Position numbers and translations under genes: made by a program
Notes under the pieces: generated by a model
What the model was told of the DNA's origin: nothing
The model's input: the letters and a program-made list of their open reading frames with translations, nothing else
Databases searched by the model: none
IMG/VR virus record: IMGVR_UViG_3300032236_000282
Location: 1 to 37,940 of that record
DNA length: 37,940 nt
Source of the DNA: a virus
Direction: 5' to 3' (one strand)
In this document: positions 1 to 37,940 of the stretch, piece after piece
How positions within the stretch are numbered: position 1 is the stretch's first letter
Layout of the letters: the number at the start of each line of letters is the position of its first letter

Positions 1-345
1 CTTATTGGCTATTAAGCCATCTGACTTATAGCCATGTGAGGTGCGGTAATTTTTTACCACGGTAATTTTTTTCCCTTGGTAATTTTTTACCACGATCTCG
101 TAGATGTCCTTGCCCTTGAACCCGTTGGCACGGCGTGTTGAGGTACGGGATAGGAAGCCAGCCTCTTCCAAGGCTTTGAGGGCTGATCTGACGGTTTTGT
201 CAGAGGATTTGCCAGTCAGTGCACACAAATCGGCTACCGAGGTCTTAAAACGGCCTTCAGAGCCCGATTTGAGGCAGAGAATGGCTAAGAGTCGGAACTG
301 AAAATCAGTCAGATCGGCTGAATAGGCTTCTAGAGGGATTTCCAC
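1..345 (-). CDS. Winged-helix DNA-binding protein, possible replication initiator (3' end cut by window edge)
   Basis: An open frame of 115 codons runs from a GTG at 345 to the window edge without a stop. The translation starts VEIPLEAYSADLTDFQFRLL and has a helix-turn-helix pattern around residues 35-60 (LCALTGKSSDKTVRSALKAL) followed by a wing-like stretch (EEAGFLSRTSTRRANG). This resembles the N-terminal domains of phage lambda O-like initiators and other HTH_36-type replication proteins. The upstream gene ends at 355 and a GAGGAG lies about 12 bases before the GTG, a rather long spacing, so the start is likely but not certain. The visible C-terminal part is Lys/Asn-rich and is encoded by repeated DNA at 45-93. 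A transcriptional regulator is the main alternative. Confidence 0.7.
   Translation of the reverse strand, partial: MEIPLEAYSADLTDFQFRLLAILCLKSGSEGRFKTSVADLCALTGKSSDKTVRSALKALEEAGFLSRTSTRRANGFKGKDIYEIVVKNYQGKKITVVKNYRTSHGYKSDGLIANK
45..93 (-). repeat. Three iteron-like tandem repeats inside the winged-helix gene
   Basis: On the minus strand the unit GTGGTAAAAAATTACC occurs exactly at 78-93 and 45-60. A degenerate copy (GGGAAAAAAATTACC) lies between them at 61-75. Copy starts are spaced 16-17 bases apart. Each full unit is an imperfect dyad, GGTAA and TTACC around an A/T core. The region is AT-rich and in frame encodes the repeated peptide VVKNY. Iterons inside an initiator gene are known for lambda O; that role here is inferred. 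Confidence 0.6.
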
Positions 346-354
346 GGGCGCAGA

Positions 355-924
355 CTACTCCTCGAAGGGGTCGATGTCCTTCAAACGATCCAGGTTCTCC
401 CCTATGACCTGGTTCAATGCCTCTAAGATTGTCGCAGTTAGATAGAGCGACATCTTCTCCACGAAGTCCTGCATGGTGTCCATCATGTCCGAGAACAATT
501 CCGACGCTGCTCCTGAGTCGCTGTAGTCGATCTCAATAGGATCAATGCCGTCTGTGATGTCCCACGTCTCTAAGCCGTAATCCTCAACCGAATGCAAGAC
601 CATGTGGCATTCAATCCCGTCATCCCAGACAATCGCCAGTACATCGTCATGACTTACTTGGCGAAGTATTTCTTTGATGGGGTCTGAGCATACGGTTACT
701 TGGTTATCGTTAAACGACTGGACCTGAACATTGTCCCCAACATCAGGGATAAAGCAATGGAACGATGCGTTCTTGTCTTGGCAGGATTGGATAACGCTTT
801 CAAAGAAAATCTCATCTCCCGTTACTGGGAACCAGACTTTTGCTTTGGGGTATTTATCTAATAGTTGTTTGAGTCCTTTAGAGACATCGACATCCTGCAT
901 TGATATGACGATGATCTTGTTCAT
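355..924 (-). CDS. Uncharacterised protein, possible Rossmann-like N-terminal domain
   Basis: The 189-residue product starts MNKIIVISMQDVDVSKGLKQ, with a hydrophobic beta strand followed by an amphipathic helix, then WFPVTGDEIFFESVIQSC. That alternating pattern could be a Rossmann-type or SLOG-like nucleotide-binding fold. The middle holds a strand-rich section with DDVLAIVWDDGIECHMVL, and the C-terminus is helical and acidic (ends DIDPFEE). No catalytic motif is recognised. The ATG is preceded by GAGG at good spacing and overlaps the TAA of the upstream membrane-protein gene (TAATG), so the two are probably co-translated. It lies at the switch from structural genes to the putative replication region. 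Confidence 0.75.
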   Translation of the reverse strand: MNKIIVISMQDVDVSKGLKQLLDKYPKAKVWFPVTGDEIFFESVIQSCQDKNASFHCFIPDVGDNVQVQSFNDNQVTVCSDPIKEILRQVSHDDVLAIVWDDGIECHMVLHSVEDYGLETWDITDGIDPIEIDYSDSGAASELFSDMMDTMQDFVEKMSLYLTATILEALNQVIGENLDRLKDIDPFEE

Positions 925-1193
925 TAACGACCTCGTGGCAATCCGCTAATTACCACAGGCTTGTTTATGTATTTGCTGATAGCGATAGATGCAAAGGTCA
1001 CTGCAGGAACTGTGACGATTAAACTTTTGGTCACATGAGTCTGAGAAAACATGGCGCCAAAACTTAGTGGCAAAGTCAGATATTTATTCAGTGTCTCTTT
1101 ACCAAAGAAAGAAAACGTAATAAGATCAAAAACTTCCACCACGTATGTGACGGCTAAAGAGGATAGGAAGGCGGTTATTAGTAGGTCAGTCAT
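924..1193 (-). CDS. Small membrane protein, holin candidate
   Basis: The 89-residue product starts MTDLLITAFLSSLAVTYVVE. It has one clear hydrophobic segment near residues 3-25 and a second near 56-75 (LIVTVPAVTFASIAISKYI), with a polar C-terminus ending PRGR. The frame extends upstream, but the ATG at 1193 falls just after the stop of the tail gene (1204) and is the sensible start. The ribosome binding site is weak. Two membrane segments in a short phage protein placed after the tail genes suggest a holin. No endolysin is adjacent to confirm this, so another membrane role is equally possible. Confidence 0.65.
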   Translation of the reverse strand: MTDLLITAFLSSLAVTYVVEVFDLITFSFFGKETLNKYLTLPLSFGAMFSQTHVTKSLIVTVPAVTFASIAISKYINKPVVISGLPRGR

Positions 1194-1203
1194 GACCCAG
1201 AGC

Positions 1204-3402
1204 CTACACCTGCAAGTTGTTAGATTCCACTCCTGCAGAAGTCCGTACACGCCAGAAGGAGTTCTCAGGCACCCAATCCTTAAGGGTGTTTACCAAGCGT
1301 GCTATCTTTGCCGCTTTGCTGTAGTACAGGTCTGTTGCCGAGTTATTGGCTGTTCCTGTCCACACGGCGCCAAAGATTGCTGGCAGTGAACCGTCAAAGT
1401 ATTCAGTAGCAAATGGGGCTCGCTCAAATTGGACGCAGTCTAGGTAGAAGGTTCCTGCGCCACCTGAGAATGAAACCGTGTAGTACGCAACGTTAGGTTC
1501 TCCAACCGCATCTACCAAATCTGTGGCAGTAATCTTTGTCCACGATGACGATGCTGGGAATGGTCCGTAGGTGTCTGTGTGACCTGTTGGGGTCATAGAC
1601 TGGTCGTACCCTGTAAAGGTTACCGATATATTTGCTGAGTTCTTAACAAGAGCGGAGAGCGTATGGTACAGACCTTGTTGCAACGGAATAATATTTGAAG
1701 TAAATGACCACGAACCTGTTGCCACAATCTTAGCGCTGTGTAAACCAGAGTAGGACAGTGTAGAGACGCTTGTATCCTGAGTTACTGTAGCCGACCCCGT
1801 CTTTGTCCAACCGTCAGTAACATTTGTTTCAAAGGATGGGTTGTTTATGTAGTTAGTTTTATTTGCATTTAAGTAGATGTCGATTGCACGTGCTTCACTG
1901 TAAGTAGTCGACGATCCTTGCTGGAGACATACCATATCAACGTAGAACACTCCTGCGGCAGAGAACTTAAAGGTAATTCCTGCATATGCTGCAGTTGTCT
2001 CCGTGTTAACTGAGTATCCTGTATCGCCAGATGATGTAGTTCCATTGTATGAACTAGATACGGTAAATGTGTTAGACGTTGTGCTCGTTATCGTCACACC
2101 GCTAGTAGTGGTGTTTGCACCTGATGCACTGAACCCTGAAACGATCACAGTCGCACCTACCGCATATGTGTGTGCCAAAGAAGTTGTGTACACAGTCGAG
2201 GAGCCGTTTCCTACCGCACCTGTCAACGCTTGGCTCTCATGCTTAGGTGGTCGTGCTGAGAGTGTTACAGACTTCCACGTATTGTTAGCAGAAACTGCAG
2301 TTCCTGTAACGGCCGTTCCTATGATATTTCCTGAACGATCGTAAAAAGTTAACTGAGGGGTTACGGTTCCTGCACTGGCAGGAGACTTTACTAAAGCAGA
2401 AAGTGTGTGGGTAATTCCTGGTGTGACAGGAACGCCTCGTGTAATTGGGGAGGAAGTACCTAAAGTAATAGAACTAGATGAGGTAGTCGTGGTTACTTTA
2501 CCTGTGTAGGTCTCATCAATAGCAGTTGATACAGTCATCGGAGTAGCCGCTGTATCGGTAGAGGTCACAATGGTTGCGCCCGTTGCTGTCCAGTTTCCAA
2601 TGCTGTTGTAGAACGTTGAGTCTTGGACAGTTAAGAGCAAGTTATTTGAAACAGTGACTGTTGGCGCATACCCAGTCAAGGCTTCTACATAAGTTCCCAA
2701 GCCCTTGGCTGTTCCCTTGTGTGTATACATGTAAATTGCTTCACGGATCAAAGACTTCTGGTTTTTAAGAGGAAGAGAAGGCTCTGGTAATAATCCTCTA
2801 TGCGCTTGTTCTAATGGAATCAGGGCTGCAGGAGTTGAGATGAGGGTGTGGTCTGGATTCAGTAAGTCAATGTATGTAAGGAACTCATCTACCGTAAAAG
2901 ATAGTCCACTCGTAAAAGAATAGAGATCAGAGGTCGTTGATGGTTCGGCAAGAGGGCTTTGCTCTTCAGTAGTAAAAACTCGTGGCAATGTATTGATGAA
3001 GTTTGCTTGACTGCCATGGTCTGAAGGAACGATTCCTCCAACTTTGCCAGCCTGAACCCACACCTTGCTGGCTGTGACGAACAAGAACATGGTGTAGTAA
3101 ATAGGCTTACCTGGAACAATCGCTGTTCCTACAGATGAGTTTATTCCATCGTTGAGTAAGGTGTCTGGAATGGTGGTTGAAGTAACATCGTAAACAATCA
3201 CACCATCTTCAGCGTGTTCTGAATAACTGTTTTGGTTACGAACAAGCCGTACACGAGAAAAGTCTCCTGAAGCAATTTGCCATGAAACAAGTGTCTGTTG
3301 GTAGTCAAGTACGACAAGGCTCATCGGCTCTACCGAATACGAGAGACGAGGAGTTGCTCCGTACTTCGATAGTCCGTAAGTGGAACTACCGTAATTTGAC
3401 AC
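1204..3402 (-). CDS. gpI-like tail/baseplate protein with two carbohydrate-binding-like domains
   Basis: 732 residues, GTG start preceded by GGAG and overlapping the TAA of the upstream gene. It begins MSNYGSSTYGLSKYG. Residues about 130-260 contain the pattern of gpI-type tail proteins, including LPRVFTTEEQ and YTHKGTAKGLGTYVEALTGY. Residues about 255-390 and 515-665 each look like a jelly-roll of the CBM_4_9 kind: the second begins with NNPSFETN and ends FYLDCVQFE, and both contain HTLSALVK. Between them is a Thr/Ser-rich insert with VGATVIVSGF. The C-terminus resumes with IARLVNTLKDWVPENSFWRV. The gpI family links the wedge to fibres in P2-like tails. The sugar-binding domains suggest surface-glycan contact, which is inference. 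Confidence 0.7.
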   Translation of the reverse strand: MSNYGSSTYGLSKYGATPRLSYSVEPMSLVVLDYQQTLVSWQIASGDFSRVRLVRNQNSYSEHAEDGVIVYDVTSTTIPDTLLNDGINSSVGTAIVPGKPIYYTMFLFVTASKVWVQAGKVGGIVPSDHGSQANFINTLPRVFTTEEQSPLAEPSTTSDLYSFTSGLSFTVDEFLTYIDLLNPDHTLISTPAALIPLEQAHRGLLPEPSLPLKNQKSLIREAIYMYTHKGTAKGLGTYVEALTGYAPTVTVSNNLLLTVQDSTFYNSIGNWTATGATIVTSTDTAATPMTVSTAIDETYTGKVTTTTSSSSITLGTSSPITRGVPVTPGITHTLSALVKSPASAGTVTPQLTFYDRSGNIIGTAVTGTAVSANNTWKSVTLSARPPKHESQALTGAVGNGSSTVYTTSLAHTYAVGATVIVSGFSASGANTTTSGVTITSTTSNTFTVSSSYNGTTSSGDTGYSVNTETTAAYAGITFKFSAAGVFYVDMVCLQQGSSTTYSEARAIDIYLNANKTNYINNPSFETNVTDGWTKTGSATVTQDTSVSTLSYSGLHSAKIVATGSWSFTSNIIPLQQGLYHTLSALVKNSANISVTFTGYDQSMTPTGHTDTYGPFPASSSWTKITATDLVDAVGEPNVAYYTVSFSGGAGTFYLDCVQFERAPFATEYFDGSLPAIFGAVWTGTANNSATDLYYSKAAKIARLVNTLKDWVPENSFWRVRTSAGVESNNLQV

Positions 3403-3846
3403 TTATGCTCCAATAAGTAAGAGAGGATTCACAGGAGTTTCTACTACAGCCCATGACGCAGCAGTTCCGTCATTGGTTAAATACTTGCCAGCATTTCCTG
3501 AAAAAGAAGGCAATGCGTTAAATGTTGACCAAGAGAAGTCGTAGTCAGAACCAGAATTCTTTGTCAATACTTGGCCTGTTGTTCCACCTGCAGGTATGTT
3601 TTCTGAAAGTAAAGTATTTAGGCCATACTCAATGTTATTAAGTCGATCCTTCAAGGTAGACCAGTTAGTGGTTAAGCGGTCAAAAGAACCAACCCATCCA
3701 GAACTAACAGTGATGGATGTTCCGAGAGTTCCTTCAATGGCTGTTACTTCGCCCTGAAGATCGTTGACGTGACCTGCCAAAATGGTGTCACTAAAATCGA
3801 CCTTAGTGGTAAAGTCGTTCTTAATCGACGAGGGATAATAAGCCAC
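3403..3846 (-). CDS. Small fibre-like baseplate-associated protein
   Basis: 147 residues from a GTG preceded by AAAGGA. It starts MAYYPSSIKNDFTTKVDFSD. The stretch ILAGHVNDLQGEVTAIEGTL is typical of short helical spacers at the base of phage fibres (ND.Q.EV.A.E pattern). The C-terminal third has the fibre motif GKYLTNDGTAASWAVV and a hydrophobic end, NPLLLIGA. The same C-terminal pattern closes three proteins of the distant fibre locus (28179, 27236 and 23228), so this one is probably a virion appendage component. It lies between the spike and the gpI-like gene. Specific function unknown. Confidence 0.75.
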   Translation of the reverse strand: MAYYPSSIKNDFTTKVDFSDTILAGHVNDLQGEVTAIEGTLGTSITVSSGWVGSFDRLTTNWSTLKDRLNNIEYGLNTLLSENIPAGGTTGQVLTKNSGSDYDFSWSTFNALPSFSGNAGKYLTNDGTAASWAVVETPVNPLLLIGA

Positions 3847-3911
3847 GGAACTTCCTTTCTAATCTACTACGGTATTTTCTCTGGTTTGCCCACCATTTAC
3901 TGCCTGAACTC

Positions 3912-4652
3912 TTAGGCTACCTGCGTCACCGTAACAATCAGGCTGGGTACTGATGGTCCTGGGCTTGCTGTAGATGCTTCTACTTTGATCTGGCTATTAT
4001 CAGCCGCCCACATAAGTCTGCAGTATTGGGCCGCCTGTAAATAAACTAAAAAGTTCCACGAAGCAACCACGTAGGGGCTGTTGTTATTTACAGTTACTTT
4101 TGTGTTTGACTGAGGAACTGTCGTTCCATTTTGATCTAACCAAATTTGTGCTGTGGTTCCGTTTCCTCCACCAGAAAGGCCATGCAACTGAGCAGAGAAC
4201 TGAACATTGTACAGACCATCAAAGTCAACAGTAATTTTTGATCCACCAACAACTCTTACCCCATTAGAGTAATCCGTCTTTCCCAGTTTCATCGCTGTAG
4301 CCGTGTTTGCTGAGGTTACGCTTTGGGTAGTCTCATCATGGAATGCCCCATAAGAAAACAACCCCGATACAGGAGTAATCCCTGATCCACCCGTTGTTGC
4401 ACTGCCAAATGTTCCGATCCACAAGGGGTACTCAGGATCTCCACCCTGGTAACAGATAAACACTCCTTGACCAATCGCAGGAGGTTTAGAAGAGGGCACG
4501 ATGGGCCAAGCCCAATCCGTTGTTTCTGACCCCGTTACTTGTGGAACTTGTACCGCAACACGGTGAAGGTTTTGAGGATCTTTGATGTTTTTTACGATTC
4601 CACGGTAAACGCCGTAGTATCGCTTTATCTCATCCCCTTCAAGGTAATTCAT
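3912..4652 (-). CDS. Baseplate spike protein, gpV/gp5-type OB fold with C-terminal jelly-roll
   Basis: 246 residues. The N-terminal 90 residues have the OB-fold pattern of gpV/gp5 spike proteins: YYGVYRGIVKNIKDPQNLHR, VAVQVP, DWAWPIVP, IGQGVFICYQGGDPEYPLWI. Residues about 105-245 are beta-rich and resemble a C1q/TNF-like jelly-roll (YNVQFSAQLHGLSGG, AQIWLDQNGT, LIVTVTQVA). No lysozyme domain and no long repetitive beta-helix is visible, unlike T4 gp5. The ATG overlaps the upstream stop (TAATG). Its position after the gpJ-like wedge fits a central spike that caps the hub. Confidence 0.8.
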   Translation of the reverse strand: MNYLEGDEIKRYYGVYRGIVKNIKDPQNLHRVAVQVPQVTGSETTDWAWPIVPSSKPPAIGQGVFICYQGGDPEYPLWIGTFGSATTGGSGITPVSGLFSYGAFHDETTQSVTSANTATAMKLGKTDYSNGVRVVGGSKITVDFDGLYNVQFSAQLHGLSGGGNGTTAQIWLDQNGTTVPQSNTKVTVNNNSPYVVASWNFLVYLQAAQYCRLMWAADNSQIKVEASTASPGPSVPSLIVTVTQVA

Positions 4653-6220
4653 TAAGCAGAACCTACAGTCACATTAGCCTCTTGGAATCGGAAGATTTCA
4701 TTGGCAGCACCTGTGAGAGTATTAAGACCAGAGTTACCTAGTCGTCCCATAGCGGTAACTCGAACTGTCTTAATTCCTGCCACTGCTTGGTTGAGAGAAT
4801 ACTCAATATCTTGTGGGTAGATAGTGTCTTGGAATGTCATTCCTGTGTAACCAAACACAGACAAGAGAACCTTCTTTAGTGAGGTTTCAACTTCCGCAGT
4901 TGTGTACTGAGGGAGTTTGATATATGCCAAAGAAATTGAGCAGTCAACATAGGTTGGAGGTTGAACCGATACGGTTGTTCCAATCAGTACCTTATCTGCC
5001 AAGTAATTAGACACAGAAGATTGAAGAGACAAGAACTCGTTTGAAGGAGTGCTGTCATCGTTTAACCCTGGCTGCAGATCGGTTTGGATTGCGTTACGAC
5101 TTGGTGCGATGTACAGAGTAACTGATGTCCATACAGATGCAGTAGCGTTTGCTTTACCCATGCCAGGAACAGTCATAGCAAGATCTGCAAAGTCCTTGAG
5201 AGTAACTGCTCGGTTAGACGCACGCAGTGTTGCTGGTGCAGACTGACGAATCTGTTCATTAGACTCAGGATCAGACCCACCAATTCCTGAGGTATGAGAG
5301 ATGATGGTGATAGTCGACTGTAGAGCAGTTGTCTGAGACTCAGATAATGTAGGGACGTAAGAAAGCGTGTCTAGTACTAAAGGTGCTGTCGAACCATCTC
5401 CAGCAGGAATGCTTCCAATGACTCCACCACCAACCGTGTAGGTTGCTCGTATGTTTGAACCAATAGTTGGAATAGCACCAGAAATTCCATCACCAAAATT
5501 TACATAAACAATATTGTTTTCATCGATGTAAATGTTGTAGACGAGGTCTGCTGGACCATAATCAAGAAGATGCTGAACTTGTGTCCACTTAGAATAGACG
5601 TCTCCATCTTGTACATACACAGATACGCTTCCGTCTACAACAGGTGTCTCGTTTAATGCAAAGGACATGTTAGGCCCACCCGAAGATGTTCCGATCAGTT
5701 CTCCATACAAAGGGTCTGCATCAGAGTTTATGATCGTAATACTTCTTCCTTCGGTGGCTCCTATAGAGTAGGAACTTCCTGCTGGAACAGTGGCATCGGC
5801 AACCGTAGTAAAGTAAACGCTCTGAACAGCATCTGCTGTTGATACCTGACCTGAAACAATTGTTCCTGCTGTCAGGGTGATGTCACTAGTAGAGGAGTTT
5901 TGGAAGGTGACGCTTGTGTACGCTTGACGGTAACTTGCTGGGATGTATCCGTATGTTTGAGCGATATTCAAGATGCTTCGACGCTGTGTTGCCGTAGCGA
6001 TAGAGTTCTCGTTGGCATTACGATCGATGTAGTAGTTAATCAAGTCACCCAAGTAAGCAAATGCCTCTACAAGGGCAACACCAAAGTCTGCTGGGTCGCT
6101 GGCAGTCCAGTTAGGGATACGGGACTGAATACGAGCAATAAGTTGGTCACGGAGCGTGTAGAAGTCTCGCCCCGTGTAATCGACGGATACGGGAATGTTG
6201 GATACTGGGGTTATGCTCAT
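4652..6220 (-). CDS. Baseplate wedge protein, gpJ / T4 gp6 family
   Basis: 522 residues. The start region contains the Baseplate_J hallmark VDYTGRDFYTLRDQLIARIQ, then DFGVALVEAFAYLGDLINYY and RRSILNIAQTYGYIP. The middle has VYVQDGDVYSKWTQV, NIYIDENNIVYVNFGDGISG and the typical RQSAPATLRASNRAVTLKDF, followed by AMTVPGMGKANA. All are classical for this family, and the length is usual for gpJ-like wedges of larger phages. The ATG overlaps the TGA of the gp25-like gene (ATGA), indicating coupled translation. It forms the iris-like wedge ring of the baseplate. Confidence 0.93.
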   Translation of the reverse strand: MSITPVSNIPVSVDYTGRDFYTLRDQLIARIQSRIPNWTASDPADFGVALVEAFAYLGDLINYYIDRNANENSIATATQRRSILNIAQTYGYIPASYRQAYTSVTFQNSSTSDITLTAGTIVSGQVSTADAVQSVYFTTVADATVPAGSSYSIGATEGRSITIINSDADPLYGELIGTSSGGPNMSFALNETPVVDGSVSVYVQDGDVYSKWTQVQHLLDYGPADLVYNIYIDENNIVYVNFGDGISGAIPTIGSNIRATYTVGGGVIGSIPAGDGSTAPLVLDTLSYVPTLSESQTTALQSTITIISHTSGIGGSDPESNEQIRQSAPATLRASNRAVTLKDFADLAMTVPGMGKANATASVWTSVTLYIAPSRNAIQTDLQPGLNDDSTPSNEFLSLQSSVSNYLADKVLIGTTVSVQPPTYVDCSISLAYIKLPQYTTAEVETSLKKVLLSVFGYTGMTFQDTIYPQDIEYSLNQAVAGIKTVRVTAMGRLGNSGLNTLTGAANEIFRFQEANVTVGSA

Positions 6221-6618
6221 AGCAACTCCTGATAAAGTGGGTTAGTTCCGTCAATTTTTACCAAACCAAGATTAGTCGTAACTGTTTGGTTATTAGGTAA
6301 ATCATAAGTGATGTTGACATCCAAGATATTGGTGTATTCGTCAAGGGTGCTATCGACACTCTGTAGTCGTAGAAGACTTAGTTGTTCGTTAAACGCTTTA
6401 GTTACTTCAATACGGATTTCTGTAGCAGCGTTATCTGTATCTTCAAATAGAGAAAAAGGTATGACCGTTCCAAAGGCTGGTCGCATCACTCTTTCACGCA
6501 AAGATGTGCCGATAACTGATAGGACTTTGTCAGACCAAATCTTTTCCTGCGTCTGAGTTGACCCGACTTTTCCATAAGGATCGATCTTAAAAGGTAAAGA
6601 GATAGAAACTTCTTGCAT
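6217..6618 (-). CDS. Baseplate wedge protein, GPW/gp25 family
   Basis: 133 residues, the usual size for the family. Typical features are an N-terminal LPFKIDPYGKVG, then EKIWSDKVLSVIGTSLRERV, RPAFGTVIPFSLFE and the helix EIRIEVTKAFNEQLSLLRLQ, ending in strands around NILDVNITYDLP. In T4, gp25 holds the wedge core to the sheath. The ATG overlaps the stop of the gpD-like gene (TAATG), and the neighbouring gpJ-like gene is the standard partner in P2, Mu and T4-type baseplates. Confidence 0.93.
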   Translation of the reverse strand: MQEVSISLPFKIDPYGKVGSTQTQEKIWSDKVLSVIGTSLRERVMRPAFGTVIPFSLFEDTDNAATEIRIEVTKAFNEQLSLLRLQSVDSTLDEYTNILDVNITYDLPNNQTVTTNLGLVKIDGTNPLYQELL

Positions 6619-7865
6619 TAGTTAACCCCCACCCATTTTCTTGGCGTCGTCTTTAATCCGCTATTAGTCTCTATGATCAGGCTTTCTTTAGCAGATATTC
6701 TAAAGGTCGTTGGCTTCTTTGGTGTGTCCGAAGTTGTATTGACTGTCGGCACAAGACCTGCAGTAACTGGGCGTGTTGCTGATGGCTTATTTGCCCCAAG
6801 TCCATCGGTAAGGCAAGTAAAGTCAACGGTGTAGCGTCCGTCGTAATGAATGGTGTGAGTAGCAGATTTGATTACCCAGAATCCGTCTGTTAGGTCCCCA
6901 GTTCCACGAACTTCGATAGTGGCCCACGGAGAAATTCGAGGGTCTCCTTGACCAGAACCTTTTCCAGGTATGGACAAGCGAGAGAGTTGGGCTTTTCCAT
7001 CAGCAAGTGCTTTGGCTACTGATTCACTACCTGACACAACCGATGTTTCAACAGCAGAAAATAGAGGGTCTTTTGTCTTCTTTCGCAAATTCTTACCAAC
7101 AGAGTTTGGTGAGGATACTGCTTGGTAGAACTTGCCCGTCACAGGGTCGACTCCCGAAACCACCTTTGTACTTCTGGTGTGAGTATTGGTTTCAATAAAA
7201 TCTCCGATGTCAGATTCAAAGATGCTGAGAGTTTGAGTAGAGAAGTGGCTCTGTGGGTTTGTAAATGGGTCTAAAAAGGCCATTACTGGAATGGTAGTCA
7301 TAAACTGATCAATCATCTTATCGATGGGATGAAAGTGAAGTTCTGCTCCGATTACTTGAAGGCCAAATCCTTGTTTGTTGGCAAGTTCTCGTAACTTTTC
7401 CCAAACGCTGTGGCCTGATAATGAGATTTGGCTATATCGTGTGGGAGAAGGGGTAACCACAGGAGCAAGTTTGTATTTTTGTGCTAGTTCTTTTACTACT
7501 TCTGAGATTGTTGCATTTTTCCAAATCTTAGAGTGCTTATCTTTCATAAGGTAAGACGCACTGACACATACTACCTTTACTGAACGCTCCATCTGTTGAG
7601 CAGTGTAAGGAGTGGCGTGTACGGCATAGCCAATGAAGGTTCTTGTAACCTTGTCATTCTGCCATGTTATCTGTACAGGAACTCCTGTGTTTAATGCCTT
7701 AAGAATGAATGGGCTAACCTGCTGGTAGTACAGTTCAACAATGTCATGGTGGCCCATGGCTTGTGTAAGCGTCACATACCGTGGAGAACGGGTAAATCCT
7801 GGGAAGTCAGGAAACAAAACGGTGAACTTATTGCCATGTATATTTTGGCGTTCTGGATCACGCAT
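6618..7865 (-). CDS. Baseplate hub protein, gpD (late control D / VgrG N-terminal) family
   Basis: 415 residues from the ATG at 7865 (MRDPERQNIHGNKFTVLFPD), chosen because AGGA lies six bases upstream and the overlap with the LysM gene is only 8 bases. A longer frame from 7907 is possible. Residues about 15-110 form the first hub barrel, then WKNATISEVVKELAQKYKL and GHSVWEKLRELANKQGFGLQ match the gpD/gp27 central segment that loads the second barrel. The region near residue 300 (ISPWATIEVRGTGDLTDGFW) and VIKSATHTIHYDGRYTVDFT fits the C-terminal barrel. It should form the trimeric hub under the tail tube that carries the spike. Confidence 0.9.
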   Translation of the reverse strand: MRDPERQNIHGNKFTVLFPDFPGFTRSPRYVTLTQAMGHHDIVELYYQQVSPFILKALNTGVPVQITWQNDKVTRTFIGYAVHATPYTAQQMERSVKVVCVSASYLMKDKHSKIWKNATISEVVKELAQKYKLAPVVTPSPTRYSQISLSGHSVWEKLRELANKQGFGLQVIGAELHFHPIDKMIDQFMTTIPVMAFLDPFTNPQSHFSTQTLSIFESDIGDFIETNTHTRSTKVVSGVDPVTGKFYQAVSSPNSVGKNLRKKTKDPLFSAVETSVVSGSESVAKALADGKAQLSRLSIPGKGSGQGDPRISPWATIEVRGTGDLTDGFWVIKSATHTIHYDGRYTVDFTCLTDGLGANKPSATRPVTAGLVPTVNTTSDTPKKPTTFRISAKESLIIETNSGLKTTPRKWVGVN

Positions 7866-8133
7866 TTGGAATCCTGATCTGTGTTCCAGGCGCAATGCTG
7901 AGGACATCGTTTATCTCTGGATTAATGTCCATAATCTGCCACCAGAACTGAGGTTCTCCTAAAAACTTGTTGGCAAGGTTGTCTAGTCTGTCTCCTTGTA
8001 CCCATTCGTACATAAAATAACTGATGTAGTAACTTGGCCATTTACGAAACACAGTTTGGTGGTATTCAGACTTGCGGGAATCCCATGCCTTAAAGATTGT
8101 TCCGTCTGCATATCGGCTATCTAAAAAGATCAT
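7858..8133 (-). CDS. LysM-domain tail/baseplate protein (gpX/gp53-like)
   Basis: 91 residues. After a short N-terminus (MIFLDSRYADGT) comes a LysM-type module: WVQGDRLDNLANKFLGEPQF, then WWQIMDINPEIN and the ending IAPGTQIRIPNA. Such single LysM proteins lie next to gpD-like hub genes in most contractile tails, where the domain clamps wedge parts or the hub rather than acting as an enzyme. The 3' end overlaps the hub gene by 8 bases. The sequence is compact and complete. Confidence 0.88.
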   Translation of the reverse strand: MIFLDSRYADGTIFKAWDSRKSEYHQTVFRKWPSYYISYFMYEWVQGDRLDNLANKFLGEPQFWWQIMDINPEINDVLSIAPGTQIRIPNA

Positions 8134-8143
8134 TTAGTTCTCC

Positions 8144-9460
8144 TTACTTCAGTGCCTGTGAGGTAGCAGTTGCTGCCGAAGATGCAGCACCAGTCAAGTC
8201 AAAGGCTGTATTAGCGTTAGCAGTCTGGAACATTTCTGGTCCGTCAAAGTAACGAGTACAGGTAACGTTTACAGTAGTAAGAAGAGGAACCATGCGTTCA
8301 TTAAAGATCATGTGCTGAACATCAAGGGCAGACACACGAACCAAATAGCGAAGCCCATCACCCAAGTGAAGTTCAACAGGCATTGGCTGTAGCCAACCTT
8401 TATCTGCTGTGACATCGCCCAGCATCGTTGAATGGTATTGAGCAGAATATCCGCCAGTTGCTCGGAACAGGTACTCAAGGTCATACATAGTTCCACGTTT
8501 GTAAATCATTTGAAGTTCTTTAGCAGCGGGCTCTGTCGTTCCTGGGTATGGGTTTACACCCGCAATCAACCCCTGAGAGTTTAAGTAAGCCATATCACCC
8601 ATACGATTTAACATAAGAGAAAATGTCACAGCACTCTTCATAAGTCCAACGCTGATAGCAGATGCTTTATCTTGTCCTGTAGCCTCAAATTGAGGAGAAA
8701 ATTGCTCAACAATTCCCCACGCCATACTGATAGAGGTTGGGTTGTACAAGAACTTAAATCCATACATTTGAGAATCAACAACAGTGCTGCCTTTACTGTT
8801 TGTTGGAGTTGGGGCCAAATCAGCAAATGTACGGCTCATCTGAATGACGCCTTTTGCTCCTTTGTTTTCTCCCCAGTTTGTTTTTGCGTCTTGAATTTTT
8901 CCTGGATCAGTGATGAGTTGATCAAATCCCGCAGAATCAACTTGAATGCCTCTTTTTAGGTAGGCAGAACTAACCATAGGTGCGTTGTACTGGTAAATAG
9001 CCTTACCTTTATCGCCTTTATCGGGCTTAGGGGTTCCTAATCCTGGTGCGTTATTTGTTTTTGTTGTAACAGTTTGTCCTTTATTAATTTTATCAATAAG
9101 GTTGTTGTAACTAGAGACAACTTTGTCTAACTGAGCCTGAGCATCTGCTTGCTTTTTTGTGTGTTCTGCAATTGTTTTAGGGATTTGATTAAGAAGAGTT
9201 TCGTACTTAAGAATATCTGCTACTGACTGTCCTGTGGGTGGATTGACTGCTTGAGCAGCCTTAAGAGCAGCGGCATAGGTAGCCTTGTCTTTGTCGGCTT
9301 GTTTTAAAGTGTTAGTCTCAAGGTCAACCCTTGCTTGTGCTTGCTGAACAGAGGTCAGTTGTGAACTAACTAGATAAGTGTTGAGGTTTGAGATTCCTGG
9401 AACTACTGAAATTTCTTGCTTTGGTCGAAATGCGTAATTTGGGTTATATCCTGAAGACAT
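8144..9460 (-). CDS. Tail tube initiator / hub adaptor protein (CIS-tube-like)
   Basis: 438 residues. Residues about 30-135 are predicted coiled coil (long Ala/Gln/Lys/Glu stretches such as AQARVDLETNTLKQADKDKA). Then a Gly/Lys linker leads to a globular part with YGFKFLYNPTSISMAWGI, which matches the start motif of tube-adaptor proteins of contractile injection systems and phages (Pvc7/Afp7-like, T4 gp48/gp54 role). The C-terminus contains PMPVELHLGDGLRYLVRVSA and FNERMVPLLTTVNVTCTRYF. Placement between tape measure and LysM protein is exactly where this adaptor lies in other systems. The ATG overlaps the tape-measure stop (TAATG). The long coiled-coil N-terminus is unusual for the adaptor family. 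Confidence 0.72.
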   Translation of the reverse strand: MSSGYNPNYAFRPKQEISVVPGISNLNTYLVSSQLTSVQQAQARVDLETNTLKQADKDKATYAAALKAAQAVNPPTGQSVADILKYETLLNQIPKTIAEHTKKQADAQAQLDKVVSSYNNLIDKINKGQTVTTKTNNAPGLGTPKPDKGDKGKAIYQYNAPMVSSAYLKRGIQVDSAGFDQLITDPGKIQDAKTNWGENKGAKGVIQMSRTFADLAPTPTNSKGSTVVDSQMYGFKFLYNPTSISMAWGIVEQFSPQFEATGQDKASAISVGLMKSAVTFSLMLNRMGDMAYLNSQGLIAGVNPYPGTTEPAAKELQMIYKRGTMYDLEYLFRATGGYSAQYHSTMLGDVTADKGWLQPMPVELHLGDGLRYLVRVSALDVQHMIFNERMVPLLTTVNVTCTRYFDGPEMFQTANANTAFDLTGAASSAATATSQALK

Positions 9461-12042
9461 TATTTACTTCCCATCTGTGCATGTCGTGTAGAACTATCGA
9501 TAAGGCTCTTAACTCTATTGGCAACTCTGAGGAGTTCTTCATCATTGCCATTTTGAAGGGTAATCGGCATGTTAAAGGTGTTGTTGACAGAACCACCAGA
9601 TGAAGGCATTGAAGCGCCGTAACCTACGGAGCCTCCACCCTTTGCGGCAGGGATGTGTGTTCCCCAAGGAGAAGAATTTACTGCAGAAAGAACTGCCTGA
9701 GTATCTTTACCACTCTTTAGTGCGTTTAAGATGTTTCCATAACGGCCATTATTAAGAGTATCAATTGTGGCTTGGTAGCCCTGACTCCACGAGGAATATG
9801 ACTTAACTCCTACGGAGTTCATGTTTGTAGCGCCTTTTTCAGGCTGTGTGGTATTGAGTGGGTTGTAGTTAGCGGTGTTCTTCCAGTGGCCGCCTTCATA
9901 CGCTGCCCAAGTAGTGAGGGCCGCAACATTTTGTGGAGTAGTAGGGTCTCCTAGTTTCTTGAGCAAGGTTGTTGCCCAAGACTTCTGACTTCCTGTTCCA
10001 AGGATCACGCCTCGTGTTACCTGAGCACCGCCAGAAACATTAGGAGACAAAACAGATGCACCACCCATTAACTGAGCAGGATCGACAGGGTTATTCTTTC
10101 CCTTACGAACTTCAAAGTGAAGGTGTGGTCCATCAACGTTACCTGTGGCACCCGACTTACCAATAACCTGTCCAGAATTAACGTGGTCTCCGACATTTAC
10201 AGACTTACTGCTTAAGTGGCCATAAATAGTTTGGTAACCATTTCCATGGTCAATCTGTACGTAAGTTCCATAGTCACTACTGAGATGCTCATCAATCACT
10301 GTTCCTGACATAACTGCTTCGACAGGAGTTCCTACTGGAACTGCATAGTCCTGACCCTTGTGAGTATTGTTTGACCCACTCCAGATTGATCCTTTAGCGC
10401 CATATCCTGTTGTTGGGGCGGCTCCTGGTATAGGTGACTGGACCGATCCTCCACCTTTAGCGCCAAAAGAAGCACCAAATCCAACGCTTGCTCCTCCAGA
10501 GCCAAAGAATCCTGCAAGACCACCAATGATTGCGCCACCAACTTCTCCAATACCAAGTTCTCCAAGAACAGGTATGCCCGCACCAATAAGTGCGCCTGTT
10601 CCAGCGCCCGCTAGTGTTCCACCTGCACGGGTTTCTTTCTTTGTAGCGTGAAGTGCTTTGCCTATCATCTTTGCGCCCTTGCCCATGACATAGCCCGCAC
10701 CACCAGCAACAACAGCGCCGCCCGCAACAGCACCGACAGTTCCTAAAGCACCCATTCCTCCAGAACCAACTTCTTCAACACTTGTTGCTGCTTTACCCAT
10801 TTTTCCAAACATCTTTAAAGCACTCTTGCCAAGCATGTAGTTAGAGATTCCTGAAGTAATTCCTCCAGTAGCAATTCCTAATGCTCCGTTAGTTCCACCA
10901 TTAAATCCTTGAAGAGCGCCCTTGAGTTGGAAGAATGCATCAGGTAGTCCCTCTAAAGACTTATTGAGAGAACTAACGGCAGATGCAGCATCGGCAAAAC
11001 CCTTGAGCATAGGTGCTTCGGCCCGCTGGATTAGGTCTGTCTGTGATGCAGTGATCTGTTGTGCAGGAGCCAAAGGATTTGCAGAGCCACTTTGCGAAGC
11101 CAGATCAGGATTTTGTCCTGAGGCAATCATCTTAAATTGTTGGGCGAGGATGCTCTGTTGTTCTTGTGAGAAGCCCATAGTAGAAAGGTTTGCGCCAGCC
11201 ATACCGTATTGCAAAGACATTTGAACATCTTTTGCTGATGCTCCCTTTTGGAACATACGGTTGTACAACTGTTTGGCAATAGTTGCTTGACTGACAGGAT
11301 TGCCTTGAGCATCAAACTGAGAAATTCCATACTGATAAAGATTTGCGCCCATCGGCCCTGTCTGGAATCCACCGATTGCTTGAGCAGCCGTAGCGTTATT
11401 CATGTTGAGATAACGAGCCGCTCCACCGATTTCTCCCATTGTCTGTTGGTAAGCAGCGCTTCCAGGAGCGTAGTTGTACCCCTGAACAAGCATGGCTGCT
11501 GCTGCTGCGTCGTCTCCTACACCAGAAACACCACGACCAAATCGACCATTAAGCGAGGCAACGGTAGAGGTTTGAAGAGCAGTTCGGCTCATGCCTCCAG
11601 CAATAGACGCACCATAGAATCCTGCTGCACGAGATGCAACGGTTCCAAGATCAGGAAACATGGCATAGCCAGCGCCCACAAGTCCTGCGACTCCTTGAGC
11701 CATTCCTCCATACATGCTGAACTTCGCCATTGTCGGAGTCATGCCCGTCATGCGGTACATCTGACGAGCCTCTCGCTGAGCAGCAGACAGAGGCATAGCA
11801 TCAGCGAGTTTGTTGCCCTTTGAGGCTCCTGTGTCAGGGATTTCCGCATCGTTAGTATTGAATAACGAGTTTCCCTTGCCTAAGCCATTTGAACTGTTCT
11901 TAATGCTTTTAAGAGAGTTGACAGCAGAAGGAGCAGTAGTAGAAATTTGCTGAATCGTCTTGAGGACGTCATCAAGTTCTTTCTTGAATGACTTCATTCC
12001 AGAAGTCATATCTTTAATTCCAGTAATGGGATTAAATGCCAC
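9460..12042 (-). CDS. Tape measure protein with M23 peptidase and lysozyme-like domains
   Basis: 860 residues, GTG start with AAAGGAG upstream. Residues 1-330 are Ala/Gly/Met/Gln-rich and helical, then hydrophobic Gly/Ala segments near residues 410-530 suit membrane passage. An M23 endopeptidase domain follows: HKGQDYAVPVGTPVEAV near residue 560, IDHGNGYQTIYGHLSS, and HLHFEV near residue 640, so the zinc ligands are intact. Residues about 680-800 (WAAYEGGHWKNTANYNPLNT, VGVKSYSSWSQGYQATIDTL) match a lysozyme/transglycosylase-like module common in tape measures of phages of Gram-positive hosts. The length implies a tail of moderate size, around 120 nm by the usual 1.5 Å per residue rule. Position before the adaptor and after the chaperone is standard. 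Confidence 0.93.
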   Translation of the reverse strand: MAFNPITGIKDMTSGMKSFKKELDDVLKTIQQISTTAPSAVNSLKSIKNSSNGLGKGNSLFNTNDAEIPDTGASKGNKLADAMPLSAAQREARQMYRMTGMTPTMAKFSMYGGMAQGVAGLVGAGYAMFPDLGTVASRAAGFYGASIAGGMSRTALQTSTVASLNGRFGRGVSGVGDDAAAAAMLVQGYNYAPGSAAYQQTMGEIGGAARYLNMNNATAAQAIGGFQTGPMGANLYQYGISQFDAQGNPVSQATIAKQLYNRMFQKGASAKDVQMSLQYGMAGANLSTMGFSQEQQSILAQQFKMIASGQNPDLASQSGSANPLAPAQQITASQTDLIQRAEAPMLKGFADAASAVSSLNKSLEGLPDAFFQLKGALQGFNGGTNGALGIATGGITSGISNYMLGKSALKMFGKMGKAATSVEEVGSGGMGALGTVGAVAGGAVVAGGAGYVMGKGAKMIGKALHATKKETRAGGTLAGAGTGALIGAGIPVLGELGIGEVGGAIIGGLAGFFGSGGASVGFGASFGAKGGGSVQSPIPGAAPTTGYGAKGSIWSGSNNTHKGQDYAVPVGTPVEAVMSGTVIDEHLSSDYGTYVQIDHGNGYQTIYGHLSSKSVNVGDHVNSGQVIGKSGATGNVDGPHLHFEVRKGKNNPVDPAQLMGGASVLSPNVSGGAQVTRGVILGTGSQKSWATTLLKKLGDPTTPQNVAALTTWAAYEGGHWKNTANYNPLNTTQPEKGATNMNSVGVKSYSSWSQGYQATIDTLNNGRYGNILNALKSGKDTQAVLSAVNSSPWGTHIPAAKGGGSVGYGASMPSSGGSVNNTFNMPITLQNGNDEELLRVANRVKSLIDSSTRHAQMGSK

Positions 12043-12196
12043 TTGAACTACTCCTTTCTGCTTGAGCCTTGGCTAGGTTTAGCCAATTCTTTCGTTCTCT
12101 AGGGGTTAGTTCTTTGATTTCATTCAAAGACCAACCGTCGTGCAACTGCGTGAGTGCCGCCCATTCCGCAAATAACTGAACATACGTTGCTATATT
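12032..12196 (-). CDS. Frameshift extension of the tail assembly chaperone
   Basis: This 54-codon frame begins right at the stop codon of the chaperone gene and has no ATG, GTG or ribosome binding site of its own. It encodes NIATYVQLFAEWAALTQLHD, then WSLNEIKELTPRERKNWLNL, ending SSSSGI. The TPRER.NW pattern is familiar from the downstream half of tail chaperones made by programmed frameshift (lambda G-T and equivalents). The zero frame ends CAG TTT TAA; moving +1 on TTT gives TTT AAT ATA and enters this frame, yielding a 324-residue fusion. It overlaps the tape-measure GTG by 11 bases. Confidence 0.75.
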   Translation of the reverse strand, partial: NIATYVQLFAEWAALTQLHDGWSLNEIKELTPRERKNWLNLAKAQAERSSSSGI

Positions 12197-13007
12197 AAAA
12201 CTGAAACAACGTACCCAAGTTAATGGGAACAGATACCTCACCCTCACAGTCAGGACATGTAACAGTAATGTTTTCAAATTGTGGACCTGGATTACGGTTA
12301 CTTATCTCTTCTACAATCTTCTTGCGGTCAACGATGCTGAGGTTCTGGACCTGCAACTTGCTGTACACAGGAGTATCACCAATCTTTACGACGGTGTTAC
12401 CTAGCATTAGCGTGTTCAGTTCAGCAACACTCTTATCTGCATTATTGATCAATTCTTTTTGAGTGACACCTGTAGGAAGTTGGACCACAATCTCTCCTGC
12501 CTTACCTTTGACGGTAAATGCACGGTCATTAATTGGGTCTGCAAGCATCTTGATTTTGATGTCTGTATTTAGGTCTACCTGAATTTCCTTGATGTCATTG
12601 CATCCTGAGCAGTATGAAGAGATATTTGGAGTAGATCCAAAGGTTGTCTTCAAAATACCCAAGAGAAGAGCATCACGGTCTCCAGACAACATGTTGTCTA
12701 GAATCTTTTCTGTTGCAGGCTCTCCACCAACGCTTACGACGCCACGCTGAAGAATGATCATCAGTGCTTTGCCAATGTTGTTGGTCTTAGAGATAGCCTC
12801 TTCATCTTTTCCAGTCAGTTCTCGAACTTCTGCTGTACGGATGACCTCCCCAGCGGCATTGATATAGCCGCCAGGAAGTTCAACCGTATTATCCAAAGGA
12901 AGAGAAATATCAGGATTAATTTCTGGTAGTTCTTCTTCACTGATAGCCTTCTGAAGGAGATTATTCGCCAATGCGGGATTAGCCGCTGCACTAATTGTGT
13001 TAGTCAT
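12195..13007 (-). CDS. Tail assembly chaperone, T4 baseplate gp26/gp51-like family with zinc ribbon
   Basis: 270 residues, ATG with AAAGGA upstream. Residues about 45-100 contain AEVRELTGKDEEAISKTNNI and GKALMIILQRGVVSVGG, the pattern of the T4_baseplate family (PF12322 by recall). Two CxxC pairs, CSGC near residue 133 and CPDC near 250, could form a zinc ribbon. Many myoviruses have this protein between the tube and tape-measure genes, where it acts as tape-measure chaperone or hub-assembly factor. The stop lies in a probable +1 slippery site (CAG TTT TAA at 12195-12203), so it should also be made as a longer C-terminally extended form. Confidence 0.8.
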   Translation of the reverse strand: MTNTISAAANPALANNLLQKAISEEELPEINPDISLPLDNTVELPGGYINAAGEVIRTAEVRELTGKDEEAISKTNNIGKALMIILQRGVVSVGGEPATEKILDNMLSGDRDALLLGILKTTFGSTPNISSYCSGCNDIKEIQVDLNTDIKIKMLADPINDRAFTVKGKAGEIVVQLPTGVTQKELINNADKSVAELNTLMLGNTVVKIGDTPVYSKLQVQNLSIVDRKKIVEEISNRNPGPQFENITVTCPDCEGEVSVPINLGTLFQF

Positions 13008-13024
13008 GTTAGTCCTTTGTTAGA

Positions 13025-13672
13025 TTATGCTGGGAATGGTATTGCTGGCTGTGTCTGTGGACTTAGATCTTTTGCCCAGTTGATGTCAAAGCCTTCGTGG
13101 ACAAGTGTCATTTGCTCTACGAAGAGGGCATTGTCACCAGCGTTGAGGTCTGAGTAAGCAACTGATGTTGGCCAGCAGTTATACACACGGAAGCGCATAG
13201 CGGTGTGATCCGATGCTGAAGGTGTGTTATCTGCTGGGTTTGTTGTTGGGATAGGATGTGAAAGTACCTGGATCTCTAGATCGCAACGGAAGTTTTCGTT
13301 CGCTGCACGAGTTGATCCTCCACCCTGAACTGTTGCGAAGAGGTTACGCATCCAGTCCCAGTTCTGACTAGTTCCGAGAACAACACCACGCTGCAATGTG
13401 ATTGGAGCAAATGTTGTTTGTCCTGGAATCTGGTGAACTGTGGTGTTGTATCCACCTTCACGGTAAGGGATAGAGTCTGTTGTTACAGCCATTCCTGACA
13501 CAGAAGTAAATCCAACAGTGATGTTGTTAGAGACTCCTGTTGCAAGAGCCTGGGTTGCAGCGCTTGTAGGCGCTCCATTCTGGCTTGCAAGGGGGATGAA
13601 GGTAACTAAGAATCTAAAGTTACGTAATGGATCGGTCGCAAGGTTTGACCGATTATTGATAATTGTAGCCAT
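13025..13672 (-). CDS. Tail tube protein, T4 gp19-like family
   Basis: 215 residues. The N-terminal RSNLATDPLRNFRFLVTFIP is the hallmark of T4-gp19-type tube proteins, followed by VGFTSVSGMAVTTDSIPYRE and GGYNTTVHQIPGQTTFAPIT, then LQRGVVLGTSQNWDWMRNLF. The C-terminus has RVYNCWPTSVAYSDLNAGDN and MTLVHEGFDI. Hexamers stack to make the inner tube of the contractile tail. ATG preceded by AAGGAG. It lies directly after the sheath gene, as in most myoviruses, and the pair is the strongest evidence for a contractile tail. Confidence 0.95.
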   Translation of the reverse strand: MATIINNRSNLATDPLRNFRFLVTFIPLASQNGAPTSAATQALATGVSNNITVGFTSVSGMAVTTDSIPYREGGYNTTVHQIPGQTTFAPITLQRGVVLGTSQNWDWMRNLFATVQGGGSTRAANENFRCDLEIQVLSHPIPTTNPADNTPSASDHTAMRFRVYNCWPTSVAYSDLNAGDNALFVEQMTLVHEGFDINWAKDLSPQTQPAIPFPA

Positions 13673-13692
13673 TTATCTCTTTCTCCTTCGGA

Positions 13693-15204
13693 TTAGTTCA
13701 CAGTCTTTTGACTGAGGTCGATGACAATGAACTCTGCTGGATATTGAAGAGCCACACCAACTTGAATGTGTACTTCTCCATTTTGGATTGTTGTTGCGGT
13801 GTTGTTTGTTGAGTCGCAGACAACATAGTATGCCTGTGCAGCAGTTGCTCCACGGAGGCCACCCTGGTTGCGGTAGTCGTTCAAGAATGAGCCGACAGCG
13901 CCATTGATGCGTGCCCATAGGCGCTCATCGTTGTTCTCGAAGATAGCAAATTCGGTCAAGTTCTTGAGTTGCTTCTTGACGTAGATCAAAGAGCGACGCA
14001 TGTTGACGTACTTGTTTGCTGTTCCATCTTGCTTCAAGGTACGAGCACCCATAACAGCAAGGCCAGCGCCAGGAATCTGACGGATAGCGTTTACTGGAGC
14101 AGAACCAGAGTTGAGAGAATCAAGATCGGTTGATGAGAAGGTTGTCTCTACAGCGACAGCGCCCAAAATGGTGGCTGTGAGTCCTGCAGGGGCCTTGAAT
14201 ACTCCACGTGTTGCATCTGTGGTCAAGTAAAGACCAGCAACTGCACCTGATGGTCCAATGAGACGGAGTGCTGAAGAACTGCGTCCTACTGGATCAGAGA
14301 TGTAGAGGTGTGGGTAGTACACGGCTGCATTGCTAGAAGAGTTAACTCCTGCTGCAGTCGAGAGAGCCTGTGCAACAGTCTCTGCTGCAGGTGTCTCAAC
14401 GACGACAAATCCTTCATTGGATTCTGCCCATGAAATGGCTGCGTTGTAAACTTCAGCAACTCCAGAGTTTAGAGTGTCGTTGATGTTTGGCAAGAAGATA
14501 ACAAGAGCACGGTTCAATGCAGAGAAGTCGTTAAAGACTGCGTTTGATCCACCCTTGTAAGCGGTGTAGTCTGTTGATGTAACAGTGGTTCCATCGCTGC
14601 CGCTTGTAAGAGGGTAGACGGTAGAGACTGGAGTTCCGCTTGCAGTCGCACTGATGCGAATGTTTGATGAAACAGCGTTAATGACAGTTCCTGCATAATC
14701 GCTTGAGGTGCTGTCCGCAAAGACAATGTTCTCATAGCGCTCAAGAAGAACGTCATTGGTGATGTCTGAACCAGTTCCTGGAACGCCTTCTTTGTACACA
14801 GAGAGTGTGTAGGTAGATGAGACAGTTCCTGTAGTGATTGCTACACGCAAGTTGTTTCCGTCAGCGCCTGCATTGAGAGCAGTAACAGTAGCAACTGAGG
14901 TGCTTCCTGATGTAAGGATGTTTACAGTAGCGGCTGCTGCGTCTGCATGGAGTACACGCTTGACGAAGAGTTCACGACCGCCGTTGTTGAAGAATGATCC
15001 CACGCCAAATGTGGCTGGGTATGCAGAGTTATATCCACCAAAGTACTTGGTGAACTCTGACCATGAGGTAACACGAGTAACTGCTTCTGGTCCTTGTGCA
15101 AAAGGCGCAACGACGGCACCAGCAGCGTTAGCAGTGACACCTCCAGTAATTGGGGCTGGAAGTAGGCGTTCTGTAATGTAAACACCTGGACGGCTGTAAG
15201 CCAT
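13693..15204 (-). CDS. Contractile tail sheath protein
   Basis: 503 residues. It opens MAYSRPGVYITERLLPAPIT, the standard sheath start, then VVAPFAQGPEAVTRVTSWSE and YFGGYNSAYPATFGVGSFFN. The middle part is beta-rich and more variable. The C-terminal domain has VNAIRQIPGAGLAVMGARTL, YVNMRRSLIYVKKQLKNLTE and the closing strands GEVHIQVGVALQYPAEFIVI, which weave neighbouring subunits together. Length is typical. ATG with TAGGAG upstream. No sign of truncation. Confidence 0.97.
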   Translation of the reverse strand: MAYSRPGVYITERLLPAPITGGVTANAAGAVVAPFAQGPEAVTRVTSWSEFTKYFGGYNSAYPATFGVGSFFNNGGRELFVKRVLHADAAAATVNILTSGSTSVATVTALNAGADGNNLRVAITTGTVSSTYTLSVYKEGVPGTGSDITNDVLLERYENIVFADSTSSDYAGTVINAVSSNIRISATASGTPVSTVYPLTSGSDGTTVTSTDYTAYKGGSNAVFNDFSALNRALVIFLPNINDTLNSGVAEVYNAAISWAESNEGFVVVETPAAETVAQALSTAAGVNSSSNAAVYYPHLYISDPVGRSSSALRLIGPSGAVAGLYLTTDATRGVFKAPAGLTATILGAVAVETTFSSTDLDSLNSGSAPVNAIRQIPGAGLAVMGARTLKQDGTANKYVNMRRSLIYVKKQLKNLTEFAIFENNDERLWARINGAVGSFLNDYRNQGGLRGATAAQAYYVVCDSTNNTATTIQNGEVHIQVGVALQYPAEFIVIDLSQKTVN

Positions 15205-15235
15205 TTTTTCTCCTAACTAGTTGGGTAGAGGTTCC

Positions 15236-15910
15236 TTATTGTGCCGTGTTTGTAAACGAATCAATAGCAGTAAAGGGATAAGACGTACTTCCTTGTACGA
15301 ACGGTCCTTCTGTGCCTGTTACATTTATTGTGAGGGCCTTGTAGAGTTGTTTGTATGTTTCTGGTGCTATCTCGCTAGAGACACGTACCGTGAAGGCATT
15401 TACGAATAAACGCTTTCCTTGTTCTGTAACGTCACGCTTGGCGACATCCAGAATATCTAAGCGACGGACTGTTCCGTCATCGGGCTGTAAGACACCAAAG
15501 CGGAACGGCAACTTGGTGTAGAGAAGTTGAGCCAAAATCTCACGGTCATGACGTGGCTGACGTGCATAACTGGTGATCTGATAATCAATCTGCACAGGAA
15601 TAGGCATATGAATTTCCCAGTTTTGAGTCTCTGAATCGTAGGCGGTCTCACCGTCAGGTCCAAGAGTTGGATCGGCCATGTAGGAAGGCTTTACAATGCC
15701 ACGCATGGCACGCTGAGCATCTTCAGCAATATCAATCATGTCGATAGTCATGTACGGGTATGACTGAGCACGAATTTCTTGGTCAGGTTGTCCAAAGTAA
15801 ACTGATACATTGCGAGTGGCAGACCCCGTTGCATCCGACTTCTGATCAGTAACAGTTAAATTTTTAAGAAGGTCACGGATGGCCTTATCTTCAGAGAGAA
15901 GGAATGTCAT
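15236..15910 (-). CDS. Putative tail terminator / tail completion protein
   Basis: 224 residues, ATG overlapping the upstream TGA (ATGA). It begins MTFLLSEDKAIRDLLKNLTV and carries VYFGQPDQEIRAQSYPYMTI, then NWEIHMPIPVQIDYQITSYA, RQPRHDREILAQLLYTKLPF and FVNAFTVRVSSEI. The pattern of one small alpha/beta domain with 'PIPVQIDYQI' matches proteins found just before sheath genes in T4-unlike myoviruses, taken to be the tail terminator (gp3/gp15-like). The family name is not certain; the position just before the sheath gene is the main support. Confidence 0.65.
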   Translation of the reverse strand: MTFLLSEDKAIRDLLKNLTVTDQKSDATGSATRNVSVYFGQPDQEIRAQSYPYMTIDMIDIAEDAQRAMRGIVKPSYMADPTLGPDGETAYDSETQNWEIHMPIPVQIDYQITSYARQPRHDREILAQLLYTKLPFRFGVLQPDDGTVRRLDILDVAKRDVTEQGKRLFVNAFTVRVSSEIAPETYKQLYKALTINVTGTEGPFVQGSTSYPFTAIDSFTNTAQ

Positions 15911-16212
15911 AGTTCTGCTCCCAACCGCTTGACGAAGAATTGTTCTGCTTCTTTAGTTCTATTGCCAAAGCGTCGAACGGCAGCAGTAGGACTGAATCCT
16001 GGGGCGCCATACTCAAGGACATGAGCGTCTGCATGATGCTCAGGGTGTACATGAAGGTTAAATTCTTCTCCATTGTAGGAGACACGCATGTGGCGAATGA
16101 TGTGCTCAGGCCATGCGCTCGCACGTGCCTGCTTGCGAAGATGGGAAGATAGAAGGCGAGTAGTGTCTACTGCGGCTCTATGAATGGCGTGGTGGATTTC
16201 TGCTGGGTTCAC
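15907..16212 (-). CDS. Putative head-tail connector, HK97 gp10-like
   Basis: 101 residues. The GTG start overlaps the upstream TGA (GTGA), with AAAGGG nearby. It starts MNPAEIHHAIHRAAVDTTRL and contains a basic, His-rich core (RKQARASAWPEHIIRHMRVS) and LEYGAPGFSPTAAVRRFGNR, then TKEAEQFFVKRLGAEL. The LEYG...P.AAVRRF.NR...AE pattern is like the C-terminal part of HK97-gp10-type joining proteins. It is probably a neck component between connector and sheath. Confidence 0.65.
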   Translation of the reverse strand: MNPAEIHHAIHRAAVDTTRLLSSHLRKQARASAWPEHIIRHMRVSYNGEEFNLHVHPEHHADAHVLEYGAPGFSPTAAVRRFGNRTKEAEQFFVKRLGAEL

Positions 16213-16379
16213 TTCTTGCCCTTTGAAGCAACTTTACCGCCGATGTAACCAGCGACTAACATTGCGACAATAGGCTGTTTTTCTTTAGGACGGAAACCGA
16301 ACACACCACGAATAAACTCTTCACGTTCGTGTTGGTTTTCCATCTCAGCAACTTGCTTATACCAAGGCATCCAAGCCAT
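16209..16379 (-). CDS. Small protein with C-terminal hydrophobic segment
   Basis: 56 residues, translated by eye: it starts MAWMPWYKQVAEMENQHERE, has REEFIRGVFGFRPKEK, then a hydrophobic stretch PIVAMLVAGYIGGKVA and ends SKGKK. The ATG at 16379 has AAAGGGG nine bases upstream. The segment AMLVAGYIGG could be one weak membrane helix. It is the first gene after the terminator at 16451-16480 and overlaps the next gene, so it opens the tail operon. Function unknown. Confidence 0.7.
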   Translation of the reverse strand: MAWMPWYKQVAEMENQHEREEFIRGVFGFRPKEKQPIVAMLVAGYIGGKVASKGKK

Positions 16380-16390
16380 CGTAAAACCCC

Positions 16391-16420
16391 TTTATCGCAA
16401 CCTGTGGGAACAGTAGTCAG
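16391..16420 (-). promoter_or_regulatory. Possible weak promoter for the tail operon
   Basis: On the minus strand CTGACT (16415-16420) is followed after 18 bases by GATAAA (16391-16396), loosely like a sigma-70 -35/-10 pair. It lies between the terminator and the first tail-operon gene. The match is poor, so this is a position-based guess. Confidence 0.2.
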
Positions 16421-16440
16421 GAACCGCAGCGGTTACCTGA
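16417..16440 (-). other. Stem-loop upstream of the tail operon
   Basis: The bases form two stacked perfect arms, TCAGG/CCTGA and AACCG/CGGTT, with one bulged A and a 3-base loop. No T-run follows, so it is not a terminator by itself. It may be a 5' leader structure or RNA-processing site for the tail-operon message. Confidence 0.45.
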
Positions 16441-16450
16441 TGCTCTAAGG

Positions 16451-16480
16451 ATAAAGAAAAGGCCCTGATTTCTCAGGGCC
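16451..16480 (-). terminator. Rho-independent terminator after the micro-protein cluster
   Basis: A perfect 8-bp stem GGCCCTGA/TCAGGGCC (16461-16480) with a 4-base loop is followed in minus-strand direction by TTTTCTTTAT. It lies just after the stop of the last small lysine-rich gene (16486). Confidence 0.88.
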
Positions 16481-16485
16481 AACTC

Positions 16486-16668
16486 TTACTTCTTTTCTTT
16501 TTTAATCTTCTTGGCTAGTGCCTTATCCATCTTCTCGTCTTCTGAGCGAGACGGCTTCTTCTTGTCCATCTTCTTGTCAGCCTTTTCAAAGGCCGCCTTC
16601 TGCTTTGGAGACATGCCCTTTGTTACTTTGGCATCTTGCTTTGCATCAGATTCGTTCTTCTTAGCCAT
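16486..16668 (-). CDS. Lysine-rich micro-protein (SPKQK motif)
   Basis: 60 residues, about 40% Lys plus Arg, with no predicted hydrophobic core. It has the motif KGMSPKQKAAFEKADKKMDK and ends in a run of Lys (KKIKKEKK). The SPKQK element is shared with the next two basic genes upstream, which suggests a small paralogous group. The ATG overlaps the stop of the upstream gene (TAATG). Last gene before the terminator. A nucleic-acid-binding or virion-packaged peptide is plausible but unproven. Confidence 0.75.
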   Translation of the reverse strand: MAKKNESDAKQDAKVTKGMSPKQKAAFEKADKKMDKKKPSRSEDEKMDKALAKKIKKEKK

Positions 16669-16814
16669 TACTTTGCCTTCTTAATCTTGACTTTTTTGGA
16701 TACTTCTGCGGCCTTCTTAGCCTTTAGCGCCTTGAAATCTACGCCTGTGATCTTGTCCTTATCGCCAGCAGCAGCGGCGATCTTCTTCTGCTTAGGAGAG
16801 AGTTCTTTAGCCAT
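16668..16814 (-). CDS. Lysine-rich micro-protein (SPKQK motif)
   Basis: 48 residues, found by eye between its neighbours. It starts MAKELSPKQKKIAAAAGDKD and continues KITGVDFKALKAKKAAEVSK, ending KVKIKKAK. The LSPKQKKIAA element matches GMSPKQKAAF in the next gene. Start and stop both overlap neighbours in the TAATG manner, so it is part of a translationally coupled chain. Lys-rich and likely helical. Confidence 0.75.
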   Translation of the reverse strand: MAKELSPKQKKIAAAAGDKDKITGVDFKALKAKKAAEVSKKVKIKKAK

Positions 16815-16900
16815 TACTTGCCTTTCTTTGTTGAAGGCTTCTTCTTGCAGGCGCCCTTGCAGTTAGGCTTAGAGCAGCCACATCCACATGATTTGCACAT
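16814..16900 (-). CDS. 28-residue cysteine-rich peptide, metallothionein-like
   Basis: The frame encodes MCKSCGCGCSKPNCKGACKK followed by KPSTKKGK. Cys lies at positions 2, 5, 7, 9, 14 and 18, giving CxxCxCxC, a spacing like metal-thiolate clusters. AAAGG lies upstream of the ATG and the TAA overlaps the next ATG (TAATG), so it is bounded like a true gene. Zinc or other soft-metal binding is inferred from Cys density only. The Lys-rich tail matches its neighbours. Confidence 0.7.
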   Translation of the reverse strand: MCKSCGCGCSKPNCKGACKKKPSTKKGK

Positions 16901-16901
16901 G

Positions 16902-17066
16902 TTACTTACCTTTCGATTGTTGGGACGCCCAGATGTTATCTACAGCGTTTGGGTATGGACGACCCGCCTTCTCAGCACGAGCCTTTGCCGCAGCCTTCTG
17001 ACCAGCAGAGAGCGGAGTGGACTTCTTTTTGGGATTCTTCTTTTCCCATACTGGCTTACTTGCCAT
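16902..17066 (-). CDS. Lysine-rich micro-protein (GRPYPN motif)
   Basis: 54 residues from the ATG at 17066 (MASKPVWEKKNPKKKSTPLS), chosen over a longer frame because AAGGAA lies seven bases upstream and overlap with the previous gene is short. It contains LSAGQKAAAKARAEKAGRPY followed by PNAVDNIWA. A similar LS..QK..AK.RA..AGRPYPN.VDN block is, by recall, recurrent in small phage proteins of unknown role. Ends SKGK like its neighbours. Confidence 0.75.
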   Translation of the reverse strand: MASKPVWEKKNPKKKSTPLSAGQKAAAKARAEKAGRPYPNAVDNIWASQQSKGK

Positions 17067-17358
17067 TCTTATTCCTTTTCGAGATAGCCGCAGCCTTCTT
17101 CTTTGCATCAGCCTTAGATGATGCGCCCCATGCTTGTAGTGATAAAAGGAGACGAGTAGGTTCGCCATTTGGCTTGTGCTCTGGTCCTGGAGCGTTACCC
17201 ATGCGTGCGAGGAAAGATGCACGACGAGGATTGTCGCCCTTCTTTACAGGAGCCTTGATGTCGTGGCCTTGTGCTTTGAGAGATGCACGACCCTTGGCGT
17301 TAAGACCGCCCTTAGGATTCTTGCCTTCTTTGCGTTGCCATGCTGCTGATTCAGCCAT
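17056..17358 (-). CDS. Conserved small basic protein (DUF6321-like)
   Basis: 100 residues from the ATG at 17358 (MAESAAWQRKEGKNPKGGLN). Motifs AWQRKEGKNPKGGLNAKGR, IKAPVKKGDNPRRASFLARM and RLLLSLQAWGAS match a conserved family seen in marine and freshwater phages that I recall as DUF6321. The ordered NPRRASF.ARM core suggests a folded, probably nucleic-acid-related domain. The C-terminus is Lys-rich (KKKAAAISKRNKNGK). It overlaps both neighbours by about ten bases. Function not known. Confidence 0.8.
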   Translation of the reverse strand: MAESAAWQRKEGKNPKGGLNAKGRASLKAQGHDIKAPVKKGDNPRRASFLARMGNAPGPEHKPNGEPTRLLLSLQAWGASSKADAKKKAAAISKRNKNGK

Positions 17359-17539
17359 TCTTCTTATGCCAATCTTTTGTAGCCTTGACGCCCTGAGCAA
17401 CAGTCTTTGCTCCAGCCTTCTTGGTTAGGTTGATCTTGTCCCAAGGACCTTTGTTACCAGGATGATCGACAATGACATCACCCTTCTTGTTCTTCTTGAC
17501 TGTATGGATTTCTCCATCAGCCTTAATCTTCTTAGCCAT
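17351..17539 (-). CDS. Lysine-rich micro-protein
   Basis: 62 residues starting MAKKIKADGEIHTVKKNKKG, then DVIVDHPGNKGPWDKINLTK and ending VKATKDWHKKNG. The first half could form a small beta sheet (IHTV, DVIVDHPG), so it may be folded rather than disordered. It overlaps each neighbour by 8 bases. No family recognised. Confidence 0.75.
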   Translation of the reverse strand: MAKKIKADGEIHTVKKNKKGDVIVDHPGNKGPWDKINLTKKAGAKTVAQGVKATKDWHKKNG

Positions 17540-17744
17540 TCTTTTTTGCCGATTTCTTTACAGTAGGCATAGCAGGCTTATTCTCTGCTGCGTGTTTTTC
17601 TTTAAGCCGTGCCAGTTCCGCCTCGTGGTTCTTCTGCATTGCTTCGATCTCTAACTTCTGAGCAGTTGACTGTCTCTTAGACATAGCGGCAATACCTCCC
17701 CCATTGGGATACGGAACTGGTGCGGGCTTAAGTTTTGTAAACAT
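17532..17744 (-). CDS. Small charged helical protein
   Basis: 70 residues starting MFTKLKPAPVPYPNGGGIAA. Residues about 25-55 (AQKLEIEAMQKNHEAELARL) make an amphipathic, coiled-coil-like helix. The C-terminus is basic (VKKSAKKNG). The ATG at 17744 overlaps the upstream stop (TAATG). An internal ATG at 17684 (MSKRQST) is a possible second start. Function unknown. Confidence 0.7.
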   Translation of the reverse strand: MFTKLKPAPVPYPNGGGIAAMSKRQSTAQKLEIEAMQKNHEAELARLKEKHAAENKPAMPTVKKSAKKNG

Positions 17745-17911
17745 TACTTCTTTTTTGCCTTGCGTGCTTCAGAAAGTGCAATGGCTACGGCTTGTTTCTT
17801 GGACTTTACTGCAGGTCCAGTTTTTGATCCAGAATGAAGTTTTCCTTCTTTGTATTCCTTCATTACCTTCTCTACCTTGCCTTTATTGACAGGTGCTGCC
17901 TTTTTAGCCAT
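17744..17911 (-). CDS. Conserved lysine-rich small protein (DUF6496-like)
   Basis: 55 residues, read by eye: MAKKAAPVNKGKVEKVMKEY, then KEGKLHSGSKTGPAVKSKKQ and AVAIALSEARKAKKK. The KVEKVM.E.KEGKLHSGSK and V.S.KQA.AIALSEARK blocks match a widespread small family I recall as DUF6496, frequent in phages and in bacteria. AAAGG lies seven bases before the ATG. Bases 17912-17923 separate it from the acidic gene. Confidence 0.82.
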   Translation of the reverse strand: MAKKAAPVNKGKVEKVMKEYKEGKLHSGSKTGPAVKSKKQAVAIALSEARKAKKK

Positions 17912-17923
17912 TTTTAGCCTTTC

Positions 17924-18115
17924 TTATTCAGCGTCTTCTTCGTCGTCCTCGTCATCGAGGTCGTCAAACTCATCATCAAAGTCTTCATCATCTAGATCTT
18001 CAGATGCTTCTTCTTCATCTGCTGCAAGATCTTCAAAGGTATCTTCTGCAGGAGTCTCTTCTACAGGTGCGTCTACTACAGCGTCTTCTGCTGGAGTTGT
18101 TGTCTCGTCGGTCAT
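17924..18115 (-). CDS. Highly acidic small protein, also the C-terminal part of the HNH frame
   Basis: 63 residues starting MTDETTTPAEDAVVDAPVEE and ending in an almost pure Asp/Glu tail (DDLDDEDDEEDAE). The ATG at 18115 has AAAGGA six bases upstream, so it can be translated alone. The same frame is continuous with the HNH gene upstream, with no stop in between. Acidic proteins in head/neck regions may act as scaffold or as a counterpart to basic proteins; seven Lys-rich genes follow directly. The role is inference. Confidence 0.7.
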   Translation of the reverse strand: MTDETTTPAEDAVVDAPVEETPAEDTFEDLAADEEEASEDLDDEDFDDEFDDLDDEDDEEDAE

Positions 18116-18730
18116 TGCTGTCCTTTCTATACTAGTTGAGTTTTTGCGGAGGTTGCAGAGGGCGTGGGTTGGCCTTACATTCTCCAGGGTGTCTGGTCCA
18201 CCGCTAACTATAGGAACTACGTGGTCAATATGTAGGCCTAATTCCCACCCTTCTTTTCCTACTCTACGGGCAGCCTGCAGGTCGATTTGCTGATCGCACA
18301 GGTAACACACAGTCCCATATAAGTCTATTACTTGCGGTTCTGTGTAAGGAGTGTGCCCGTTCTTAAGTTTTAGTGCCCTACGCTTGCGAGAGGCAGCATT
18401 CATACGCTCTGGGTTGCTCTTGTTCCAAGATAGAGACGCTTCCCTAGTCTTTGTCCTGTTATTGTCCCTATATTTTTGATCGTACTTAGCACGTTGTCCA
18501 GGGTGTCTTTCTAAGTACCTAACATCCATAGACCTTTTCTTGTCAGGATGGGCCTTGTAGTACTTGCTTCTGTACTCGTTTCGTGCATCACGACACGGCT
18601 GGCATACTTCTGTTTTGTTCTTTACGTGGTGATTGTAACCGCCGTATGTTCCACAAAGTGGGATTTTATTCCTTGCCTTTTTAGTTGGCGTATTGCTGGA
18701 ATTGACTGTCGTTGACAAGTTCTTCTCCAT
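17924..18730 (-). CDS. HNH homing endonuclease in frame with the acidic protein
   Basis: The continuous frame is 268 residues; the first 205 are the nuclease. The N-terminus has a CGTYGGYNHH...CQPC zinc-knuckle pattern, a basic linker rich in Tyr, Arg and Asn (residues 45-125), then CYLCDQQIDL and the catalytic HNH core HIDHVVPIVSGGPDTLENVR, THALCNLRK near residues 168-192. All key His/Asn residues are present. This layout is typical of free-standing phage homing endonucleases. It overlaps the upstream neck-like gene by 50 bases and lacks its own stop. Alternative: a normal HNH packaging nuclease, less likely given position away from terminase. Confidence 0.85.
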   Translation of the reverse strand: MEKNLSTTVNSSNTPTKKARNKIPLCGTYGGYNHHVKNKTEVCQPCRDARNEYRSKYYKAHPDKKRSMDVRYLERHPGQRAKYDQKYRDNNRTKTREASLSWNKSNPERMNAASRKRRALKLKNGHTPYTEPQVIDLYGTVCYLCDQQIDLQAARRVGKEGWELGLHIDHVVPIVSGGPDTLENVRPTHALCNLRKNSTSIERTAMTDETTTPAEDAVVDAPVEETPAEDTFEDLAADEEEASEDLDDEDFDDEFDDLDDEDDEEDAE

Positions 18731-19232
18731 TTACCTGGTTACAGTCAATTGTGATGACAGCATAGTTGTTGGCATACCGACCTCTGGGAAGTACACGGGT
18801 AGGTACAAAGACTTCACCCTGGAATACTATACGATCTTTGATGTGGACGTTTGGATTGTCTAACATAGAGGGGATCAATCGCTGAATATCGTCTACAGAG
18901 ATGACAAGACGCAAGGTATCAACGGTGTAAAAACCTCTTTCGTTGATTATGTTAGTACCACGAATTTGCTGAGCCATAATGACAGGCAATTTAAATGGGG
19001 TCTTCCAGATGCGGCCTTGACCGACAGTCTGGTTAGAGGTGTCGTAGATGTCATCTGTTACTAGGTCAGGGTGGGCATCAAGGTAGGCCTGATCCCACAG
19101 CCACCAATCGACTATGGAACCTACAGGGTCACGAAGTTCATCGACGATGCCCTCATTGATAGAGAGGTTCTCAAAGTCGATCTTAAAACGTCCCTGCACC
19201 TTGCTGCCACGCATACGGGAATTGTCCCGCAC
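18681..19232 (-). CDS. Putative neck / head-tail connector protein
   Basis: 183 residues from a GTG at 19232, or 177 from the ATG at 19214 (MRGSKVQGRFKIDFENLSIN). Neither start has a good Shine-Dalgarno; a short hairpin (CGGGA/TCCCG, 19216-19229) lies between them. The product contains IVDWWLWDQAYLDAHPDLVT, GRIWKTPFKLPVIMAQQI and a beta-rich C-terminal half. No family is recognised for certain; its position upstream of the connector and tail genes suggests a neck component. The last 50 bases overlap the HNH gene. Confidence 0.65.
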   Translation of the reverse strand: MRDNSRMRGSKVQGRFKIDFENLSINEGIVDELRDPVGSIVDWWLWDQAYLDAHPDLVTDDIYDTSNQTVGQGRIWKTPFKLPVIMAQQIRGTNIINERGFYTVDTLRLVISVDDIQRLIPSMLDNPNVHIKDRIVFQGEVFVPTRVLPRGRYANNYAVITIDCNQVNGEELVNDSQFQQYAN

Positions 19233-19250
19233 TGTTACTGAAAAGGAAGG

Positions 19251-19946
19251 CTATTCTCCTGTGTAGTTGGTCCAGAAGAGGTTGTAGTACTCAATGTCAA
19301 AGTTAAAGCGCTTCATGTGTTGGGCGATTGCTCCCGTGTGTGCGTGTACGGGTATGCCTGCCTCTTTAGCCTTACGGAAGAAGACGATGTCTTCGCTCAC
19401 GTATTCTCGCCCTAGTCCTTCTTTCTCAGCAAAGAGAGACTCACCAGGGAATTGCTCACGCATCTTTTCTACAACAGATCGGTGCATGAGTACGAGGCCA
19501 AATCCTGCACAATCTACCTTGATCACTTCGTTGTCAGGAAGTGGGTGTATGTGCTGGATGGTGTGCTCATCAACGTCATTAAAGATAACAGGAAGCGGAT
19601 ACTTGAGAGTGCCCTCATCTTGCTTTGACACGAAGTAGATACCAGAGACGATAGGGCGGATGACGGGGTTGGCTGCCTCCCACAACTTGGCCAAGATGTC
19701 AGAGGTCAAGACGACATCGCTATCGACCCAGAGAATCCAATCGGTCTGTAGTTGGTCATACCATCCGTCAATCAAGACCTGACGCTGACGACCAATCTGG
19801 TTGCCATGTACTCGGACGCCGTGAGTAATATTGATGCCCAACTTAGGGGCTTCAAGAACGGTGTACAGCAAGCCCTGAGTGAATTTGCCATCAGTAGTTC
19901 CGCCATCGCACCATCCGATAGTCAGTGTGTCCTTCTTAGATGCCAT
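19251..19946 (-). CDS. GT-A fold glycosyltransferase
   Basis: 231 residues. After an N-terminal strand TLTIGWCDGGTTDGKFTQGL come GNQIGRQRQVLIDGWYDQLQ and DWILWVDSDVVLTSDILAKL, which holds the metal-binding DxD motif in its usual place (VDSDV near residue 75). The later block VIKVDCAGFGLVLMHRSVVE and EDIVFFRKAKEAGIPVHAHT fits GT2-like acceptor-side motifs, with a His for metal binding. It probably transfers a sugar to a phage component or host glycan. ATG overlaps the upstream stop (TAATG). It lies right after the fibre locus. Confidence 0.85.
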   Translation of the reverse strand: MASKKDTLTIGWCDGGTTDGKFTQGLLYTVLEAPKLGINITHGVRVHGNQIGRQRQVLIDGWYDQLQTDWILWVDSDVVLTSDILAKLWEAANPVIRPIVSGIYFVSKQDEGTLKYPLPVIFNDVDEHTIQHIHPLPDNEVIKVDCAGFGLVLMHRSVVEKMREQFPGESLFAEKEGLGREYVSEDIVFFRKAKEAGIPVHAHTGAIAQHMKRFNFDIEYYNLFWTNYTGE

Positions 19947-20734
19947 TAGCGATACTCCTTTGGTTGACGAAACTTGTTCTTATATGAGTCAAAGAATTTA
20001 GTACGAATTTTACGAGCAACTTGATTTTGTTCCGTAAGGTCTTTTTGATTACCAAATTCCATCTTCCAAGACTCACGTCTAAAAGGGATTACCTGAGCCA
20101 TGGGGGTTCCTGCAGGAATCAACCCCTCAAATGCCCAGTCGTTTAATACAAAGGGAAAGTTTACTGGAGCGGTGTAAGTATCTGTGTCTACTATGCCATC
20201 AAGAATGGTAAAGGGAGACTCTCGGTGCATAGGTTGCGTAAACAAGACTGAGTAACCTGGCTCTGTCTTAATTGACCAAGGGTTTATCCATTTAGGATAA
20301 GAACCATTATCAGGCATGACCTTACGGTCTGGGTGAGTGGGTGCCTGTGAAACGGGGTGAAATTGAATGGGGTCATATGAGGGCCACTCATAAAAGGGTT
20401 GAGTGAGGGGAAATTTTCGTCTCTTTATCTGTGCATCAGTTAAGAGTTTGGTTTTTCCAGTTTTTTCAAAATACTCTCTGTCCCCATACTCAATTTTCTT
20501 TTGAGATACGTAAACATCTGTGTAGGTGTAAAGGATGTAGCCACCAGTAATTGCATCAAAGACAGGCATACATCTTTTTATTGTTCCAGTAGTGCTGCCT
20601 CTACCGTCAGGTTTTTTGTCACCATTTACATAGGACTCTAATCCTTTGTACCAATCAGGAACAGAGGAAGATGCTGGTGTAGGATAAAATTCTTCAAACA
20701 CTCCTACGGTATCGGTAAAGGTAATGATTGCCAT
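19946..20734 (-). CDS. Conserved uncharacterised phage protein (DUF6065-like)
   Basis: 262 residues, ATG with AAAGGA upstream. Features are VPDWYKGLESY near residue 25, GTIKRCMPVFDAITGGYILY, then KWINPWSIKTEPGYSVLFTQ, GIVDTDTYTAPVNFPFVLND and PAGTPMAQVIPFRRESWKME. I recall this series (IKRC.P..DA...GYI, NPW.I.T.PGYS.LF, VDTD...PVNFPF, GTP..Q.IPF.R) from uncharacterised proteins in marine and freshwater phages. The many invariant polar residues look enzyme-like. It is coupled to the glycosyltransferase gene (TAATG) and so may work with it. Function not known. Confidence 0.8.
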   Translation of the reverse strand: MAIITFTDTVGVFEEFYPTPASSSVPDWYKGLESYVNGDKKPDGRGSTTGTIKRCMPVFDAITGGYILYTYTDVYVSQKKIEYGDREYFEKTGKTKLLTDAQIKRRKFPLTQPFYEWPSYDPIQFHPVSQAPTHPDRKVMPDNGSYPKWINPWSIKTEPGYSVLFTQPMHRESPFTILDGIVDTDTYTAPVNFPFVLNDWAFEGLIPAGTPMAQVIPFRRESWKMEFGNQKDLTEQNQVARKIRTKFFDSYKNKFRQPKEYR

Positions 20735-20805
20735 TTAGTAGTCCTTTGTTAGGCATCCACCCTATCAGATTGGCTACCGTTTAATGCAAGTTAGAAGGTA
20801 AAGAG

Positions 20806-20988
20806 TTACTCAGGTGTAGCAGGCTGCTCAAAAGTAGTTCCGTCCCAACCCAAGCCAATGTGTGCTGGGTTTTCATGGGTGTACTCTACGCAGGTAAGGC
20901 CAGTGGCCGCTTCTGCTGTCTCTAGTGTTTCTGCAACAATGATATTTACTACTTTGTTGTCAGCGCTCAATGCGGCGTAAGTTGCCAT
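20806..20988 (-). CDS. Short fibre-accessory protein (WDGT family)
   Basis: 60 residues from ATG 20988 (MATYAALSADNKVVNIIVAE), with AGGAAA upstream and TAATG overlap with the preceding gene. Two halves: a strand pair A...DNKVVNIIVA and a C-terminal IGLGWDGTTFEQPATPE. The same layout is found in the products at 24877 and, shortened, 20988-21155. Similar short proteins lie next to fibre genes in many phages, function unknown; chaperone or capping role is a guess. Confidence 0.72.
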   Translation of the reverse strand: MATYAALSADNKVVNIIVAETLETAEAATGLTCVEYTHENPAHIGLGWDGTTFEQPATPE

Positions 20989-21155
20989 TAGTTTCCTTTC
21001 CAAGTACTGCCTATTTGAACTAGGCCATCGTCTAATGTTAGTTCGATTAACTTTTTTCCTGGGTTATCTGATTGTGCTTCTTCAAAAGAATCTGCCAACC
21101 ATCCATCTACTATGATACCCCCTTCTATTACTGCAAACATCTTAGTAATAGACAT
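20988..21155 (-). CDS. Short fibre-accessory protein, shortened WDG family member
   Basis: 55 residues from ATG 21155 (MSITKMFAVIEGGIIVDGWL), supported by AGGAG six bases upstream; a second ATG at 21140 is possible. The first 14 bases overlap the end of the glycine-rich gene. The N-terminal FAVIEGGIIVDGW strand and the end VQIGSTWKGN resemble the family at 20806 and 24877, but the tail after the W.G is missing. The middle SFEEAQSDNPGKKLIELT is different. Function unknown. Confidence 0.65.
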   Translation of the reverse strand: MSITKMFAVIEGGIIVDGWLADSFEEAQSDNPGKKLIELTLDDGLVQIGSTWKGN

Positions 21156-21789
21156 ACACAACTCCTGGAGAACCTGCCACGCCGCTTGCGCCTTGACCAG
21201 CCTGTGGTGATCCAAGGCCTCCTGATCCACCAACACCGTAGTTACCTGAATAGTCAGGAAAGTTTACAGTCGAACCGATGGCTGTGCCATTGCCAACAAC
21301 GTTTGCAGTTCCAGCGTTACCTGAGCCTAGTCCTGGCATACCAAGAGTGTTAGAACCTGGAGTTCCGCCGTTTCCTCCGTTGTTTACTGTTCCTCCACCA
21401 AGTCCTCCGTTACCGCCTCCAGCAGTAATTGGTCCCACAGAACTAGTTCCTCCAGTACCACCTGTATTTCCAGTAGCAACAACGTTAACAGCACCACCAG
21501 GAGTTCCTGCGGAGCCACCAGCACCGACTGTTACTGTTTTAGGAGGAAGGGTAACTCCAAAACTAATCCCACCAGTACCTCCACCACCTCCAGCACCACC
21601 AAGTGCTGTGCTGTTATTGGTTCCAGTCCCCCCACCTCCACCGCCTCCACCGCCACCGTAGACGACTACAAGTGCTTGTGAGGTTCCTGTGGGGTAGGTA
21701 ATAGAAGTAGTTGTGTTGGTGTAGGTAGCCTTTAAAGAAAGGTTAAATAAAGATGCGCTAGATGAAGCAGGAAATACTGAAAATCCCAT
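21142..21789 (-). CDS. Glycine-rich adhesin-like protein, YVYY subtype
   Basis: 215 residues, about a third or more Gly, ATG with GAGGAG upstream. N-terminal module LFNLSLKATYTNTTTSITYP and SQALVVVYGGGG leads to Gly-rich loops separated by short strands (GISFGVTLPPKTVTVGAGGS). It closes with SGVAGSPGVVYVYY. The layout of strand pairs between poly-Gly runs is like glycine-rich tail-tip adhesins (T2/S16 gp38-type poly-Gly II bundles). Paralogue of the gene at 21802. The variable loops may contact the receptor. Confidence 0.78.
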   Translation of the reverse strand: MGFSVFPASSSASLFNLSLKATYTNTTTSITYPTGTSQALVVVYGGGGGGGGGGTGTNNSTALGGAGGGGGTGGISFGVTLPPKTVTVGAGGSAGTPGGAVNVVATGNTGGTGGTSSVGPITAGGGNGGLGGGTVNNGGNGGTPGSNTLGMPGLGSGNAGTANVVGNGTAIGSTVNFPDYSGNYGVGGSGGLGSPQAGQGASGVAGSPGVVYVYY

Positions 21790-21801
21790 TATGAACTCCT
21801 C

Positions 21802-22425
21802 TTAGTAATAAACATAGACGACTCCCGCAGTACCTGCGTTTCCGCCTCCACCAGGACCTGAAGCAGTTCCATTAGGGAAGTAACCAAGTCCGCCACCGCC
21901 ACCATTTCCTACCAAGCCATAGTTTCCTGGATAGTCAGGATTTACAGAAATGATGGCTGTACCTACGCTATTAAAGCCGTTTCCTGGAGTTCCTGCTGTT
22001 CCCGCAGATCCTCCACCGCCACCAGCGTTAGTGCTAGAAGGTCCTCCACCGTTACCACCGTTACCACCATTTACAAACATATAACCGAACTGTGTGGTTC
22101 CACCAACTCCTCCAGCGCCACCGCCACCTGCAGGACCCCCACCGTTGCCAGCAGCACCAGCAGCACCTACTGTTACGGTTGTTGCGGGGAAGGCTAACCC
22201 AAAGAATGTCCCGCCAACGCCGCCGCTTGCGCCACCACCACCGTTGTAGTTGTAACCGCCACCACCGCCACCGCCACCACCGCCACCACCGTATGCAGCA
22301 ACATAAACAAACTTAGTTCCTGCAGGGTAGGTGACACCTGTTGTGGTGTTAGTGTAGGTGGCCTTCAACGATACTGAAGGTAAAGTAGTTCCTCCACCAG
22401 TTGCGGGGAATACTGATTGACCCAC
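21802..22425 (-). CDS. Glycine-rich adhesin-like protein, YVYY subtype
   Basis: 207 residues, GTG start overlapping the upstream TAG (TAGTG). N-terminus (MGQSVFPATGGGT, VSLKATYTNTTTGVTYPAGT) and C-terminus (AGTAGVVYVYY) match the gene at 21142, whereas the Gly-rich loops between them differ. Poly-Gly blocks GGGGGGGGGGG near residue 50 are in frame with CCACCG-type simple repeats on the other strand. The paired genes look like a duplication with divergent loops. Likely a fibre tip or accessory adhesin. Confidence 0.78.
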   Translation of the reverse strand: MGQSVFPATGGGTTLPSVSLKATYTNTTTGVTYPAGTKFVYVAAYGGGGGGGGGGGGYNYNGGGGASGGVGGTFFGLAFPATTVTVGAAGAAGNGGGPAGGGGAGGVGGTTQFGYMFVNGGNGGNGGGPSSTNAGGGGGSAGTAGTPGNGFNSVGTAIISVNPDYPGNYGLVGNGGGGGLGYFPNGTASGPGGGGNAGTAGVVYVYY

Positions 22426-23228
22426 TAGACGATCTCCACTCCTGATACATGGAAGTTAACTGTGCTAGAAGACGCAGAACCTGTAATAAATTTGACTGGG
22501 TTGTTTGCAGGAATTACTTGCTTTAGGTCGAAGAATGCTGAAGAGTTTGCTGCCAATGCTGTGCTTGTTAAGATTGACTGACCGTCAATGTTGAGAGAAA
22601 AAGTAGCAGCAGATGAAGCAAGATTTGTTGCTACGATGTTAGTAATAATGGTAGAGGTGCTTGTTGTAGGGACTGAGTAAAGAGCAGGAAGTTTGCCCCA
22701 TGAACCCTGAGTAACCGCTGTTGTTGCAGAGGTCTGTGTAGAGACTAAGTATGAGAAGAGAGTAGTTGAAGGCACAGCAACTACTTGTGCAAACTTTGTA
22801 TCGTAGATGGTATCGCCAATAGTTACAGCGATAAAGTCACCGACAACCAAGCCGTGTGCCGAAGAAGAAGTCAAAGTCGCCACGTAGTTCTGAACTACCT
22901 TGTTAGAGACGGTATAACCAACAGTCATAGGCTGGTTAAAAGTGGCAATTCCTACAGGAGTTACTGCTGCTGATGCAACAGAGGTTGTTGTAGAAACAAA
23001 TGTAAATGTAGATGTGGTAGGAATTGAGTGAATGCTGTAAGTACCGTCAAAGGTAGAGTCAACACCCTGGATCGTGACTTGAGTTCCTACCTGCGTAATA
23101 CCGTGGGCGGCGTTTGTTGTAATGGTAGCGAGATTGGTAGTAATCGCCTTGTTAGAGATGTAAGCCTTGACAGGGGCAGTACCAAAGATAGGAGTTCCTC
23201 TGTAAAGTGTTTTTGCTGTAACTGCCAT
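22425..23228 (-). CDS. Fibre protein with tandem beta domains and Ig-like C-terminus
   Basis: 267 residues, ATG overlapping the upstream stop (TAATG). Residues about 25-95 and 105-175 are two copies of one module: SNKAITTNLATITTNAAHGI with GTQVTIQGVDSTFDGTYSIH, and SNKVVQNYVATLTSSSAHGL with GDFIAVTIGDTIYDTKFAQV. Residues about 185-267 (TIITNIVATNLASSAATFSL, then VNFHVSGVEIV) resemble the whole proteins at 26867 and 27774. It appears to be a modular virion appendage protein built from locus-wide parts. No enzyme motif. Confidence 0.75.
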   Translation of the reverse strand: MAVTAKTLYRGTPIFGTAPVKAYISNKAITTNLATITTNAAHGITQVGTQVTIQGVDSTFDGTYSIHSIPTTSTFTFVSTTTSVASAAVTPVGIATFNQPMTVGYTVSNKVVQNYVATLTSSSAHGLVVGDFIAVTIGDTIYDTKFAQVVAVPSTTLFSYLVSTQTSATTAVTQGSWGKLPALYSVPTTSTSTIITNIVATNLASSAATFSLNIDGQSILTSTALAANSSAFFDLKQVIPANNPVKFITGSASSSTVNFHVSGVEIV

Positions 23229-23467
23229 TATTTCGCTCCCATAACGTCGAGGATTGTGATGTCATCGCCCCAACGAACACCTGCTGTGGTGGTCGAATCA
23301 GCAACAATAGTCTGGTAGTTTGCGCCAACGGCTACGTTAGTGATAGCGGCTGATGCGGTTCCAACAATAATATCACCCTTGGCGGTGATGTTGGTAGGTC
23401 TAACCAAGGAAATATCAGCACCTGCGTAGGTATCCCACGAGGATCCGTTCCATCTTTTAACTGACAT
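23228..23467 (-). CDS. Short fibre-module protein
   Basis: 79 residues starting MSVKRWNGSSWDTYAGADIS, the same WNGSSW opening used near the N-terminus of the two large fibres, then TNITAKGDIIVGTASAAITN, a common fibre-stalk motif, and ending VRWGDDITILDVMGAK. It is like a fibre reduced to attachment and end motifs. The hydrophobic ..LDVMGA end is shared with products at 3403, 27236 and 28179. Confidence 0.72.
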   Translation of the reverse strand: MSVKRWNGSSWDTYAGADISLVRPTNITAKGDIIVGTASAAITNVAVGANYQTIVADSTTTAGVRWGDDITILDVMGAK

Positions 23468-23504
23468 GTGTGTATTCTCTCAAACTACTAGTTGTAATTC
23501 TTTA

Positions 23505-24356
23505 TTAACCAATTACTACAATGACAACACCAGAACCACCAGCACCACTGCTATAAGCACCGTTGCCGTGTGCCCCTCCACCACTACCTGTGTACGCAGT
23601 TCCAGAACCTCCAACAGTTGTGGAACCTCCTTGCTGTGCAGTGCCTCCGATTCCAGAACCTCCAGCACCTCCAGCACCGCTACCCAAGCCTGCTCCACCA
23701 CCACCGCCCGCATAAGTTACGGACGAACCAGTAATTGAGTTTGCAAGCCCTGCACCTCCTGGGCCAGGAACGCTTGCTCCAGGAGAAGTTCCTACACCAC
23801 CTGCGCCACCACCACCCGCTCCTGTGTAACCGTTTCCCGATCCGCCATTGTTACCTAGTCCTGTTATTCCAGGGCCACCTGGTTGCCCGTTTGCTGCTGA
23901 GGTAGTTCCGCCTCCTCCGCCAGAGCCTCCAACACCGCCTGGCATTACAGCGCCATATACTGTACCTCCACCGCCTCCTGGAGCAAACACTGTAGTTCCA
24001 ATAGAACTTGTTGTTCCTGGGCTTCCTGCAAATTGAACTGCTCCAGCACCACCAGCACCTACTGTTACAGTTAGTGTTCCCGAAGGAAGGAACTGTGTAG
24101 CGTTGTAATACATGCCTCCAGCACCACCGCCACCACAGGGACCCGAAGTAGTGCCACCTCCTCCCCCACTGCCACCGCCACCGACCACTAATACTTCTGC
24201 ATAACCAGCAGTTCCTACAGTGATTGAACCAGAGCCTTGAAACTTGTAGATAGTCTTACCCGCACGGGTAGATGAGTCGATAGTTGGTGAGCCAGTGGTA
24301 GCCGTAACAGTGGCCTTACCAACTCCGCCAAGTGAAATGGGGCTAAATAGTGGCAT
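23505..24356 (-). CDS. Glycine-rich adhesin-like protein, VVIVVIG subtype
   Basis: 283 residues, ATG with AAAGGAT upstream. Conserved N-terminal module GKATVTATTGSPTIDSSTRA, then AGYAEVLVVGGGGSGGGGG, a fixed YYNATQFLPSGTLTVTVGAG block near residue 85, a LANSITGSSVTYAGGGGG block near residue 210 and the end GSGVVIVVIG. Between these are variable Gly loops. The two genes at 25141 and 26004 have the same frame of fixed blocks. Matches the general build of glycine-rich phage adhesins. Confidence 0.82.
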   Translation of the reverse strand: MPLFSPISLGGVGKATVTATTGSPTIDSSTRAGKTIYKFQGSGSITVGTAGYAEVLVVGGGGSGGGGGTTSGPCGGGGAGGMYYNATQFLPSGTLTVTVGAGGAGAVQFAGSPGTTSSIGTTVFAPGGGGGTVYGAVMPGGVGGSGGGGGTTSAANGQPGGPGITGLGNNGGSGNGYTGAGGGGAGGVGTSPGASVPGPGGAGLANSITGSSVTYAGGGGGAGLGSGAGGAGGSGIGGTAQQGGSTTVGGSGTAYTGSGGGAHGNGAYSSGAGGSGVVIVVIG

Positions 24357-24365
24357 CGTTATCCT

Positions 24366-24866
24366 TTACGAATACTTGACTGGACCAGCACCGTATACCG
24401 TATAGGTAGGTGAGGAAGAAGTCTTGACAATGGTGAATGAATACGCATCTGAAGCAGAGAGGTTACCTGCTGCTGGAGCAGTTCCGCCTGACCACTTCAT
24501 CGTTACTGTAGAGGTGCTTCCATCTACCTGTACTGCAGAAATGTAGTAAGCGCTTGTGGCGCCGTTAGTCATCATGAATGAACCTGTCCATGCATCATTG
24601 ACATTCAAAGAAGATGCAAGGGTGGCAGATGAGTTACCACGGAAATTCAACGTCACGTTTGCCGTGGTTGTTCCTGTAGAGATATAAACGCCCTGAGTCA
24701 ACAAGTCATAGTTAGTTGTTGCTGTAGGAACTGCAGTTGTTACTGTTGTCAGTTCCTTAGGAGCAACAAGTTCAAGACCAGAGACAGACGTAGTGGCAGA
24801 CCCTAACGTCAGGGTGGATGAGCCTAGGGTCGTTGTACCGTAAGCGTTAGTGCGTGCCTTTGTCAT
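24366..24866 (-). CDS. Beta-rich fibre-associated protein
   Basis: 166 residues, ATG with AAAGGA upstream. It begins MTKARTNAYGTTTLGSSTLT and includes ELTTVTTAVPTATTNYDLLT and AWTGSFMMTNGATSAYYISA, closing YTVYGAGPVKYS. Ser/Thr-rich with regular strands, no Cys, no signal peptide. It resembles domains on phage fibres (the VQVDG...VTMKWSGG strand pair) and sits between a glycine-rich gene and a small accessory gene. A structural virion role is inferred from context. Confidence 0.65.
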   Translation of the reverse strand: MTKARTNAYGTTTLGSSTLTLGSATTSVSGLELVAPKELTTVTTAVPTATTNYDLLTQGVYISTGTTTANVTLNFRGNSSATLASSLNVNDAWTGSFMMTNGATSAYYISAVQVDGSTSTVTMKWSGGTAPAAGNLSASDAYSFTIVKTSSSPTYTVYGAGPVKYS

Positions 24867-24876
24867 TTAAGTTCCT

Positions 24877-25122
24877 TTACTCTGCTGGGGTTACTGCAGG
24901 TGATACGAAGTTAGTTCCATCCCAAATGTCGCCTGCTCCTGCGTACTTGCCACGGAAGTTAGCGTTGTAAGAGGTCTGTACCCACTCGCCACCAAAAAGA
25001 TCTGCACAGAACGCAGCGCCAATCGCTTCTCCGTCTGTACCTTCTGCGTTGCCAATAACTTCGTTATTGACGACGATTACCTGACGGACGATGCCGTCTT
25101 CTACTTTAGCAAAATGTGCCAT
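24877..25122 (-). CDS. Short fibre-accessory protein (WDGT family, full length)
   Basis: 81 residues, ATG with AAAAGGA upstream. MAHFAKVEDGIVRQVIVVNN is the standard opening of a small family that, by recall, is common next to phage fibre genes. Then AFCADLFGGEWVQTSYNANF and AGDIWDGTNFVSP follow. It comes right after the glycine-rich gene at 25141 (18-base gap). The two relatives at 20806 and 20988 also follow a glycine-rich gene, so a link to adhesin assembly is likely but unproven. Confidence 0.78.
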   Translation of the reverse strand: MAHFAKVEDGIVRQVIVVNNEVIGNAEGTDGEAIGAAFCADLFGGEWVQTSYNANFRGKYAGAGDIWDGTNFVSPAVTPAE

Positions 25123-25140
25123 TATTTTTCCTTTTCTCGT

Positions 25141-26001
25141 TTAACCGATTACGATAATTACTACGCCTGAACCGCCATTACCTCCAGCATGAGTACCATC
25201 TCCAGTGCCACCACCACCACCGCCTAAGTTTGTGGTTCCAACAGACCCTCCCGAATAACTTCCACCACCACCGCCACCAGTTCCACCAGTGCCTTGAACA
25301 GCGTAGTTTCCAGCAGCGCCACCGCCACCAGCATAAGTTACTGATGCACCTGTAATCGAGTTGGCGAGCCCGTTTCCACCGTTACCTGCGTTTGTTCCTG
25401 AGTAGTTTGAACCAGCAGTTCCAGCACCTCCACCGCCACCGCCAACAGATGCAGGAGTTTGCCAGGCCCCAACTCCCCCTGCGTTTCCTAATCCAGAAAT
25501 TACTGCTGCACCTCCTGGGGCATCTGCGTTACCGCCACCACCGCCACCAGAACCTCCAGCCATTCCTGGACTGTGTCCAGTTGCAGCGTTAAGGCCACCT
25601 GCGCCACCACCGCCACCTGGCGAAAACACAGAGGCTCCAATACCGCTAAAACCGCCATTACTTCCAAAAAAGTAACCGCTAACTGCACCGCCACCGCCAC
25701 CGCCACCGACTGTGACTGTTAGTGCTCCTGAAGGAAGAAATTGAGTAGCGTTGTAGTACATTCCACCGCCACCGCCACCGCCATAGCCAGAACCGCCACC
25801 ACCGCCACCACCAACTACTAGTACTTCAGCAAAACCAGGAGTAGCAACGGTAATAGAACCGCTACCTGTAAACTTGTAAATTGTCTTACCTGCACGAGTT
25901 GCAGAATCAATAGTTGGAGAACCTGTAGTTGCGGAGACAGTCGCCTGTGTTGTTGGGGCGTATGTTGCCTTCCAACTGTTAGACATCTTTGAGATAGCCA
26001 T
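25141..26001 (-). CDS. Glycine-rich adhesin-like protein, VVIVVIG subtype
   Basis: 286 residues. Shares the N-terminal TTGSPTIDSATRAGKTIYKF, GFAEVLVVGGGGGGG, YYNATQFLPSGALTVTVGGG, LANSITGASVTYAGGGG and the C-terminal GSGVVIIVIG with its two paralogues. The N-terminus (MAISKMSNSWKATYAPTT) is different. The loop regions vary in length and in Tyr, Asn, Ser and Trp content, as expected for receptor-contact loops. Preceded directly by the paralogue at 26004 (2-base gap), a tandem pair. Confidence 0.82.
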   Translation of the reverse strand: MAISKMSNSWKATYAPTTQATVSATTGSPTIDSATRAGKTIYKFTGSGSITVATPGFAEVLVVGGGGGGGSGYGGGGGGGMYYNATQFLPSGALTVTVGGGGGGGAVSGYFFGSNGGFSGIGASVFSPGGGGGAGGLNAATGHSPGMAGGSGGGGGGNADAPGGAAVISGLGNAGGVGAWQTPASVGGGGGGAGTAGSNYSGTNAGNGGNGLANSITGASVTYAGGGGAAGNYAVQGTGGTGGGGGGSYSGGSVGTTNLGGGGGGTGDGTHAGGNGGSGVVIIVIG

Positions 26002-26003
26002 AG

Positions 26004-26867
26004 TTATCCAATCACCACAATAGCAACACCTGATCCACCAGAACCACCAGCAAATTGGATCGTGTTAGTGACCGTGAATCCACCGCCACCGCCACCGCCA
26101 CCAAGGTTTGTAGCACCAGTTCCACCGTTGCCGTTGTATGCGCCACCAGCACCACTGGAATTACCAGTGCCACCAGTTCCACCATTTCCAGAGTTTCCTC
26201 CTGCGCCACCACCACCACCACCAGCATAGGTAACCGAAGTTCCTGTGATGGAGTTTGCAAGACCGTTTCCGCCGTTACCACCAGCACCAGCAGTAGAGTT
26301 ACCTCCAACAGAACCAGCACCACCGCCTCCAGCAGCCATCAAGTTTGCGATAGCACTTCCACCAGCGTTTCCTTGAGATAAGTAGGAAGCACCGCCTGCG
26401 GAGTAATACTGGCCTCCACCTCCTGAACCTCCAGGACGACCAATACTGGCGTAGTTTGGATGTGCTCCTGCTCCTCCACCTAATGCAATGATGTTTCCAA
26501 TAGCGGAAGGGTCTCCTGAATACGGTACAGGACCAGCGTTTCCTGAAGGTCCTCCTGCTCCCCCAGCACCGATAGTTACTGTTAAAGTACCTGAAGGAAG
26601 AAATTGAGTAGCATTGTAGTAATAGCCACCACCGCCACCGCCACCGCCTGCATTTCCAGAACCTGTACTGCCTGCTCCACCGCCACCTCCACCAATGATA
26701 AGGATTTCAGCATATCCAGCCTGCCCCACAGTTATGGAACCACTACCGTTAAAGGTGTAGATAGTCTTTCCAGCACGAGTAGACGAGTCAATGGTAGGTG
26801 AACCCGTTGTGGCTGTTACTGTCGCTTTGCCAATCTGCTTAGCGCCAGTGAATGCGGAGACTGACAC
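26004..26867 (-). CDS. Glycine-rich adhesin-like protein, VVIVVIG subtype
   Basis: 287 residues, GTG start overlapping the upstream TAG. It starts MSVSAFTGAKQIGKATVTAT and has the fixed blocks TTGSPTIDSSTRAGKTIYTF, YYNATQFLPSGTLTVTIGAG, LANSITGTSVTYAGGGGG and GGSGVAIVVIG. The central loop (LGGGAGAHPNYASIGRPGG, YYSAGGASYLSQGNAGG) is unlike that of its paralogues. First of the five glycine-rich genes in transcription order. Confidence 0.82.
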   Translation of the reverse strand: MSVSAFTGAKQIGKATVTATTGSPTIDSSTRAGKTIYTFNGSGSITVGQAGYAEILIIGGGGGGAGSTGSGNAGGGGGGGGYYYNATQFLPSGTLTVTIGAGGAGGPSGNAGPVPYSGDPSAIGNIIALGGGAGAHPNYASIGRPGGSGGGGQYYSAGGASYLSQGNAGGSAIANLMAAGGGGAGSVGGNSTAGAGGNGGNGLANSITGTSVTYAGGGGGGAGGNSGNGGTGGTGNSSGAGGAYNGNGGTGATNLGGGGGGGGFTVTNTIQFAGGSGGSGVAIVVIG

Positions 26868-27232
26868 TATGCAATCTCGCTTCCAAATGCAGTGAAGGTA
26901 AGAGTGGAGGTCGATGCGTAGACAGTGATCTGATCTGTTGCACCCAAAGAAATTCCAAGAGTCAGAGCGATTGAGTCGTTACCTGAAAGAGGTACGTCGT
27001 AAGCGATGTACTGATGGTTAGCAAGTGTTGCACCTGCTGGACGAATTGCAATGCGGTATGTAGCACCAGTAGCAGTTGTGTTTGCTACGGTTAATGTGGA
27101 GAGAACAGTCTGAGTTGCTGCTGGTACTGTGTAAAGGTTAGTTGCAGTCGTAGCGGTAAGAGTAGCAGCACCGTTTCCGTAGTTACCTGAAGAACCAGTC
27201 TGTGCTAATACCTTGTATGTTGTTGTTGCCAT
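26867..27232 (-). CDS. Small Ig-like fibre-module protein
   Basis: 121 residues starting MATTTYKVLAQTGSSGNYGN. A single beta-sandwich is suggested by TVPAATQTVLSTLTVANTTA, ATYRIAIRPAGATL and the end TSTLTFTAFGSEIA. The gene at 27774 has the same order of motifs (SVVSTVAIANTTSSAATATV and LTFHAFGSQIA) and so is a paralogue. Probably a decoration or adaptor subunit of the fibre. ATG clear; stop overlaps the next GTG. Confidence 0.72.
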   Translation of the reverse strand: MATTTYKVLAQTGSSGNYGNGAATLTATTATNLYTVPAATQTVLSTLTVANTTATGATYRIAIRPAGATLANHQYIAYDVPLSGNDSIALTLGISLGATDQITVYASTSTLTFTAFGSEIA

Positions 27233-27235
27233 TTA

Positions 27236-27772
27236 TTACGCTCCCATCAAGAAGAAACCAGTAAAGCCTGTAGCAGGTGCTGCGGCCCATGTTGCAGTTG
27301 AACCATTACTTGTCAAAAGTGTTCCAGAGGCACCAATGCCAAGACGAGTTACTGTAGAGGAACCTGATCCAACGATCAGATCTCCTGCCGTTGTTACTGT
27401 ACTCAATGGAACGGTTCCAGATACTGTACTACTTTGGAAACTTTGTACCTGTACAACGTCTCCTGCGACAAGTGCAGTAAGACCTGTAATAGAAGATCCG
27501 TTTGAGGCAGTGTAGTCTACGCCTCCACCAATAAGTTTAGCACCGTTGAGAAACACTGCTTCAGTTCCCACGGTGTACGTAGCGGTAACCGAGGTTTCTC
27601 CGCCAGAAGCGGTGAACGTGGTGAGGTTCAGAGTAGGAACTGATCCTGAACTGTTATCGATCCACAAATCTCCAGTTACGGGGTATGCAGGAGTAGTGTT
27701 TCCTACATAGACACGGCTACCAACAGCACCGTCTGTGACGATGTGTGTGCCAACGGGATTATTCTGGGCCAT
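27236..27772 (-). CDS. Short fibre protein with end motif FFLMGA
   Basis: 178 residues. N-terminal MAQNNPVGTHIVTDGAVGSR and TGDLWIDNSSGSVPTLNL are fibre-attachment-like. A middle domain (VFLNGAKLIGGGVDYTASNG, AGDVVQVQSFQSSTVSG) is a standard small beta domain of phage fibres, followed by TTAGDLIVGSGSSTVTRLGI and the terminal ASGTLLTSNGSTATWAAAP...FFLMGA. The end matches other products of this phage. Complete mini-fibre. Confidence 0.75.
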   Translation of the reverse strand: MAQNNPVGTHIVTDGAVGSRVYVGNTTPAYPVTGDLWIDNSSGSVPTLNLTTFTASGGETSVTATYTVGTEAVFLNGAKLIGGGVDYTASNGSSITGLTALVAGDVVQVQSFQSSTVSGTVPLSTVTTAGDLIVGSGSSTVTRLGIGASGTLLTSNGSTATWAAAPATGFTGFFLMGA

Positions 27773-27773
27773 G

Positions 27774-28118
27774 TTATGCTATCTGGCTTCCGAACGCATG
27801 GAAGGTCAATGCGCTAGTGACGCTGGAGTTGACAGTGATGGTGTCAGAAGCGGCAAGCGTGATACCTAGTGTATAGGTCTGTGTAGTGTAAGGAGGAATC
27901 GTCTGCTGATAGACGAGGGCGTTTGATGCCGCAGCAGCCGCTGGAGTACCAGCAGTTGCTTTACGGACATAGACTGTCGCTGTCGCTGCAGATGAGGTGG
28001 TGTTAGCAATCGCCACAGTAGAGACCACTGACTGAGTTGCTGATGGGGATGCATAAAGGTCAGCATTGCTGGTGTTTGCAGGTGCTGCCTGCCCCAAAAT
28101 GAGGTACGAGGTTGCCAT
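27774..28118 (-). CDS. Small Ig-like fibre-module protein
   Basis: 114 residues starting MATSYLILGQAAPANTSNAD. Paralogue of the product at 26867 with the same strands and near-identical closing motif (LTFHAFGSQIA versus LTFTAFGSEIA). The Ala/Thr-rich middle is looser. It follows the 1450-aa fibre gene by a 60-base gap (28119-28178) in which I see no signal. Confidence 0.72.
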   Translation of the reverse strand: MATSYLILGQAAPANTSNADLYASPSATQSVVSTVAIANTTSSAATATVYVRKATAGTPAAAAASNALVYQQTIPPYTTQTYTLGITLAASDTITVNSSVTSALTFHAFGSQIA

Positions 28119-28178
28119 GTGACTCCTTAACTAATCTCTGGATAGGTTACCCAAAGTATTGCCTGTTGTACGCTTGAA

Positions 28179-31100
28179 CTACATTCCTGCAAGCATCATG
28201 ACCTGTGGAAGAGGATCTGTGGCGACAGCCGCCCAAGACACGTTAGTTCCATCAGTGGTGAGATACTTGCCTGAGTTAGAGGTTTGGGTAGGCAAGATTG
28301 CGTTGGCCGCACCCGCCTGCGTGGTTGCGCCCGTACCACCGTAAGAGAGACCGATAGCGGTACCATTCCATACGCCTGTCGCAATTGTACCTACTGCGGT
28401 AAGTGACGAGGTGACAATTGAGGTGTTGAGAGCGGTTCCTGTCAAAGATGAGGCGGCTGCTGTGACAGTGATCGAGGCTGATCCATCAAATGCTGTTCCG
28501 TTGATATTGACTGAGGAAGCCAACTTGGTAGCGGTAGAGGCGTTTCCTGTCAGTGCTCCCACAAATGTTGTGGATGTTACTGAAGAAAGACCCGCAATGG
28601 TCGTGGCCGCTGCTCCTAGGGCGATATCTGTGCTACCTACTGTGACCTTAGAGTTAGTAAGGCTAGAGTTGCCAATATTTGACAAGGTATTTGACGAACC
28701 AGAGATTGTCTTGTTAGTCAGTGTCTGGGCGGTGCTGATGTCAGCGATATCGCCAGCAGTTGTTCCACCGATTGTCTTGCCCAAGACCTGCGTAGCAGAG
28801 AGGACGGTCGTTCCAGCCAACTTGTAAGTCTTGCCAGAGGCAAGGTCAAAGTTTTCAGACGATGTCCACGAGGTGGTTGATGATACCCAGTTGATGGTCT
28901 TGTCGGTTGCACCCTTGAGGGTGATACCTCCACCGTTTGCGGTGGTATCTGTTGGGCTGGTGACTGAGCCGAGTTCAATATTCTTGTCAGAGACAGTGAC
29001 TGTGGTCGAGTTGATCGTCTCAGTGGTTCCGTTGACAGTGAGGTTACCTGTAACTACAAGGGCGCCACCAACGTTGACATCACCTGTTGTGGTTAGGTTA
29101 GCAAGTGTTCCTACGCTGGTGAGAGATGATGTTACGACTGAAGAGTTGAGAGTTGTACCTGTCAGAGTTCCTGCAGCAGCCGTGACGGTGATCGCAGCGG
29201 AACCATCAAAGTTCACGCCGTTGATCGCACGAGGTGTGGCTAATGTCGTTGCTGTAGATGCATTACCAGTCAATCCACCAACGAAGGTGGTTGATGTGAC
29301 AGAGGTTAATCCAGCAAGCGTGGTTGCACTAGCACCGAGGCTGATATCGGTTGTACCGACAGTTACCTTGGAGTTATTGAGTGCTGAGTTAGGAATGCTG
29401 GTCAGAGCAGCACCAGAACCAGAGAATCCTGTAGCAGAGAGGACACCTGTTGATGGGACGTAGGTCAACTTAGAAGACGATGTCTTGATAACAGCGTTTC
29501 CTGTATTGACGCCCGACAAGGTGAGGTAGGTAGCCGACGTGGTTGTGGTATCGTCAGTAATTGCTACCTTAGAAGCATTTGTTGCGTTGGTAGCGTTGGT
29601 TGCTGTGTCAGCGTTACCAGCAAGAGCAGCGGTAATGATGTTTGCAGTGAAATTACCTGATGCATCACGAGCAACGATAGCGTTGGCTGTGTTTGCCTGA
29701 GTTGCTGTGGTGGCTGAGTTTGCTACCTTGCCAGCAGTTGTAATCTGGTTCAGTTTGCTATCTGTAATAGAGCCAGCAAGCATCGTGTTGGTAACTGTGC
29801 CAGTGTCTGTGGTATAGACACCGTTTGTTACAGTAGAGGCGTTTCCAGAAACGTTTCCTGTGAGGTTACCTGAAAATGTAGTTGCTGTTACGGAAGAAAG
29901 TCCTGCAAGGCTGGTAGTTGTTCCGCCAAGCGATACGCTAGAAGATCCAATAGTTACTGACGAGTTGGCAAGTTGTGAGTTAGAAACTCCACCAGATTTG
30001 ATGCTAACCGCACCAGATGATACTGAGAATGAGCCAGAGTCAAATGAGGCAACACCAAGGGTCGATGTTGAAGCCAGAGTCTGTGTGGATGTTGTAACTC
30101 CTGTTACACGACCATAAGCGTCTGTGGTAACGGCAACAACACGAGATGGCTGAGCACTTGTAGATGTATCTGTACGAGTGACTGTAGCAAGGTCGATGTT
30201 ATCTGCGTTGACAACAATGCGGGATGAGTCAGCAGCATTGATGTCAAAGGTCAGACCAGTAAGGGTAAGGCCAGCACCTGCAACGTAAGATGCAGCGCCG
30301 TTGAACTGGTTGAATGTTACGCTGTCTGTACCAATCTTGATGGCGCCAGCAGGAGTTGTTGCAGTTCCTGTTCCAGTAATAACCCAAGATGTACCAATGT
30401 TGGTAGAGCCAGATAAAACAGATACATAAGCGTTAGGGCGAAGTTCTCCCGCAATGGAGTTGTCTGCGTCTGAGGTACGGGTAAGAACCCATGCTTGGTT
30501 ACCGTTATGTCCAACTGTAGTTACGACATAGATACCGTTTTGAGATGCAGTTGCTTGGTTCTTAACCAAGATACGCTGCCCAGAAGTTACGGTTACACCA
30601 TCAACTACAAGAGGAGCGTTTGAACCCGCAGTAAGGGTTGCTCCTACACCAAGGCCCTGAGATTGGTCTGCAGTTCCATTAGCGTAGGTTGGGGTATTCG
30701 GAAGGATTGCTGCAGTGGCAAGATTTACTGCTTGCTTAATAGATAGACCTGAAGAAAGAGCATCGACATAAGCCTTATTTGCCGCATCCTTAGAGCCAAC
30801 TGGGGTTGCAAGGTTGGTGATGCGGTAGTTATTCCAGTCAACGTCTGCTACTGGAGCAGTGAACTGATCTAACGTGTAACCAAGGACCGTTGTCTGGAAA
30901 TCAGAAATCTTGCTATGGGTAAGCGATGGGATATCTGAGGAGGTGAGAGATAAACGTGCTGATGGTACAGTTCCACTGGAAAGGTTAGAGGCATTCAGAG
31001 CAGTAATGCCAGAACCGCTACCAGTAAAGTAACCAGCAGTTGTCGTGATATTTCCTGGAATAGAAATCGTGTTAGGTACGTCTACGGTTGTGCCTGTTGA

Positions 31101-32531
31101 ATTTACAAGGATTGCTCCGTTGCTTCCAACAACCTCAACAGAACCAATTGGCTGTACTGAGTAGTTGACGTTGGTAGGCTTGACGTTGGTAAGAACTCCA
31201 GCACCATCGACATACAAGACATCGTTGTAATGCCAAGACGAGGTGTTTACTCCGTGAAGTTGGCCGATGACAACTACTTCACCAGTACCACCAGATAAAA
31301 TATCTGCAGCAACAACACCTGCACCAGGCATCTTGGCTGGGTCAGAAACCTCGGCTTTAGCGATTGTGGCATAGCCTGTTCCTGAGTCAACACCTGTGAG
31401 GTATACAGGTGAGCCCTTAGCAATGGTTGAGCCAGTGTTGTTGATACCGTAAAACGAAAGATTACCAATATTGGTACCAACGAATGTTGTAGCAATAATC
31501 TTTCCAGAAGCATCTACGGAAGCAAGAGTTGTTCCTGCGGAGTTCTTCCATTCGGTGAGGTCTGCAGTTTGACCTGAGTGGCCCTTAATTGTTGCAGCAA
31601 CGGTAGAAGAAGTTGCAGCAGTAATGGAGGCGCTAGAACCTGTAATTCCATTGGCGCTAAGTGCTCCACCAAGAGTTACATCTCCAACGAGGTTAGAAGT
31701 TCCATCTACCTTGAAAGCGTTGTTAACTTCAAGTTGGGTCTCATCCCATTGACCGACTTTGTCAGTAATCTGGAATCCTCCAGCAGCAAAGACGATAGCC
31801 TTTCCACCAGTTCCTGCGTTAAGGTTAAGGTTTCCGCCTTCAACAATTAAGTAGCCGTCATTGGCACCTTGGAGGTTGTAGTCAGGGTAATCATAACCAC
31901 TTGATGCAATACCTAAGTCAATATAATGGGTTGTATCTGTACCGTTGTCAGCAGTAATGACCAGGTCAGCAGATGCTTCAGCACCATCACTCTGGTTTTG
32001 AAGGCCTACTTGTGTGTATGCATTGACATTGTTGGTAAAGAACGCCATTGGGTCGGTAAGTACAAGGTCAGTTGCAGCACCAAAGTAAGCAGTTCCACCA
32101 GCATGGATATTCTTTGCAACGCCAATACCGCCTTCTACAACCAAGGCTCCAGCAGTAACGCTATTAGAGTCTGTAGTTGAAGAGACTACGGTATCTGTAT
32201 CAAAAGTTTTGTTAGATAGAGTTTGTGTAGCACCATTAAAGGTAACATAATTTCCATCTACGGCTAACTTGCCGTCGTTGGCGACATAAAGGCCACCAGA
32301 AGTCTCAAGTTTATTAGCAACGGCGTTAAACGCACGATTGTTTGTAAAGTAAAGGTTAGTAGAGCCCTCAGTCAACGAGTCTGTAGAGGGGACTGAGTCA
32401 ACCCACGAAGATCCATTGTAAAGACGTATCTTGTGAGAAGTCGTATTGTAATACGTGTCGCCAGCAGAATGGCCCGTAGGATCGCTTGATAAGGACGCTA
32501 GTCCTATCGGAACGAGAAACTTACGGGCCAT
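28179..32531 (-). CDS. Large tail fibre protein (1450 aa)
   Basis: Starts MARKFLVPIGLASLSSDPTG with GDTYYNTTSHKIRLYNGSSW, the attachment module shared with the 812-aa fibre. AGGAG lies nine bases upstream of the ATG. Residues about 350-480 (FYGINNTGSTIAKGSPVYLT, VVVIGQLHGVNTSSWHYNDV) form a stalk domain known from phage fibres. Residues about 580-730 hold the LVKNQATASQNGIYVVT block. Residues about 840-1380 contain three related Ser/Thr-rich repeats. It ends SGKYLTTDGTNVSWAA...VMMLAGM. No chaperone-type autocleavage motif is visible. Low-complexity, extended and likely trimeric. Confidence 0.88.
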   Translation of the reverse strand: MARKFLVPIGLASLSSDPTGHSAGDTYYNTTSHKIRLYNGSSWVDSVPSTDSLTEGSTNLYFTNNRAFNAVANKLETSGGLYVANDGKLAVDGNYVTFNGATQTLSNKTFDTDTVVSSTTDSNSVTAGALVVEGGIGVAKNIHAGGTAYFGAATDLVLTDPMAFFTNNVNAYTQVGLQNQSDGAEASADLVITADNGTDTTHYIDLGIASSGYDYPDYNLQGANDGYLIVEGGNLNLNAGTGGKAIVFAAGGFQITDKVGQWDETQLEVNNAFKVDGTSNLVGDVTLGGALSANGITGSSASITAATSSTVAATIKGHSGQTADLTEWKNSAGTTLASVDASGKIIATTFVGTNIGNLSFYGINNTGSTIAKGSPVYLTGVDSGTGYATIAKAEVSDPAKMPGAGVVAADILSGGTGEVVVIGQLHGVNTSSWHYNDVLYVDGAGVLTNVKPTNVNYSVQPIGSVEVVGSNGAILVNSTGTTVDVPNTISIPGNITTTAGYFTGSGSGITALNASNLSSGTVPSARLSLTSSDIPSLTHSKISDFQTTVLGYTLDQFTAPVADVDWNNYRITNLATPVGSKDAANKAYVDALSSGLSIKQAVNLATAAILPNTPTYANGTADQSQGLGVGATLTAGSNAPLVVDGVTVTSGQRILVKNQATASQNGIYVVTTVGHNGNQAWVLTRTSDADNSIAGELRPNAYVSVLSGSTNIGTSWVITGTGTATTPAGAIKIGTDSVTFNQFNGAASYVAGAGLTLTGLTFDINAADSSRIVVNADNIDLATVTRTDTSTSAQPSRVVAVTTDAYGRVTGVTTSTQTLASTSTLGVASFDSGSFSVSSGAVSIKSGGVSNSQLANSSVTIGSSSVSLGGTTTSLAGLSSVTATTFSGNLTGNVSGNASTVTNGVYTTDTGTVTNTMLAGSITDSKLNQITTAGKVANSATTATQANTANAIVARDASGNFTANIITAALAGNADTATNATNATNASKVAITDDTTTTSATYLTLSGVNTGNAVIKTSSSKLTYVPSTGVLSATGFSGSGAALTSIPNSALNNSKVTVGTTDISLGASATTLAGLTSVTSTTFVGGLTGNASTATTLATPRAINGVNFDGSAAITVTAAAGTLTGTTLNSSVVTSSLTSVGTLANLTTTGDVNVGGALVVTGNLTVNGTTETINSTTVTVSDKNIELGSVTSPTDTTANGGGITLKGATDKTINWVSSTTSWTSSENFDLASGKTYKLAGTTVLSATQVLGKTIGGTTAGDIADISTAQTLTNKTISGSSNTLSNIGNSSLTNSKVTVGSTDIALGAAATTIAGLSSVTSTTFVGALTGNASTATKLASSVNINGTAFDGSASITVTAAASSLTGTALNTSIVTSSLTAVGTIATGVWNGTAIGLSYGGTGATTQAGAANAILPTQTSNSGKYLTTDGTNVSWAAVATDPLPQVMMLAGM
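28385..29990 (-). repeat. Three diverged repeats in the 1450-aa fibre
   Basis: The blocks near 28385-28690, 29100-29400 and 29815-29990 encode related series: NSKVTVG.TDI.LGA.AT.(L/I)AGL.SVTSTTFVG.LTGNASTAT, with the first two continuing into NG..FDGSA.ITVTAAA..LTGT.LN. The third is shorter and more diverged. At DNA level they share only short runs, so the duplication is old. Confidence 0.65.
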
Positions 32532-32578
32532 CTACTTTTACTCCTATTTTAGGTTATTATGCCAATTAGGGCAGTAAT

Positions 32579-35017
32579 TTATCCTACAACGACTACTCGG
32601 TAGGCGCCTGAAGAAGGTGCTACGCCAAATCCGATTGTTACCTTGTTTACAGTGGTACGGGTAACATCTACGACAACTTCGTCATAGGTTGCTGCATCGT
32701 ACACAGTAACTTCAACGTCACGAGTATTGAAGTTGTGGGTTACATCGTAGGTAGTTGCAGATCCATCTCCGATAGTTGCTGAGTATTTCTTGGTAAGTGA
32801 GTTGTAATCGACTACCTGAATAGCACCAGTGTCACCGTTGAACTCAAGACCAGTTCCATTGTTGATGACAATACCGCTTGATTGAAGTTCCAAACCTGAA
32901 GCAGTGTTGACAACAGCCGAGATGGTGTTGCCAGAGATGTCGATTCCGTTACCTGCAGTGTATTCACCAGCAGCAGAGAACTGTGTCCATGTATAGGTTG
33001 CTGGTGCAAGAACATCGGAAAGAATCCAGCCTTGTGCGGCGTGAGTTCCTGCCTCTACAAATACGAAGTCACCCTTTGCAGGAGTTCCTTCGTCTGAAGC
33101 ACGAGTTAAGGTTCCAGGACCAGCAGCCCAAACATAGATGCCGTTTGCGGCAGCACTTGTAGCGTTCTTTACAAGTACTCTGGCTCCATTAGACAATGAC
33201 GAGAACGATAGAGAGCCATCGATACTGTCTGAACTCTTTACATCTGTTGGGTCAGAAACGTTGCCTGAGGTAGTTGCAGCAGCAACAGAGTTCTTAACAT
33301 TAAGACCCTGAGCAACACCGTCTACATATGTCTTGGTAGCGATAGTTGAGGTATCAACTGCAAGGTATCCGCTGCCATCTGTTGTAAGGCCAGAACCGTA
33401 CTGAACAGCGAGGTTATTAGAGCCATCGACGTGGAGTGTTGCATCAAGGTTTAGGTTGAGTGTGGCTGATGTAACCGAGAACTCAGAACCAACACCCTGG
33501 ATGTACTGACCACTAGAGGTAATGTAATTTTGACCAGTTACAAACCCTTGTGTAGCAATTTCATTTCCAGAAGTTGCAGAGCCGATGTAAGAATTGCCAT
33601 CAGCATTAAGGACAATATTTCCATTTGTAGAATGAAGATTTATGTCATTTGTAGAGATAAGTTCTAACTCATAGCCAGAAGCCACTGCCATATGACCAGT
33701 AGCATTATCTACACTAATGGTATTTAGAGTGCTTCCTGCGCCGCCTGCTGACTGGAAGTAAACATCGCCCTGGAAGGTTTTGTTGGAAAGATTTTCCGTG
33801 CCAGTTTCAGTTACGTAACCTGAAAGTGATGGAATGTCTGAGGTCTTTGCATATCCAAGAGTAGACACTGCTGAATCGAGGCCGTCTTGAGTCTGGTATG
33901 TAGACGATGCATCAGTCTGAGTAAGGTAAGTATTACCAGCATTTGTCTGTGTGAGATAGGTGCTAGACGCATCGGTCTGAGTGAGGTAAGTGTTTCCAGC
34001 GTTTGTTTGTGTAAGGTATGTGCTTGATGCATCAGAGGTTGTGAGATATGAACCAAGATCAATGCTAAGATTTCCCGAAGTTACAGATAGCGGAGAACTT
34101 ACAGAAGAGATGTAGTTTTCGGCAGAAATATCAGAGAGGGTTGCAATACGGTTGCTTCCATCCATAAGTTGGGTGCCGATATAGGCATAACCACTTGTTG
34201 GAAGAAGAACGATATCGTTAGCAGATCCAAGGGTAAGGTCATTGCTGTCAGAACCGATGTAGTTCTTCTTGCCTCCGCCAGAACGGGTAGTTCCGTTTTG
34301 ACCGAATGAGATGTAGCCTTCGGTTGAATCTTCAACACCCTTAACGTTAATTGTGTTGGAAAGGTTTACATCGCCCATCCAAGCATCATCGTTAAACTTG
34401 AGGTTCTCACCAGAACTACCGTTGTGTGTAAGGATGAGGCTGGTAAGGCTTGCATCGTCACCTGTCTGAATGTAGCCAGACAATGATGGGATATCAGAGG
34501 TCTTTGCAAAACCATCAGTGACAAGGGTTGACTCAAGGTTTGTGTAATCGACACTAAATACACCAGTGCCAGAGTCATAAGAAAGACCTTGGTTTTCAGA
34601 GACGCTTACCGCATTACGAGCACGGGAGTCTGTGTAGTAAAGGTTGGTTGAACCTTCTGAAAGACCGTCTGTGTTTGTGATGGTGACGCCGCTGATGGCG
34701 CTTGAAAGGTCAGACTGGCTTACACCGTCTTGTACCCAAGCGGTTCCATTGTCAAAAAATAGAACGTTAAGGGTAGTGTCAAAGTACAGACGACCAGTGT
34801 GTCCTGCTGAAGGACGGTCACCTGTTACACCTGAGAGTACATTTCCACCAACAGTTTCCCATGAAGTACCGTTGTAGGTACGAAGTTCATTGGCTGTGGT
34901 GTTGTAGTAGGTGTGGCCCTTACCATATGCGGAAGGGTTTGAAGAAAGGTTTTGAATCTTGAAGTTTGTAAGTTCAAGACCTGTTAAGTCAATTGGGGTT
35001 AAATACTTACGTGCCAC
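32579..35017 (-). CDS. Large tail fibre protein (812 aa)
   Basis: Starts MARKYLTPIDLTGLELTNFK then GHTYYNTTANELRTYNGTSW, the module also used by the 1450-aa fibre. Middle parts include SEGSTNLYYTDSRARNAVSV, two copies of AKTSDIPSLSGY and a tandem 20-residue repeat. Residues about 565-690 carry ARVLVKNATSAAANGIYVW, and the C-terminus (DVTHNFNTRDVEVTVYDAAT, ending GAYRVVVVG) is a small domain typical of fibre ends, also resembling the product at 35030. A trimeric fibre is expected. Confidence 0.88.
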   Translation of the reverse strand: MARKYLTPIDLTGLELTNFKIQNLSSNPSAYGKGHTYYNTTANELRTYNGTSWETVGGNVLSGVTGDRPSAGHTGRLYFDTTLNVLFFDNGTAWVQDGVSQSDLSSAISGVTITNTDGLSEGSTNLYYTDSRARNAVSVSENQGLSYDSGTGVFSVDYTNLESTLVTDGFAKTSDIPSLSGYIQTGDDASLTSLILTHNGSSGENLKFNDDAWMGDVNLSNTINVKGVEDSTEGYISFGQNGTTRSGGGKKNYIGSDSNDLTLGSANDIVLLPTSGYAYIGTQLMDGSNRIATLSDISAENYISSVSSPLSVTSGNLSIDLGSYLTTSDASSTYLTQTNAGNTYLTQTDASSTYLTQTNAGNTYLTQTDASSTYQTQDGLDSAVSTLGYAKTSDIPSLSGYVTETGTENLSNKTFQGDVYFQSAGGAGSTLNTISVDNATGHMAVASGYELELISTNDINLHSTNGNIVLNADGNSYIGSATSGNEIATQGFVTGQNYITSSGQYIQGVGSEFSVTSATLNLNLDATLHVDGSNNLAVQYGSGLTTDGSGYLAVDTSTIATKTYVDGVAQGLNVKNSVAAATTSGNVSDPTDVKSSDSIDGSLSFSSLSNGARVLVKNATSAAANGIYVWAAGPGTLTRASDEGTPAKGDFVFVEAGTHAAQGWILSDVLAPATYTWTQFSAAGEYTAGNGIDISGNTISAVVNTASGLELQSSGIVINNGTGLEFNGDTGAIQVVDYNSLTKKYSATIGDGSATTYDVTHNFNTRDVEVTVYDAATYDEVVVDVTRTTVNKVTIGFGVAPSSGAYRVVVVG
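33890..34040 (-). repeat. Tandem 20-residue repeat in the 812-aa fibre
   Basis: The peptide unit ASSTYLTQTNAGNTYLTQTD is repeated about twice, with a decayed third half (ASSTYQTQDG). DNA copies are clear with a 60-base period. Such heptad-like or triple-helix stalk repeats vary in copy number between related fibres. Confidence 0.75.
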
Positions 35018-35029
35018 TCGGTTATCTCC

Positions 35030-35371
35030 TTAAGATAAGTAGGCTTTTCCTGAAAAGGCTGCTGAAAAGGTAGCGATTATGGTGTTCCGAGTGGTATAGG
35101 CGATTTCGCCTTCGACGATTGTACCGCCTGAGTCCTGAATTGTGACGTTAGGATAGAAATTAAGATTGTGATGAATAGTCCAGGTGCTTGATGCACTGCC
35201 CTGATTGTGAACGTAAGAGACGGCTTGAGAACCGCCTCCGTTTCCTCCAGGAGCGTATCCTGGAATGTAGATGATGTCTTCAACAACATCACCTGGTGCT
35301 GGTTGAAAGATCTGGATAACATTTCCAGAGTTTCCCCCAGTTGATTGTCCTGGACGAACGTACTGCGTCAT
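35030..35371 (-). CDS. Small fibre-domain protein (HNLNxYP domain)
   Basis: 113 residues; the ATG overlaps the upstream stop (ATGA). The N-terminus is Gly/Pro/Gln-rich (VRPGQSTGGNSGNVIQIFQP). The last 60 residues are the common phage fibre/tail domain: SSTWTIHHNLNFYPNVTIQD, SGGTIVEGEIAYTTRNTIIA and FSAAFSGKAYLS. Probably an anchoring or adaptor piece for the two large fibres downstream. Confidence 0.78.
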   Translation of the reverse strand: MTQYVRPGQSTGGNSGNVIQIFQPAPGDVVEDIIYIPGYAPGGNGGGSQAVSYVHNQGSASSTWTIHHNLNFYPNVTIQDSGGTIVEGEIAYTTRNTIIATFSAAFSGKAYLS

Positions 35372-36429
35372 TGGGTTACCTCGGAAGTCACGAAGACCTT
35401 TCCTGTTACATAGGTGTGCGTAATGCCATCTCCGTCTGTGAGTTGTACATCGTAGTAACAGATTCCAGGAAGTAATCGAGTTTGATCGGTGGTGAGCGTC
35501 AAGCGCAGAGTCCGAAGACCTGCTCCATCGGCATCTCCCAAGTCGGGAAGACTTGTGGAGAAACTTGTGAGTAGAACCATGCTGTCAGGGTTCATACGGA
35601 TTTCAGCCTTTGCAGTATAGGCGTCTAGTTCAAAGCCAAATTGAATATCGAAGGAGTAGTTGTCTCCAGCATAAACATAGAGGTCTTGGATGATTGCCGT
35701 TGTAGGCTTGACTTCCGCACCGTAGGTAGGAATAGGAAGATAGACACGATCAGGCATTGAGATGTCGTCAACTTCTTGAGGCATGTAAATCGGAATATAA
35801 CGGTTGGTCGTCTTAGAGATGCGACGAAGACTAAACACATCGATCTTGTACAAGCCGATACCCAACTGAGAGCAGAGTTCCTTGTACTGGTTCTTACGGA
35901 CATCGATCATCTGCATTAACTGACGGTAACGCTCTGATCGAGGGATCATCACGCCATCTGGCGCTGTAATATCAATGTCAAACGATGCATCTGTGGCAAG
36001 AGTGTACATCGCCAAGGTCGAAGCATAAACAACGATGGGGTATTCCTCTAGTACAGGCAGATTCTGTATAGAAACATTACGACCATACGCATCTGTGTGG
36101 TTGGTCGTGTGTTGAATAAAAGCAGTGCTGACAAACTGCTGAATTTCGGCTGTAGTGAAGTAGCGGAAGTAGTTACCTGCCGCAATAATGATGTCGCCTG
36201 CTTGTGGGGTTGTGTCAAGAACGATAAATCCTGTGGCTTCTTCGACTTCTACTGCACTAGAGATGTCAGTGCTATTTTTTGTAACAATAAGGTTCAAGCC
36301 ATCAAGTGGAGAATAAGGCAAGAGAAAACGGTTTGTGGTTCCATCGGCAACAATTTGATGTACAAACGACTTTCCGATGTCGCCAATCTCAGACCGTAAT
36401 CGGTCTCCAAGATTTACAATTGTGGCCAC
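35368..36429 (-). CDS. Fibre-anchor-like structural protein with BppU-like C-terminus
   Basis: 353 residues from the GTG at 36429 (MATIVNLGDRLRSEIGDIGK), chosen over a longer frame because GGAGG lies five bases upstream. Residues about 20-110 (NRFLLPYSPLDGLNLIVTKN, DIIIAAGNYFRYFTTAEIQQ) look like a neck or fibre-base domain. The helix RYRQLMQMIDVRKNQYKELC follows. Residues about 250-350 match the BppU-N-like domain: VYAGDNYSFDIQFGFELDAY, KAEIRMNPDS and GICYYDVQLTDGDGITHTYV. It opens the fibre operon after a terminator. Exact location in the virion is not known. Confidence 0.7.
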   Translation of the reverse strand: MATIVNLGDRLRSEIGDIGKSFVHQIVADGTTNRFLLPYSPLDGLNLIVTKNSTDISSAVEVEEATGFIVLDTTPQAGDIIIAAGNYFRYFTTAEIQQFVSTAFIQHTTNHTDAYGRNVSIQNLPVLEEYPIVVYASTLAMYTLATDASFDIDITAPDGVMIPRSERYRQLMQMIDVRKNQYKELCSQLGIGLYKIDVFSLRRISKTTNRYIPIYMPQEVDDISMPDRVYLPIPTYGAEVKPTTAIIQDLYVYAGDNYSFDIQFGFELDAYTAKAEIRMNPDSMVLLTSFSTSLPDLGDADGAGLRTLRLTLTTDQTRLLPGICYYDVQLTDGDGITHTYVTGKVFVTSEVTQ

Positions 36430-36473
36430 GAAACCTCCGAAATAAGTTAACGCAATTATGACGGAATAATTGC

Positions 36474-36531
36474 TAATAAAAAGGTCCAACCCCCAACTGG
36501 GAGGAGGGCGGGAACCAGTTGAGGGTCGGAC
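36474..36531 (-). terminator. Strong rho-independent terminator between head and fibre genes
   Basis: Arms 36484-36500 and 36515-36531 form a 17-bp RNA stem (two G-U wobbles) with a 14-base loop, followed in minus-strand direction by CTTTTTATTAG. It lies after the stop of the small head gene (36551). Confidence 0.9.
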
Positions 36532-36550
36532 TACTTGCGACGGCCTAGGT

Positions 36551-36922
36551 TTAGTTAGGGCGCCAAATATATCCGAGTTGCTCTAGATAACTAGCGAGAC
36601 CTGATGGGACACGGTACTTAACACCAGCCTTGAAGGTGTAGTGGTTACCCACTCCGTAGGTCATCTCTTCAATATCGGTAACGGTACGGATGATGACTGT
36701 GTCATTAGCGGTGGTTACACCGACTTCTTCGATCTCGTCAAGAACTAGAGGGGCATCTGGCTTCTTAGGATCGAAAACGTCCTTTTCCAGACTCTCTGCC
36801 TCAATATTTGCAGCGATGGAGATTTCATCCTGTCGCTTGCGAAGTGCTTCCTGGTTCTTCTTTGCTGCTTGTTCCGCTGCACGACCTGTTGCGTCAAGCG
36901 GTGATGTTGGTGTGTTTGCCAC
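36551..36922 (-). CDS. Small head-region protein, unknown
   Basis: 123 residues from a GTG with TAGGAG ten bases upstream. It starts MANTPTSPLDATGRAAEQAA. Residues about 18-50 are a charged helix (AKKNQEALRKRQDEISIAAN). Then come VLDEIEEVGVTTANDTVIIR and HYTFKAGVKYRVPSGLASYL, ending GYIWRPN. The position directly after the capsid gene and the ordered C-terminal domain suggest a head-completion or decoration protein. No family recognised. Confidence 0.72.
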   Translation of the reverse strand: MANTPTSPLDATGRAAEQAAKKNQEALRKRQDEISIAANIEAESLEKDVFDPKKPDAPLVLDEIEEVGVTTANDTVIIRTVTDIEEMTYGVGNHYTFKAGVKYRVPSGLASYLEQLGYIWRPN

Positions 36923-36961
36923 GGTGTTTATTCTCCTAAGTTAGTTTTTTGTTAGTGATGG

Positions 36962-36992
36962 CTGTGGCCCCAGGAAGGAGGAGGGGCCACAG
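36962..36992 (-). other. Perfect hairpin after the capsid gene
   Basis: Arms CTGTGGCCCC and GGGGCCACAG (10 bp, perfect) enclose an 11-base loop that reads TCCTCCTTCCT on the minus strand. No T-run follows, so readthrough to the next gene is expected. It may stabilise the abundant capsid message or act as a partial attenuator. Confidence 0.7.
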
Positions 36993-37007
36993 ACATCGGA
37001 TAAGCAA

Positions 37008-37940
37008 TTAAGCGGTGTAAACCTTTACAATTGCCTGATCGGTGATGACACCGAGACCCCAGATTGCGTACCATGCAAGAGCGTGCTCACGACCGAAGTC
37101 GAGAACGCCACCGTCACGGAGTTCAACTGGAAGAGAGATAGCATGTCCGAAAGCGTTGTCACCAATCATGATTGATTCGTAAACATCAGTTGCGGTTGTG
37201 CCTGAAGGAGCAGATGTGCCACCTTCTGGGTTTCCACCCTGACCAGGACCAGTGTTAGCCTTTACAGGAACATCAGTCTGGTAGGAAGGAGCACCGATTG
37301 AAGAAGAGTAGTCAACTGATGTACCAGATGCGATCTTCTTAACCTGTGTTGTTTCGATGAAGACGACGTCATAGAGACGGCCGATCTCACCGAGCATGAA
37401 GTTACCTGGAGCAGCGTACTTTGTAACTTCAATGAACTCTGGGTTCGAGCGAAGGTCACGAGACTGCTTTGGGTGAACGAACTGGACGTAGGTCTCGCCC
37501 AAACGAGGAATGTTCTTACCAGCAAGGGTAAGAGCAGCATCCTTGATTGCACCAGTGGTCAACTTGTGAGCAGCGGTGAGAGAAGCGATTGATGTTGCGG
37601 CTGTACCTTCATCATAGTTGGTGAAAGCGCCACCTGAGATGCCTGAACGGTCGTAACCGAAGACAGCAGATGTAGCAGCAGAGAGTGTGTTACGAGCCTG
37701 GACGTAGAGGTACTGTGCCATGTGGCGACCAAGAAGACGTGAAGCAGATGCCATAACATCATCGAATGATGCGTTAAGGAGGAGTTCAGAAACTGCTACT
37801 GCGTAGCCGTGTTCTGCAACTGTGATTGCAATCTGCTCTGCTGTGAGAGCGTTTGTTGTCATACGGACACCTTCTGTAAGAGGTGTAGCATCGACAGCAA
37901 AGTTCTTGTAACGGAGGAAGTTCACACGAAGACCTGGTGC
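37008..37940 (-). CDS. Major capsid protein, N4-gp56 family (5' end cut by window edge)
   Basis: The frame is open to the right edge (APGLRVNFLRYKNFAVDATP), so the GTG at 37925 is not the true start. Typical N4-gp56 motifs are present: ATPLTEGVRMTTNALTAEQI, HGYAVAVSELLLNASFDDVM, RNTLSAATSAVFGY, YVQFVHPKQSRDLRSNPEFI, GEIGRLYDVVFIETTQV and DNAFGHAISLP. The visible part is 310 codons, near the complete family length of about 320-400. It forms the HK97-fold shell. Followed by a stable hairpin. Confidence 0.93.
   Translation of the reverse strand, partial: APGLRVNFLRYKNFAVDATPLTEGVRMTTNALTAEQIAITVAEHGYAVAVSELLLNASFDDVMASASRLLGRHMAQYLYVQARNTLSAATSAVFGYDRSGISGGAFTNYDEGTAATSIASLTAAHKLTTGAIKDAALTLAGKNIPRLGETYVQFVHPKQSRDLRSNPEFIEVTKYAAPGNFMLGEIGRLYDVVFIETTQVKKIASGTSVDYSSSIGAPSYQTDVPVKANTGPGQGGNPEGGTSAPSGTTATDVYESIMIGDNAFGHAISLPVELRDGGVLDFGREHALAWYAIWGLGVITDQAIVKVYTA

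Follow-up and report, generated by a model that had tools for sequence, protein, structure and literature searches.

Why should one phage encode five glycine-rich, adhesin-like proteins side by side in a single locus? The locus lies in a 37,940-base virus fragment (IMG/VR record IMGVR_UViG_3300032236_000282), referred to here as the window, whose main genes are carried on the minus strand. An earlier note on this DNA had measured the five genes against the single gp38 adhesin of T-even phages and had suggested either several tip variants displayed together or a store for recombination. The explanation that we consider probable is a host-recognition island with five tips docked by their N-termini, probably co-displayed and assisted by small proteins.

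The phage and its array

The genes of the array and the main structural genes around it are listed below in the order of the minus strand.

37008-37925, minus strand: major capsid protein
32579 and 28179, minus strand: large structural proteins, before the array in gene order
26867..27232, minus strand: g121, directly upstream of GLY5 with a 1-nt overlap (phrog_1276; d267 profile match)
26004..26867, minus strand: GLY5, Gly-rich adhesin, IG subtype, 287 aa, N-terminus MSVSAFTGAKQIGKA (PF21722, E 2e-15)
25141..26001, minus strand: GLY4, Gly-rich adhesin, IG subtype, 286 aa, N-terminus MAISKMSNSWKATYAPTT (PF21722, E 5e-17)
24877..25122, minus strand: g81, small protein of the family found directly 3' of Gly-rich genes (phrog_7759, E 1e-20)
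24366..24866, minus strand: g166, fibre protein with the C-terminal domain d166 (phrog_5906), candidate tip socket for GLY3
23505..24356, minus strand: GLY3, Gly-rich adhesin, IG subtype, 283 aa, d166 plug MPLFSPISLGGVGKA (PF21722, E 2e-14)
23228..23467, minus strand: g79, small structural-type protein of unknown function between GLY3 and g267 (phrog_33513, phrog_32934)
22425..23228, minus strand: g267, ending in domain d267, which precedes VFPA-type adhesins; candidate partner of GLY2 and GLY1
21802..22425, minus strand: GLY2, Gly-rich adhesin, YY subtype, 207 aa, N-terminus MGQSVFPA (phrog_863, E 2e-5)
21142..21789, minus strand: GLY1, Gly-rich adhesin, YY subtype, 215 aa, N-terminus MGFSVFPA (phrog_863, E 1e-10)
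20988..21140, minus strand: g82, 50 aa, directly after GLY1, found by sequence inspection with its start chosen by eye; probably of the g81/g65 family, a weak assignment
20806..20988, minus strand: g65, 60 aa, small family (phrog_14370, E 4e-13; joins the g81 family in an iterated profile)
After the array, minus strand: glycosyltransferase, endonuclease VII-like protein, sheath (13693), tube (13025), tape/peptidase (9460) and baseplate genes

The five Gly-rich genes lie at the positions that had been described, and all are intact ORFs of the minus strand, with 32-37% glycine. The array forms a single operon with intergenic gaps between -1 and 37 nt, and four genes inside it are not Gly-rich (24877, 24366, 23228 and 22425). 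Promoters and terminators inside the array were not above chance and no inverted repeats of the invertase type were found; a single 18-nt inverted pair (2 mismatches, separated by 6 kb) was taken as chance and not as an invertible element.

The capsid protein is 57-59% identical to those of Streptomyces phages such as BRock, and 31 of its 43 matching records were from Streptomyces phages, with no T4-like phages in the tallies. By this protein the phage is nearest to BRock and is not T-even-like, and an actinobacterial host is plausible. Relatives of the capsid protein are encoded in hundreds of IMG/VR stretches; the DNA search found no close relatives among phage records. A tblastn search of phage records with the adhesins gave none either, although low-complexity filtering possibly hides Gly-rich sequence.

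Some other features of the region deserve mention. The glycosyltransferase (19251-19946; phrog_34859, E 6e-107) adjoins the array, and fibres or the host surface are its possible targets. The endonuclease VII/HNH-like protein (17924-18730) matches with its N-terminal residues 15-62 a PHROG labelled WhiB-like regulator (E 5e-10). The C-terminal ends of three fibre-type proteins (23228-23467, 27236-27772 and 28179-32531) are alike, short and hydrophobic (DVMGAK, FFLMGA, MMLAGM), and may form another connector.

Fold, divergence and exchange of the adhesins

The products of 26004, 25141 and 23505 passed the PF21722 cut-off, while those of 21802 and 21142 remained below it and matched phrog_863. 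An AF2 model of the 26004 protein, from a 20-sequence alignment, was confident (pLDDT 86, pTM 0.86); that of 21142 was weak (pLDDT 67). Foldseek searches of the PDB with the first model retrieved the Bxb1 tail tip (9D93, E 1.5e-4) and the fibre of Pam3 (7YFW and 7YPX, E 4.6e-4), with probabilities of 0.99-1.00, followed at low probability by the glycine-rich domains of ALK/LTK. The weak 21142 model reached the same targets, Pam3 fibre and Bxb1 tail tip, among its six matches. TM-scores to the solved structures were low (0.3-0.5), so that these are matches of fold family and not close superpositions. The Gly-rich protein of the Bxb1 structure, which we take to be gp33, has 267 aa and 30% glycine. 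Furthermore, 228 viral models matched at E<=0.001, the best ones being named Glycine-rich domain-containing proteins. By sequence, a profile of the YY set, which also took in IG and RY members, matched Pam3 gp24 (E 9e-10), a value to be read with caution because both are Gly-rich.

In Pam3 the Gly-rich domain lies at the distal end of the virion fibre, the tip of which is variable (PMC9608196), and in a Klebsiella phage (TFP_Y; PMC12671077) the mutations that restore infection map to the Gly-rich domain of its gp24-like fibre. Fold, family and this published work on the same fold bear out the description of the five proteins as adhesin-like, and at the level of fold the 26004 model does resemble a Gly-rich bundle. 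The likeness to gp38 holds as an analogy only: S16 gp38 (6F45) was absent from the six matches of 21142 and from the 50 matches listed for 26004.

The same relatives bear on where the adhesins might sit. They could belong to head or neck (collar) fibres, as the position of the island between the capsid-side genes and the sheath might indicate, together with the large neighbouring proteins that match PHROGs labelled head decoration. Against this, the Pam3 and Bxb1 relatives sit on tails, and the region behind the baseplate genes showed no further fibre locus in those sister contigs that were inspected. We consider a head or neck location unlikely.

The five proteins had been taken as paralogues of one family with fixed blocks and two kinds of C-terminus. 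The two kinds of end are real (VVYVYY in two copies; VVIVVIG, VVIIVIG and VAIVVIG in the others). Within subtypes the copies are related beyond their glycine composition, with z = 17-19 among 26004, 25141 and 23505 and 12 between 21802 and 21142 over shuffles leaving each glycine in place; between subtypes, z was only 0.8-4.2 with such shuffles. In the adhesin tree, poorly supported on many branches, the three IG copies fell inside a supported clade of 12 with copies from sister phages and the two YY copies grouped together elsewhere. This weak similarity and the separation in the tree indicate two subfamilies, of three (26004, 25141, 23505) and two members (21802, 21142), instead of one family of five. 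Nor are the blocks fixed throughout: the first ~15-18 residues are of four types, and the conserved block starts after them.

Both subfamilies, and the duplications behind the five copies, are old judging by their divergence. Fourfold-degenerate sites within subtypes agree at 0.31-0.35 (0.35 expected by chance), and no block of clearly raised synonymous-site agreement was found among the window copies of each subtype. Recent gene conversion among these copies was rejected as a candidate on both grounds, and with synonymous sites saturated between copies recent recombination among them is not seen.

In the sister phages the array belongs to a hypervariable island between conserved genes near 35030 and 18681. 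At least two Gly-rich genes, and up to four, were found in 12 of 15 non-redundant contigs anchored on the 18681 gene and with a good part of the island visible, and two contigs (L097 and L100) have five each. Arrays of 2-5 Gly-rich genes are thus usual in these sister phages. This and the Streptomyces-phage type of the capsid make T-even phages the wrong yardstick for the number of adhesins. Many capsid-anchored relatives had no Gly-rich genes, and in L111, L113, L114 and L116 the island between the same anchors lacks one. Many relatives have the Gly-rich part as the C-terminal half of a protein of ~450 residues, and some sister or more distant contigs encode at least two tandem Gly-rich domains in one protein (L124 7211-9250; L105 12714-14375; L092 314-2947).

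Comparison of two sisters, L120 and L121, gave 94-98% identity beginning at the final adhesin codons and continuing beyond them, including an unchanged start of the small downstream gene, while the adhesins themselves were about half identical. Such a sharp edge at the end of the adhesin supports exchange of tip genes between sister phages. In another pair, L128 and L130, the differences were greatest in one patch (residues ~235-300) where the Gly-rich domain starts.

These data also bear on the proposal that a single copy is used at a time and the others are a recombination store for changing the host range. Conserved blocks do flank the variable loops, and the island is hypervariable among sisters. 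However, all five copies are intact in one operon, their N-termini differ, invertible repeats were not found, and synonymous sites within subtypes agree at chance level with no clearly raised block. An in-genome store is accordingly improbable, and this part of the earlier note is not supported. Different N-termini and upstream partners on intact, tightly packed genes of one operon favour the other possibility it had raised, that several variants are displayed together on different fibres, over competition for one dock or a silent store.

A family of small genes (24877, 20806 and probably 20988, the last added to the count by hand) was found directly 3' of 44 Gly-rich genes out of 93, in the same order as gp24-gp25 of Pam3, and after none of the 343 large ORFs of other kinds. 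By eye, the three had been suggested as homologues of gp25, but hhalign gave a probability of 2%, with gp25 ranking among shuffled sequences, and the small family had no relatives in the PDB. By their position, proteins of the 24877 family might be a tip assembly factor or a transient cap, of the kind suggested in Alteromonas phages (PMC10579305). The unchanged start of the small gene beside different adhesins argues against strictly adhesin-specific chaperones. The Gly-rich proteins themselves are very improbable assembly factors: 21142 and 21802 do match the 'tail fiber assembly' profile phrog_863, but their fold is that of fibre tips and the label misleads, since Pam3 gp24, a virion fibre, matches the same profile at 9e-18.

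Proposed N-terminal plugs and their upstream domains

The class of N-terminus goes with the domain encoded upstream. Adhesins starting with M(S)PLFSPVSAGGIGKA (class PLF) follow a gene bearing d166 in 10 of 10 cases. Of the eight that start with MxxSVFPA, five come directly after a d267 domain, and two of the remaining three (GLY1 and one in L100) have another VFPA adhesin before them. A d166 gene followed by an MPLx or MLGx neighbour was also found in the Synechococcus phage S-CAM22, the Roseobacter phages CRP-3 and CRP-738 and a podovirus, in which the neighbour is annotated as gp38; that of CRP-738 is not Gly-rich. For neighbours of this kind glycine content and N-termini were used, because HMMER --max missed proteins that are clearly Gly-rich, S-CAM22 gp195 for example, probably as an effect of its composition correction.

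As a test of this association, 80 loci were fetched by d166 alone, with no selection on the neighbour. The domain closed proteins of 145-964 aa, with a median of 4 residues between its end and their C-terminus. Counting related phages as independent, a plug motif (M, an optional residue, P and two hydrophobic residues) started 72 of 79 next genes (91%) and 42 of 593 other ORFs (7%); in the other loci, the numbers were 19 of 21 and 225 of 2768. The real test is the set of 80, since the second includes the loci where the pattern was first noticed, and the 7-8% background reflects how short the counted motif is. The conserved plug itself is longer, a ~20-residue 'M(S)PL(L/F)...GG..A.GFG' sequence at the N-terminus.

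Not all the proteins downstream of d166 were Gly-rich (42 of 75). The plug was also carried by LamG repeats, beta-propeller repeats, DUF7483 and a ~190-residue domain lacking a Pfam match, and plug residues of Gly-rich and other partners agreed at 23%, about three times the 7-9% at control positions. The ~190-residue protein, found after d166 in L161, L166, L190 and others, ends in FALYGIK; the Gly-rich adhesins of ~450 residues contain a similar motif, FSLYGL, in their N-terminal half. Docking best explains why the same start is found on unrelated bodies beside one and the same C-terminal domain. No relatives of d166 were found in the PDB, and no publication describing the pairing was found in the open-access literature, which is not proof of novelty.

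We infer that d166 is a fibre-tip socket for interchangeable plug-bearing adhesins. We lean towards a broader version in which d166 would be a general socket across unrelated phages (the group of the window, cyanophages, roseophages and a podovirus), accepting Gly-rich, LamG, beta-propeller or other adhesins through the ~20-residue plug, and the array of the window would be a multi-connector form of it. In the window, GLY3 has the d166 plug and lies 9 nt after g166, in what appears to be the order of a fibre-tip gene directly followed by a separate adhesin gene; the two look like members of a widespread 'socket and plug' tip-swapping scheme of environmental phages. GLY2 and GLY1 carry the VFPA plug downstream of gene 22425, and GLY5 and GLY4 have other N-termini. 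The tested d166 kind of pair is absent from GLY4, GLY5 and GLY1.

Under the explanation by co-displayed tips, the island of this uncultured myovirus, with a contractile tail, would encode five receptor-binding tip proteins for host recognition, each predicted to combine a short docking sequence at the N-terminus with a beta-sandwich and with a Gly-rich lattice whose loops would face the host. The docking sequence of GLY3 would plug into the C-terminal d166 of the fibre protein encoded just upstream, the other plug of GLY2 and GLY1 would pair with the d267 domain of gene 22425, and GLY5 and GLY4 would dock by their further N-termini. Probably all five would be produced together and shown side by side on several fibres of the same virion, and the small proteins related to 24877 may assist their assembly or cap the tips.

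The host-recognition proteins of uncultured phages are mostly unrecognised. If true, plug and socket domain would make it possible to pick out such proteins straight from metagenomes; among the first 600 stretches matched, 588 encode a d166 relative. The connector would also be separable from the receptor-binding part, helping to explain several tips per phage and tip exchange.

Comparison with known systems

Pam3 gp24 and its chaperone gp25 (7YFW/7YPX; PMC9608196) share with the array the TNF-like plus Gly-rich fold, phrog_863 and a small gene after the fibre gene. However, gp24 includes a helical shaft of its own at the N-terminus and is the sole fibre protein, whereas the adhesins of the array are short and several, and homology of the small genes to gp25 was not detected. 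Stand-alone Gly-rich tail-tip proteins are known from Bxb1 (9D93) and from Mysterious (gp31/gp32; PMC13252515), the latter with two adjacent Gly-rich genes, although both are siphoviruses of mycobacteria.

In S16 and T-even phages, gp38 (6F45; PMC6851490, PMC12892980) is likewise a separate Gly-rich adhesin that caps a fibre protein and has variable loops between Gly motifs, but it has a beta-helix core and an N-terminal helical bundle with tryptophans, and is present in one copy. CBA120 and other Ackermannviridae, with their branched sets of receptor-binding proteins (PMC11414711, PMC7506556), also show several such proteins on one virion, though these are enzymatic tailspikes joined through N-terminal domains and not Gly-rich tips. 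Finally, in the part of the work on metaviromic islands considered here (PMC3909814), the socket and plug pairing is not described, but the host-recognition region is hypervariable within a conserved genome, as in our sister phages, and the gene table includes gp38 adhesins.
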